Translations under genes and position numbers: made by a program
In this document: in pieces, positions 1 to 48,018 of the stretch
Layout of the letters: every line of letters begins with the position of its first letter
Position numbering within the stretch: position 1 is the stretch's first letter
IMG/VR virus record: IMGVR_UViG_3300030329_004197
Location: 1-48,018 of that record
Source of the DNA: a virus
Strand: one strand, 5' to 3'
DNA: 48,018 bases
The notes under the pieces: model-generated
Database searches by the model: none
Seen by the model: only the letters and a program-made list of their open reading frames with translations
Told to the model about the DNA's origin: nothing

Positions 1-141
1 TTTCACAAGAACTAATTGCTCTTCTTTCTGGTGGAGCAGGCACAACAGGAGCTGCTGCTGGAATGACATATAAAGATAATCCTATTGTTAATTTTCTTTC
101 CGAGCTCATGATGTCTGACCCTGATATGTCTGATGCGGATA
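1..141. repeat. Terminal overlap, left copy
   Basis: Positions 1-141 match 47878-48018 base for base except at 41-42 (ca here, tg at 47918-47919). This shows the contig closes on itself, giving a 47,877-bp circle. Both copies lie inside one open reading frame. The two changes give one silent glycine codon change and a Thr-to-Ala change, so both copies remain coding. A circularly permuted genome or an assembly overlap explains this better than a physical terminal repeat. Confidence 0.9.
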
Positions 142-215
142 GAATGGACTTGCATTATGGTTCTCCAGACCCAAGACTTGAAAAATTTAATAAATCAGAG
201 ATATTTGAAATTTAA
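1..215 (+). CDS. 3' end of junction-spanning phage protein (continues from 47550)
   Basis: This is the C-terminal part of the gene that begins at 47550; codons start at position 3 and the stop is 213-215. Joined across the circular overlap, the product is 180 residues. It has two glycine- and alanine-rich hydrophobic stretches (around residues 45-65 and 110-130) and an acidic C-terminus. I do not recognise a family. It sits directly downstream of the endolysin and directly upstream of the large terminase. A weak membrane association or virion role is possible, but nothing in the sequence proves either. Confidence 0.75.
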   Translation, partial: SQELIALLSGGAGTTGAAAGMTYKDNPIVNFLSELMMSDPDMSDADRMDLHYGSPDPRLEKFNKSEIFEI

Positions 216-226
216 AATATGATTTA

Positions 227-1795
227 ATGGCAAATTTAAACCTAAATGGCAATGTATCTCAAAATGAAAAGGTTCTTGAAATGGCTTATAAAGACCTTAT
301 CGTATTTGGTAAATTATTTTCACCTCAAGACTTTTTGGCTTCAGCAACTCCTGATTTCCATAACATAGTAGGAAAAAAGCTTTTAGATAAGAAAAATCAA
401 CAATTGGCTCTTGTATTGCCTCGTGACCACGCAAAGTCAACCTTAGCTGCATGCGCAGTATTACATCGTTTTCTATTTGCGAAAAAAGAAAGCCCAGAAT
501 TTATCGCTTGGGTTGGCGAGGCACAAGACCAAGCAACAGATAACCTTAATTGGATTTCAAACCATATATACGAAAATCCTGCAATTCATTACTATTTTGG
601 TGACTTGCAAGGTGATAAGTGGACTAAAACCGAAATTGTATTGAAAAATAATTGTAGGATGATTGCTAAAGGAACAGCTCAAAGATTGAGGGGTAAAAAG
701 CAATTATCCACAAGATATACTGGAATTATACTTGATGACTTTGAATCAGAGTTAAATACAAAAACTCCTGAAGCAAGACTTCATATTAAGAACTGGGTGA
801 CTGCTGCGGTATATCCAGCTATTGATTTTGATAAAGGTGGATTTTTATGGTGTAATGGTACGATTGTTCACTACGATGCTTTTTTAAATGGTTTAGTTAG
901 AAATCATCACGCTGCTATGAAGAGTGGTGAAGAGTATTCGTGGGATGTTACTACATATAAAGCTATACTTGATGATGGTACTCCACTATGGCCATCACGT
1001 TGGCCTCTTAAAAAATTAGAAGAAAGAAAACAATTTTATATAGATTCTGGTACTCCTGCTAAATTTTATCAAGAATATATGAATCAAGCAAAATCTCCTG
1101 AAGACCAAATCTTTAGTGAAGAAGATATAACTAGTAGTTTTTACAAAGGTAGTTTAAAATTTGATGAAGAATGTGATTCTTGGTATTTAACACTAGATGA
1201 TGGGAGGAAAGAATATGTCAATATATACATCGGAGTTGACCCTGCTTCAACGCTTTCTACTAGGAACGATTATAGCGTTATTATGGTTATTGGCGTTACC
1301 GCTGATTATGATTATTATGTTATTGAGTATTGGAGACAAAGAGTATTACCAATGGACTGCGCAGACCAGATATTTAAAATTGCAGAACGATATAAAAAAA
1401 TCAAAAGAATAAATATTGAAACAATATCATATCAAGAAATGTTAAGAGATTATGTACATAAAAGAAGTAAAAGAGAAGGTAAATTCCTTCCTGGTATTGA
1501 ACAAGGAATTAAAGGGTATGGTAATCAAAAAAAGAAAGATAGATTATTTGAAGGACTTCAACCAATGTTTAAAGCTGGTGCAGTACATTTAAAGAAAGAT
1601 ATGCATGAATTTATTGGAGAATTACTTGATTTTCCAAAAGGAACACATGATGATACTATTGATGCATTCTGGCTTTCGACTCAATTTGCAAAAGGAAATA
1701 AAAAAGCTGGAAAAGCAAAAAAAGTTAAAAACAGAAGTAATGAATGGGAAAAACCTAGAAAAAGATATAATTGGATGACAGGTTCACGCTATTGA
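227..1795 (+). CDS. terL: Terminase large subunit
   Basis: ATPase and nuclease that packages DNA into the prohead through the portal. In the 522 residues I see a Walker A-like loop (LPRDHAKST, about 64-72), a Walker B strand followed by acidic residues (GIILDDFE, about 166-173) and a C-terminal RNase H-like nuclease with aspartate D338 (YIGVDPAS), glutamate E398 (INIETI) and an aspartate pair near 475-479 (HDDTIDA). The length is normal for the family. It starts 11 bp after the junction gene and is followed by the portal gene, the usual order. The small subunit lies about 1.7 kb upstream across the circular join. I see no frameshift or missing motif. Confidence 0.95.
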   Translation: MANLNLNGNVSQNEKVLEMAYKDLIVFGKLFSPQDFLASATPDFHNIVGKKLLDKKNQQLALVLPRDHAKSTLAACAVLHRFLFAKKESPEFIAWVGEAQDQATDNLNWISNHIYENPAIHYYFGDLQGDKWTKTEIVLKNNCRMIAKGTAQRLRGKKQLSTRYTGIILDDFESELNTKTPEARLHIKNWVTAAVYPAIDFDKGGFLWCNGTIVHYDAFLNGLVRNHHAAMKSGEEYSWDVTTYKAILDDGTPLWPSRWPLKKLEERKQFYIDSGTPAKFYQEYMNQAKSPEDQIFSEEDITSSFYKGSLKFDEECDSWYLTLDDGRKEYVNIYIGVDPASTLSTRNDYSVIMVIGVTADYDYYVIEYWRQRVLPMDCADQIFKIAERYKKIKRINIETISYQEMLRDYVHKRSKREGKFLPGIEQGIKGYGNQKKKDRLFEGLQPMFKAGAVHLKKDMHEFIGELLDFPKGTHDDTIDAFWLSTQFAKGNKKAGKAKKVKNRSNEWEKPRKRYNWMTGSRY

Positions 1796-1827
1796 TAAAT
1801 TAAAAAAAAGGTATTATATTACGAGTT

Positions 1828-3852
1828 ATGATAGAAAAGGATAAAAGAGTAGAACAAGTAAGAGAACTTTGGAGGCGTTGGTCAGACGCTAGAAAAGAGT
1901 GGGAAGACCATGCGAGAGAGGATATTGACTTTTATTTAGGAAATCATTTTTCAGCATCTGAAGCTGATGAGCTTGAAGCAAGAAATCAATCAAATATACC
2001 TCTTGATAGAATATATTCAGCTATTGAACAATTTAAAGCAATCATAACATCTAAACCTCCAAAATTTTCCGCAATGCCAAGAGAAGACTCTGATAGTGAT
2101 TTGGCTAATGTATGGAAAACAATACTTGAGTATATATGGAATGTATCCGATGGTAATGAAATATTTAAGCAAGTAATACATGATTATGCTGTTACAGGAT
2201 TAGGTTATTTTTATGCATATGTTGATAGAGAAGCTGATTATGGTAGGGGTGAAGTTAAATTTACATATGTTGACCCATTTAGAGTAGTTGTTGACCCTAA
2301 TGCTAGAAGTAGATATTTTGATGACGCAACGGGCATGATGTTATCTACTATATTTACAAAATTTCAATTATTAGATTTATACCCTCAATTAGCGGAAGTT
2401 GATGAGGAAAGTGGTAAAATGCTTATTGATGAGGTTGAAGGCTACCATGAAGATGAAACTTACCCTTCTCCTTTAAACCAAAGGACAAAAGGTTCATTTA
2501 CGCCTGACCATATTAAAGATTTTGATACAGGCGAAGGGTCGGAAAAATACCAGTTAATTGAACATTTTTCAAAAATTAAGGTTCCTTATTATAGAGTTTT
2601 AAATATGGAAACTCAAGAAGAAAGAATACTTGATAATGAAAACTTGCAAAAATTTATAGAAGATAAAAAAGTACAACAAGCAATGCAACAAGGCATGCTT
2701 GATATTGTAGAAGTCCAACAAACAAGAATTAAACTAACATGCACTCTTGGGCAAATAGTTTTATATGAAATGATATTAAATACTGATAAATATCCAATTG
2801 TACCTGTTCCAAATATATGGACAAACACACCATACCCAATGAGCGATGTTAGAAAAAATAAAGATTTTCAAAGATTTTTAAATAAAACAATGTCTTTAAT
2901 TACATCTCATGCACAAGCATCTTCGGGATTAAAATTATTAATACCACAAGGAAGTGTTGATGATATAGAAGAGTTGGAAAGAGATTGGGCAAATCCAAAT
3001 GCAACAATTGAATATGACCCGTCATTTGGAGAGCCTCATTTCCCATCTCCTCAACCATTATCTAATTCTGTTATGCAATTACCACAATTAATTGAAAAGT
3101 ATATCGATTTAAATATGGGCATATTTGAAATGATGCAAGGTAATACTGAAGTGGCACCAAAAACATCTTCAGCTACTATGATGCTTGAAGACTTTGGTCA
3201 AAGAAGAAGTAAATCAAAATTAAGAGATATTGAAGGTTCTTTAAGGAGATTAGGTCAAGTTATATATAATCTAGCAAAAGAACATTATACATATAGAAAA
3301 GTATTTAGAGTTGTACAACCAAATAATGATATGAGTGAATATATGGTAAATCATTATGACGATAAATCTCAAGCAATTGGTGAAATGATGAATGATTTAA
3401 CTATTGGACAATACGATATAAATATTATTGGTAATTCAACAATGCCTTCAAATAGATGGGGTGAATGGTCTATTTATATGGAAGCTTATCAAGCAGGACT
3501 TATTGATAGAACTGAAGCATTAATGAAAACTGATATATTCGATAAAGAAGGGGTATTACAAAGAATGGACATTGTACAACAATTACAAGCACAATTACAA
3601 CAAGCTCAAGAAGCAGTTAAGAATTTAGAAGGTGATTTACAAACAGCTCATAGAGAGTCTATCTCAGCTAGAAAACGTACAGAAGTTGAGAAATTCAAAA
3701 GTGAACTTAAATCACAAGAATCAGAATCCAAATCTGCAAATAGATTGGCAGTTGGAAAACTTGAAAGCGCAGTTAAACTCGAAGCAGAGAAGTTACGTTT
3801 ACGTGGCCAAGCTCAAGAAAAGCTAGAGAGATTGCAAAAAAAAGGAGAGTAA
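1828..3852 (+). CDS. Portal protein, P22/T7-like
   Basis: Dodecameric ring at the packaging vertex that docks the terminase and later the tail. The 674-residue size, the position right after the large terminase, an N-terminal helical region with the phrase ARNQSNIPLDRIYSAIEQ, and the pattern YVDPFRVVVDPNAR at about 148-161 fit portals of short-tailed phages. The final 75 residues (about 598-674) are Gln/Glu/Lys-rich and predicted coiled coil, like the barrel or C-terminal helix of portals in this group. The stop is at 3850-3852 and the next gene starts at 3853 with no gap, suggesting translational coupling. Confidence 0.88.
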   Translation: MIEKDKRVEQVRELWRRWSDARKEWEDHAREDIDFYLGNHFSASEADELEARNQSNIPLDRIYSAIEQFKAIITSKPPKFSAMPREDSDSDLANVWKTILEYIWNVSDGNEIFKQVIHDYAVTGLGYFYAYVDREADYGRGEVKFTYVDPFRVVVDPNARSRYFDDATGMMLSTIFTKFQLLDLYPQLAEVDEESGKMLIDEVEGYHEDETYPSPLNQRTKGSFTPDHIKDFDTGEGSEKYQLIEHFSKIKVPYYRVLNMETQEERILDNENLQKFIEDKKVQQAMQQGMLDIVEVQQTRIKLTCTLGQIVLYEMILNTDKYPIVPVPNIWTNTPYPMSDVRKNKDFQRFLNKTMSLITSHAQASSGLKLLIPQGSVDDIEELERDWANPNATIEYDPSFGEPHFPSPQPLSNSVMQLPQLIEKYIDLNMGIFEMMQGNTEVAPKTSSATMMLEDFGQRRSKSKLRDIEGSLRRLGQVIYNLAKEHYTYRKVFRVVQPNNDMSEYMVNHYDDKSQAIGEMMNDLTIGQYDINIIGNSTMPSNRWGEWSIYMEAYQAGLIDRTEALMKTDIFDKEGVLQRMDIVQQLQAQLQQAQEAVKNLEGDLQTAHRESISARKRTEVEKFKSELKSQESESKSANRLAVGKLESAVKLEAEKLRLRGQAQEKLERLQKKGE

Positions 3853-4587
3853 ATGGATAACGCATTAGAAAATAACAATCTTGAAGAAGGTCAAGTTAAT
3901 GATAATGTAGGGCAAGATGAAGGAGCTCAACAGCAAGAATCTAATAATGACTGGGAATCTCAAGCTAAGTATCACCAGTCAGAAAAAGATAAACTTTATG
4001 CTGAAAATCAAAAGTTAAAACAATACGAGCAGATTGGTCAAATGTTGGAATCACGACCTGACATAGCAAGTGCAGTAGGAAATATGTTAAAGGGTGGTCA
4101 ACCAACTCAACCTGAACGAATTGAATTATCTAAAGATGAGTTTGACCCATGGGAAGCCTATAATGACCCGTCGTCTAAGTCGTATTTATTTCGACAACAA
4201 GAGTTACAAGACACAGTTAATAAGCAAGTTCAACAACAAGTAGCTGGTGTTCAAAAGCAAGTTGGAATGAACCAACTTAAAAGCGAACTTACTAACAGAG
4301 GATTAAATGATGAACAAATTAATTCATTTATAGAATTTGCTAGTAAAAATCCTGCTGACTATGGTATTGATGGTGCTATTAATATGTGGCAAGCTGTAAC
4401 TCAACAGCCGACTGAAGGTGAAAATAATAGTGAAGGCAACTTTAATCCACTTGATTCGATTCGTCAAAATCAGAATGTTCCCCAACAAGGTGGTGTTTTA
4501 AATGGAGAACAACCTCTTAAAAAAGATGAAAAAGATTCAATGTGGGATGCTATTGTTAAAGGTGGAAGTCGGAGCAATGTATTATAA
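3853..4587 (+). CDS. Putative scaffolding protein
   Basis: A 244-residue hydrophilic protein rich in Gln, Asn, Glu and Asp, with helical stretches around residues 38-70 (HQSEKDKLYAENQKLKQYEQ) and 115-150. It starts immediately at the portal stop codon and precedes the major capsid gene. That position, an acidic N-terminus and lack of globular motifs are typical of internal scaffolds that guide capsid assembly. I see no protease motif. The assignment rests mainly on context. Confidence 0.7.
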   Translation: MDNALENNNLEEGQVNDNVGQDEGAQQQESNNDWESQAKYHQSEKDKLYAENQKLKQYEQIGQMLESRPDIASAVGNMLKGGQPTQPERIELSKDEFDPWEAYNDPSSKSYLFRQQELQDTVNKQVQQQVAGVQKQVGMNQLKSELTNRGLNDEQINSFIEFASKNPADYGIDGAINMWQAVTQQPTEGENNSEGNFNPLDSIRQNQNVPQQGGVLNGEQPLKKDEKDSMWDAIVKGGSRSNVL

Positions 4588-4609
4588 AATATAAACTAAG
4601 GAGAAAATA

Positions 4610-5959
4610 ATGGCTACTTTTAATAGTGGACAAGTACAATTCGGAACTCCTGGTGGTGCAACAACAGATAGTGCTTCGTTAAGTACTAGACGGTTGTATG
4701 ATTTTAGCGATAGGGTCGCAGACTTAGCTCCAGAAGAATCTCCGTTTTTTGTATATTTGTCTAAAGTAGGAAAAGTTCCAACATCTGATTCTCAATTCAG
4801 ATTTTTGGAAGATAGAACAAAGGTTTCTATCACTGATAGAAGCTTTCAAATTGATGGAGGGCAAACATTAGCAGCTCCAGGTGGCAATACTACAGTTCTT
4901 GTAGATATGCAATCTGGTGGTTCTGATGCAACAGTGCCATGGTTAATTAAAGGTATGGTTGTTCAATTTGCACAAAATAAAAATACAATTGGCGATGCTA
5001 ATGAACCTTTATTACAAGGTACAGGTAGAATCGAATCTGTTACTCACAATTCAGCTGATACATCAATAGTTGTTAAGACAATTCAAACTGTTGATGGTTC
5101 GACAGTTACACTTGATGATGACGGTGATTGTGTAGTAATTGGTACATCATATGAACAAGGTTCAGGTGCTCCAGATGTATGGTCTCAAGAGATTGATAAT
5201 GATTATGGGTATACTCAAATCTTTAAAACAGCTTGCGAAATGTCTAATACAGCTAGAGCAACAGTATATCGTGGATACGCTGATGAATGGGCAAGGTTAT
5301 GGAATCTTAAATTAAGAGAACATAAAGTTGACATTGAAAGAGCATTGCTTTTCGGTATGAGAGGCTCACAAGGTGGAATTCAGTATACTGAAGGTATTGT
5401 TGGGCATATACTTCAAAATGGTACAATTACCGATGGAAGCATAGGTTCTTATTCAGAAGGTAATCCATACTTAGGTATGTATACAACTGCTGAAATGAAT
5501 TACGATGGATTGCTTGCAGCTTTTGAAGTTATGTATGACCCTGCAAGGGGTGGCTCAGCAAACAAATTATGTTTAGCATCTCTTCCAGTAGTATCTCACT
5601 TTAATAAAATAAGTGGATTTGGTGAATTAAGTATGAGTGGTGAAACAAGATATAATTTTGAATCTTCTAAAGGTTCATTTGGTCATAAAGTTATGAAGAT
5701 TGAAACAGTTCATGGTGACTGTAGTATTGTTAAAGAACCATTGTTCAGAAACAACGCTTCAGGGCATATGGCCTTTGTTGACCTTGACCATGTTTCATAT
5801 AGACCTCTTGTTGGTAATGGTGTTAATAGAGACACTTCAATCACAACTAATGTTCAACAAGCAGATGAAGATTTAAGAAAAGATATGATATTGACCGAAG
5901 CTGGTCTTGAAGTATCTCTTCCTGAAACTCATGCCTTGATTAACATTAATCAAATATAA
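4610..5959 (+). CDS. Major capsid protein
   Basis: The 449-residue product lies just after portal and scaffold and has a good ribosome site (aaggag, 4599-4604). The N-terminal region (RRLYDFSDRVADLAPEESPFFVYLSKVGK, in pieces around residues 27-57) matches the start of HK97-fold capsid proteins of marine podoviruses, where residues leading to the shell domain follow a flexible arm. A beta-rich insertion spans about 90-190. The acidic motif around 400-449 ends the P-domain. It should be the most abundant virion protein. Confidence 0.85.
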   Translation: MATFNSGQVQFGTPGGATTDSASLSTRRLYDFSDRVADLAPEESPFFVYLSKVGKVPTSDSQFRFLEDRTKVSITDRSFQIDGGQTLAAPGGNTTVLVDMQSGGSDATVPWLIKGMVVQFAQNKNTIGDANEPLLQGTGRIESVTHNSADTSIVVKTIQTVDGSTVTLDDDGDCVVIGTSYEQGSGAPDVWSQEIDNDYGYTQIFKTACEMSNTARATVYRGYADEWARLWNLKLREHKVDIERALLFGMRGSQGGIQYTEGIVGHILQNGTITDGSIGSYSEGNPYLGMYTTAEMNYDGLLAAFEVMYDPARGGSANKLCLASLPVVSHFNKISGFGELSMSGETRYNFESSKGSFGHKVMKIETVHGDCSIVKEPLFRNNASGHMAFVDLDHVSYRPLVGNGVNRDTSITTNVQQADEDLRKDMILTEAGLEVSLPETHALININQI

Positions 5960-5973
5960 GGAGGATATGAATA

Positions 5974-6468
5974 ATGAGAAGTGATAAATTAAATCCGAAT
6001 AGTAATGACTTTGATGCAAGCGTAGGTGGCTTTGAGTTTATTAACGCTACTAAAACCCTTACACAAGATGATAGTGGTAAGGTATTTGCTTTAAATTCAA
6101 CATCCGCTGTAGTAGTTACATTACCTACTGATGCTAATTGTTCTATTGGTTGTCACTATAAATTTATAGTACAAACAACAAATGATAATGCATATACGAT
6201 TAAAACAGGTGATGACGCTGATTCAGGTGGTGATGATTTTGTTGGAGGTGTTATTTTAGCATCAACTACAGCTGGCTATGGTCATGCAGTAGTTCCAGCA
6301 GCAAATGATTACGAGATTGTTCTTGATGGAAACTTAGCAGACACAGGTGGTGAAAAAGGCTCATGGATTGAGGTTATAAAGATTACCGCTGATGAATGGA
6401 TGGTTTCTGGATGTGTTTATTCTGATGATGCAGACACAACTGGTACAGCTCTATTTACTAATTCATAA
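5974..6468 (+). CDS. Putative head decoration or fibre protein
   Basis: This 164-residue product starts 15 bp after the capsid gene with an aaggagg ribosome site. It is beta-rich and acidic, with the phrase KTLTQDDSGKVFALNSTSAVVVTLP near residues 27-51 (read in pieces), a pattern common in small phage surface proteins. It lacks predicted membrane segments or enzymatic motifs. Decoration of the capsid is inferred from position and composition only. Two base-paired hairpins follow its stop codon. Confidence 0.55.
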   Translation: MRSDKLNPNSNDFDASVGGFEFINATKTLTQDDSGKVFALNSTSAVVVTLPTDANCSIGCHYKFIVQTTNDNAYTIKTGDDADSGGDDFVGGVILASTTAGYGHAVVPAANDYEIVLDGNLADTGGEKGSWIEVIKITADEWMVSGCVYSDDADTTGTALFTNS

Positions 6469-6487
6469 TCCAAATCAATAAGGATTA

Positions 6488-6532
6488 ATAGTTTTGTAGA
6501 ACTATGGGAGTTGTCGTATAAAGGGCAGCTCC
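6488..6532 (+). terminator. Two consecutive hairpins after the capsid/decoration genes
   Basis: First hairpin: atagtt (6488-6493) pairs with aactat (6500-6505) around a six-base loop. Second: ggagttgtc (6507-6515) pairs with ggcagctcc (6524-6532), nine pairs with two G-U wobbles in the rightward RNA and an eight-base loop. No run of T follows, so this is not a classic intrinsic terminator. It could protect the abundant capsid mRNA at its 3' end or act as an attenuator. The strand choice follows the wobble pairs and the gene direction. Confidence 0.5.
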
Positions 6533-6575
6533 TGAATCTACTAAAAATTTTAACATTAAATATTAAGGAGTAATT

Positions 6576-6788
6576 ATGGCGTTTGTTTCAAAATCGTTCA
6601 TAGGAGATGCAACAGCCTTAGATAACACAGATACTGATGTGAGAGGAATAGACTCTTTAGCTAAACAAGTTGAAGATTATTTAACATCACTTACGCCTGC
6701 GGGTTCTGCTGGAGCAAGAGAAATAAAAGTTGCTTGTTCATCGTTGCGTGGTGATAGAGTTTTTGTTTTAGTAACTGTAGAAACGTAA
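6576..6788 (+). CDS. Small structural-module protein, paralogue 1
   Basis: A 70-residue product with a strong ribosome site (aaggag). It is clearly related to the next gene: both have KSFI.D.TA near the start, a central V-E-[DN]-Y-L helix and an ending of the form LRGDRVF..V..E. This indicates a tandem duplication. No known family is recognised. Its place between the decoration-like gene and the connectors suggests a small head protein. Confidence 0.7.
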   Translation: MAFVSKSFIGDATALDNTDTDVRGIDSLAKQVEDYLTSLTPAGSAGAREIKVACSSLRGDRVFVLVTVET

Positions 6789-6798
6789 GGAGTAATAT

Positions 6799-7023
6799 AT
6801 GGGACATGTTTTTAGAGCTAAATCATTTATCCAAGACCCTACTGCAAATACAGATTCAGTTGAAGGAACTATGGCAGCAGAAGTTGAGAATTACTTAGAA
6901 GCAGCTGACGCAGGAGGAAGTAGTACAGATATAGATGAAGTAATTTCAGTTGCATCATGTAGATTAAAAGGTGATAGAGTATTCACTATTGTTGTCTTAG
7001 AAGACGATATCGCAGGCGGTTAA
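6799..7023 (+). CDS. Small structural-module protein, paralogue 2
   Basis: A 74-residue product that shares with the preceding gene the motifs AKSFI-D-TA (residues 7-15), EVENYL (about 29-34) and RLKGDRVF (about 55-62). It is slightly more acidic at the C-terminus. The gap to paralogue 1 is 10 bp, with an aaggag ribosome site. The function is unknown; a head or neck role is inferred from context. Confidence 0.7.
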   Translation: MGHVFRAKSFIQDPTANTDSVEGTMAAEVENYLEAADAGGSSTDIDEVISVASCRLKGDRVFTIVVLEDDIAGG

Positions 7024-7025
7024 TT

Positions 7026-7202
7026 ATGGCTAAGTTAAAAGGAAAACCGCATTCAAAAGGTGGTATCACTATTAATGTTGAAGGTGGTGAATATATTATA
7101 AAAAAGAGTTCGGTTAACAAGGATACTGAGCCATACTTGAATTATATAAATACTCATGGTAAATTACCACCGAGTATTGACGCAAAAAAAAGGAGAAAAT
7201 AA
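7026..7202 (+). CDS. Small protein with a GGEYIIKK motif
   Basis: A 58-residue reading frame starting 3 bp after the previous stop and ending in a TAATG overlap with the next start. It contains HSKGGITINVEGGEYIIKKS (residues 9-28), a pattern I know from many phage virion proteins (K-G-G-I..., E-G-G-E-[FY]-[IV]-[IV]-[NK]-K), where it recurs in small or larger structural proteins of unknown function. The C-terminus is basic (KKRRK). Confidence 0.75.
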   Translation: MAKLKGKPHSKGGITINVEGGEYIIKKSSVNKDTEPYLNYINTHGKLPPSIDAKKRRK

Positions 7203-7681
7203 TGCCAACAGTAAAAGATAAAACTACAGGTGATGTTGTTTCACAACAACCATATACATCTGAGGGTACTCAAAGAGCAAAGCAAATTGCTGATACAGAC
7301 CCAAATTGGGAGTTGAGTTATGCACCTAATGGTAAAACAGATGGTGCAACAAGAAGTCAGCAAATATATGCAGGTGGAGGAAAAACTGGATATAACGAAA
7401 TTGGAATGTATAAAAAAGGTGGAAGAGTTGTAGGAAGAGATGTAGATGATTATAGTCATCTCTCGATTCCAGATGAAGAAAAAACTAAAGAAGAAAGGGA
7501 TGCAGATTTTGACGCAAGAGTTAAAGCAAGGCGACAAAGACTTGTTGAATCCGGTCATTACACGCAAGAAGAAGCAGATTTTATGAATAGAAATATAAGG
7601 CGTAATCCAAAGGAAAAAACAAAAAAAGAAAAAAGACAAGAAAAAAGAAAACAAAGAAGGCAGAGTAGGAAAAATAAATAA
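7202..7681 (+). CDS. Hypothetical basic-tailed protein
   Basis: A 159-residue protein that overlaps the previous stop by one base. The N-terminal half is Gly/Thr/Gln-rich and low in hydrophobic residues; the last 45 residues are highly charged (Lys, Arg, Glu, Gln), which would bind nucleic acid or be disordered. No family is recognised. Codon order and spacing fit the virion operon. A long opposite-strand reading frame here is an artefact of the lysine-rich tail. Confidence 0.65.
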   Translation: MPTVKDKTTGDVVSQQPYTSEGTQRAKQIADTDPNWELSYAPNGKTDGATRSQQIYAGGGKTGYNEIGMYKKGGRVVGRDVDDYSHLSIPDEEKTKEERDADFDARVKARRQRLVESGHYTQEEADFMNRNIRRNPKEKTKKEKRQEKRKQRRQSRKNK

Positions 7682-7887
7682 TGAGAACTTATTATTGCGA
7701 TTGTGGGAATAAAGTTGAGGTCATTAAAAATCTTGTTAAACAATGTGAATGTGGCAAGATATTTGGAACGAGTAATTCTAAAGTTTCTGACCATATAAAT
7801 ATGAGAACAACTTGGAGTGGCCAAACTCAAGTAGAGTTTACCCAAACGACAATGGATGCAGATATAGCGGAAAGGAATGCTAGATAA
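7681..7887 (+). CDS. Small zinc-ribbon-like protein
   Basis: A 68-residue product with two Cys pairs, YCDCG (residues 5-9) and QCECG (21-25), spaced as in a minimal zinc ribbon. It overlaps both neighbours by one base (stop and start share A). The rest is polar. Its role is unknown; a structural zinc knuckle in a virion or assembly factor is possible. Confidence 0.65.
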   Translation: MRTYYCDCGNKVEVIKNLVKQCECGKIFGTSNSKVSDHINMRTTWSGQTQVEFTQTTMDADIAERNAR

Positions 7888-8609
7888 TGGCTTTAGATTT
7901 TGCAGCTAGAATACATGCCTTAACAGGCTTTGATGCAGATGGCACTACCGACACTGAAACTGGTGATGACTTTGATGAGTCTGCAGCTCAATGGATGACT
8001 GACGCAGCAAGAGAAGTAATTAATATACTTCCACCTAAGTTGAAAATGAAGTGTGCAACAACAACTACATTAAATAATAGTACAACTACAATGGATATGG
8101 ACTCATCAGGAGATATTTTATTTGTAACAAGATTATCAGCAGACTCAGATGGGTTCCAAATAGCATGTAGGGAGATTCCCCCAATATATAGTGGATTGAC
8201 AACCGATTCCTCAAGTTTATATTATGCAACCGCCACAGACCCAGTTTATTGGGTTGACCCAAATACATCTGGTTCTGATGGAAAGTCAGCTACATTGTAT
8301 GTTAAACCAACTCCCGAATCAATACAAGTTGCATATGTGCATCATGTTAACTATCCGACATTTACAGCTGGCGATACTGAAACTTATGATATTTGTCAAA
8401 AAACAATAATAGCTAATTTTCCTGATGAAGCTGAAAACTTAGTTGTTCTTAGGGCTTCAATAACTGCAGCAGAGTATTTACTTGCCATAGAGGAGGACGC
8501 AGAGTTATACATTCCAGTGATTTCAACCTTAAAAGCTCAGTACCAAGAAGGTGTTATGGCATTACAAACAGGTAGTATAATCCCTCCTCAAAAACAAGGA
8601 GCTAGATAA
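7887..8609 (+). CDS. Putative head-tail connector (adaptor) protein
   Basis: A 240-residue product. The beginning (DESAAQWMTDAAREVINILPPKL, about 32-54, read in pieces) forms helices, the centre is beta-rich, and a C-terminal helical part near 185-225 (DEAENLVVLRASITAAEYLLAIEE) resembles adaptor proteins that bind below the portal in podoviruses. It opens a run of three overlapping genes (1-bp overlaps at 8609 and 8893). The assignment is by pattern and context; no alignment was run. Confidence 0.6.
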   Translation: MALDFAARIHALTGFDADGTTDTETGDDFDESAAQWMTDAAREVINILPPKLKMKCATTTTLNNSTTTMDMDSSGDILFVTRLSADSDGFQIACREIPPIYSGLTTDSSSLYYATATDPVYWVDPNTSGSDGKSATLYVKPTPESIQVAYVHHVNYPTFTAGDTETYDICQKTIIANFPDEAENLVVLRASITAAEYLLAIEEDAELYIPVISTLKAQYQEGVMALQTGSIIPPQKQGAR

Positions 8610-8893
8610 TGAAAGTAAAAAGAGTAATAGAACAAATAGAGCATATTTTTGGAAGACAATCAGAAGGTTATATGCTCCAATTAATTAATGATGCATTACT
8701 TGATATTGGCTCAACAAAGCAACATTTATTAGAAGAAAAAACTATGCACTTAGAAGAAGATAAGAGATGGTATAATATAAGTGATGATATGATTGATATT
8801 ACTAGAGTTGAAATAAAAGATACAAACGATAGATATGTTATGATACCAAGATTGGCAAATTCACACAAATTATTAAAAGGAGATGATTATTAA
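8609..8893 (+). CDS. Small connector-region protein
   Basis: A 94-residue product overlapping both neighbours by one base. It begins with a helix (VKRVIEQIEHIFGRQSEG) and then LINDALLDIGS, a pattern often found in head-tail joining proteins of marine phages. It contains no enzymatic motif. Likely part of the same neck complex as its neighbours. Confidence 0.6.
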   Translation: MKVKRVIEQIEHIFGRQSEGYMLQLINDALLDIGSTKQHLLEEKTMHLEEDKRWYNISDDMIDITRVEIKDTNDRYVMIPRLANSHKLLKGDDY

Positions 8894-9294
8894 TGGCTAT
8901 TAATAAAAGAAGTTATCCTAATGATTATTTTGCTTGGTATAATGACGATACACGCTTAGGCATTGTAAATAAAATAACATCAACAGACGATGATGCGGGT
9001 TTTAATGCTGGTGAATATGATACTTATAGTGATTCAACTATATCGAATGGTTTAAAGATACATTATCACGCTAAATATCCAGAAGCTAAAAGCGTTGATG
9101 ATGATATGTATGATGATTTAAAATTAGATTCAGGTTTACATCCTTCTATTGTATGTTATATAAAAGCAAGATTATTTGAAGATGCTGGAGATTTGCAAAA
9201 ATCACAATATTTTAGAGCGATGTATGAAAAAATGATGAAACAATATCCTTCAAGAAAAAGTGGGGTAAGGAGTTTAAGCGTACCAAGGTTATAA
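8893..9294 (+). CDS. Connector-region structural protein
   Basis: A 133-residue product starting within the previous stop. Aromatic residues are concentrated at the N-terminus (SYPNDYFAWYNDD), and a helix with LHPSIVCYIKARLFEDAGDL lies around residues 82-101. The latter resembles the conserved helix of head-tail joining proteins (P-[AS]-[IL]..Y-[IV]-K-[AS]-R-[LM]). Predicted neck component. The C-terminus is basic. Confidence 0.6.
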   Translation: MAINKRSYPNDYFAWYNDDTRLGIVNKITSTDDDAGFNAGEYDTYSDSTISNGLKIHYHAKYPEAKSVDDDMYDDLKLDSGLHPSIVCYIKARLFEDAGDLQKSQYFRAMYEKMMKQYPSRKSGVRSLSVPRL

Positions 9295-9307
9295 ATAAGG
9301 GGAATAA

Positions 9308-9451
9308 ATGAGCGACTTGAAAAAGAAGTTGGAAGAGGAAATAAAGTTTTACGAAAGTCAAAGAGAACAAGCAAAAGAAATATACATTAAAGCTATTGGT
9401 TCTATAGAAGCTTTAAATAAAGTTCTCGAAGATAAAAAAGATAGTAAATAG
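9308..9451 (+). CDS. Small coiled-coil protein
   Basis: A 47-residue open reading frame with a gggg/agg-type ribosome site just upstream (9298-9303). Nearly the whole product is a charged amphipathic helix (DLKKKLEEEIKFYESQREQA, residues 3-22). It fills the gap between the connector genes and the metallophosphoesterase. Function unknown. Confidence 0.6.
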   Translation: MSDLKKKLEEEIKFYESQREQAKEIYIKAIGSIEALNKVLEDKKDSK

Positions 9452-9476
9452 TTTTTTGAAATAAATAGAGGTATAC

Positions 9477-10262
9477 ATGGCCAAGAGAAAAATGGAGATA
9501 GTCAATAGAGCTATTGTTACTCCAGATAAACATTTTCCATTGCATGATAAAAAAGCAATTAATATTGTTTGTAAAGCAATTAAAATAGTAAAACCTAGTA
9601 TATATATAGACTTAGGTGATACTGGAGAATGGGAGCATTTCAGCAATCATTATTGGAAGGGTAGAAATAAAAAACCCATGGAAGATTTAATTCCATTATT
9701 AGATAAAGATGTAAAAAATGTTAATAAAGGTATGGATATAATTGATGAAGCGTTAGATGAAGTTAATTGTAAAGTAAGACATTTTGTTCAAGGAAATCAT
9801 GAAGTATGGTTAGATAATTTTGTAACTAGATACCCCTATTTAAGTCACTATAAGACTGAAAATGCATTAAGGATAAAAGAACGTGGGTATAAATATCATC
9901 CTTATTTTAGAAGAAAACTTTTAAAAATAGGTAAACTTAATTTTACTCATGGTCATAAAACTGGAATGCATCATGCTAAAGCGCATTTAAATTCTTATAA
10001 AGAAAGTATTATGTATGGTCATACTCATGATTTACAAAGATATACAGATACAGGAGTAGGTGGAACTATGAGCGCTTGGAGTATGGGTTGTTTGAAAGAT
10101 ATTGAAAAAGATGAAGATTGGTTAAGAGGGAATCTTACTAATTGGAATCATGCTTTTGCAATTATCGATTTCTATAGTAATGGAAATTATAAAGTAGAAG
10201 TTGTAGAAATAATAAAAGGAATAACGTCACTATGGGGTGAGCTCATAGATGGCAATAAATAG
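9477..10262 (+). CDS. Calcineurin-like metallophosphoesterase
   Basis: A 261-residue product carrying the metal-binding series of the family in order: D-K-H at 17-19 (the DxH motif), D-L-G-D at 45-48 (GDxx), GNHE at 106-109, THGH at 157-160 and GHTH at 181-184. These bind two metal ions and cleave phosphomonoesters or phosphodiesters. No signal peptide is present, so it acts in the cytoplasm or inside the virion. Such genes occur in phage genomes, often near structural genes, but the substrate cannot be read from sequence. Flanked by a connector gene and a beta-rich virion protein. Confidence 0.88.
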   Translation: MAKRKMEIVNRAIVTPDKHFPLHDKKAINIVCKAIKIVKPSIYIDLGDTGEWEHFSNHYWKGRNKKPMEDLIPLLDKDVKNVNKGMDIIDEALDEVNCKVRHFVQGNHEVWLDNFVTRYPYLSHYKTENALRIKERGYKYHPYFRRKLLKIGKLNFTHGHKTGMHHAKAHLNSYKESIMYGHTHDLQRYTDTGVGGTMSAWSMGCLKDIEKDEDWLRGNLTNWNHAFAIIDFYSNGNYKVEVVEIIKGITSLWGELIDGNK

Positions 10263-10272
10263 GAGAAAATAA

Positions 10273-10752
10273 ATGGCGACATTAAGTGTAACGCATACAG
10301 AATCAATAACATTAAATGGTCAAGAGTTTGGTGGTACAAATTCATTTTCAGTTTCTGGCATTAATAATATTTATAAAAGAATTGTCACATGTCCAGCAAA
10401 CGTAGATACTACAATATTAAGAACAGGAGTAACTGTTGATGTTACTGATTCTTCAATGGATGTTCAAAATGTTAAGTATATTAGAGTTACTAATCTTGAT
10501 TCTTCAAATTCAGTAAATGTTAATTTACAAATTGATGTAACTGAAAGTGGGAGTGGAGCTAGCGCAGCTAATGAAACGGCTACAATATTACTTGCGGCAG
10601 GAGAAAGTTTTGTTATGGGAACTCCGCATGATTCTATAGCAGCTTACGATGCAGATGCTAGTGTTCAAACAACCTTACATGATTTAGAAAGTATCTTGAT
10701 TGACCCTAGTGCTAATGAGGTTAAATTAGAAGTAATAGCAGCATCGACGTAA
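10273..10752 (+). CDS. Beta-rich virion protein
   Basis: A 159-residue product rich in Thr, Ser, Val and Asn. It reads as an all-beta domain with phrases such as VKYIRVTNLDSSNSVNVNLQ (about 58-77) and TILLAAGESFVMG, a pattern seen in small tail or head surface proteins of marine phages. A ribosome site aggag precedes the start. No catalytic residues. The next gene begins 1 bp after the stop. Confidence 0.6.
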   Translation: MATLSVTHTESITLNGQEFGGTNSFSVSGINNIYKRIVTCPANVDTTILRTGVTVDVTDSSMDVQNVKYIRVTNLDSSNSVNVNLQIDVTESGSGASAANETATILLAAGESFVMGTPHDSIAAYDADASVQTTLHDLESILIDPSANEVKLEVIAAST

Positions 10753-10753
10753 A

Positions 10754-11455
10754 ATGAAAATAGGTGACTTATTATTACTTAAAGGCTATATCAATAAGAA
10801 ACAGCTTCGCTCAGCTTTGAGCAAACAAGCTCAAGAAGCTATTAATTATAGTAGGTCAGTACCACTTGGTAAAATATTAATTGAAATGAAGTATGTTACT
10901 GTCGATGAGGTAGCAGAAGCTCTAAATGAACAATCAGTAGAAGTTAGAGAAACTATAAAAGAAAAGAAAGAGGAGAAAAAAATTATGCCAACAGAAATCG
11001 GAGAAGGGTCTAAATTTACATTTGACCTCAAGTTCATTGCCACAATGGGCGCAATACTTGTATCTGCTTGTGGTGTATATTTTAGCATAACAGGACAATT
11101 AAATGAGCTTAAATCAAATAATAGTCCAAATAGATTAGAGCATCAAATGGTTGTTAGTGAAATAGAAGATATAAAATCAATGGGAGATTTAAAATTGATT
11201 ACATATCAACTTGAAGAATTTAAAACTACATTTACAGAAATAAAACAATTAGCTAGCACATTATCTCCTTTAGCTGCTGATTTAACTTACATCAAGAATG
11301 AATTAGAAAAATTAAAGAATAAAAAAATAGATATACCTGAAGTTGATTTATCAGGAATCGAAGATTCAATAAATGCATTATCAGATAAAATAGATGCATT
11401 TGAAGAAAGACTAACTAAACTTGAAAAACGTAACTCTGGAGGGAGTAGATTTTAG
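10754..11455 (+). CDS. MshEN-like domain fused to a transmembrane coiled-coil protein
   Basis: A 233-residue product. Residues 2-25 and 37-60 are two copies of the motif pattern [RK]-[LI]-G-x-x-L-x-x-x-G-x-[IV]-x-x-x-x-[LV]-x-x-A-L-x-x-Q, the hallmark of MshEN / GspE N-terminal domains. In MshE these bind cyclic di-GMP through Arg of RLG; here the Arg is Lys in copy 1 and Leu-Gly follows Pro in copy 2, so binding is doubtful. A hydrophobic segment at 94-112 spans the membrane, and 120-225 is helical coiled coil. An in-frame ATG (10985, residue 78) has its own strong ribosome site. It is followed by a beta-barrel candidate. Confidence 0.7.
   Translation: MKIGDLLLLKGYINKKQLRSALSKQAQEAINYSRSVPLGKILIEMKYVTVDEVAEALNEQSVEVRETIKEKKEEKKIMPTEIGEGSKFTFDLKFIATMGAILVSACGVYFSITGQLNELKSNNSPNRLEHQMVVSEIEDIKSMGDLKLITYQLEEFKTTFTEIKQLASTLSPLAADLTYIKNELEKLKNKKIDIPEVDLSGIEDSINALSDKIDAFEERLTKLEKRNSGGSRF
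10985..11455 (+). CDS. Candidate internal in-frame start: membrane/coiled-coil half alone
   Basis: The ATG at 10985 is preceded by gaggag (10970-10975) with nine bases of spacing, better than many authentic starts here. It would give a 156-residue protein: short polar N-terminus, transmembrane segment (about residues 17-35 of this form) and coiled coil. Either two products are made from one frame, or an ancestral MshEN-like gene and membrane gene were fused in frame and the old ribosome site survives. Confidence 0.5.
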   Translation: MPTEIGEGSKFTFDLKFIATMGAILVSACGVYFSITGQLNELKSNNSPNRLEHQMVVSEIEDIKSMGDLKLITYQLEEFKTTFTEIKQLASTLSPLAADLTYIKNELEKLKNKKIDIPEVDLSGIEDSINALSDKIDAFEERLTKLEKRNSGGSRF

Positions 11456-11457
11456 TA

Positions 11458-12522
11458 ATGAACTATGGAAGATTTAAAAATTATCTTGTGTATGTGGTTG
11501 CGTCTTGCAATTTATTGTTTGGTGGCATATTTAGCAATGCGACTATTTATGGCTCTGTTTCTATGGGTACGCCCTATATAAAAGGCAATATAGAACTTGA
11601 AGATGATTACAAATATAATGTAGGAGTAAGAAAAATTGCGCTATTCCCATATCAAAAAGGTAGTAAGTTTTATAATGGAGACGAAGAGGCACTTAGTGAC
11701 AAGGCATTATTTGGTGCTGTAGATGGCTTAGAATACCTTTTTTCAGCAAGTTCTGTAAGAAATAGAGGTCACGAGTTCTTTGACCAAGAATACTGGCTTA
11801 AATGGTCAAATAAACACTTTATAACAAAAGTTAAGTATTTAAATAAAGAAAGTAGAGATTTAGAATTTACATCTTTAGATTTAAGGTATAAATTATCTTT
11901 AGGTCCAGTAATAGTTTCACTTGGTGGAAATGTTATGGGTCATCCTATATATGGTCATCCTGCATATAATGATTATGAAAATCCTTGGTGGGAACTTGCA
12001 TATGATTATGGATATACAGATTATCTAGTACCATTGCATGATTTAAATGAAAATGATGAAATAGACAATTATTATGTTTGGATTGAAACCGACCCTATAA
12101 CAGAAGAAGGTTATTGGATATATTATTATGAAGATGCTAATTATTATTGGGAAGACCCTAATTCTAATGTTGTAGCATACTCAGATTCAGAATTTTATGA
12201 ATATCATATGCCGAATATTATTAAAAGGTATAATGAAGATAATAAAGAAAAAGAATGGCAAGCAGAAGCAAGCGTTGTAATAGGTTTAGATTTTTATCTT
12301 GGGAATGAAGCTTTTTATTCCCATATCTGGGTCAATTCATTTCCACACTCTGTTGGTTTGACAGATAAATCTTATAGTGGTGATGAAGAGCAATATGATA
12401 TTGGCGTTCTGGTTGGAGCAAAGCTTGGAAATCATATTGGGGTATTTATTGAGGGTTCTAAATTAAATTACTATGGTCGAGAAGAATATGATATAAGCAC
12501 AGGTGTGAATTGGAGATTCTAA
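11458..12522 (+). CDS. Secreted outer-membrane beta-barrel-like protein
   Basis: A 354-residue product with an N-terminal signal sequence (R5, K7, hydrophobic 9-25, probable cleavage after SNA at 26-28). A lipobox-like VASC at 14-17 is an alternative. The mature part is rich in Tyr, Trp, Asp and Gly with alternating beta-strand patterns, an acidic loop with many Tyr/Trp (about 175-245) and a C-terminal strand ending in GVNWRF. A terminal Phe is the usual signal of Gram-negative outer-membrane barrels for the BAM complex. It may alter the host surface, for example block re-infection; that role is inference. Confidence 0.65.
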   Translation: MNYGRFKNYLVYVVASCNLLFGGIFSNATIYGSVSMGTPYIKGNIELEDDYKYNVGVRKIALFPYQKGSKFYNGDEEALSDKALFGAVDGLEYLFSASSVRNRGHEFFDQEYWLKWSNKHFITKVKYLNKESRDLEFTSLDLRYKLSLGPVIVSLGGNVMGHPIYGHPAYNDYENPWWELAYDYGYTDYLVPLHDLNENDEIDNYYVWIETDPITEEGYWIYYYEDANYYWEDPNSNVVAYSDSEFYEYHMPNIIKRYNEDNKEKEWQAEASVVIGLDFYLGNEAFYSHIWVNSFPHSVGLTDKSYSGDEEQYDIGVLVGAKLGNHIGVFIEGSKLNYYGREEYDISTGVNWRF

Positions 12523-12612
12523 TTGGAGCCATATACTGCATTCTTGCTTGGATTCTGGTTTGTATTTATAAGTGGTATATTAGTAATTTATGGTGATAGG
12601 TTTTTTAAATAA
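12523..12612 (+). CDS. Candidate 29-residue membrane peptide with TTG start
   Basis: Directly after the barrel stop (12520-12522) a TTG opens a 29-codon frame ending at 12612. The product is one hydrophobic segment (AFLLGFWFVFISGILVIY) with charged residues at the end (GDRFFK). There is no clear ribosome site; translation would depend on termination-reinitiation. It fills the only space before the next gene. Could be a small inner-membrane peptide, for instance part of lysis. Confidence 0.4.
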   Translation: MEPYTAFLLGFWFVFISGILVIYGDRFFK

Positions 12613-12622
12613 GGAGTAAAAT

Positions 12623-13138
12623 ATGGCTGATGCAGCTACAATGACAATTAAGGCAGTTTTATTGCCTGATGAAATACAAAAAACTTTAAAGGATTTATCT
12701 TTCGAATATACTCCTGCAAATGATACTGAAGGTTGGTATTATAAACTTACAGACGTTAAGACAAGTAGCGCAAACTTAATTGATACTGGAGCAAGTTATA
12801 TGCAGTTTGGAGCCTCGACGGGAGCAGATGCAGCAGAATTAATGCATACAACTGCTGTAGCAGATAAAATTAAATTTTTATTTATAAAGCACACTGGCTA
12901 TGAAGATGATGGAACTACATCCAATACAGATGATAGTGTATATTTAAATTTTGATGGAACACCTGCAGCTAACGACAGTAGTACTTGCCTTGAAATAGGG
13001 CCTAACGAATCTTGGTATGGGAAACCTAACTGCACAATTGCTGATATAAATTGCATCTCAGGCGTTAAAAATAAAGGTGGAACATCAGGTATTGCTAAAA
13101 TTCAATGTATAGTCGCAGCAATTATTGACAATATATAG
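12623..13138 (+). CDS. Hypothetical virion protein
   Basis: A 171-residue acidic, beta-rich product with a good ribosome site (aaggag). Phrases such as AADKIKFLFIKHTGYEDDG and LEIGPNESWYGKP fit a compact surface or decoration domain known from marine podovirus tail regions. Four Cys are present (about 131, 146, 153, 165). I do not recognise a named family. Confidence 0.55.
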   Translation: MADAATMTIKAVLLPDEIQKTLKDLSFEYTPANDTEGWYYKLTDVKTSSANLIDTGASYMQFGASTGADAAELMHTTAVADKIKFLFIKHTGYEDDGTTSNTDDSVYLNFDGTPAANDSSTCLEIGPNESWYGKPNCTIADINCISGVKNKGGTSGIAKIQCIVAAIIDNI

Positions 13139-13146
13139 GAGCTTAA

Positions 13147-13383
13147 ATGTTACAAGGAATATTAGTAAAAAAAGTATTAGACTTAGTAATGAAACAAGTT
13201 TTAAAACAATTTAAACTTGACAAAGTATTAGATTATGTTGAGAAACCAAATGACCTCGATAAGCAAATGGAAGTTCTTCAAAAAAAAGTAAATAAATATG
13301 GTAAAGTCATTGAAGAGATTGAAAAGGATGTTGCTGAGGTAAAAAGTATTAAAGATAGATTTGGTAAAAAAGCAAGATTTTAA
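13147..13383 (+). CDS. Small amphipathic/coiled-coil protein
   Basis: A 78-residue product with an aggag-like ribosome site. The N-terminal 30 residues form an amphipathic helix with a Val/Leu/Lys pattern; residues 35-72 are a charged coiled coil (KQMEVLQKKVNKYGKVIEEI). It precedes a holin-like peptide. It may associate with the membrane surface, but no family is recognised. Confidence 0.6.
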   Translation: MLQGILVKKVLDLVMKQVLKQFKLDKVLDYVEKPNDLDKQMEVLQKKVNKYGKVIEEIEKDVAEVKSIKDRFGKKARF

Positions 13384-13402
13384 TTAAACAAAGGAGAATA
13401 AT

Positions 13403-13552
13403 ATGCTATCGTTTTTAACATCAAATTGGGAATGGGTTTTATTAGCTTTATATGTTATAGAAAAAGCAATCAAACTATCACCATCAAAAAAAGATGACTT
13501 AGTATGGGATATGGTATTAAAACCTATCGTTGATAAAATTAAAGGAAAATAA
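13403..13552 (+). CDS. Holin-like small membrane protein
   Basis: A 49-residue product with one hydrophobic segment (WVLLALYVIEKAIKL, residues 11-25) followed by SPSKKDDLVWDMVLKPIVD, a pattern (K-[ST]-[KD]-D-D near the membrane exit) often found in small candidate holins of phages. A strong aaggag site precedes it, and its stop overlaps the next ATG (TAATG at 13550-13554). Pore formation is a family-style guess; the endolysin lies 14 kb away. Confidence 0.5.
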   Translation: MLSFLTSNWEWVLLALYVIEKAIKLSPSKKDDLVWDMVLKPIVDKIKGK

Positions 13553-16500
13553 TGCCAAAACAAGTTTTACAAGTAACTGATTTTTCCGCAGGATTAAATG
13601 CATATTCTGACGCAAAGGATATACAAGATAATCAATTTGCGCAAAATTGGAATGCTATTGTAGATAAAGCTGGAGTAATACGTGCTGCTGGTATGGGTCA
13701 AGACCATATAGCAACTGAGTACCATACGAGTGAAAACTTTCAAAAAGGATATGGATTATTTCAGTTTAGTGTTGATTATTCTATAAGTCAAATTGATGGT
13801 AGTTTTTCATCTGGTATAAAAACAGGAACTGTATCTGCGCCTGCATCAACAAGTGTTGCCACGTGTCAGCTGGAGGCCTCATATACAGGTTCTACAAATG
13901 AATTTGCAGGAATGTGTGTATTAATATATGCTGGTGCTGGAGTTGGGCAAACAAGATATATAAATAGTAATACAGCAACTGTTGATTCTACACCTCCTAT
14001 ATTGACTTGTTCTGAAAATTGGGATATAGCTTTAACAACAGCATCAAAATATATAATATTTAGATGGAAGGCTGATGCTAATTGGCGTGGTATTGTTGGA
14101 GCTAGCACAGTGGCAGCAAAAAAAGACTTTATTACAAATGGAACTTCAACATTTTATGAAGCTCTTACATCAATAAATGAAAATAGTTATTATATATTCA
14201 CAGCTGGAACAGCAGCCGACAATGAATCTATAAATTTAGGATATATACAATATCCAGCCAATACTCACGCTAATACAACACAATTAACTCTTAAACCTGG
14301 AATTGAATATTATTTAACATTTGATTGTGCTGCAGGACAAAGATGGACAAACTCTATTTCAAATGGAGTTGAGGCTGGAAGTGGTACGTCGTATGGAGAT
14401 AAAGTTCCTTGGGTAGAATTATATTCGTCTAGTGTTACAGATGCTAGTGGTTGCGTTACTACAGTTGATGACTTGACTCCAACAACTGGAGAAGGCAATT
14501 TAAGTGGAACTTGGGAAGCAAATAAAACATATCAAGGTATAACACAAGATTCAACAACATTGGGAGACCCAGGAGGCACAGGATTTTCTCCTAATATAAA
14601 AACAGACGGAAGTGGAAACCCTACTTTTTTTATAAATGAATCAAAAGGCCAGGGATACATCGTTGATGAAGAAATAACGTTTACTGACCCTGGAAGTACA
14701 AGCAACACCGCAACCCTTAAAGTAGCATCAGTTAATAGAACAGGTTTATCTTTATATGAAAATAAATGGGTATCAGCTTCAGACCAAGATGGATATATTT
14801 CTCTTGGAAAACATAATTTTGTTGACAATGGTGATTTTGCAGCTGGAGCTACAAGCGAATGGACAACTTCAGGTCATGCCACAGGAATAACTACAAGTAT
14901 ACTTGACGCAGATGGGTATAATGGGCAACATGGAACATTAAAAATGGTTTCCGATAACACTTTTACTCATTCAAGTAATATTCCAAGCGGATATATAGAA
15001 AATACCACTGATTATTCTCTTGATGACCTAACTCCATATCATCTAAATTTTCTATATGATTCTGATACTGGTATGCAATATGCAATATATGATAAAACAA
15101 ATGATTCATATATTAAATTTTGGACTAGGCTTCACGCAACAAGGTCTTCTACTGAAAATGTTTCATATAAATTTCCTGTAGAAACAAACTCTTTAATTGG
15201 AGGAGTAAATACCAATAATACAAATTATATTAAATTTAATGTAGGAAAGAATAAAGCAGCGACTACTGTAGAAAGTGTTTATGATAAAACTGCGATTGAA
15301 ATAAGATTTGCTCCAATACATCCTAATAGCGAATTTCGCTTACACGGAGTTACTATTTACAAAGCACATAATGATTTAGTTACAATGTCTAATAATCAAA
15401 ATAATTCAAATCCTTTTAAAGAAGATATAAGAAGTTTTACAAAATATTATATGTCTTTTAAAGTTCCAAGTTCTTACAACGAAGTTGATACTTGGTATTT
15501 AAAATTACATGCAGGAGATTATGGATTCATAGCAAGTAATACTCTTGGCTCCACAGATACCCAGAAAGTTTACTTTGATAATATAAGATTAAGCTCACAA
15601 GAAGGAGATAATGTTACACTATTATCAAATAATAACTCTAGGTATTCTGATATCTCTTTATATTCTTCAAAAACAGGAACTTGGTTGACAAATTTTATAA
15701 ATTGGCAAGGCATTAATGCAAAGCCAGTATATACTTATATTAATGGAATGTTAAAAATAAGCGATGCTAATTTCGAATCAGGTAATAAAAATAAATTATT
15801 ATTTTACCAAGATACGTCTATTTTCAACACACATATTCATGATGGATGGGTTTCAAAAGATTCTGTAATTGCAAGCCCTACCTCTCTTAGTGTATCGGAA
15901 AGCGCTTCTGATAATCAAAGTAATTTCAATTATAATGCTATTCCATATTTAAATGCATATTATTCTAATCTATATTTTGGGAAAACAGACGAATCTGCTT
16001 ATTATGATGGTGAAAACGGAGAGCCTGTTGCAGTTGCATCACCAGCTGACCACACAAGACCTGGTGGATGGCCATTAGATGCTTTTGGTATTTATGATTC
16101 TGGAAGCACAGCAAGTCTTACTCAATCTGGCACAGGTGGTAATATGAAGGGGAAGTATAATGGTCTTGTTATAAGACATTTCACTCAAAGAGCATCAGGA
16201 GATGAAGATATAACTAAAGTAATTGGGGGAGGATGGCCAAATGATGACCAAAAAAGTACTTATACACAAAGTGGTGGTCATTGGGATAAAACTCGTAAAT
16301 ATCTGTACGACACAACTCTTCCGTGGTTTAGTCAAAATATAGATGATGGAAGTGGAAGTGGTACTGGAAGTGGTCCTTATGCTCTAGTTCAATCAGATGA
16401 GGTCACTTTATCAAATAGAGGTTGGTCAGATATAAAATTTGAAGGTGATTTTACTGACTCTACGAAATGGAACAGCTCTAATCCTTCTAATCTTAAATCA

Positions 16501-19056
16501 AATGTTCATGTTGAAGGATATAAAACTAATATACATCAGAACCCAAGATGGCCTGTGCAATTTGTCATACAAGGCGATAATACAACAGAATATGAAATAG
16601 ATGGTCTTGGTACAATTAGCGCATCTCCTAACCAAGTATGTCCTTCACAGCTTAATTCTATTAGTAAAATAAAACTTAAAATGGAGTACACACAATCTTA
16701 TAGAAGGTGGTATAATGAGGCTCACTGGTTGCCACCAGTGATTTTACTACATGTGGGTATTTTACACCCAAATGATGATGGTGAAACTAATATAAAGAAC
16801 AAGTTGCAAAATGGCGAAGAACTTTCCTATAAACCAGGTACTATAATTTCAAAAAAAATTGCATATGCGCCTGACGCGCTTTTTATGGACCCAGGTGTTA
16901 ACTTCGGTGGAGGATTTGCTATGAATTACAATCAAGCAGATTTGATAGATGAAAACGGGTATGTTAAATCTATAGAGACACAGTTCGGCATAGCAGCGAT
17001 TGGAAGACCATGGTTGTATCAACTTAATATTGAAATTGACTTAGGAATACCAATAAATGAAATAAAAAAATCAGACAATATTCTTATATCTTTATTTGAA
17101 TCATATACCGACCAAAACCATACAGATGCTGACCCAGCTTTTGGAGAAGCAGGATGGGTGGGTCATAAACATACAAATGATACTGGTCAGAGCGGTATGT
17201 GGAACCATAATAGAAGTTTTGCTAGCTCTTATGATTTTAGGAGACAAGGCTATATTTATGAATACAGTCTTTATACTCAAAATAATGAAACTATTATACC
17301 TTGTTTATTTTCAAGATTTAGAATAAAAAATATTGATTTAAACTTTTACAATGATAATTCAGAAGAAAATGCAGAACAATTAATTGGAAGCGGTACAGAA
17401 TCTCAAGTTAATTTTGTATTTGGTGTACCTGAATCGGTTGACTCTACAGGATGGGGAGGAAGGATATTTAAAGTTGCTACAACTTCTGTTAATATTTTTG
17501 ATGAAGAGTCGCATATTCAAGAGTCAAATTCACAAATAGGCTTTATTGATGGGGTTCAAAGCATTCAAATAGGAGAATGTCCTACTGTGATAGTACAAAT
17601 AGGAGATTCTCAATTAAAAAATCCTTATGTTAAGAAAACAAAGTTTTATATGAGAGACACGGAGTCTGATATTTATTATTTACAATTTTATGTAAATCAT
17701 GAGAATAATAGACTTTATTCAACAACATCAAGTGAAACGTCTGAAGGAGTTTATAGCACGGCAAATGGTTTCACAACATGGAATTTAAGTAGAGAGAATT
17801 TTAAAAATTTCAATGAAGTAAATAGTTATGAGTCAGAGACTATGGTGTCTCAAAAAGATGCTGTATCTGAATCTACTCTAATAGCGCAGTATAAAACAGC
17901 TGTTGTTGCTAACAGCAGATTGTATGTAGGTAATATAAAACAAAATGGAAAAATATACGGAGATAGAATGATTAAATCTCCTATTGGGAAATATAATATA
18001 TTACCAGCGTCAAACTTTATTGACGTAGCGATAAATGATGGTGATGAAATTACAGCACTTGCTTATTATCAAGATAAATTGCTTCAATTTAAAAAACGAA
18101 AAGTATTTATAATAAATACTTCTGGAGATTATGAATTTTTAGAAGATACATTGAATAATGTAGGAGTAAATCAACAATGCCAAGTCGTAACTACTCCTCA
18201 TGGTATTATGTGGGCAAATAGAAGAGGATGTCATTTATATGATGGTAAAAGTATGACAAATTTAATTGACGGAAGAATTCCTGAGACATCTGATTATACA
18301 ACAATTGCTAATAATTATTGGTATGCAAGTAATACAAGCTTGGATGGAATTCCTGTTATTGGCTATGTTGATAATAGAGATACTGTTATAGTAAAATGGG
18401 AAGCGGATGATATGGATAGTCTATCAGGAGGTATTTGTGATGGTGTTTCATATCATTTCCCTACAAAGTCATGGTCTTTTCTAAATAAAGCGTTTAGTGG
18501 AGATAATGCACAAACTTCATCAGGCGCTATTTCAAATATGATGACAAGTACAGATGGGGATTTATTGTATTATCGCTTTAAAAGTGGCGATGATGGAGGT
18601 GCTTCAAGTACACAAGCAAATAATTTAATAAAAAAATGGACTAATGCTGGTTATGACAATGGGAATCTTAAAGTATTTACTTTTACAACAAAAGATTTTA
18701 CTTTTGGAGATGTTTCTGTCAGAAAGAAGATATATAAAGTTTATATAACATATAAAACTAACTCTAACTCTAAAGCTAAAATCTATACTTCGACTAATAG
18801 TGTAAATTCATTCTCCTTGACATTTAATGATACTAAGTCTAGGTTTCAAGGTACATCAACAGCATGTTATGACGCTACTACAAATGGACTTTTAAGTACA
18901 AGTGGAGCATGGAAAACAGCAGAAATGTTTTTTACAACACCATCAGATTTTAATAACATATATTCACTCCAATTGCGAATTTCTTCTGGTGGTATACCAG
19001 CTGACTTTGAAATAAACGATATATCAATAGTTTATAGAACTAAAAGTTTAAAATAA
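13552..19056 (+). CDS. Giant tail nozzle/hub protein (P22 gp10 / T7 gp12-like)
   Basis: A 1,834-residue product. The start (VTDFSAGLNAYSDAKDIQDN, residues 7-26) and the phrase AGVIRAAGM match the opening of stabilisation/nozzle proteins of short-tailed phages. The region about 1420-1590 has the typical sequence of the beta-propeller (ITALAYYQDKLLQFKKRKVF, then GVNQQCQVVTTPHGIMWANR and GCHLYDG). Relatives are usually 450-800 residues, so roughly 1,000 residues of beta-rich insert (about 100-1400) are added, with carbohydrate-binding-like Trp/Gly-rich stretches. It would extend the tail below the adaptor. It ends in a TAATG overlap with the fibre gene. Confidence 0.75.
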   Translation: MPKQVLQVTDFSAGLNAYSDAKDIQDNQFAQNWNAIVDKAGVIRAAGMGQDHIATEYHTSENFQKGYGLFQFSVDYSISQIDGSFSSGIKTGTVSAPASTSVATCQLEASYTGSTNEFAGMCVLIYAGAGVGQTRYINSNTATVDSTPPILTCSENWDIALTTASKYIIFRWKADANWRGIVGASTVAAKKDFITNGTSTFYEALTSINENSYYIFTAGTAADNESINLGYIQYPANTHANTTQLTLKPGIEYYLTFDCAAGQRWTNSISNGVEAGSGTSYGDKVPWVELYSSSVTDASGCVTTVDDLTPTTGEGNLSGTWEANKTYQGITQDSTTLGDPGGTGFSPNIKTDGSGNPTFFINESKGQGYIVDEEITFTDPGSTSNTATLKVASVNRTGLSLYENKWVSASDQDGYISLGKHNFVDNGDFAAGATSEWTTSGHATGITTSILDADGYNGQHGTLKMVSDNTFTHSSNIPSGYIENTTDYSLDDLTPYHLNFLYDSDTGMQYAIYDKTNDSYIKFWTRLHATRSSTENVSYKFPVETNSLIGGVNTNNTNYIKFNVGKNKAATTVESVYDKTAIEIRFAPIHPNSEFRLHGVTIYKAHNDLVTMSNNQNNSNPFKEDIRSFTKYYMSFKVPSSYNEVDTWYLKLHAGDYGFIASNTLGSTDTQKVYFDNIRLSSQEGDNVTLLSNNNSRYSDISLYSSKTGTWLTNFINWQGINAKPVYTYINGMLKISDANFESGNKNKLLFYQDTSIFNTHIHDGWVSKDSVIASPTSLSVSESASDNQSNFNYNAIPYLNAYYSNLYFGKTDESAYYDGENGEPVAVASPADHTRPGGWPLDAFGIYDSGSTASLTQSGTGGNMKGKYNGLVIRHFTQRASGDEDITKVIGGGWPNDDQKSTYTQSGGHWDKTRKYLYDTTLPWFSQNIDDGSGSGTGSGPYALVQSDEVTLSNRGWSDIKFEGDFTDSTKWNSSNPSNLKSNVHVEGYKTNIHQNPRWPVQFVIQGDNTTEYEIDGLGTISASPNQVCPSQLNSISKIKLKMEYTQSYRRWYNEAHWLPPVILLHVGILHPNDDGETNIKNKLQNGEELSYKPGTIISKKIAYAPDALFMDPGVNFGGGFAMNYNQADLIDENGYVKSIETQFGIAAIGRPWLYQLNIEIDLGIPINEIKKSDNILISLFESYTDQNHTDADPAFGEAGWVGHKHTNDTGQSGMWNHNRSFASSYDFRRQGYIYEYSLYTQNNETIIPCLFSRFRIKNIDLNFYNDNSEENAEQLIGSGTESQVNFVFGVPESVDSTGWGGRIFKVATTSVNIFDEESHIQESNSQIGFIDGVQSIQIGECPTVIVQIGDSQLKNPYVKKTKFYMRDTESDIYYLQFYVNHENNRLYSTTSSETSEGVYSTANGFTTWNLSRENFKNFNEVNSYESETMVSQKDAVSESTLIAQYKTAVVANSRLYVGNIKQNGKIYGDRMIKSPIGKYNILPASNFIDVAINDGDEITALAYYQDKLLQFKKRKVFIINTSGDYEFLEDTLNNVGVNQQCQVVTTPHGIMWANRRGCHLYDGKSMTNLIDGRIPETSDYTTIANNYWYASNTSLDGIPVIGYVDNRDTVIVKWEADDMDSLSGGICDGVSYHFPTKSWSFLNKAFSGDNAQTSSGAISNMMTSTDGDLLYYRFKSGDDGGASSTQANNLIKKWTNAGYDNGNLKVFTFTTKDFTFGDVSVRKKIYKVYITYKTNSNSKAKIYTSTNSVNSFSLTFNDTKSRFQGTSTACYDATTNGLLSTSGAWKTAEMFFTTPSDFNNIYSLQLRISSGGIPADFEINDISIVYRTKSLK

Positions 19057-20990
19057 TGGCGAACCCCTTACATATAAAAGGGTCAAGAACGCGAGTATTA
19101 AATACCTTTCCAACAAATGATTTCGGAAAAGATGGCGATATAATTGTAGCTAGAATACTAAATAAAGGAGTATTCCTTTGCACTAAAGCTGGTGGTATGT
19201 GGTATGTTGCAAATAAAATGGAAGAATTAAGAAAGCACGATAGAGCTTCAATGTCAAAGCTTCAAACAAATTCTTTATCAATAAATAAACTTATAAACGC
19301 AGAAAATAATACAGACAAGATACTTGTAAGTGATTCTGGCATTGTTAAATACAGAACAAGTGATGAATTTGTTGATGACTTGGGTATATCTATTAAAGAT
19401 ATTAATTACAAACAAGCATATTGTTCTTTAGGTCAATATACAAATAAAGAAGATTGTGAAGCTAATAATGGTACTTGGTATTATTCTGAGAATGATTCTC
19501 ATGATAGTATAAGTAGTACTGCTGAAAATGAACTTTTAACAGTTGCATCTTCACTTGGTAAACTTGATGCAGAACCAACGCTTTTATATGATGGCTCAAC
19601 TCTTGAGATTAAAAGAAACTCAGATTATGATGATAATTGGCAAACATCAGCTCAAACAAATTTACTTAAATTAAGTTATGATTCGGACAATTATGCAACT
19701 TTTAGCGTTGATTCAAGCGGTGTAACAACAATAGCAACTGTAGATAGTGATGCTGCGCTAGGAACCTTGATTTTAGATGCTGATGGAAGAATACATTTTG
19801 ATTCATTTACAGGTTTGTATAATTTTTATGACCAAGGAGGTGCTGATGATTATATGCAGATAGAAGTTTCTTCTGCAGGCGCAACAGCAATCAAGACTAT
19901 TGACGCTGTTGGTGCGTATGGACATTTAACATTGGATGCTGATGGAGATATAATACTAGACCCTAATAGCGGAATAACTAAATTTTACAAAGCAGGTGAT
20001 ACTAATGACCTATGCACCTTAACTGTTTCTGCAAATGGTGCAACAACAATAGCAACAGCAGATAACGATGGAGCTGTAGGACATTTAACTTTAGATGTAG
20101 ATGGCGATGTTATATTAGACCCGAATAGCGGAATAACTAAGTTTTATTTAGCAGGAGACACTGATGATTTATGTACTTTAACTGTCGAAGCAAATGGTCA
20201 AACGACAATAGCTACAGCAGATTCTGATGGAACAGCAGGAAATTTAATATTGCAACCTGATGGAGAATTGGTTTTTAATGTTAAAAATGGTAGAGTTAGT
20301 CTTTATGATTCTGACAATTTATCAGATTACGCAAGATTTGACATTAGTGCCGACGGAGGATTGCAAATAGCAACTGTTGATAGCGCACTTTCAGGTGCTG
20401 ACTTTGTAGTAGATGCTGATGGAGATATAATATTAGATTCACATAATGGAAAATTTGAAGCTAAAAAAGCAGGTACTGAATTTAGTTCTGCTGGTTCTGC
20501 TTATGCAGGTATGATACTAGGATATACAAGAATACAAAATGATGGTGATGGTGGTGCAGATGCTATAATTTCACTTACTAATACTATGACTGTGCTTCAA
20601 ACAGAACAAGGAACTAATGTTAGTGTTACATTTGTAGCACCACCAAGTGGTAATGTAGAAATAGTATTTAGTTGTTATATTTATTCCTCAAGCACAACAG
20701 TTGGTTTTGCTCTATCTGATAATGCAACTTTTAATGAAATTAACGAAACTCACACTTACGATTTTGGTAGTTATAAAAGTGATGAAACAGACTATGATAC
20801 ACTTAATATAAAATGGGCTGTTACTGGATTAACAGCAGGAACATCTTACACTTATTATGTAGCAGGAGATGAATTATCAGGCAGTACCTCAATAATTTAT
20901 CAGGGTAGATTTAGAACATCAGGTTTACATGCACCACCTATACTTGTAAAGGCAGTAGCATTACCAGCAACAATTACAACAGGTGAATAG
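19056..20990 (+). CDS. Tail fibre protein with tandem repeats
   Basis: A 644-residue product. Residues 1-55 form a small attachment domain (DGDIIVARILNKGVFLCTK). At 123-141 is a disulphide-type motif (C-x10-C, then NNGTW). Residues about 241-470 hold four to five tandem repeats of about 52 residues (D-A-D-G-D-I-I-L-D..., then TLTV.ANG.TTIATAD.DG). The C-terminal 170 residues are a compact beta domain likely to contact the receptor. The gene overlaps the nozzle stop by one base, as expected for a fibre attached to it. Confidence 0.75.
   Translation: MANPLHIKGSRTRVLNTFPTNDFGKDGDIIVARILNKGVFLCTKAGGMWYVANKMEELRKHDRASMSKLQTNSLSINKLINAENNTDKILVSDSGIVKYRTSDEFVDDLGISIKDINYKQAYCSLGQYTNKEDCEANNGTWYYSENDSHDSISSTAENELLTVASSLGKLDAEPTLLYDGSTLEIKRNSDYDDNWQTSAQTNLLKLSYDSDNYATFSVDSSGVTTIATVDSDAALGTLILDADGRIHFDSFTGLYNFYDQGGADDYMQIEVSSAGATAIKTIDAVGAYGHLTLDADGDIILDPNSGITKFYKAGDTNDLCTLTVSANGATTIATADNDGAVGHLTLDVDGDVILDPNSGITKFYLAGDTDDLCTLTVEANGQTTIATADSDGTAGNLILQPDGELVFNVKNGRVSLYDSDNLSDYARFDISADGGLQIATVDSALSGADFVVDADGDIILDSHNGKFEAKKAGTEFSSAGSAYAGMILGYTRIQNDGDGGADAIISLTNTMTVLQTEQGTNVSVTFVAPPSGNVEIVFSCYIYSSSTTVGFALSDNATFNEINETHTYDFGSYKSDETDYDTLNIKWAVTGLTAGTSYTYYVAGDELSGSTSIIYQGRFRTSGLHAPPILVKAVALPATITTGE
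19776..20466 (+). repeat. In-frame 156-bp repeats in the fibre gene
   Basis: The fibre frame carries repeat units of 52 codons. The two most alike units begin at about 19938 and 20094 (protein DADGDIILDPNSGITKFY and DVDGDVILDPNSGITKFY). Outer units are more diverged. This suggests growth of the fibre shaft by unequal recombination, and such repeats can collapse in short-read assemblies. Confidence 0.7.
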
Positions 20991-20994
20991 ATAT

Positions 20995-21023
20995 TTGTAT
21001 ATGACGATAAAATTTAATATATT
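20995..21023 (+). promoter_or_regulatory. Candidate sigma-70-type promoter before the ejection genes
   Basis: ttgtat (20995-21000) and tatatt (21018-21023) are separated by 17 bases in the 68-bp gap between fibre and ejection genes. This is a good match in form, but AT-rich DNA yields such matches by chance. It is the only clear intergenic gap in this part of the block. Confidence 0.35.
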
Positions 21024-21058
21024 TAAGAGCTGGATTTTATAATGAAAGGATTAATTTA

Positions 21059-21973
21059 ATGGCATATAACCCATACGCAATAGCAGACACTTTATCTCAA
21101 TTAGAACAGAGTCAAATGAAAACTTCTCAGCAAGAAAGAGAGTCTAAGATTAAAACTTTTGAGCAAAAAGGTAAAATGGAAGAGCAATATTTGGAGGATA
21201 TACGAGCTGCGGAAAGGAAAGCCCAAGCAGAATTAGCCAAAAGGCAAAAAAAGAAAAAAAGGAGAGGGTGGTTAAAAAGCATCATAAGTATCATTAATCC
21301 TATTGCTGGAGCTGTTATTGGAGGTGTAGACGCAGCAAGACAACAAAAAAAATCCGCAAAACATATGCTTGATAGAGCTCAAGCTGCGAAAAAATATGCT
21401 AAAGATATTGACCCAAGATGGAGTAAAACTTTTCTAGGAAAAGGTGAAGGTGGCTCAAAAGATTATCTATCAAAAGCAGAAGATTATTATGGGGGTCTAG
21501 TTACTCAAGCGCAAGATGCAAAGCCTAAATTTGGAGACTTGTTCACAACAGCGCTAGGAACTGGATTAACAAGTTATGCATCAGGAAAAGCTATGGAGGG
21601 CTTTGGTGATTTGTTTAAAAAAGATTTTGCTGGCGTTGAAGGGCTTTCTGGAGAGCAAGCTCAATTAATAAAGGATATTCAGCCATCATTTTTAGATAGT
21701 TTGACTATGGGCAAAGGAGTAGAAAGAGGTAAATTTTTAGAAAAAATGAAAGAAGGTTTTCCTGAATTGGCTGATTTGTCTGAAAAAGATTTATTGTCTA
21801 TGTTACAAAATCCCGACTTTAATCCATTAGAATTTGAAGGATTTTTCGATAAGCTAGGGCCATTCTTAAAGAAATCAGGTACAAGATTTGCATCTCAAAA
21901 CCCATTTGGAAAAGGTGATGTTGGAGAAGCTTTAAAAGGAATATTAGGTTTATTTTCACAATTTGGTAGATAA
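21059..21973 (+). CDS. Internal virion (ejection) protein 1
   Basis: A 304-residue product: helical, Gln/Glu/Lys-rich N-terminus (1-65), a basic cluster (KRQKKKKRRGWLK, about 60-72) and a hydrophobic Gly/Ile segment at 73-92 that could insert into membrane, then Gly/Phe-rich helices. The position between fibre and a huge internal protein, and membrane-active composition, match ejected proteins of T7- and P22-like phages that form a trans-envelope channel. No enzymatic motif seen. Confidence 0.65.
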   Translation: MAYNPYAIADTLSQLEQSQMKTSQQERESKIKTFEQKGKMEEQYLEDIRAAERKAQAELAKRQKKKKRRGWLKSIISIINPIAGAVIGGVDAARQQKKSAKHMLDRAQAAKKYAKDIDPRWSKTFLGKGEGGSKDYLSKAEDYYGGLVTQAQDAKPKFGDLFTTALGTGLTSYASGKAMEGFGDLFKKDFAGVEGLSGEQAQLIKDIQPSFLDSLTMGKGVERGKFLEKMKEGFPELADLSEKDLLSMLQNPDFNPLEFEGFFDKLGPFLKKSGTRFASQNPFGKGDVGEALKGILGLFSQFGR

Positions 21974-21982
21974 GGAGAATTA

Positions 21983-22453
21983 ATGGCGTTATTACAAGAT
22001 ATATTACAACAAGTGCAAGATATGGGTTTTGGTTCTCAATCTTATATGAATTTAGCAAATTTAAGTCCAGAGCAAATATCAACAACTTTAAGGTCTTATT
22101 ATGGGCTTGGAGGAGAAGACCTTCCAGCACATTTATTTCAAGGTATTTCTTCAGATATTCTTACCTCTGGTTTAGCATCAACTTATTCTCCACAGATTGA
22201 AGCATCTGGAGCGTCAATGCTTGGAAAACTTCAAGAAACTATCGGAGGAGGAAAAGGTATTCAAGCTGCTGGTGGTTTTGCAGGAAGTGGGCAACAACAA
22301 CAATACGTTCAGTCAGCTAAAGATGTATATGGGAAAGGTATGTCTGACGTATTAGCTCAAACAGGACAACAAAGATTAGCAGGGTTGCAAAATGTTCAAA
22401 ATATTATGAACCAATGGAGAGATACTGCTTTAAGAATAAAGGGCACTATTTAA
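21983..22453 (+). CDS. Internal virion protein 2
   Basis: A 156-residue product with an aaggag site. The N-terminal half has LQDILQQVQDMGFGSQSYMN and a DLPAHLFQGI phrase; the second half is Gly/Gln-rich and helical (GGGKGIQAAGGFAGSGQQQQ). Composition resembles small ejection proteins. No family recognised; the assignment is by context. Confidence 0.6.
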   Translation: MALLQDILQQVQDMGFGSQSYMNLANLSPEQISTTLRSYYGLGGEDLPAHLFQGISSDILTSGLASTYSPQIEASGASMLGKLQETIGGGKGIQAAGGFAGSGQQQQYVQSAKDVYGKGMSDVLAQTGQQRLAGLQNVQNIMNQWRDTALRIKGTI

Positions 22454-22469
22454 TTATTAAGGAGTTTTA

Positions 22470-24041
22470 ATGGCTAGAAAACCAAATATATTTTCATATG
22501 GGGCAGCAGAAGGAACGCAAACTACTTCATTTGCTGATATTATAGATTTAATTAATTCAATGCAACAAAGTGCAGAGCGTAAAAATATTAGAAATGAAAG
22601 AAAAATTTCCAACCAATCAACTAATCTTGAAAACTTAATAAAACTTACTAGTGATATAGATTCTATGGAATCGTTAAGGCAAAGAATTGACAATGCAGAC
22701 CTTTCTTTTGATGAAATGGGAGATGATTTATCTGGAGACGTTTTAAAAGGAATATATAACCAAAAATATGACATCATGCAAAAAGGTCAAACAGCTTATG
22801 ATGAATTAAATAAAATGAATCTTGAAATAACAGACCAAGAGTCCTTTAAAAAGGCATCAAAAAATGTTCTTGATATGGATTGGGCTGAAGTTAACAATAA
22901 TATGAGAAAATTATTTTCACTTGAAAATGATTTAACTAAAGCTACTAGTCTCAATATTAAGTTTAAAGGTAGCGACGAAATATCCCCAGAGTTATTAAAA
23001 ACAACTATTACTCAGTATAAAAATCTTTATAATAATAAGCTTAACATGCTTGCACAAAAAAATGTATTCGATATACCTGATGAACAAATACAAGCTTTTG
23101 ATGAAGAGTTTGGGGTGGCTTTAATGACATATAGTCCTCAGCAATTTGGAGTGTTTATGGGGAACCATCAAAAATTAATACAAACTAAATTAAAAGATGC
23201 AGAGCAAAAACGAAATATGTATTACAATCATTATATTAATGCTGGTGAGAGAGGAGGCTTTGCTGAAGTAGAAGATGAACTTGGACAATATGGGGAGGTT
23301 GAACCTGGAACTCTTTTAGCAGCGTCTCTTTATGAGGAAAAATACAAAGAGTATGAACAGTTAGCTCAGCTTTTAAATGAAAGGCACAAAGAGTTTTATG
23401 GCTCTCATTTTAGCGATAATCCATCTTTAACTAAAGGATATGTTCCAACAGATGAAAATATTTTAAATAATGCAGTTGACAATTTTCTAGATAGTCAAGG
23501 TAAAGAGAAAAAAGACGAAGAGGATAAAAAAGAAGATGATAAAAAAATAATATCTCCTCCTGAGTATTCAATAAGTTTAGATATATCGACTCCTATAGAA
23601 AAAACAGTAGTAAAGTCATTAAAACCTAAAGAATTTGATGAATCTATTAAAACATCAAATTTTATTAACAAAAATACTAATAAAAAAATTAATATAGTAA
23701 GCTATGATAAAGATAACAATATATATATTGATTCTGATGGCAACAAACTTTCTTCAGATAGCGTTGCAGTTATTTCAATAGATGATATAAGGCCAAAAAT
23801 AAAAATGGCAAATGGAAAACCATATTACTTTAACCCTCAAACCAATAAAGTTGAGGAATGGGGAAGTAATGAAACTTATAAAAAACAAAAGATAGAAAAA
23901 ATGATTATTAATGGAAGAGAAGAAAAAGTTCCAGTTATACATCTTGGATACTGGACAGATAAAGGAAATAAATTATATTGGATGGACGGCCAATGGAAAC
24001 ATTTAGAAAAAGCTCCATATAAACCTTCTTGGCAAAAATAA
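22470..24041 (+). CDS. Internal virion protein 3
   Basis: A 523-residue product. Residues 1-330 are helical and charged with heptad character; 350-370 is a very acidic/basic linker (KEKKDEEDKKEDDKK); the last 100 residues are beta-rich with many Trp/Tyr (LGYWTDKGNKLYWMDGQWK). It lies just before the giant ejection protein, with 3 bp between them. Function by context: part of the internal core or ejection apparatus. Confidence 0.6.
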   Translation: MARKPNIFSYGAAEGTQTTSFADIIDLINSMQQSAERKNIRNERKISNQSTNLENLIKLTSDIDSMESLRQRIDNADLSFDEMGDDLSGDVLKGIYNQKYDIMQKGQTAYDELNKMNLEITDQESFKKASKNVLDMDWAEVNNNMRKLFSLENDLTKATSLNIKFKGSDEISPELLKTTITQYKNLYNNKLNMLAQKNVFDIPDEQIQAFDEEFGVALMTYSPQQFGVFMGNHQKLIQTKLKDAEQKRNMYYNHYINAGERGGFAEVEDELGQYGEVEPGTLLAASLYEEKYKEYEQLAQLLNERHKEFYGSHFSDNPSLTKGYVPTDENILNNAVDNFLDSQGKEKKDEEDKKEDDKKIISPPEYSISLDISTPIEKTVVKSLKPKEFDESIKTSNFINKNTNKKINIVSYDKDNNIYIDSDGNKLSSDSVAVISIDDIRPKIKMANGKPYYFNPQTNKVEEWGSNETYKKQKIEKMIINGREEKVPVIHLGYWTDKGNKLYWMDGQWKHLEKAPYKPSWQK

Positions 24042-24044
24042 AAT

Positions 24045-27000
24045 ATGACTCCTCAAGAATTAGTAGACAATATAAAAACTTCATCGCAGTTTAAATATAA
24101 ATATCATGGATGGGAAGATATTGATATTTATAATGATATAAAATCTCAATACCCAGATAAAGAATTTCCAGAGTTTTCTACGAAACCAAGGCAGAGTGAA
24201 TCTCTTTCTGATGTAGACATAAGCCCTGGTTTTTTTGAATGGCTTGGCACAGCATCTTTAGCTGAGATAGGAACGGAAGGTGGAGCTTTTGGAGCTTCTG
24301 AAGAGTTTTGGCAAGATGCTTATAACAAGTCGATGTCTGGGCTTATATACCAAGCGATACATGGCGAAGAAAAATATAAAGATGTTGACTATGAAGCAGA
24401 CTGGATAAGGCAAGCAGGACAATTTTTTGTAGGCATGATATCACCTATTGAGCTTGCTGTTTTTGCTTCGGCTGGAATTGGAGGTTCAGCAGGGAGGAAT
24501 GTTGTAAGTAAATATGCATTAAAAGGATTAAGAGATGGAGTGGTAAAAAAAACAACATCGGAAGCTGGTATACAAACAGGAAAACATTTAGCTCATAACA
24601 TTGCAACAAATGCAGTTGAAATGGGAATATCTGGAAGTATGTTTTCTGCAGCACATGGAGCAGTACATAGTGCGGCGGAGCAAAAGAAAAAATTTGGTTC
24701 AATTGACGCTGGAAAAGTTATACAAGACGGAGTAATGGGAGGCCTTGAATCAATTCCTTTGTATGCTGCTACAGGCGGTATAGCAGGAGGGGTTTTTAAA
24801 ACTCTTAATACTTTTGCTGGTCTTAAAAAATATACCAATACGGCATTTGGAGAAAAAGTTAATAAATTATTAACAGGCCAAGTTCCTCAAGTAGGGGTTG
24901 AAGCGGCTATGTTCTCTACTTTACCAACTGTAATGAATATGGAGGGTGCAGTATCTTTTGGAAGTGATGATTGGTGGGGAGAACTTGGTAAGAATGCGCT
25001 TATTATTGGAGGACTTAGAGCCTCAATGCGGTTAATGAAAGGACATGAAGGAAATGTAGAGATTACAAAGTTGATAGATACTGAGCTCAAACTTCAAGGA
25101 AAATCTCTTTCTAAAGAATTAGAATCTTTAAAAGCTGTAAAAGATAATATAGGTGATTTAGTTCCAAAAACTGAGATTTTGCAAAGAATTGTTGAAAAAG
25201 AGGTACAATTAGCTTCAATAGGAAAAGATAGAAAGCTTACAAAATCAAATGCAGAAAAAGTAATTAAAATACTTGACAAGCTAGATGACGAAATATTTGT
25301 AAAGAAAATGCAAAAAGGTGATATTGATGTATTAAAAGAAACTGAGTTTATATTAAAGGATGGGAGCTACTTAAATCTTGTTACAGACGGAATGATTAAG
25401 GATATATTAAGAAGTCCAGAAAAACTTGAAGCACATTTCAAAGCACAGTTCCCTGATAGAAATCCAACACAAACAAATTTAAACATATTTAAAGAAACTC
25501 TTAAAAACTATAGCAAAAATCTTGAAGATTATTTTGAAAGATTAAATGTAGCAGCAAGAGGTGATATAAAAGCAAAACAAGGAGCTCAGCCTGTTGAGGA
25601 TGTTGTTGTCGAAAGAGCTGTTGCTGGAAGGGTTAAATCAGAATATGTAAAAAGGACTAAAAAGCAAATAGTTAATGAATATAACAAAGCTTTAGATAGA
25701 TATATAACTGAGAAATTCGGCATAGATATATCTTCTAAAAAAAGAGATACCATTAAAGAAGGATTTAAAGTTGACGAATCTTTAAAGAAAGAGTTAATCA
25801 TTGATGATATGTTTAGTCTTAAAGATAGAATTAACCAATTGAAGACTGGAACACAAAAACAAGTTGATACAATTAAATCAAAACAATCAATCAAAGATTT
25901 AAAAGAAAGAGTTCTTAGTATTAAAGAATTAGAATCGAAAATTGGAGAAGAGCCTTCATTTTGGAGAGTGGGAGAGAATAGACAAAAAGAAATCGTAGAA
26001 ATTGATAAGACAATATCAGAAAGAAAAGCGCCAACTAATTTAAATTCAAAGCAAAAAACAATATATAATGACAATATAGTTATTATAAGAGATATGCTTT
26101 ATAAGAAGTTTATGCAATCAAAAAGAGAAAAAGGCGTTGGGTTTCTTGATACTAAATCAATAAAAACAAAAATAGAATTATACAACAAGCTTAATGATTA
26201 TGCGTCATCTCAAAATAAACGTATATTTGAACTAAATGAAACTGAAATAAGAAACTTTATACAAGGAAAAGAAACACTAGAGGCCACAGCTTTAGCTGAT
26301 TTAATTAAATTTCATAACAAGAGATTTACAGAGTTAGACGTGAGAGGTCTTACTGCAAATGAATTACAGTTAGCTGTTAAGCCTGCTGTTGAGCCAACAA
26401 AAGGATTTAAAGTTGATTATTTAGTAGACCAAGCAACAGGAAAGATAAGAGATGGAGTTGATGTTACTACAAGTAAATATGGAAAAGAAAAAGGTGTTCC
26501 TCTTACAAGTAGGTTAAAAACAGCTCTTGTTTCTATATTTAAAAGAAACAAATCTAATAAAACATCTTACAGGCATGAACAAACAAAAGTATTTGACCCT
26601 AAAACAGAAGGATACAAGTCTGTATATCATGAATTTTTATTTACAGATGTTTTAGGAAAAGCTATACATAAGGATTTAGGGGGGAATATATTAAAAAAAC
26701 TTCTTGAAAGTGAAACATGGAAGAAAAGGTTTGGCGATAGAAAGATTACCCAAAAAGCATTTAGAAAATCTTTTGTTTCTTTTATTCAAGAAAGAGTTCC
26801 AAAATTAAAAGACATCGCAGACGCATATATACTTGGTCATGAAACTGGATTATCTGGAAGATACTTTAAGTTTTCTCTAAAAGAACAAACAGCTTTAAAG
26901 GCGCAATTAGATAAATTTGAAAGAATCATACAAGGAAAGACAGAAAAGAATAAATATACTGAGGGTGGAAAAGATTTTTTAACTCCTCATGAGTTAAGAG

Positions 27001-30000
27001 AGCTTATAAAAGGAGTTGATACTTTAACAGATGTTCAAGGAAATGTTAAGGTAGGCCATAGCACCATATCTGGAGAGACAATTAAAGAACTTATAATGTA
27101 CCAAGGGCAATCTGGAGCTCGTGTAACAGAAGCTTTGCCTAGCAATTCATATTTGAATAAAATTGGATACAATGAAGGTTATAAAAAATGGTTAAAAGAA
27201 AAAGGAATTAGCACAAAGAAACCTACAGATAGAGGCGAAGGTGGTGGAGGATTAAAGGGTATTTCTTCTCCAGATTTTTCAAAACAATCTGTAAAAGGAA
27301 CTAAAGATACTTTAAGAAAAGGGTTTAATTCTCTATTTAAACAAGCAGGGTTAGATGGAGCAAAAAATTTAAGTAAAAGAAAAGATGTATATAAATGGGT
27401 TTATGAAGCAGTTGGACTTGGAAAAGATTATAAGCTTGGAGCAGAAGTATCTGAAGTTGGAGGTGTAGTTAAGTTTGCAAAAAATGCAGATGCTATTTTT
27501 AATAAATTAAGAGAGCTTTCCCCATCTATTATTAAAGACATATCTTCACATAAAACATTTTTTAGAATACACAATAGGATTATAAAACCTGATGGATTAA
27601 AAGACAGAATGAATATAACTGACAATGTTCAATCTTCTATTTTGAAAGATTTAGGAGTTATTGATGGAAAGCTTATGAGCGCAAAAATTCATCAAATAAA
27701 AACTTATGAAACTCTTTTAAATCAACTAGACCCAAATAGAATGTCTCCACAAAATTATCTTCAAGATATTCTTTCAAGTGGACTTACAAAAATGGAAATA
27801 AAGAAAAGACTTAATACATTTCTTGGGATTAAAAAAGCAGTCATGCCTGTTCATGTGGTGTTAGAGTCTATTGGGATGAAAAAACTTGCAAACCAATTGT
27901 TTAAACATACATCAGCAGAGCTTAATTATACAGGTAAAATATATGATTTTGAATATATAGCAAAAGGACATCTTGGAGGAGGAAGGTCTGGTAAGAAAAA
28001 GTTTAATAAAATAAAGGATTACTTTTACTTATTGGATAAAGAAAGATATGAAGCTAGATTGAATGAAAACACACTTAAATATAATGAAAAACAATTCATA
28101 AATAAAGCAATAGACACCAAGACGTGGAAAACAAAGAATACGCCTGAAGGAAAAGTTGTTGAATCTTACAAGAAAATGATAAGAGAGTATAAAGAAGCAA
28201 CAAAACAGGCATTAAAGCAAATTATGTCAAAGGCAGAATATGAAAGATTTAAAAAACAAGGACATATTAAATGGCTTTCTGAGGACAAAAATATATACGT
28301 AACGAGAAGACTTACAAAAGAACTTAGAGAATTATTTGACATTGAGTCATCTTGGTATAAAAAGTTAGAAAAAGACCAAACTTATCATATTGCTCAAAAA
28401 ATGGCAAGAAAAAAACATGGGAAAACTGATGTAAGCAAAGAGCAGATAAACAAGTTTATGGAGGAAGCAAACGGACTAGCAACACAGGAAATTAACAATT
28501 TATTTGATTTTAACCCTGGGAAATTTTCATCATCTTACATGAAGACTAGATACACAAAACTTCCAGAAACTATTAATATTAGAGGTAAAAAAGTACAAGT
28601 ATATGAAACTAGATATGCAGACACAGTAAACAAATATGCTCATGGCATGGGTAAATTTATTTCAAATGTAGAATTTTTTCCAGAATATGTAAAGTTAGAT
28701 GGATTAAAATACAAAGGAAGAACTAAGATGCTTGAGGGGTTAAATAAAATTGACCCAAAACTTGGGGAATGGACTGATAAAATGGTAAAAAGACACCTTG
28801 GTATAGAAAAATCTCAAAGTGACTTTCCTGTTGCAACAACAGCTCTTTTAAAATGGACATCAATTCTTGCTAAACTTCAATTATCTTTTCCAACATCAGG
28901 ACTTAAAAATCTTATTGTAGGTAATGTTCAAACATCATTGGCGTTTCAACCAAAACGTTTTCTTCAAGGAATTTTCGACACAATGTCATCTGATAATAGA
29001 AGAATGGTAGAGAGTATGTCTGCGCATGAACTTGGGATGAGGCATTTTTCTCCAAGAGCTTTATCTGGAGAAGGAATAGCAGATAAATATATATTTAAAT
29101 TTGGTCTTATGAAACCAACAGAAAGGCTTAATAGATACATTTCAGTTTTAGCGAGTATGAGAGAGCAAAAAGAACTTGGAAGAATAATGAGATTCTCAGA
29201 CCCTTTAAGTAAAAAATACAAACAAGCATATAGCAAACTAACTGATTTTTATAAACTTAGTGATAAGCAAATAAGCCTTATAAAAAAACATGGTACAAGA
29301 CCTGAAAATATCAATTCAGCTGAATTTAAAGACAGATATGAAGCTGGAAGAGTTAAAAGAGATATGCAAGTTATTTCAGAGCAAATGAGCACGATGGCCC
29401 ATATAAATACCCAAGGAGCATCTATTGATATTTTTATGCCAGCATGGGCAGAAACACCACCCGCAAAATCAGCATTGCTTTATAAAAGGATGGCTTACGC
29501 AGCTTCAGTTAACACATTGAGGAATCTTAAGGTTGCTTACAAAACAGGAAACCCTATGTCTTTAGCTATGTTTGGACTTGGAACATATTACGGAGGCGAA
29601 ACAATGATTTACGTTTACAATAAATTGTTAGGTCAAACAATGCCTACTGAAAACTCTCCAATGATGAAACAAATAGCAACAACTATGTGGAAAGGTGAGT
29701 TTATGGGCCTTGCATCAGAGTTTATGAGTCCTTATTTTGGAAGAGAAAATATAATGTTTTCGCAAAAACCTGCTGTTCTAAGTAGTATAGAATTAATGTA
29801 TGCAACTTTATCTAATATATGGACAGATAAAAAATTCTGGACTACAGGGGAAGCAAATCAGCTTTTATTTTCTGGGCAAATGCTTAGAGAGCTTACAAAT
29901 GGACACATTGGTTTAATTAATGGTGTTAATAAAATTGTTGAGAGGGGAACCAACCCTTTCTATAAAGGAGTAACAAGATTTAACAAATTACATAAAGAAT

Positions 30001-30587
30001 ATACTAAAGATATGAACAAAGCTAAAGATTTTCAACCAAATAATGAGCTTTTTTCTCAGTTTGAAAAATCTAAATATATGAATGCTTTTTATAAAATGTT
30101 TCATGCAGGTTCTGAAAAAGAGTTTACAAAATGGTATGTGCTTTCCATGTTTGCAAAAGCCCAAGACTATTATATGGAAGGGAGAGCTCCTGGTATAGTT
30201 CAAGGAACAATGCTCCCAGTTAGAAGTAGAAGAGAAGCATTGAAATTAGCAAAATCAGAAATGAAAAAGGCTTTAGATAGAATGAATCCTGTAAGAGAAA
30301 TATTTAACCCTAAAACTGGAAAAATATCTAAAATTAGAGAAATTAATTTTTATAAATGGCTAGCTAGAAATGAATATGAATTACTTAAAAAAGCAAAACC
30401 AAATGCTAGTGAAAAAGCATTATGGAAAGAAGCCTTTAAAAGAAGTCAATCTTACAAAGATTTGAAAAAAATAGCAGATACGTATAGTTTTAAAAGAAGA
30501 AGCTTTAAGAAAAACTTCAAAAAAAACATAAAAGAATATGATATAGAAAAATTGTTAGCTACATTTGGTTTAACTGAAATTATTTAA
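24045..30587 (+). CDS. Giant internal virion/polyvalent protein (2,180 aa) with tyrosine-recombinase-like segments
   Basis: The last and largest gene of the rightward block. Residues 60-330 are Gly/Ala-rich and partly hydrophobic, as in DNA-ejection proteins. Residues 660-740 resemble a helical core-binding region. At 901-941 AFRKSF and then LGHETGLSGRYF match the second half of a tyrosine recombinase (R907, H932, Y940). At 978-1031 LTPHELRELI and GARVTEAL match the first half (R1026, E1029), but after it rather than before. Residues 1590-1930 have amphipathic and Gly-rich segments typical of large polyvalent proteins. No transglycosylase motif is seen. The stop overlaps the opposing nuclease stop. 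Confidence 0.7.
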   Translation: MTPQELVDNIKTSSQFKYKYHGWEDIDIYNDIKSQYPDKEFPEFSTKPRQSESLSDVDISPGFFEWLGTASLAEIGTEGGAFGASEEFWQDAYNKSMSGLIYQAIHGEEKYKDVDYEADWIRQAGQFFVGMISPIELAVFASAGIGGSAGRNVVSKYALKGLRDGVVKKTTSEAGIQTGKHLAHNIATNAVEMGISGSMFSAAHGAVHSAAEQKKKFGSIDAGKVIQDGVMGGLESIPLYAATGGIAGGVFKTLNTFAGLKKYTNTAFGEKVNKLLTGQVPQVGVEAAMFSTLPTVMNMEGAVSFGSDDWWGELGKNALIIGGLRASMRLMKGHEGNVEITKLIDTELKLQGKSLSKELESLKAVKDNIGDLVPKTEILQRIVEKEVQLASIGKDRKLTKSNAEKVIKILDKLDDEIFVKKMQKGDIDVLKETEFILKDGSYLNLVTDGMIKDILRSPEKLEAHFKAQFPDRNPTQTNLNIFKETLKNYSKNLEDYFERLNVAARGDIKAKQGAQPVEDVVVERAVAGRVKSEYVKRTKKQIVNEYNKALDRYITEKFGIDISSKKRDTIKEGFKVDESLKKELIIDDMFSLKDRINQLKTGTQKQVDTIKSKQSIKDLKERVLSIKELESKIGEEPSFWRVGENRQKEIVEIDKTISERKAPTNLNSKQKTIYNDNIVIIRDMLYKKFMQSKREKGVGFLDTKSIKTKIELYNKLNDYASSQNKRIFELNETEIRNFIQGKETLEATALADLIKFHNKRFTELDVRGLTANELQLAVKPAVEPTKGFKVDYLVDQATGKIRDGVDVTTSKYGKEKGVPLTSRLKTALVSIFKRNKSNKTSYRHEQTKVFDPKTEGYKSVYHEFLFTDVLGKAIHKDLGGNILKKLLESETWKKRFGDRKITQKAFRKSFVSFIQERVPKLKDIADAYILGHETGLSGRYFKFSLKEQTALKAQLDKFERIIQGKTEKNKYTEGGKDFLTPHELRELIKGVDTLTDVQGNVKVGHSTISGETIKELIMYQGQSGARVTEALPSNSYLNKIGYNEGYKKWLKEKGISTKKPTDRGEGGGGLKGISSPDFSKQSVKGTKDTLRKGFNSLFKQAGLDGAKNLSKRKDVYKWVYEAVGLGKDYKLGAEVSEVGGVVKFAKNADAIFNKLRELSPSIIKDISSHKTFFRIHNRIIKPDGLKDRMNITDNVQSSILKDLGVIDGKLMSAKIHQIKTYETLLNQLDPNRMSPQNYLQDILSSGLTKMEIKKRLNTFLGIKKAVMPVHVVLESIGMKKLANQLFKHTSAELNYTGKIYDFEYIAKGHLGGGRSGKKKFNKIKDYFYLLDKERYEARLNENTLKYNEKQFINKAIDTKTWKTKNTPEGKVVESYKKMIREYKEATKQALKQIMSKAEYERFKKQGHIKWLSEDKNIYVTRRLTKELRELFDIESSWYKKLEKDQTYHIAQKMARKKHGKTDVSKEQINKFMEEANGLATQEINNLFDFNPGKFSSSYMKTRYTKLPETINIRGKKVQVYETRYADTVNKYAHGMGKFISNVEFFPEYVKLDGLKYKGRTKMLEGLNKIDPKLGEWTDKMVKRHLGIEKSQSDFPVATTALLKWTSILAKLQLSFPTSGLKNLIVGNVQTSLAFQPKRFLQGIFDTMSSDNRRMVESMSAHELGMRHFSPRALSGEGIADKYIFKFGLMKPTERLNRYISVLASMREQKELGRIMRFSDPLSKKYKQAYSKLTDFYKLSDKQISLIKKHGTRPENINSAEFKDRYEAGRVKRDMQVISEQMSTMAHINTQGASIDIFMPAWAETPPAKSALLYKRMAYAASVNTLRNLKVAYKTGNPMSLAMFGLGTYYGGETMIYVYNKLLGQTMPTENSPMMKQIATTMWKGEFMGLASEFMSPYFGRENIMFSQKPAVLSSIELMYATLSNIWTDKKFWTTGEANQLLFSGQMLRELTNGHIGLINGVNKIVERGTNPFYKGVTRFNKLHKEYTKDMNKAKDFQPNNELFSQFEKSKYMNAFYKMFHAGSEKEFTKWYVLSMFAKAQDYYMEGRAPGIVQGTMLPVRSRREALKLAKSEMKKALDRMNPVREIFNPKTGKISKIREINFYKWLARNEYELLKKAKPNASEKALWKEAFKRSQSYKDLKKIADTYSFKRRSFKKNFKKNIKEYDIEKLLATFGLTEII

Positions 30588-31051
30588 AATAATTCTTTAA
30601 TCGGCAACAAAGCCATTTGACTTAAATTATCATCCCCACCCATAACCATTTTTAAATTACCGCTTTCATGGAGTTTTTTTATTTTACCCTTAAGTTCATC
30701 TACCTTGAATATAAATCCGCCCTTTATGACCTTGTTTACGGACAATAAATGAATCCAAACACTTGATTCGGTTGTTGAAAGACCTGAAGGTTTGCCTTTA
30801 CACCTAATTTCTATGGCAATATTTCCAGTTTTCTCCCAAATATCTCTTTCTGTTTTTATCTCTATTTTTGTGTTGCCTTCAAATAAATCTCTGGTAAACT
30901 CTTCCCCAATTCTACCAAACAACATATCTTCCTCAACTTTTAAGTCGTGTCCTTTACAATATCCCTCTGTTAACGGCATCCATCTACCCCCTTCTTCTTT
31001 TATATATGCACTATCGCCAAATTTATTATATATGTCAATCAGTTTTAACAA
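30584..31051 (-). CDS. PD-(D/E)XK-type nuclease-like protein
   Basis: A 155-residue product at the far end of the leftward block. It has E50-E51 in a helix, then the strand KIEIKTERD (E64 and K66 form the E-x-K pair) and IAIEIRCKGKPSGLSTTESS (79-98), a pattern I know from small phage nucleases of this fold. A helical C-terminus follows. The likely role is DNA end or branch processing in replication. The stop overlaps that of the giant ejection gene (ttaa at 30584-30587). Confidence 0.65.
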   Translation of the reverse strand: MLKLIDIYNKFGDSAYIKEEGGRWMPLTEGYCKGHDLKVEEDMLFGRIGEEFTRDLFEGNTKIEIKTERDIWEKTGNIAIEIRCKGKPSGLSTTESSVWIHLLSVNKVIKGGFIFKVDELKGKIKKLHESGNLKMVMGGDDNLSQMALLPIKELF

Positions 31052-31210
31052 CTAATTCCACCATTTTTTCCACTCTTTTTCTCTTTTTATTTTCTCTAAT
31101 CTTAAAGCTTCAGTTCTTGCTCTACTTTCCTCTGTTGATTTCTTTCTAGCCATACTTGCTCTTTTTGCTGTTTCTTTGTTAAGTTTTTTAAACGTACATT
31201 TTTTACTCAT
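31052..31210 (-). CDS. Small basic protein
   Basis: A 52-residue frame directly upstream of the nuclease gene (start 31208-31210, stop 31052-31054). It is almost entirely charged helix: KKCTFKKLNKETAKRASMAR, then a Glu/Arg-rich stretch and a KKWWN end. The ribosome site ggagata sits upstream, inside the end of the next gene. Such peptides may bind nucleic acid, but no function can be read. Confidence 0.55.
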   Translation of the reverse strand: MSKKCTFKKLNKETAKRASMARKKSTEESRARTEALRLEKIKREKEWKKWWN

Positions 31211-31385
31211 TTATATCTCCATATTTTGATTTGTATTTTTCAATTAATACATTTAATTTAAACTGCAATACTTTCCCTTTATTTGGTTTATTTGTTAATT
31301 TTAATATTTTCTTTATTAACCTTCTCTTTTCTCCTGCTTCTTGTTGTTTTAATCTTTTTCTTGCGTTTGCTTTTCTTTTATTCAT
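31203..31385 (-). CDS. Small basic helical protein
   Basis: A 60-residue product, Lys/Arg-rich (MNKRKANARKRLKQQEAGEK). I chose the ATG at 31385 rather than 31406 because the ribosome site aggaag lies between the two. It overlaps the resolvase stop by 8 bp and the next gene start by 8 bp, indicating coupled translation. Possibly DNA- or RNA-binding. Confidence 0.55.
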   Translation of the reverse strand: MNKRKANARKRLKQQEAGEKRRLIKKILKLTNKPNKGKVLQFKLNVLIEKYKSKYGDINE

Positions 31386-31857
31386 TAAAATACTCTTCCT
31401 TTGCATAATGCGTTATAAGTATTGCATCAGATGTTGCAAGCGTTACTCGTTTAATTGATGGATATAAATCTATTGCTTTCTGCTTCAACCATCTTTTTCT
31501 TACATCTTTTTTTAAAGCTTTTGGACAACCAACCCATTGTATCCATTCAAGAGGTAACGCTGTATTCATTTTAACTTCATGTGTCGCAGATATACCAAGC
31601 CATTGCCCATAATTAACTCCATATGAAAATGCTGCTCGAACTGCATTTGTTGGTCTTGCCCATACTCGTTCCATTACAAGTCTTATTTTATTAGGCGGAG
31701 TGTTCCCCATACATACTTGAAACAATAAAGCCATATCATCTGACGACCTTGGACACTTATATGCTTTTATTTCACCTTTTTCATCTATAACCGCTATCCC
31801 ACCACTAACTCCAGGGTCAATTCCTATATACTTAACTGAATGGCAATGGTTCTTCAT
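31378..31857 (-). CDS. RuvC-like Holliday junction resolvase
   Basis: A 159-residue product with the RuvC-fold active-site series: YIGIDPGVSGG (D14), LVMERVWARP (E63), and TSDAILITHYA (D144). Helical and beta pattern and length (150-180 residues) match the family of RuvC-like endonucleases, which cut four-way junctions. It would resolve recombination intermediates before packaging. It overlaps the helicase gene by 26 bp. Confidence 0.85.
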   Translation of the reverse strand: MKNHCHSVKYIGIDPGVSGGIAVIDEKGEIKAYKCPRSSDDMALLFQVCMGNTPPNKIRLVMERVWARPTNAVRAAFSYGVNYGQWLGISATHEVKMNTALPLEWIQWVGCPKALKKDVRKRWLKQKAIDLYPSIKRVTLATSDAILITHYAKEEYFNE

Positions 31858-33178
31858 TATTTATTATCTCCTCCATTGTGTTATATAATTTACACTTATT
31901 TCCATCATAGCCTAAATCAACACTACCTGAATCTCCATATCTTATCTTAGATGCAATAAGTGTTATTATATTTTTACCTTTTTTACCTTTTTCTCCTGTT
32001 ACCTTATAATCATAGTAACTAAAGAAAACATTTTCAGCTACTTGTTCAATAGCTCCACTTTCCGCTAAATCTGAAAGTTGTGGTTCTAAGGTTTTACCTC
32101 TTCCTTTATTATTTCTTTCTACATATCTATTTAATTGAGATGCAAGAACAACAACTGATTCTGTTTCTTTTGCTAACCATTTATAATCATTAACCAACTT
32201 TTCTATTTGCAATCTTCTTGAATCAGTATAACCTTCACAAGCAATTAATTGTATATAATCATCAAAAATTATATCAGGTTTAAATTTCTTTATTTCATTT
32301 GCAGCTAATGAGAAGTCTTTAATATTATCAAACATTAAAAACTTTTCTTTAGAATACTTTTCTCTTACTATCTTAATAGCTTCATCCATATTCTTTAAAT
32401 CACTTTCAGTAAAAACATTTTGCCTAACCATCCCATAAGACAATTTATCAGACTCTAAACATAGAATCTTTTTAAGTAATTCTGAATTAGGAAGCTCTCT
32501 ACTAAAAAACATCGCTTTGTGTCCTTGTTCTAAAGCCTTTGCAAGAAGATTAATCATAACTGTAGTTTTACCATGACCTGGCCTACCACCTATAATTGTA
32601 ATTTCTCCCCTTGTTAGCCCTCCAGAGAACTTATCTACATTTTTATATCCAGTTGTTATAAGTTTAGATGTTTTGTTTTTTATACTATTTAATGTGTCTG
32701 ATATCACATCTTCAATATCTTGCACATTAGAAGGTCTTATGTTTAAAAGTTCTCCAAATAAAGTGTGTGCTTTACTAATAGAATCATAAACATCTTTTTC
32801 ATTTGACAATGCTTTATCTTTTACTTTTTCTGATTCAACAATTACTTTACGCAATAAATACTTTTCATACACTTGCATTGCATAAAACTCAGCAGTGCCT
32901 TTAGCTCCAACATCTGAAGTGCATTTAGTGATATAGTATTGTGTTAAACCTTCTTCTGTTTCTTTCTTTGTAAGAGAATTACATATAGTTAGTAAATCAG
33001 TCTTTTGTCCTTCTCTTTTTAGTTTGATTATTTTCTTCCAAAGAAGCTGTGCTCTTTTTTGATACAAGACTTCAATGTTTGTGAAATACTTATACACATC
33101 TTCAAACTCTGAATCAAATGTAATCACAGCACCTAGTATAGCGTCTTCTGTATCAACGTCATATGGTAATGTCTCCAT
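31832..33178 (-). CDS. DnaB-like replicative helicase
   Basis: A 448-residue hexameric helicase. An N-terminal helical domain (about 1-140) begins with LPYDVDTEDAILGAV, typical of DnaB. The RecA-like core has Walker A GRPGHGKTT (198-206), Walker B DIIFDDYIQL (302-311) and the downstream SQLNRYVE and SDLAESGAIEQVAE motifs (347-382). It uses ATP to unwind DNA at the fork. No phage primase or polymerase is visible, so it would work with host enzymes. Good ribosome site (aaaggga). Confidence 0.93.
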   Translation of the reverse strand: METLPYDVDTEDAILGAVITFDSEFEDVYKYFTNIEVLYQKRAQLLWKKIIKLKREGQKTDLLTICNSLTKKETEEGLTQYYITKCTSDVGAKGTAEFYAMQVYEKYLLRKVIVESEKVKDKALSNEKDVYDSISKAHTLFGELLNIRPSNVQDIEDVISDTLNSIKNKTSKLITTGYKNVDKFSGGLTRGEITIIGGRPGHGKTTVMINLLAKALEQGHKAMFFSRELPNSELLKKILCLESDKLSYGMVRQNVFTESDLKNMDEAIKIVREKYSKEKFLMFDNIKDFSLAANEIKKFKPDIIFDDYIQLIACEGYTDSRRLQIEKLVNDYKWLAKETESVVVLASQLNRYVERNNKGRGKTLEPQLSDLAESGAIEQVAENVFFSYYDYKVTGEKGKKGKNIITLIASKIRYGDSGSVDLGYDGNKCKLYNTMEEIINNEEPLPFS

Positions 33179-33190
33179 CTTATCTCCCTT

Positions 33191-34000
33191 TTAAAACAGC
33201 TGTCGTTGTGCTGTTCTTCGCTTTATTATTTCAATATATTCTGGGTTTAGTTCAATTCCTACCCATTTTCGCCCTAGTTTTTGTGCTACAAGTGCAGTTG
33301 TTCCTGCGCCCATAAAAGGGTCAAGAACCAAATCTCCTTCTTTACTACCAGCTTTTATACATAAAGCGGGCAACTCTTCGGGAAATACTGCAAAGTGTGC
33401 TTCTTTTAATGATGCTGTCTTTAAAAACCAAACATCACTTTTTCTTACATCGTTGGTTCTTAATGCGTCAGCATCAAAATAGTATTGCTTTTTCTTTGTA
33501 AACATAAATATATATTCATGTGATTTAACACATCTATTATTAACTGCTTCTGGCATTGGATTTGGCTTTGCCCATATTATATCTTGCTTTAAATACCATC
33601 CATCTTTTTGCATTTGAAAAGCAAACATCCAAGGTATTCCTGTAAGGTCGCCAGTTTTTATATATTTATGTTTTGGTGGTGCTTTCTTTTGTTGTCTGTA
33701 TTGTGAACCAGTATCACTTTTTGTTATGCTATTACTACTATCAAAGTGTCCACCTTTTGGCCCAAAATATGTATCGCCTATATTAACCCAAACTGTACCA
33801 TCATCTTTTAATTTTTCTTTGATTCTGTTAAACAAATATACAAGCTTGGACACAAAAGCTTCAGGAGTGCTTTCCTGCCCTAATTGGTCTTCTTTATCAT
33901 AATCTCTTAACCCCCAATATGGAGGTGATGTTACTACTGTTTGAATACTTAAAGGCTCTAGATTTTCAACTTGTTCTAGACAATCTCCCTCTAATATCAT
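33191..34000 (-). CDS. DNA methyltransferase, beta class (N4-cytosine or N6-adenine)
   Basis: A 269-residue product. The catalytic motif IV TSPPYWGL (24-31) comes before the SAM-binding motif I LDPFMGAGTT (226-235), the order of the beta class; SPPY suggests N4-cytosine activity, though N6-adenine is possible. The C-terminus (WVGIELNPEYIEIIKRR) is standard. No restriction enzyme gene is near, so this looks like an orphan that protects phage DNA against host restriction. It overlaps the upstream gene by 35 bp. Confidence 0.9.
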   Translation of the reverse strand: MILEGDCLEQVENLEPLSIQTVVTSPPYWGLRDYDKEDQLGQESTPEAFVSKLVYLFNRIKEKLKDDGTVWVNIGDTYFGPKGGHFDSSNSITKSDTGSQYRQQKKAPPKHKYIKTGDLTGIPWMFAFQMQKDGWYLKQDIIWAKPNPMPEAVNNRCVKSHEYIFMFTKKKQYYFDADALRTNDVRKSDVWFLKTASLKEAHFAVFPEELPALCIKAGSKEGDLVLDPFMGAGTTALVAQKLGRKWVGIELNPEYIEIIKRRTAQRQLF

Positions 34001-34187
34001 TCAAACCTTCTTTCTTTTCTAGTTCTTCGATTCTTCTTTCCAAGTTTTTTATTAATGAAACTGTAACTACAGTTCCGTATTCCGTTTCTTCTCCAATCAT
34101 CTGTTTGTATCGTTGGACATTCTCTTTATACCATCCGATGATTCGTTGTCTGTCTGTGATTCGTTTTTGGCCTGATGCTCTCGACAT
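33966..34187 (-). CDS. Small coiled-coil protein
   Basis: A 73-residue product starting with a ribosome site aaagga. The N-terminus is basic (SGQKRITDRQRIIGWYKENV) and the C-terminus a heptad helix (LIKNLERRIEELEKKE). The start lies 91 bp inside the previous gene. A shorter start at 34100 would sit in an ATGA overlap with that gene's stop, but it has no good ribosome site. Function unknown. Confidence 0.55.
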   Translation of the reverse strand: MSRASGQKRITDRQRIIGWYKENVQRYKQMIGEETEYGTVVTVSLIKNLERRIEELEKKEGLNDIRGRLSRTS

Positions 34188-34543
34188 TCATTCATCCTTT
34201 CTTGCGTATGTATTTCTATTTGCATTTTAATTGACTCAACTAACTGGTCTTTATTAACCTCGTTTACTTTATATAAAGTTGTAGCTGAATCTTGAACAGG
34301 CAGAACTTGCATTGGTTCACTTTTAAAGAAGATACCCCATCTCTCTTTTTCTAATACTTTCAATACAATTTCGGCTAGGTCTGTTTTCATTTGTCTCCAT
34401 CTCCTATCTTGGTTTCTTTTGTCTTCCAACTCACTTTCGTGAATTACTGCTTTGTGTTCATTAAGAAATTTTTTATCATCACTTGTCAGATACACTGTTT
34501 CTATCTCTGTCTTTATTAAGCTTTTTAATTCTTTCTTCGACAT
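34097..34543 (-). CDS. Hypothetical charged protein
   Basis: A 148-residue product with the ribosome site aaggag. It is helical and charged; no motif is recognised. The last 30 residues overlap the next gene in another frame and are low-complexity (Asn/Ser/Asp), as expected where a frame runs on into its neighbour. It overlaps the upstream gene by 65 bp. Confidence 0.55.
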   Translation of the reverse strand: MSKKELKSLIKTEIETVYLTSDDKKFLNEHKAVIHESELEDKRNQDRRWRQMKTDLAEIVLKVLEKERWGIFFKSEPMQVLPVQDSATTLYKVNEVNKDQLVESIKMQIEIHTQERMNECREHQAKNESQTDNESSDGIKRMSNDTNR

Positions 34544-34697
34544 ATTTTTTTATATCTCCTTTTTCATCTTTCCACTCAAAGTAACTGTCAATTAAAAACT
34601 CAATATTAGAAATATTATGATTTATTCTTTTTATTTCCTCTATTAGACTTGACACTACTTTTACCATCTCCTTCATTGTTGGTTTTTTTCTCTTCAT
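34479..34697 (-). CDS. Hypothetical helical protein
   Basis: A 72-residue product. The ATG at 34697 is chosen because gaggag lies five bases upstream; an earlier ATG at 34778 has none. The helix SSLIEEIKRINHNISNIEFL is followed by an acidic stretch. It overlaps both neighbours by 65 and 83 bp. Function unknown. Confidence 0.5.
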   Translation of the reverse strand: MKRKKPTMKEMVKVVSSLIEEIKRINHNISNIEFLIDSYFEWKDEKGDIKKYVEERIKKLNKDRDRNSVSDK

Positions 34698-34848
34698 TCT
34701 TCTCCTCTTTTTCTGTTTCTTCAACAACATTAACACTTTCTTCAAGTTCATCAAGAGTGTATGTAATACCCCTAACAACAGCTTCCAGTTTTTTAACCTG
34801 CATCTTTAACATATCGATATCATTTTCCATATCTATTGCTCTACCCAT
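34615..34848 (-). CDS. Small coiled-coil protein with charged tail
   Basis: A 77-residue product, ribosome site aaaggag. Residues 5-45 form a heptad helix (DIDMLKMQVKKLEAVVRGIT); the tail is Glu/Lys/Asn-rich and probably disordered. Its ATG overlaps the previous stop (TAATG). Function unknown. Confidence 0.55.
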   Translation of the reverse strand: MGRAIDMENDIDMLKMQVKKLEAVVRGITYTLDELEESVNVVEETEKEEKNEEKKTNNEGDGKSSVKSNRGNKKNKS

Positions 34849-35021
34849 TATTCATCTCCTTTGTTATAATCTTTAAACACTGAAAAAGCAGCAGTGCCAA
34901 CTACTTCTTTTCCATCTTTTACTATTTGCCAGTATTGCTTTTCAGTATGTGGATTCCACATTAACCTTTTTGTGTAACGAGCCATATCTGCTCTTTCTTC
35001 TTCTGAATATATTCTACCCAT
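34848..35021 (-). CDS. Small hypothetical protein
   Basis: A 57-residue frame with start at 35021 and a stop that shares one base with the next start. The sequence (MGRIYSEEERADMARYTKRL) and the WQIVKDGKEVVGTAAF centre look like a small folded protein, perhaps a beta hairpin after a helix. The ribosome site aggag lies inside the previous gene's end. No family recognised. Confidence 0.6.
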   Translation of the reverse strand: MGRIYSEEERADMARYTKRLMWNPHTEKQYWQIVKDGKEVVGTAAFSVFKDYNKGDE

Positions 35022-35226
35022 TGTTATTCTCCTTATTTATTGGATATTGTTTATTGCATTTATTACAAACATAAATATTATCTTTTCTTCTTTTAGCTTT
35101 ATTTTCAGTATCACATAACTCACAAGTATATATCATTTTATTCTCTTTCTTTTTAAAGATTTTATCATATCTAGATTCATAATCTTTACTCCAGTTAACT
35201 CTCTGTTTGTCACCTTTTCCGTTCAT
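35014..35226 (-). CDS. Zinc-finger-like small protein
   Basis: A 70-residue product with two Cys pairs, CELC and CNKC (about residues 34-54), spaced as a treble-clef or ribbon finger. The basic N-terminus (GKGDKQRVNWSKDYESRYDK) suggests nucleic-acid binding. Start at 35226 chosen for the taggag site. A structured leader with two long stems lies immediately upstream, ending 17 bases before the ATG. Confidence 0.6.
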   Translation of the reverse strand: MNGKGDKQRVNWSKDYESRYDKIFKKKENKMIYTCELCDTENKAKRRKDNIYVCNKCNKQYPINKENNNG

Positions 35227-35243
35227 TTTACTCCTAAATCTGT

Positions 35244-35366
35244 GGGTGTACATTCCGACTGCTGTATAAAATGCCTATAAAAAAACACAACAATATACAC
35301 CCAAATATACAGGGCCAGAAATGGAGGTTGCTATACCTATGTTTGTGTGTGGGAGATTTCTGACCC
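35244..35366 (-). ncRNA. Leader region with two 11-bp stem-loops
   Basis: Read leftward, gggtcagaaat (35366-35356) pairs with atttctggccc (35322-35312) around 33 bases, and gggtgtatatt (35302-35292) pairs with aatgtacaccc (35254-35244) around 37 bases. Each stem has 11 pairs with a single U-G wobble. On the opposite strand the same positions would be mismatches, so a leftward RNA is favoured. It precedes the zinc-finger gene at 35226, suggesting a cis-acting leader, processing site or antiterminator. Confidence 0.5.
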
Positions 35367-35376
35367 CTTAATTAAA

Positions 35377-35523
35377 TTACTTGTTTTTCAAATGTCTATA
35401 TATTGTTGCTCTTGACACATTGAAAATTTCAACAAGTTTTGCTGGTTTCACACCCCAGCTATGAAGAACATTAATTAAAAGGCTCTTCATTGGCCTTACT
35501 TTTGTTCTAGAATGGTATTTCAT
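35377..35523 (-). CDS. Small helix-turn-helix protein
   Basis: A 48-residue product with start at 35523 (ribosome site ggagg four bases upstream), overlapping the SSB-like stop by 17 bp. Its C-terminus LHSWGVKPAKLVEIFNVSRA (about 21-40) followed by TIYRHLKNK is a resolvase-type helix-turn-helix (G-V-[KS]-x-x-x-[IL]-x-x-x-x-x-V-S-x-x-T-I-Y-R-x-[LI]). Likely a DNA-binding regulator or accessory factor; no catalytic domain. Confidence 0.7.
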   Translation of the reverse strand: MKYHSRTKVRPMKSLLINVLHSWGVKPAKLVEIFNVSRATIYRHLKNK

Positions 35524-36136
35524 TCTTTCCTCCACTTGATATGTCTTTACGTTTACCATCATCCCATTTCTTACAGAACTTACAATCAAAGAATTGTTTT
35601 TGAACACCATTCTTATCTGTATATGGTTTACCTTTATCTACAAAAGCTATAACAGGTTGACCTAACATATCGTCTGTTGTGAGATTTGGTAATAATTGAA
35701 CGTCAACATCTTCACCATCAATAGTTCTTTTTTCTGTTGGACATTCAACTCCTATATTTTGACAGAATCTCAAATATGCTTTATTACCACTAGAATTTGA
35801 TTCAAAAGTATCTCCATCTTGTGGCTCTAAAAATCTCCACAATTTACCTCTGAATTTCCTTCCAACATAAACATCACCTTTGGTTTCTTCCAGGTCACCT
35901 TTGATGTTTACATATTGAAAATCCTTGATTTTGTTTTCTTCTGATGCTTCCACAGTAAAAGTATAAAGCCTAGCTTTAAATTTACCTTGTTGAACATCTA
36001 ACATTTTTGATTCAACTTCTATTATGTGACCAAAGTATTCACCTTTAGCGCAAGGAATTACTCTCTTCTTTTCGCCAGGTTTGAAAAAACTTTGCTCTCC
36101 TGTCACTTTTCCAAACAACTCGTTTACTTCTGCCAT
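35507..36136 (-). CDS. Single-strand DNA-binding-like protein
   Basis: A 209-residue product next to recombination genes. The central region is beta-rich (GHIIEVESKMLDVQQGKFKA) and the C-terminus is flexible, ending in KNEIPF, close to the acidic-IPF tip with which SSB proteins recruit partners. Two nearby Cys (CKFC) lie before the tip. This fits phage ssDNA-binding proteins such as the DUF669 type. Assignment by pattern, not by alignment. Confidence 0.6.
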   Translation of the reverse strand: MAEVNELFGKVTGEQSFFKPGEKKRVIPCAKGEYFGHIIEVESKMLDVQQGKFKARLYTFTVEASEENKIKDFQYVNIKGDLEETKGDVYVGRKFRGKLWRFLEPQDGDTFESNSSGNKAYLRFCQNIGVECPTEKRTIDGEDVDVQLLPNLTTDDMLGQPVIAFVDKGKPYTDKNGVQKQFFDCKFCKKWDDGKRKDISSGGKNEIPF

Positions 36137-36137
36137 A

Positions 36138-36713
36138 CTATTCTCCTTTCGCTGATTTTAGTTCATGACACATTTCTTCTATCTTGTTCATACAGTCTTC
36201 ATAGTTATTAGCATTAACTTCCATATTAAAGACTTTATTTTTTAAATCATTTACAAACTTCTTTCCAAGAGGTTTTGCAAAGTCATAAAGATTTTCTTCT
36301 TCTTTAGGTGTTAATGCATCAGGCTCTGGTAAATCTTCACCAGCAAATATATATAACCCTAATCCATGTAAGGCAATACATTTAGCTAAAGCCCTTTGCA
36401 GACTTGTATTAATGTGAAACGCATTTGGTTTCTCTATTGGTTGATTCCTATTATCAAGAACTGGGTGTACTTGTGATAGAGACACTCCATCAACATCTAC
36501 CCATACCTCAACAAAGAACCCACATTCAGTTTTGAAGAATGGTTGACCATCTTCATCTTTTGTTACTCCCCATCTTGCAGTAGGACAAACTTTTTTAAGC
36601 TCTTGTACTGCATAACACCAAGATAAGTAACTAAACTTACCTTTCTTCTTAACGTATTTACTGACGTCTTTTTTGAAGAGTTTTTCGAATGTGTTTTGTG
36701 TTGTTTTACTCAT
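36138..36713 (-). CDS. DUF1071-type single-strand annealing protein (Sak3-like)
   Basis: A 191-residue product with the features of DUF1071: FSYLSWCYAVQELKKVCPTA (27-46), a beta region with GFFVEVWVDVDGVSLSQ, VHPVLDNRNQPI, and the ending INTSLQRALAKCIALHGLGL followed by YIFAGEDLPEPDA. The family is linked to phage annealing proteins that pair complementary single strands. It sits between the SSB-like protein and the exonuclease, the usual partner arrangement. Confidence 0.85.
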   Translation of the reverse strand: MSKTTQNTFEKLFKKDVSKYVKKKGKFSYLSWCYAVQELKKVCPTARWGVTKDEDGQPFFKTECGFFVEVWVDVDGVSLSQVHPVLDNRNQPIEKPNAFHINTSLQRALAKCIALHGLGLYIFAGEDLPEPDALTPKEEENLYDFAKPLGKKFVNDLKNKVFNMEVNANNYEDCMNKIEEMCHELKSAKGE

Positions 36714-36722
36714 ACACTCTCC

Positions 36723-37511
36723 TTATGTTGGAGGATTACACAACTTTTTAAACTGGCAATAGTTGCACTGCCATTTCTGTACAGGCGATACGCCAACCCT
36801 AAAAGGTGGTAATCCCATTCTGTGTTCATCGTTAATGTTCTTCCAAAATAGATATGCCCTAGATACAAACGTCAATGGAACCTCTACAGCTCTCATATCT
36901 GAATTATCTTTATTGTAGTAATACAAATACATACCATCAATTTGTCCGAACTTTTCTTTTATTGCATACCCATACGTACCAAGCTGTAGTTCGTAATGTA
37001 TGGAAGGATTTAAAGGTCTGTTTCTACCAAACTTCATCTTCCAAGAATAGCCACCACAAGTCTTAATATCATATAAGTAAACTTTACGTTCAGAGGTTCT
37101 ATCATCTACGACTATATCATAAAAACCTCTGACATTCAATTCTTTAATCTTTAACTCACCTTCAGTGAAAAACTCTATTTCTTTTTCTTTATTTTCTTTT
37201 TCTTTTACATTATTATGTATATTATTATTATATATATTATTATAATACGCCTGCGTAAGAGAATTTTGTATATCTTCATGCACAATATTACCTAATCTTA
37301 ATAAACGATTTGTTTTATGGTCAATCGGATTTGTTACTTCAGCTTGTTCAACTGATTCGAAATATAGCTTCCTTGAACATGAACCTGCACCTGATGCATG
37401 ATACCAATGTTCATTCCCCTCATATCTTTCTTTTCTATTTTCCTCTTGTTTAGTATCTAAATAGTTTCTGTAGATACCTTCAATATCTATTGGACTTACT
37501 TTTTTAATCAT
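36723..37511 (-). CDS. RecB/Cas4-type PD-(D/E)XK exonuclease with Fe-S cysteines
   Basis: A 262-residue product. The order GSCSRKLYF (C45), H78, GFYDIVV (D132), YLYDIKTCG (D148, K150) and YELQLGTYGYA (QxxxY-type helix) is that of RecB-family nucleases. Three Cys at the C-terminus (WQCNYCQFKKLC: 249, 252, 258) plus C45 match the iron-sulphur cluster of Cas4/AddB-type enzymes. It would resect ends for the DUF1071 protein. An Asn/Lys-rich insert (about 90-112) is unusual. Its start overlaps the previous stop by 8 bp. Confidence 0.88.
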   Translation of the reverse strand: MIKKVSPIDIEGIYRNYLDTKQEENRKERYEGNEHWYHASGAGSCSRKLYFESVEQAEVTNPIDHKTNRLLRLGNIVHEDIQNSLTQAYYNNIYNNNIHNNVKEKENKEKEIEFFTEGELKIKELNVRGFYDIVVDDRTSERKVYLYDIKTCGGYSWKMKFGRNRPLNPSIHYELQLGTYGYAIKEKFGQIDGMYLYYYNKDNSDMRAVEVPLTFVSRAYLFWKNINDEHRMGLPPFRVGVSPVQKWQCNYCQFKKLCNPPT

Positions 37512-37659
37512 TTGATTTCTTTTCTGAATAACTTTTTATAAAATCTCTTAAACATTCTCCTGCATTATTATATCCGTTCAATATAGCCCTTCCTCTAAAT
37601 TTTCTCCAAGAGTTTTTGTTGATTTTTGTTATCAGATAACTTGTCGTCTCATTACTCAT
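37504..37659 (-). CDS. Small ribbon-helix-helix-like protein
   Basis: A 51-residue product; start at 37659 chosen for the aaggag site. The pattern TSYLITKINKNSWRKFRGRA then NNAGECLRDFIKSYSE resembles CopG/Arc-type DNA-binding proteins, where a short strand precedes two helices. As first gene after an AT-rich promoter-like region, it may regulate the recombination genes. Moderate certainty. Confidence 0.5.
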   Translation of the reverse strand: MSNETTSYLITKINKNSWRKFRGRAILNGYNNAGECLRDFIKSYSEKKSND

Positions 37660-37679
37660 TAATGTAGTCTCCTTATATA

Positions 37680-37731
37680 GAATTAATTTAATATATATAA
37701 ACATATATAACAACATATTTTATATATTATT
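37680..37731 (-). promoter_or_regulatory. AT-rich promoter-like region before the recombination genes
   Basis: About 70 bp of pure A/T runs. Read leftward it contains atatgttgttatat, which also occurs at 44891-44904 in the divergent early region, in similar surroundings (atataaaatat before it). This shared element suggests a common promoter or binding site. No exact -35/-10 pair can be fixed. Confidence 0.4.
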
Positions 37732-37878
37732 TTATTTTTTTCTCATTGCTTTTATTACTTCTTTTTTCATGTCATCCCAGTCTGCGTTACTGATACTTCC
37801 ATGTGCTTCTTCCCAAAGTTTCCATACTAGAACTTTCAGCATATTTATTTCAGCTAACACATCTTCACGGCTATTCAT
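37732..37878 (-). CDS. Small hypothetical protein
   Basis: A 48-residue frame whose start (ATGAATAG) overlaps the stop of the previous gene by 8 bp. The product is helical: SREDVLAEINMLKVLVWKLW, then NADWDDMKKEVIKAMRKK. Function unknown. The gene closes the run before the AT-rich promoter-like region. Confidence 0.6.
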   Translation of the reverse strand: MNSREDVLAEINMLKVLVWKLWEEAHGSISNADWDDMKKEVIKAMRKK

Positions 37879-38059
37879 CTTTTTTACCTTCAAGCCCTAA
37901 TTCAAAAGATTTGATGATATTTTCCTTTACCCTTATCTTGCCCTCAAGTTCTTCAATTTGTTCCATTAAAAGCGCAATTTCGCGCAAATAAATGTCACTT
38001 TTAGCTTTGTCATCCATTTCACTTAACAATTTCTTTATAACATCACTTTCTAAATCCAT
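37871..38059 (-). CDS. Small coiled-coil protein
   Basis: A 62-residue product with heptad helix (IALLMEQIEELEGKIRVKEN). Ribosome site caggag. It is the gene directly downstream of structured element A (38085-38176), with 25 nt between. Function unknown. Confidence 0.6.
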   Translation of the reverse strand: MDLESDVIKKLLSEMDDKAKSDIYLREIALLMEQIEELEGKIRVKENIIKSFELGLEGKKDE

Positions 38060-38084
38060 AATTTGTCTCCTGTTTTATTAATAC

Positions 38085-38176
38085 TGGAGAGCCTCACATA
38101 TTCCTTTGCCTAGGTCATTCGGCTAACTTAATAGCTAGGACATTCAGGACTTACAGGACCAGTTGTTGGCTCCCCA
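38085..38176 (-). ncRNA. Repeated 92-nt structured element, copy A
   Basis: Shares with copy B (43791-43882) a 23-nt block (38089-38111) and a 28-nt block (38145-38172, one difference), separated in both by 33 nt of unrelated sequence. The ends pair: in the leftward RNA ugggGAGCC with GGCUCucca, nine pairs with one G-U. Three outer pairs differ from copy B but still pair, which is compensatory change. The core could add a hairpin gcua/uagc. It lies 25 nt before the ATG at 38059. Confidence 0.7.
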
Positions 38177-38195
38177 ATATTAGTGTCTCATTGCT

Positions 38196-38261
38196 TTATT
38201 TTTGATTAAACACTTCCATTATCAGTAAGATTAATACTATTACTGCTATCCACGCAATCAT
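38196..38261 (-). CDS. Candidate 21-residue membrane peptide
   Basis: ATG at 38261 overlaps the stop of the upstream gene in an ATGA junction and follows ggagatgata. The product MIAWIAVIVLILLIMEVFNQ then K is just one transmembrane helix. Downstream is element A. Tiny membrane peptides are hard to prove; coupling and composition support it. Confidence 0.45.
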   Translation of the reverse strand: MIAWIAVIVLILLIMEVFNQK

Positions 38262-38437
38262 TTATCATCTCCTTTGTAGTATTCTTCTTTGGTTTTTCCT
38301 TTATATTCCCATACAGGTACTCTCAAGCTCATAACGAATTCAATATCATCAAATTCTGGTAAGTTTTCTTCATCATACCCAAGCTGTCTTCCTATTGTAT
38401 CGAGAAAAGTCTGTTGATAGTCTTTTATTTTACTCAT
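38258..38437 (-). CDS. Small acidic hypothetical protein
   Basis: A 59-residue product, start at 38437 chosen for the ggagg site. Helix KDYQQTFLDTIGRQLGYDEE is followed by a beta pattern (DIEFVMSLRVPVWEYKGK). No family recognised. Overlaps the upstream gene by 8 bp. Confidence 0.6.
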   Translation of the reverse strand: MSKIKDYQQTFLDTIGRQLGYDEENLPEFDDIEFVMSLRVPVWEYKGKTKEEYYKGDDK

Positions 38438-38681
38438 TTTTATCCTCCATATACTGCTCAAATGTTATTGGTTTACAGGCTGTATTACAGGAACGACACC
38501 AATACATATCATCACAACAATCAAGAACCTCGTGATATACTTTACCATTAACAATTGCTGTATTATTAACTGATATCCAAGCTTGTTCTTCTATTTGGTC
38601 ATCACCACATACTTGACATACAAATATATTTTGAGAATTCAGTTTTTTAATGTCTTCTATCATCTTTTTTGTTTTTAACAT
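38430..38681 (-). CDS. Cys-rich zinc-binding-like protein
   Basis: An 83-residue product with CQVCG (22-26), a CC pair near 55 and CRSC (about 62-65) followed by another Cys, enough for two zinc sites. Ribosome site ggagg. Overlaps the next gene start and the previous stop by 7-8 bp. Function unknown. Confidence 0.6.
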   Translation of the reverse strand: MLKTKKMIEDIKKLNSQNIFVCQVCGDDQIEEQAWISVNNTAIVNGKVYHEVLDCCDDMYWCRSCNTACKPITFEQYMEDKNE

Positions 38682-39295
38682 ATTCTAAAACCTCCAGATT
38701 GTAAGCAAAATTCAGCAAATTCCCTAACATTATCTATATCAAATGGATATGACTTGTTCCAATTTTTTGTTTTGCCTGTTTTGTCGCAATTTGTACATTC
38801 TTTCTTTTTGTTGTGTCCGTGATTGTTATTGTTACACCTTATGCAATCATCATCAGGTAAGTCATCAATCCATTGGTGGTATTCTGCTTGGTATCTTATT
38901 GTGTTGCCGTTGTTTATTTCTTGAAGTAATAGCTGTCCAAGTTTTTTAGCTCCTTTATCATCAAGCCCTGCACCACTATTGCCATGACCATCTTCAAATA
39001 ACTTCTCATCAATTAAATCAGGTGCAACATTATGACAATAATTCCACAATGGTCTCCACCACCAACAGTTATTTCTGAAGTAATGTCCAACATTTACAGT
39101 TTCATATTCTTGTAGTTCAGTATAATATTGATTTCTTAATGTTTCATCACCATTAAGTTCTTTCCACTTCTGTTTAAAGCCATCAATATTATCTCCTTCA
39201 TCTGATTTTTCCATCATTGTATATTTGTGATATGTTGGAAACGCCTCTATTGGTTTATTCTGTTTTGGATTTCTCCCATATACATCCATTCCCAT
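38675..39295 (-). CDS. MGMDVYG-family phage protein with a zinc-finger-like segment
   Basis: A 206-residue product beginning MGMDVYGRNP and containing HYFRNNCWWWRPLWNYCHNV (71-90), a combination I know from conserved phage proteins of unknown function. Near 152-174 there are two Cys pairs (CIRC and CTNC then DKTG) as in DnaJ-type zinc fingers. The start has the recurrent aaaggagaataaa ribosome module. Role unknown. Confidence 0.65.
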   Translation of the reverse strand: MGMDVYGRNPKQNKPIEAFPTYHKYTMMEKSDEGDNIDGFKQKWKELNGDETLRNQYYTELQEYETVNVGHYFRNNCWWWRPLWNYCHNVAPDLIDEKLFEDGHGNSGAGLDDKGAKKLGQLLLQEINNGNTIRYQAEYHQWIDDLPDDDCIRCNNNNHGHNKKKECTNCDKTGKTKNWNKSYPFDIDNVREFAEFCLQSGGFRIC

Positions 39296-39306
39296 TTTAT
39301 TCTCCT

Positions 39307-40050
39307 TTATTTTTGTGTGAACTTTACTTGGTTTTTCTTTGTTAATCCAAAGTTATACACCATTTCAATGTTAGCTGTGTAGCCCTCTGGGTTTGCTTGT
39401 TTTGTTAGCATAGCTGAGCATTTGTTTAACTGACGCATCATTCTTTTTTGGTCATATAATCCTGTATCAAACACCCTGCAAAAACCCCATACAAATCTAG
39501 CAAAAGTAACGTGTTTTATGTTGAATGTGGTTTTAATTTCTTTAATGTATTTAAGTACATTATGACCTCTTGCAACAGTTAGAGCTTTCCATTTTAAGTT
39601 TTTAAATGCTGTGTTTCCGTATGCTCCTCCATACATTATTATAAGAGCAGTTAGTGGTAATTTTTCTTTTCTATATATTTTATCAAGAAATACATAGTCT
39701 TTTATACCATCTGTTACACCAAACTTAAGAAAGTCTTGCATTGACCAACTTTTAGCTGAGCTATCAAGTGAAATCATTGCATTGTTGTCTACATTTTCAA
39801 ACTCACAGTAAACAATCGGTGCATTAAGCCTTTTACAAGCCTCAACTGTATGTTGCCCAGCAAATACTTCAAGCTTACCTTTATGTTTTAATGATTTTCT
39901 AACAGATACAGCTGATATTATTCCGTGTTCCGACATACTATTCATTATGCCTTTTATCTGTTTTTTGTTTATATCTCTCTGATGAGCTGGAGATATAAAT
40001 ATTGAATAGTTTTTTGTTTCTCCTGTTTTTACGTATTTACTTGTTATCAT
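39307..40050 (-). CDS. ParB-like nuclease-domain protein
   Basis: A 247-residue product. Residues 15-80 fit a ParB/sulfiredoxin fold: ISPAHQRDINKKQIKGIMNS, then LEVFAGQHTVEACKRLNAPI with the G-[QH]-H/R-x-x-A pattern. In phages such domains act as DNA-binding or nicking modules. The rest is helical and unknown. The ribosome module aaaggagaataaa precedes it. Confidence 0.65.
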   Translation of the reverse strand: MITSKYVKTGETKNYSIFISPAHQRDINKKQIKGIMNSMSEHGIISAVSVRKSLKHKGKLEVFAGQHTVEACKRLNAPIVYCEFENVDNNAMISLDSSAKSWSMQDFLKFGVTDGIKDYVFLDKIYRKEKLPLTALIIMYGGAYGNTAFKNLKWKALTVARGHNVLKYIKEIKTTFNIKHVTFARFVWGFCRVFDTGLYDQKRMMRQLNKCSAMLTKQANPEGYTANIEMVYNFGLTKKNQVKFTQK

Positions 40051-40061
40051 TTTATTCTCCT

Positions 40062-40232
40062 TTATATTTGATATGTGTTAAACAATCTATCTGCATCTTC
40101 TTTTCCAAATCTCTCTGAAACTGTACGACATATTATACCAATCATATTATGTCCAAATGGTGTTCCTGCAAGTTCATCACACTCATTTTCAAGTTCATCA
40201 AGTGTTGCTGTTTTTAGATTTATTTTACTCAT
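40062..40232 (-). CDS. Small hypothetical protein
   Basis: A 56-residue frame, start at 40232 with the recurrent aaaggagaataaa module. Sequence features: acidic helix TLDELENECDELAG and then FGHNMIGIICRTVSERFG. No family recognised, but the coding pattern and site are good. Confidence 0.6.
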   Translation of the reverse strand: MSKINLKTATLDELENECDELAGTPFGHNMIGIICRTVSERFGKEDADRLFNTYQI

Positions 40233-40247
40233 TTTATTCTCCTTTGT

Positions 40248-40484
40248 TTATTCTTCGTTTTTAAAAGTTATATTTCTTGCTAATCTACCTCTGTTTTTAC
40301 TATCTAAACTTGCAATCCACGAAATGAAGTTTGCCTTCATGTGTTGAAATTTACCCCTTAAATAATCTCCTTCACTTGCAACATCAAATGCTGTTCCTGT
40401 TACTCCATAAGCATCTTCTGCGAATGTTTTAAGGTCAGTATCAACTGCCCATCTTATCATTTTCTCTATATCGTAACTATTCAT
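40248..40484 (-). CDS. Hypothetical protein
   Basis: A 78-residue product, start at 40484 chosen for the aaggag site and the ATGAATAG overlap with the previous stop. Helical, with AEDAYGVTGTAFDVASEGDY and a basic end. Function unknown. Confidence 0.6.
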   Translation of the reverse strand: MNSYDIEKMIRWAVDTDLKTFAEDAYGVTGTAFDVASEGDYLRGKFQHMKANFISWIASLDSKNRGRLARNITFKNEE

Positions 40485-40623
40485 CTTCTGTCTCCTTATA
40501 TATTCCTTGTTGTATGTATAACTGTAAAGATGTGTGTAGTTCATCTCTTTCTACATCATCTGATGTAAACCAATCAATGAAATGCTGTATTACATCCCAC
40601 CTATGTTCTCCACTGTCATTCAT
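40477..40623 (-). CDS. Small acidic hypothetical protein
   Basis: A 48-residue frame starting at 40623 after aaggagaaagaag. The product contains WDVIQHFIDWFTSDDVERDE and ends TEDE, whose codons carry the next start. Function unknown. Confidence 0.6.
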   Translation of the reverse strand: MNDSGEHRWDVIQHFIDWFTSDDVERDELHTSLQLYIQQGIYKETEDE

Positions 40624-40637
40624 CTTCTTTCTCCTTA

Positions 40638-40781
40638 TCAGTTTATATTGTCTGGATTATGAAATCTCTCATAAATATCTACTATTTCCATAACCTTTTC
40701 AAAAGTTTCTATGCTGTCTGTCTTTAATCTTGCTGTATTCTTGTCAAGCAAAGCGTTTTCTATTTCTTTTTTAAGATTCAT
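40638..40781 (-). CDS. Small helical hypothetical protein
   Basis: A 47-residue frame starting at 40781, overlapping the previous gene by 11 bp, with a ribosome site aaggagaaagaag. Charged helix (LKKEIENALLDKNTARLKTD). Function unknown. Confidence 0.6.
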   Translation of the reverse strand: MNLKKEIENALLDKNTARLKTDSIETFEKVMEIVDIYERFHNPDNIN

Positions 40782-41088
40782 CTTCTTTCTCCTTTTCTGC
40801 TACGTGTTCATATAATCCTTCACAGATTGCCTCATATATGTTTGCCTGTATTTGGTCGTGTGCGTTACCATTTGGATTTGTCTCAGGTATATCCTGCATT
40901 AACCAAGGATTCCACGCTGCATACTGACCAATATCCCAATAATATATTGGAACAGCATTGTCTGCTATTTCATGTATAAGGTCTTCATCTGTATAATCTT
41001 CATCTTCATCAATTAAATCATCATATTCTTCGCAGGCATCAATAATTAAACTACTTAACTGATAGTCTTTTTCTTTTGTTTCAGCCAT
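40771..41088 (-). CDS. Acidic hypothetical phage protein
   Basis: A 105-residue product, very acidic in 19-50 (EEYDDLIDEDEDYTDEDLIH), followed by VPIYYWDIGQYAAWNPWLMQ. Small acidic proteins with this VPI.YWD.. pattern occur in marine phages. DNA mimicry or a structural role cannot be told apart. Start shares one base with the previous stop. Confidence 0.6.
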   Translation of the reverse strand: MAETKEKDYQLSSLIIDACEEYDDLIDEDEDYTDEDLIHEIADNAVPIYYWDIGQYAAWNPWLMQDIPETNPNGNAHDQIQANIYEAICEGLYEHVAEKEKEDES

Positions 41089-41357
41089 TATGCCTCCTTT
41101 GTTCTTTTATGATAACCACTTGTTCTTGGCAGAAACATTTCATCAAATGTTCCATTTATATCGTGTGCTATTGTTGGTGTTATTTTGTTTTCCATATCAT
41201 TCTTTTTACAGAATTTTATGAAAGCCTCAATATCTTCAACTCCAAACTGCTCAACGTAATTTCTAGCAATCCAAGACTTCTGCATCTCATCTTCAAATTC
41301 CCAATGGCTGAGATGTTCGTTCATTATTTCTTTCAGTTTTTTCATTTCTTCTATCAT
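41088..41357 (-). CDS. Hypothetical protein
   Basis: An 89-residue product with the aaaggagaataaa ribosome module. Mostly helical with EQFGVEDIEAFIKFCKKNDM and a basic C-terminus. No family recognised. Confidence 0.6.
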   Translation of the reverse strand: MIEEMKKLKEIMNEHLSHWEFEDEMQKSWIARNYVEQFGVEDIEAFIKFCKKNDMENKITPTIAHDINGTFDEMFLPRTSGYHKRTKEA

Positions 41358-41358
41358 T

Positions 41359-41652
41359 TTATTCTCCTTTATATCTTGATTTAAAATAAGGATTTTCCCA
41401 ATCTGGGCTGTCTATTGCAGATTGAGCATCTCGCAAAGCAATCTCCAGACATTTAATTTTCTTATTTTTATCACCTGTCGTACTGAAAATCGTTGTTTCA
41501 TTTAGATATGTGTATATCTCAAGCAATAATTCAGCATCTATAAACTGATTGAGTTTTAAATCTCTGCCTTTTACTAATGCTTCATTTTTAGCGATTAGTT
41601 CTTTTCGCTCTTGTATTATTTCATTTATAGTTTTATTGTATATATCAGTCAT
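41359..41652 (-). CDS. Hypothetical coiled-coil protein
   Basis: A 97-residue product with a helical N-terminus (NEIIQERKELIAKNEALVKG) and a second helix with the phrase KCLEIALRDAQSAID. The start overlaps the previous stop by 4 bp (ATGA type) and has the aaaggagaata site. Function unknown. Confidence 0.6.
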   Translation of the reverse strand: MTDIYNKTINEIIQERKELIAKNEALVKGRDLKLNQFIDAELLLEIYTYLNETTIFSTTGDKNKKIKCLEIALRDAQSAIDSPDWENPYFKSRYKGE

Positions 41653-41987
41653 TTATTCTCCTTTGTTATCATTGAAAATGGAACATTCCATCTTCTACCA
41701 TCAATAATTACAACTGCTCTTGTTCTGTTGATTTTTTGGATTACTCCATATTCAACTTTTGAATTGCTAGTTACTTTTACTTTATCATTAACAGCAAGTT
41801 TGTATTTGGTCTTGTTTCCAAGATAATCACGTCTGTCTTTGATAAATTGCTGTATTACTCGCAAATCTCTTATGTCTTCTATTTTGTTTATTCTGTCTTG
41901 TATGTCATCTAAATACATAGTATTCTCCTTTTTATCTGTTTGTTTATCCCAAAACCATTCAAAGCTCTCATAATACTCTCTATTCAT
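41649..41987 (-). CDS. Hypothetical protein with beta C-terminal domain and a possible internal start
   Basis: A 112-residue product. The start at 41987 forms ATGAATAG with the previous stop and has aaagga upstream. A second in-frame ATG at 41918 (residue 24) has a better site, aaaaggag. Residues 24-60 are helical; 70-110 form a small beta barrel-like module (AVNDKVKVTSNSKVEYGVIQ) similar to KOW/SH3-type modules. Two products of 112 and 89 residues are possible. Confidence 0.6.
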   Translation of the reverse strand: MNREYYESFEWFWDKQTDKKENTMYLDDIQDRINKIEDIRDLRVIQQFIKDRRDYLGNKTKYKLAVNDKVKVTSNSKVEYGVIQKINRTRAVVIIDGRRWNVPFSMITKENK

Positions 41988-42264
41988 CTGGTTCCATCCT
42001 TTCTCCAGCATATGCTGGGTCATAATATTCATCTTTCCTATATGGATAATTGTCTTTATAGCAATCATCACAATACAAGCCTGTATATATTCCATAAGCA
42101 TCTGCTCTTGCCCACTTATGATAAACGACAGATGGTATGCTAAAATCTTTGCCCATAAACTCAATTAAACTTCTTGAAGCCTCAACATTTCCTTCTTCGT
42201 TGTGAAAGAAATCAGTATCGTCTTTTTTACAACCTCTACAGTGATATAAATAGTCTTTATCCAT
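41980..42264 (-). CDS. Small zinc-binding-like protein
   Basis: A 94-residue product; start at 42264 chosen for the ggggagg site. CRGC (about 9-12) and CDDC (about 65-68) could bind zinc as a split finger. The rest contains an acidic Tyr-rich tail (KDEYYDPAYAGERMEPDE). Function unknown. Confidence 0.6.
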   Translation of the reverse strand: MDKDYLYHCRGCKKDDTDFFHNEEGNVEASRSLIEFMGKDFSIPSVVYHKWARADAYGIYTGLYCDDCYKDNYPYRKDEYYDPAYAGERMEPDE

Positions 42265-42649
42265 ACACAACCTCCCCAAAGCAAGCAGTTTGTACCAATA
42301 TATCTGCATCCGAAGCATCCCAGCCACCATATAATAGTCTGTTTAATGCTTTTGTATATTTATATTCAGGTGCATCCATTTTCTGTAATGCGTCAATAAT
42401 TGATTTCTTTGTTATTGGATGTTTTTCTCCTGTTTCTGACTCGTGTATGTACATCACAGCATCTTTCAGCTTTGTCTTTGTTAGATATTCGTGTTTCCAG
42501 CCACCAACCTTTTTCATATCTTTATTATCTTTGCAACTGATATTGTTTGCCCAATATGTTATGCCTCCTTCAAATGCAGAGCATAATATATATTCAATCA
42601 GTTCATCTGATATTTCTATTCTTCTGTTTATTATATTCATATCAGTCAT
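42257..42649 (-). CDS. Conserved phage hypothetical protein
   Basis: A 130-residue product. The ending WDASDADILVQTACFGEVVYG and the stretch CSAFEGGITYWANNIS match a phage family I recognise without a known function. It overlaps the upstream and downstream genes by 4-8 bp. Ribosome module aaaggagaata. Confidence 0.65.
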   Translation of the reverse strand: MTDMNIINRRIEISDELIEYILCSAFEGGITYWANNISCKDNKDMKKVGGWKHEYLTKTKLKDAVMYIHESETGEKHPITKKSIIDALQKMDAPEYKYTKALNRLLYGGWDASDADILVQTACFGEVVYG

Positions 42650-42858
42650 TTATTCTCCTTTATTATTACTGATTTCTTTATTTCTATTTTTTCTTCAATC
42701 CATTCAATATGGCGCTGATTTATCTCTCTTGTATTGTATAAAATATCCTCAGCATATCCATCATTGAAGGCTTCCATTTGGGCTATATATACATCTGAAT
42801 TACGTATTTCACTTTTTAGTTTATCTAATAATTCCATAAGTATTTGTTCTGCTGTCAT
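42646..42858 (-). CDS. Small helical protein
   Basis: A 70-residue product with two helices (AEQILMELLDKLKSEIRNSD and REINQRHIEWIEEKIEIKKS). Ribosome site aggaggta. Function unknown. Confidence 0.6.
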   Translation of the reverse strand: MTAEQILMELLDKLKSEIRNSDVYIAQMEAFNDGYAEDILYNTREINQRHIEWIEEKIEIKKSVIIKENK

Positions 42859-43023
42859 TTATACCTCCTGTTTATTTATAAACTCTTGCTTCATTCTTGC
42901 ATATGTTTCTTCATCAGTTGCATCAATAAGTCCACCTGATATTATTCCAAGACATATACCTGCTGCTTTGTCTTTATTCATTCCATCTTTTACATATTCT
43001 TTATATACTTCTGATATTTTCAT
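42859..43023 (-). CDS. Small hypothetical protein
   Basis: A 54-residue frame, start at 43023, overlapping the previous stop by 4 bp (ATGA) with aaggaga upstream. Sequence: helix KISEVYKEYVKDGMNKDKAA, then GICLGIISGGLIDATDEETY. Function unknown. Confidence 0.6.
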   Translation of the reverse strand: MKISEVYKEYVKDGMNKDKAAGICLGIISGGLIDATDEETYARMKQEFINKQEV

Positions 43024-43208
43024 TCGTTCTCCTTTTTGCTTATTACTGATATTATATCATTTACTCTTTCTCTGAAATGAGATACAGTTATGCTACCATT
43101 CCATTCCAAATTAGCCAACTCTCTGATATGGTTAAATGCTTCTTTATAATCAATACTTGTATACATTTTATTTAAATCAACTATTACTTTCTTTTCTGTT
43201 TTTGTCAT
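43020..43208 (-). CDS. Small hypothetical protein
   Basis: A 62-residue product with start at the previous stop (1-bp overlap). Helical with charged surface; phrase DLNKMYTSIDYKEAFNHIRE. Function unknown. Confidence 0.6.
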   Translation of the reverse strand: MTKTEKKVIVDLNKMYTSIDYKEAFNHIRELANLEWNGSITVSHFRERVNDIISVISKKENE

Positions 43209-43522
43209 TACACAAACCTCCCTTCAAGGTATTCAATTGGATAATCAGGATAATGTTTGTGTAGTTCTTCTACAAGTTGATTGTATTCGCCTACTGTAAA
43301 ATCAGTCAAATCAGATACATCTACCCAATTATCTTTAGTACCATCTTTAAATGTACTTCTACAGTTCAAATATATATTATCTTTCCATTCATAGACAGCA
43401 AACTCCATTTCTGATATTTTAATGATTGGATACTTTTCTTTGCGATACACAGTCCTTTCTTTTAGCGATTTATCAAGTTCATCATCAGTCATCGCATTGA
43501 TTATATCTTGCACTTTCTTCAT
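43208..43522 (-). CDS. Hypothetical protein with M[ST]DDEL N-terminus
   Basis: A 104-residue product. Its beginning (IINAMTDDELDKSLKERTVY) resembles that of the upstream gene (MNMLSDDELREALMKRKQYK). The remainder is beta-rich (EFAVYEWKDNIYLNCRSTFK). The shared N-terminal pattern hints at a duplicated interaction helix. Ribosome site aaggaga. Confidence 0.6.
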   Translation of the reverse strand: MKKVQDIINAMTDDELDKSLKERTVYRKEKYPIIKISEMEFAVYEWKDNIYLNCRSTFKDGTKDNWVDVSDLTDFTVGEYNQLVEELHKHYPDYPIEYLEGRFV

Positions 43523-43550
43523 ACAGTCTCCTTTTCTTTTTATTCTTCTG

Positions 43551-43766
43551 TTATTTATATTCCCTTTGTTTTCTCATATCGTCAATTAAAGGAATCAGCA
43601 TACCTTTTATATCTTTTATTTCAGCTCCTTCATCGCAAGTCTGTAAAATTCCTGAAACTCGCTTTTCAAAATGTTCCATAACTTTGTATTGTTTCCTTTT
43701 CATTAATGCTTCTCTTAACTCATCATCAGACAGCATGTTCATTCTTTCTTGTAGTGTTGGCTTCAT
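43551..43766 (-). CDS. Small hypothetical protein downstream of element B
   Basis: A 71-residue product, start 24 nt after element B, with an aaaaggagg ribosome site. Helical; N-terminal pattern LSDDELREALMKRKQY as in the next gene. Function unknown. Its expression could be controlled by element B. Confidence 0.6.
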   Translation of the reverse strand: MKPTLQERMNMLSDDELREALMKRKQYKVMEHFEKRVSGILQTCDEGAEIKDIKGMLIPLIDDMRKQREYK

Positions 43767-43790
43767 ATAGCCTCCTTTTCTTTTAATTCT

Positions 43791-43882
43791 GTGAGAGCCT
43801 CACATATTCCTTTGCCTTTCGCCGCCAGACTTATTTGTATGCTGTTGTTCCAGGACTTACAGGACCAGTTATTGGCTCTCAC
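43791..43882 (-). ncRNA. Repeated 92-nt structured element, copy B
   Basis: Same organisation as copy A: 23-nt block (43795-43817), 33-nt variable core (43818-43850), 28-nt block (43851-43878). The ends pair perfectly over nine bases (gugaGAGCC with GGCUCucac). In the leftward RNA the last paired base lies 24 nt before the ATG at 43766. A hairpin with weak terminator character lies just upstream (43911-43942), so the element may start its own transcript or be read through. Confidence 0.7.
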
Positions 43883-43910
43883 AATTCCTTTTCCTTTTCT
43901 TTACAAATCA

Positions 43911-43942
43911 ATGGGGCAGGAAAAAAGGTAAAACCTACCCCA
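43911..43942 (-). terminator. Hairpin, possible weak terminator
   Basis: tggggcagg and cctacccca pair over nine bases with one wobble (G-U in the leftward RNA) around a T/A-rich loop. A T-poor tail follows leftward, so termination would be partial. It lies between the gene ending at 43960 and element B. Confidence 0.45.
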
Positions 43943-43959
43943 ACAAAATCTTACTGAAA

Positions 43960-44205
43960 TTATTTTCTTAAATCTTTAAGCAATACATTTGCTTCTACAA
44001 AATGTTTCTTACAGAAATATCCAAATAAATCTTCGTTGTTCTTTCCTTTCCAGAATAATACTTCCTTACCATTTGATTGAAATTGCTTTCCACAAGCTTT
44101 GCAATTCCTTTTCTTTGGTGTTAATACAATACTAATTGTTCCATCATAGTTAGTTGTTTTACTGATTTTATAATCAGTTTCTTTTACTTGTAAATCTAAT
44201 TGCAT
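43960..44205 (-). CDS. Small zinc-finger-like protein
   Basis: An 81-residue product; start at 44205 chosen because the ggagg site would fall inside the longer form. CKAC (about 36-39) and FCKKH (about 66-70) could bind one zinc ion. The N-terminus is beta-rich (TDYKISKTTNYDGTISIVLT). Located between two hairpin terminators. Function unknown. Confidence 0.6.
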   Translation of the reverse strand: MQLDLQVKETDYKISKTTNYDGTISIVLTPKKRNCKACGKQFQSNGKEVLFWKGKNNEDLFGYFCKKHFVEANVLLKDLRK

Positions 44206-44241
44206 AATTGCCTCCAATATTAATTTCCACTATATAACAAA

Positions 44242-44273
44242 AAACCCTACTCAAAATTAATTGAATAGGGTTT
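44242..44273 (-). terminator. Intrinsic terminator
   Basis: aaaccctactcaa and ttgaatagggttt form a long stem (one mismatch) around a six-base loop. Read leftward it is followed by a run of T (ttttttgtt), the classic form. It would end the transcript of the gene at 44298-44759. The other direction has a weaker T run. Confidence 0.75.
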
Positions 44274-44297
44274 ATTGTTTTTATTTGTTGGTATTAC

Positions 44298-44759
44298 TTA
44301 CTTGTTATCTTTTGAAACTACATCTTTAAAAAAGATTGTTTGTCCATTCTTGCTAACATAAATTGCTTGTTGTGTGTTGAAACCTTGTAAGTAAATTTGT
44401 TGTTTTCCTATTTGAAAACCTTCTTCTACTTTGCCTTCTTCACCAAACTCGCAATTGTCTTTTGGTAACACCAATTGATAACCATTTATTTCTTTTGCTA
44501 TAACTTTGTTTGTTTTTTGGTTTCTATGTTGCACTATTGTATTGCCTATTTCATAATAATACTCTGAAAATTCTTTGCATAGTGTTTCGTGAATAACCTC
44601 ATTCAAACGCGCTTGTATAACTTGCTTAAGAGAGTTTTTTGTTGCTTTGGCTTTGGTTGTTGTTGTTGGAACACTCAAACCCATTTTTTTCGCTAACTCT
44701 TCTCTTGTTAAAAGGTTGTTATTTGTTACTGATTTTGTATCTTGTTTTGTGTTTTTCAT
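44298..44759 (-). CDS. First leftward gene, hypothetical
   Basis: A 153-residue product with its own terminator, next to the divergent promoter region. The N-terminus (NNLLTREELAKKMGLSVPTT, 13-32) resembles a short helix-turn-helix; the rest is mixed. It may be an early protein that acts on host transcription or replication. No family recognised. Ribosome site aaggag. Confidence 0.6.
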   Translation of the reverse strand: MKNTKQDTKSVTNNNLLTREELAKKMGLSVPTTTTKAKATKNSLKQVIQARLNEVIHETLCKEFSEYYYEIGNTIVQHRNQKTNKVIAKEINGYQLVLPKDNCEFGEEGKVEEGFQIGKQQIYLQGFNTQQAIYVSKNGQTIFFKDVVSKDNK

Positions 44760-44937
44760 AAATAAACACTCCTTTTTTTTCTTTTAGTTATCATTATTTC
44801 AAAAAGCTTGTGCCGATGCACAACTAATATTAAACATAATAAATAATATAAACAATAAAAAAAATATAAAATATATTGTTTTATATATATATATGTTGTT
44901 ATATTCTATAAAATCAATTTAAAAGGGAGATGAAAAA
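44760..44937. promoter_or_regulatory. Divergent early control region
   Basis: About 180 bp between the leftward gene at 44759 and the rightward gene at 44938. It holds a perfect inverted repeat ttgtgc-cgat-gcacaa (44808-44823), a likely operator or short hairpin, and an A/T-rich rightward promoter candidate: ttgttt (44876-44881), 18-base spacer, tatatt (44900-44905). The element atatgttgttatat (44891-44904) recurs at the recombination promoter. No leftward promoter can be fixed. Confidence 0.45.
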
Positions 44938-45120
44938 ATGATTAACGTAAATTCTAAAAGGTATTATGTAACTAAATCAAAGTATCCAATCGCCGATAAA
45001 TACTCACTTGAAGGCTCGTTGAATAGATATAATAAAGAGTTATTCGATATAGAAGTATTTGACAAGGGCAAGAGTTATTTGGTAATTGTTACACCTAAAA
45101 TAGATGTAGAGGAGGTATAA
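44938..45120 (+). CDS. Small hypothetical protein, first rightward early gene
   Basis: A 60-residue product with an aaggaga site. Basic N-terminus (MINVNSKRYYVTKSKYPI) and beta ending (KSYLVIVTPKIDVEEV). Opens a three-gene operon. Function unknown. Confidence 0.6.
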   Translation: MINVNSKRYYVTKSKYPIADKYSLEGSLNRYNKELFDIEVFDKGKSYLVIVTPKIDVEEV

Positions 45121-45121
45121 A

Positions 45122-45460
45122 ATGAATATTAAAGATATTGATGATGTAGTTGATGTATTGAATGGCATGGAAAATAAGATAAAACATATTAAAACATTGT
45201 TAAAAACTAAAGATGAACAAATTTTAACAATATGTCATGGATTGACTAATTTAAAAGAATTAGTAGAAAATAATAATGATAATCTTGCAAAAAAAACAAG
45301 GGAAGAAAATTCATTAATTGATTTATGTGCTAATAAAGTTATTAAATTGGTTAATAAATATCATTATTTAGTGGGTGAAGATGGTATTGGAAAAGATAAC
45401 GAATACTTTAAAGATGATGTTAAAAGAATACTAGCAAAACATATTAACTTAAATGATTAA
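45122..45460 (+). CDS. Hypothetical coiled-coil protein
   Basis: A 112-residue product with a ribosome site gagg one base after the previous stop. Residues 5-55 form a heptad helix; the C-terminus is basic and acidic mixed (YFKDDVKRILAKHINL). Function unknown. Confidence 0.6.
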   Translation: MNIKDIDDVVDVLNGMENKIKHIKTLLKTKDEQILTICHGLTNLKELVENNNDNLAKKTREENSLIDLCANKVIKLVNKYHYLVGEDGIGKDNEYFKDDVKRILAKHINLND

Positions 45461-45471
45461 AGGGGGTTTGA

Positions 45472-45657
45472 ATGCTTACAAGAAAACATTATAGAATGAT
45501 TGCAAGAGCAATAGATACTAACACTATAAATAATAAAGGTATATTATTAATTGATAAAGAAGAGTTGATAAAAGATTTATGTGGTGGGTTTCAAATTGAT
45601 AATAAATTATTTAATCGCGATAAGTTTGTTAATGCTTGTAGTGGGCATCCTATGTAG
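45472..45657 (+). CDS. LTRKHY-family small phage protein
   Basis: A 61-residue product (MLTRKHYRMIARAIDTNTIN..., then GGFQIDNKLFNRDKFVNACS). This pattern (LTRKHY..IA..I, DN..F.R.KF..AC) is one I know from small proteins of many marine phages, without known function. Ribosome site ggggg. Ends 34 bp before a terminator hairpin. Confidence 0.7.
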   Translation: MLTRKHYRMIARAIDTNTINNKGILLIDKEELIKDLCGGFQIDNKLFNRDKFVNACSGHPM

Positions 45658-45690
45658 ATAGTATCTCGCCGAATTATGTAGTACAATTAG

Positions 45691-45709
45691 AGCCACACTT
45701 GTTGTGGCT
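45691..45709 (+). terminator. Terminator hairpin after early operon
   Basis: agccaca and tgtggct pair perfectly around five bases (cttgt). A T-rich but broken tail (ttgttgtatg) follows. It would end the three-gene rightward transcript. Confidence 0.6.
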
Positions 45710-46046
45710 TTGTTGTATGTAGTAGTTCTAAACCTTTTCCAATAAAAATAGTGTAATTAAGATATAATTATAATTAAACCTAAATTTCAACCTAATTGTA
45801 CCCCCTATGGAGCAATTCAACGGGGGGGATGCCAAGAAAGAAATACCCACACCCATTCTAATGCTATTTTTCAAGTTTTGTAACAAAATCATGACTTTTC
45901 TTTTTTTATTTTACTTTTTTTCTTTTATTATTAGGTTATTATTATATAGTATTATTATATAGTATTATTATAATAATATAAATATAATCAAATAAATGAG
46001 AAAGTCAAGTATTTTTATTTTTGGATAATTTTTATTATATTTTATC
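45710..46046. other. AT-rich non-coding region before small terminase
   Basis: No convincing gene over about 340 bp. It contains ccccc (45801-45805) facing ggggggg (45822-45828), a striking G/C spike in A/T-rich DNA, and A/T repeats at 45937-45972. It lies right upstream of the small terminase, where packaging sites are often found, and could hold a promoter, an origin or the packaging site. Confidence 0.55.
45937..45972. repeat. 13-bp tandem repeat
   Basis: tattattatatag occurs at 45937-45949 and 45950-45962, with a partial third copy at 45963-45972. The strand melts easily. Such repeats may be binding sites of the small terminase or replication proteins, or simple AT slippage. Confidence 0.8.
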
Positions 46047-46814
46047 ATGGAATTCAAAGAAATCAAAGGTAAAAAGCACTATTTATATGAATCAATAGAG
46101 GAATTTAATGTTTTCTGTCCTGATGCTAAGGTGGTTGGTGATTGGCGGAATGGACTTGAGGGCGAATGGATATATACTGATGATGATTATATATGCCAAA
46201 TACTTAGACGTTCACGATTATCCCATCCTGGTTATAAAACACCAAGAACATTGATTAGGACTGTTTGTGGTTCTTTCATTGTTGAGCAAAAAACACATCA
46301 AATGCTTGGTGATAATGGTGTTGCTGAGAATATATATGCCTTTTCGGGGAATTATGAAGCAATCTATGATAGACAAAACAATCGTAAACTCAATAATCGT
46401 GAGTTTTTATTCGCTAGATACGTGGCTGCGGGTGAAAATACCTTAAAAGCTTATAAAAAAGCCTACCCAAAGGCTAAAGACGAGAAATATATTAAAAAAA
46501 AGACTAATTCTTTATTACAAAAAGAGGAAATAAGAACAATGGTTAAGGAAGAAATAAAAAAAATCCTTCAAGAAGAAGGTGTAACCCCTGAATGGATTAT
46601 CGGTCAATATAAAGACATTGCAAGTATCTCTGACAGAGACTCTGATAGACTTCGTTCCTTAGAAGCTTTATCAAAAATCTCTGGATTATTTGAAACAGAG
46701 AAGAAACAAGAACAATTAACTGTTTGGGCGGGATTTAGTGACGAACAAATGGAGGCTTTACAAGGTGGACAAAAAGCAAAACTTCTTGCACACAAAGAAA
46801 AAGAAGGAAAATAA
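46047..46814 (+). CDS. terS: Terminase small subunit
   Basis: A 255-residue product. The central stretch FLFARYVAAGENTLKAYKKAYP (about 117-138) and the following LLQKEEIRTMVKEEI fit the helix-turn-helix and helical hairpin of terminase small subunits, which recognise packaging sites. The N-terminal 100 residues form an extra beta-rich domain. Its place before endolysin and large terminase agrees. There is no strong ribosome site, so the leader may be weak. Confidence 0.75.
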   Translation: MEFKEIKGKKHYLYESIEEFNVFCPDAKVVGDWRNGLEGEWIYTDDDYICQILRRSRLSHPGYKTPRTLIRTVCGSFIVEQKTHQMLGDNGVAENIYAFSGNYEAIYDRQNNRKLNNREFLFARYVAAGENTLKAYKKAYPKAKDEKYIKKKTNSLLQKEEIRTMVKEEIKKILQEEGVTPEWIIGQYKDIASISDRDSDRLRSLEALSKISGLFETEKKQEQLTVWAGFSDEQMEALQGGQKAKLLAHKEKEGK

Positions 46815-47007
46815 AGAAGATTTATGCCCTGTTTGTGATGGTGACCTCTATTATAATGATGAATTTACCCAAAGAATAGGAATAATCAACACTACTGGCG
46901 ACCATGAGGTATTAGGGTGGATATGTCCACACTGTAAATCGGAATTTGATAATTCCAATAAAGTTATGTATATTTATGGCGAGAATTTTAGCTCAGGAAA
47001 CGCATAA
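46765..47007 (+). CDS. Zinc-ribbon protein overlapping terminase
   Basis: An 80-residue product starting at GTG (46765), nine bases after ggagg; an alternative GTG at 46738 has no site. It overlaps the terminase gene by 50 bp. CPVCDG and CPHCKSE form a zinc ribbon. The N-terminus is Lys-rich. It shares its stop base with the next start. Role unknown, perhaps a DNA- or RNA-binding helper. Confidence 0.6.
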   Translation: MDKKQNFLHTKKKKENKEDLCPVCDGDLYYNDEFTQRIGIINTTGDHEVLGWICPHCKSEFDNSNKVMYIYGENFSSGNA

Positions 47008-47156
47008 TGCAAAAAAAATTAGAAATAAAATATAATTATACAGCCACAGATGATTTCACGAATCCCCAAAAACCTCGTTTTATATATAGTCTTCCTTTAC
47101 ATCATGATACATTTGTGGCTGTTGATTGTAGTTATTTGCCTAGGTTTGAGAAATAA
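47007..47156 (+). CDS. Small hypothetical protein
   Basis: A 49-residue frame whose start and stop each share one base with the neighbouring genes (TAATG at both ends). It contains LEIKYNYTATDDFTNPQKPR and a Phe/Val-rich ending. Tight coupling supports translation. Function unknown. Confidence 0.65.
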   Translation: MQKKLEIKYNYTATDDFTNPQKPRFIYSLPLHHDTFVAVDCSYLPRFEK

Positions 47157-47548
47157 TGCCTAAATTTGGTAAAAAAAGTAAAGTACGTTTATTATCTTGT
47201 GATTATAGGTTACAAAATGTTTTTAAAGAAGTAATCAAATATGTTGATTGTAGTGTATTGGAAGGACATAGAGATGGGGAGAGGCAAAATAAATTATATG
47301 AAGAAGGAAAAACAAAAGTTAAATACCCAAATGGTAGACATAATGCTAAACCAAGTAGAGCTGTTGATGTTGTTCCTTATCCTGTTGATTGGGATGATAG
47401 GGAGCGGTTTCATTTATTTGCTGGGTTTGTTTTAGGCATAGCAAGGTCTATGGGTATAAAACTTCGTTGGGGTGGTGATTGGAATATGAATTTTGAGGTA
47501 GATGACAATAAATTTGATGATTTTCCTCATTTTGAATTAAAGGAGTAA
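47156..47548 (+). CDS. Endolysin, M15-type peptidase (L-alanyl-D-glutamate type)
   Basis: A 130-residue product with the VanY/M15 pattern: VLEGHRDGERQNKLYEEGKT (34-53), GRHNAKPSRAVDVVPY (60-75) with zinc ligands H62 and D71, and the terminal PHFEL (H125). Such enzymes cut the peptide part of peptidoglycan at lysis. No signal peptide is visible, so export needs a holin. The nearest holin candidates are the 49-residue protein at 13403 and, less surely, the gene right downstream. Confidence 0.85.
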   Translation: MPKFGKKSKVRLLSCDYRLQNVFKEVIKYVDCSVLEGHRDGERQNKLYEEGKTKVKYPNGRHNAKPSRAVDVVPYPVDWDDRERFHLFAGFVLGIARSMGIKLRWGGDWNMNFEVDDNKFDDFPHFELKE

Positions 47549-47549
47549 T

Positions 47550-48018
47550 ATGGAAGAAAAAAATATATTAGAAAGTATTATAGATTACATTAAACCAAAG
47601 GCACATGACGCAATTGATGCTGTGACCGAGGCTTGGGAGCAAACTCAATCACAGCCTAGTCAAATAGGGAATTTGCCACCAGAAGTAGAGAATATTGTCC
47701 AAGGCCTTGTTACAGGGATGGTAGGTGGAGGTGGCTCAGCAAAGGGAGTAGATGTAATAAAAAAGATTTTAAAAAGAAATGATAAAGGACTTGAAGCTTT
47801 AAAATCAGCTCAAAAAGAAGCGATTAATTATAGTAGAATATTACCACAGACGGCAAAAAAACAACCTGCTCGAGAACTTTCACAAGAACTAATTGCTCTT
47901 CTTTCTGGTGGAGCAGGTGCAACAGGAGCTGCTGCTGGAATGACATATAAAGATAATCCTATTGTTAATTTTCTTTCCGAGCTCATGATGTCTGACCCTG
48001 ATATGTCTGATGCGGATA
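47550..48018 (+). CDS. 5' part of junction-spanning phage protein
   Basis: ATG at 47550, ribosome site aaggag, one base after the endolysin stop. The frame is open to the window end and continues at position 142 to the stop at 213-215, in total 180 residues. It has Gly-rich segments (LVTGMVGGGGSAKG; ALLSGGAGATGAAAG) and the phrase EAINYSR also found in the MshEN-like protein. It may be membrane-active or a virion component. No family recognised. Confidence 0.75.
   Translation, partial: MEEKNILESIIDYIKPKAHDAIDAVTEAWEQTQSQPSQIGNLPPEVENIVQGLVTGMVGGGGSAKGVDVIKKILKRNDKGLEALKSAQKEAINYSRILPQTAKKQPARELSQELIALLSGGAGATGAAAGMTYKDNPIVNFLSELMMSDPDMSDAD
47878..48018. repeat. Terminal overlap, right copy
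   Basis: Same sequence as 1-141 apart from tg at 47918-47919 (ca at 41-42). See the left copy. Two adjacent differences suggest that reads from two variants were joined, rather than an exact assembly overlap. Confidence 0.9.

Follow-up and report, generated by a model that had tools for sequence, protein, structure and literature searches.

What kind of element places two nearly identical frames around unrelated interiors between the genes of one phage? The window, that is, the whole stretch of 48,018 nt that was analysed, is a viral record of 48 kb whose two ends repeat each other directly over 141 nt, and its genes include a P22-like portal, a terminase, a DnaB-like helicase and a Sak-type annealing protein. 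Two elements of 92 nt each, copy A and copy B, are encoded leftward between small leftward genes. Direct reading bore out the earlier note, which had described near-identical flanks and unrelated cores. Specifically, the flanks are identical at 50 of 51 bases, with one base change (AAC/AAU) in a 28-nt block and none in a 23-nt block, and the 35-nt inserts have no sequence relation. The features are as follows.

36138-36713, minus strand: Sak-like single-strand annealing protein (PHROG 659, E 9.5e-52; Pfam SSAP_Sak, E 4.6e-43)
37871-38059, minus strand: 62-aa gene downstream of copy A (marginal PHROG match only, to a family of unknown function)
38085-38176, minus strand: copy A, whole element (sequence reading and family parsing)
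38168-38176, minus strand: copy A, 5' arm of the closing stem P1, UGGGGAGCC (folding and covariation)
38147-38167, minus strand: copy A, conserved 5' scaffold strand, AACAACUGGUCCUGUAAGUCC, with the inner pairs UCCU and G.CC (near-invariant columns in 66 scaffolds)
38112-38146, minus strand: copy A, variable module (a variant with another apical hairpin is in locus L080)
38094-38111, minus strand: copy A, conserved 3' scaffold strand, AGGCAAAGGAAUAUGUGA (scaffold alignment)
38085-38093, minus strand: copy A, 3' arm of P1, GGCUCUCCA (folding and covariation)
43551-43766, minus strand: 71-aa gene downstream of copy B (no PHROG match)
43791-43882, minus strand: copy B, whole element (sequence reading and family parsing)
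43874-43882, minus strand: copy B, 5' arm of P1, GUGAGAGCC (folding and covariation)
43853-43873, minus strand: copy B, conserved 5' scaffold strand, AAUAACUGGUCCUGUAAGUCC (scaffold alignment)
43818-43852, minus strand: copy B, variable module (the same module is in locus L015 between other flanks)
43800-43817, minus strand: copy B, conserved 3' scaffold strand, AGGCAAAGGAAUAUGUGA (scaffold alignment)
43791-43799, minus strand: copy B, 3' arm of P1, GGCUCUCAC (folding and covariation)

The leftward RNA of copy A reads UGGGGAGCC AACAACUGGUCCUGUAAGUCC UGAAUGUCCUAGCUAUUAAGUUAGCCGAAUGACCU AGGCAAAGGAAUAUGUGA GGCUCUCCA and that of copy B reads GUGAGAGCC AAUAACUGGUCCUGUAAGUCC UGGAACAACAGCAUACAAAUAAGUCUGGCGGCGAA AGGCAAAGGAAUAUGUGA GGCUCUCAC, the third segment being the module in each. 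P1 has nine pairs in both copies. Three of its four outer pairs differ between A and B (U-A/G-C, G-C/U-A and G·U/A-U), two of them by compensatory changes, and the G·U is present solely on the leftward strand, as the earlier note had said. The copies stop 25 nt (A) and 24 nt (B) ahead of the ATGs at 38059 and 43766, in agreement with the spacing of 24-25 nt before the start codons of small leftward genes given there. Single-sequence folding yields z = -2.1 and -1.8 for the two copies, which is weak support when taken alone; the claim of structure is therefore based on family-wide covariation.

The two copies belong to a family, here named SC1. The exact two-flank pattern matches 28 other viral contigs in IMG/VR, the relaxed flank pattern gives 46 contigs, and each conserved block scanned alone gives 103 and at least 119 stretches. 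Because the exact pattern recurs in 28 other viral contigs and relaxed ones in more than 100 more, the likeness of the flanks of A and B is not due to chance. About 140 distinct elements, roughly 60-250 nt long, were parsed from these scans. The block AACUGGUCCUGUAAGUCC...AGGCAAAGGAAUAUGUGA is near-invariant across SC1, a conservation that is partly a selection effect, since the scans demanded an exact match to one or both blocks. The hosts are marine phages, mostly of the P22-portal type, and nearly all of 40 SC1-bearing records have one copy, with two copies in 2 records. Among five matches in cellular genomes, three (L050, L052 and L053) are chance matches; the other two, L051 and L054, fall on virus-like contigs, one from a Flavobacteriales MAG and one from a single-cell genome of Prochlorococcus. 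All members from IMG/VR and the cellular genomes lie on viral or virus-like contigs.

The earlier note could assign the elements to no known class and proposed a database search, which has now yielded some 140 further viral members, and the comparison with Rfam agrees with it. Rfam 15 covariance models give no match above the gathering cut-off on either strand of the window, permissive settings give only chance-level matches for copy A (E>3), and 15 loci with long modules give none. A blastn search of the region and two element types against the INPHARED cultured phages returned nothing meaningful. Neither the SC1 consensus sequences nor a description of them was found in the literature searched, which covered few subscription papers or bioRxiv preprints. 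SC1 thus appears, as far as we found, to be an undescribed, widespread family of folded intergenic RNAs in marine phages.

Alignment of 66 distinct SC1 scaffolds, with the module removed, defines the frame. From the outside in, it consists of P1, which spans 12 alignment columns, an internal loop AAUA/UGA, the pairs AC/GU, a loop UGG/AUAU, the stem UCCU/AGGA, a junction GUAA/AA that may take a second insert, and the stem G(U)CC/GGC. Two-sided changes occur in 11 of the 12 P1 pairs and 94.2% of all cells are pairing cells, both counts being taken over related sequences. The covariation score of P1 is 0.352, compared with 0.122 for shuffled and at most 0.120 for slid alignments. Examples of the stem include GAGAGCC/GGCUCUC, GGGGAC/GUCCCC, GGGGUAC/GUGCCCC and GGAGAAC/GUUCUCC. 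The inner eight pairs contain 25 G-U cells versus only 3 A-C cells, which indicates that the leftward (sense), mRNA-like strand is the functional one. The inner stems UCCU/AGGA and G(U)CC/GGC hardly vary and therefore say little on pairing; the tip pair is found as U-A, A-U and C-G in the 66 scaffolds, and locus L185 has a C-G to G-C swap within an inner stem.

The orientation of neighbouring genes was read at each locus. The nearest upstream ORF shares the direction of the element in 130 of 142 cases (130:12) and the nearest downstream ORF in 129 of 140 (129:11); the out-of-sense neighbours are mostly short ORFs without relatives. At most loci SC1 starts 13-30 nt past a stop codon, and the distance from the GGCAAAGG block to the next start codon is usually 40-60 nt. 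The element is therefore intercistronic: it follows a stop codon, precedes the next ribosome site and stands before a wide range of unrelated genes. It is also found directly behind a primase gene. With compensatory changes in the stem and G-U allowed on one strand only, these comparisons of sequence establish SC1 elements as structured RNAs on the sense strand between co-directional genes. What was proposed from the two window copies, a structured leftward RNA that is closed by a covarying stem and borders a ribosome site, is thus supported, the covariation by 66 scaffolds.

The same context speaks against a leader that controls the downstream gene in cis, be it a riboswitch, an antiterminator or a protein-bound leader. 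The original proposal was of this kind: a structured leader RNA acting as regulator, processing element or antiterminator. The element does end about 10-25 nt ahead of the ribosome site, and downstream gene families recur in some contexts. But the downstream genes are unrelated across the family, with no consistent gene or pathway, and sometimes none lies close behind; the element precedes primase-helicase, Sak4-like, radical-SAM-like, DUF932-like and many small unrelated genes, and the scaffold alignment suggests no conserved alternative terminator or anti-Shine-Dalgarno pairing. We consider a gene-specific leader very unlikely. By sequence inspection, the commonest neighbours are presumably a protein of about 180 aa and a 582-aa protein with primase and RecA/DnaB-like motifs, and others we take to be Sak4, ThiF/E1, radical SAM and DUF932 proteins. 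A common partner gene was rejected: 14 contigs mainly share virion genes, which reflects the relatedness of the phages, and contain no obvious RNA partner. A link to tRNA was likewise rejected, as L119 and L151 are the only loci with a tRNA-Met just upstream.

The interior of the frame behaves differently from the frame itself. The equal core length given earlier for A and B is correct for these two copies but a coincidence in the family, where the insert ranges from about 3 to 133 nt and an optional second insert sits between UCCU and UAAGUCC. The two slots for modules are the stem tip and the junction. Tracing one module into another frame led to a second scaffold, SC2 (UUGACAGGCGAG...CUAACGAGGGUCAA), and a third, SC3, holds another of the modules. 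The 212 module instances of SC1 and SC2 fall into 128 clusters, 40 recurrent and 88 singletons; with so many singletons, function is argued only for the recurrent modules. Eleven clusters are present in more than one slot, and seven in both SC1 and SC2. The closing stems of the modules are rebuilt to pair in each scaffold, and compensatory variants are found within modules: ACUACGAUA followed by AUC..GAU, ACC..GGU or AUCC..GGAU and then GCCCUGU; GGGCGAAAGCC versus GGGUGAAAACC; and CACGGG..CCCGUG versus CAUGGG..CCCAUG. Both window modules take part: L080 contains module A with a different apical hairpin, and L015 contains module B between different flanks; L020, which is the same virus as the window (flanks 100% identical), was left out of this evidence.

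Exchange is most evident where the surrounding DNA is nearly the same. Eight element pairs have flanks that are 90% or more identical on either side, and in 7 of them the modules are unrelated; the most extreme is L114/L138, with 100% identity on both sides. L080 has one module unit nested within another. At homologous sites the outer shell P1-CAAUA...UGAG-P1' holds quite different interiors. The exact SC1 copy is absent from most close relatives of the window phage. At the copy B site, relative L452 keeps the frame's outer half around a different interior, and at the copy A site, L127 has no element and L027 a different folded sequence. Different interiors in the same shell, and another hairpin or none at the same site, indicate that exchange is nested, at several hairpin levels. 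The alignments thus establish that recurrent structured modules are swapped among phages, slots and scaffolds and also by nesting, with 90-100% identity preserved in the flanking DNA. Because modules recur and swap and the neighbours vary, SC1 is better described as a hypervariable, nested, recombining RNA element than as a gene-specific leader.

To our knowledge, it is unusual to regard natural RNAs as built from interchangeable domains that jump from frame to frame within viral populations. In this family folded modules are common to different frames, at least three scaffolds and two slots in all, and show compensatory changes, and phages whose flanks are identical differ in the module that they carry. 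Irregular RNase III hairpins of the T7 type occupy gaps between phage genes, a short way before the following ribosome site, and SC1 resembles them in both respects; we know of no near-invariant common core or structured-module exchange at T7 RNase III sites. Integron attC sites likewise have conserved ends around a terminal structure of variable length and fold from one strand, but visual inspection of the scaffold alignment showed no RYYYAAC/GTTRRRY boxes, no integrase was noticed, and SC1 lies in sense between genes with an RNA-type G-U bias. Twister, pistol, hatchet and hairpin ribozymes share conserved internal loops and optional insertions of any length; SC1 differs in having no Rfam match and in modules that recur between scaffolds. 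Phage anti-CRISPR RNAs and solitary CRISPR repeats are also small phage RNAs with conserved flanks and a variable core, but the SC1 flanks are not mutual repeats and the variable part is a folded module. In addition, antisense matches of SC1 modules to the contig that carries them are no longer than those of shuffled modules (mean longest match 8.56 nt versus 8.82 nt shuffled, n=117), which disfavours a guide RNA as far as such targets go. GOLLD and ROOL are structured noncoding RNAs of unknown function, often phage-linked, like SC1, but they are hundreds of nucleotides long and already described (PMC12286853), whereas SC1 has roughly 60-250 nt, no Rfam model and interchangeable modules. Nested, cross-scaffold exchange of modules appears categorically new as a pattern, as we can name no known kind of RNA that shares it, and exchange between phages and frames is, as far as we found, unreported for a phage RNA.

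We tentatively favour, with confidence a little short of even, SC1 as a scaffold that is transcribed along with its neighbouring genes and displays an exchangeable structured module; the module would confer specificity, and its diversity would be kept by an arms race. The RNA would be made within the operon transcript, and the scaffold would be the carrier that folds and displays the module. Modules would be exchanged by phage homologous recombination at the conserved blocks of roughly 20 nt, a step suggested by the Sak-type annealing protein encoded in the window, which is a possible agent of the exchange. The least certain steps are the last two: the module may bind a partner (a host or phage protein, an RNA or a ligand), and an arms race may keep the diversity, e.g. 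through decoy or anti-defence aptamers, or through escape from a sensor of phage RNA.

A serious rival, on balance unlikely, is an intercistronic element for mRNA processing or stability, a fold that either serves as an endonuclease cleavage site or stops exonucleases, giving neighbouring cistrons decay rates of their own; any stable fold would serve, and interiors would turn over. It is serious because homologous sites tolerate other hairpins or none. SC1 is dispensable at a given site for the same reason, which counts against the scaffold reading that we favour, as does the lack of an exact copy in most near relatives, and would equally suit generic hairpins between cistrons that turn over neutrally. 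The position in sense, right past a stop and ahead of the next ribosome site, fits RNase III processing, and the closing stem is adapted to each site. A generic hairpin, however, needs neither a near-invariant 40-nt core nor modules with compensated changes across phages, and there is usually one SC1 per genome. Improbable, in our estimate, is a selfish or DNA-level recombining element (an attC-like folded site, a recombination linker or a mini mobile element) with the interior as cargo. Near-identical cores in phages whose portals are only about 36% identical, exchange between identical flanks, nested copies and the L127 site without an element are all consistent with it, whereas the G-U bias and sense orientation indicate RNA, the module closing stems are remade to pair in every scaffold, and an unsystematic look noticed no integrase or transposase at the elements. 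Quite improbable, too, is a self-cleaving ribozyme class with variable peripheral domains, in which the internal loops would be the active site and the scaffolds equivalent ribozymes. Conservation does sit in the internal loops while the outer stem varies, and small ribozymes typically tolerate long optional insertions; against this, the window, copy A and the 15 long-module loci match no Rfam ribozyme, and we know of no ribozyme whose peripheral domains are recurrent cassettes common to other scaffolds.

The scaffold reading that we favour extends to a broader proposal, which we regard as distinctly unlikely as a whole: a phage RNA display system with a conserved co-transcribed frame, nested slots and a large exchangeable repertoire of folded modules, diversified by recombination under an arms race over anti-defence decoys or escape from RNA-sensing defence. 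Such a system would be the RNA counterpart of cassette-based protein diversification. If functional, the modules would add a new level to the diversity of phages and supply natural RNA modules akin to aptamers; if neutral, they would still provide a clean natural record of RNA domain shuffling. One loose module pattern matched mostly by chance in coding DNA, and locus L243 was the only new module context that it provided.

Modules of SC1, the family of structured intergenic RNA elements, are found in other scaffolds. A second scaffold family, SC2, is defined by the motif UUGACAGGCGAG...CUAACGAGGGUCAA, has a closing stem of its own, and carries modules in common with SC1. The two scaffolds occasionally occur in tandem (contigs L060 and L243). 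A third scaffold, SC3, has the motif UGUUGGGAAUC...UGCGGGUAG.GCAACACGGGUGUCGUGUC and is preceded by a pseudoknot-like sequence; in contig L133, an SC1 module is located inside SC3. Positions are as follows, with about 50 other examples of SC2.

L111, 5099: SC2
L243, 1484, (-) strand: SC2
L069, 7802, (-) strand: SC2
L133, 3373, (-) strand: SC3
L009, 821, (-) strand: SC3
L122, 4258, (-) strand: SC3
L148, 1627, (-) strand: SC3

SC1 variants in L041, L038, L043, and L161 contain an additional 3' segment, ...AUAUGUUAUAUAAAACAGGUAGAGCUGA, ahead of the closing stem. An SC1-like element lies ~10 nt past the end of a tRNA-Met gene (L119, 9951-10026; L151, 774-849). The inserts of L104, L112, and L126 contain a module with GAGGGAAUGGUGCAAAUCCAUCGUGU, which by eye slightly resembles part of the cobalamin riboswitch core; a search of this module against Rfam gave no match.

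Modular RNAs of greater size may exist. L008 (~1950-2090) and the L068 insert ((-) strand, 2435) are big composite folded regions, which share the sub-blocks AGCCCAUG..AUGGUAUGCU, CAGUAUAAGGC, and GGAGGGA.AUCUG. A further conserved folded intergenic element, UAUCAGCGCGACAAGU...GGAAUUGUCCGUGAAAUCACACGCUGAUA, is present in L164 ((-) strand, upstream of an SC1 element) and L463 (~17500).

In the window, 159-nt tandem repeats at 19698-20237 lie within a 644-aa ORF, the product of which is possibly a tail or fibre protein; the PHROG search with this ORF returned no match. Positions 1-141 and 47878-48018 form a 141-nt direct terminal repeat (99% identical), and the record is therefore probably a complete genome, circular or terminally redundant.
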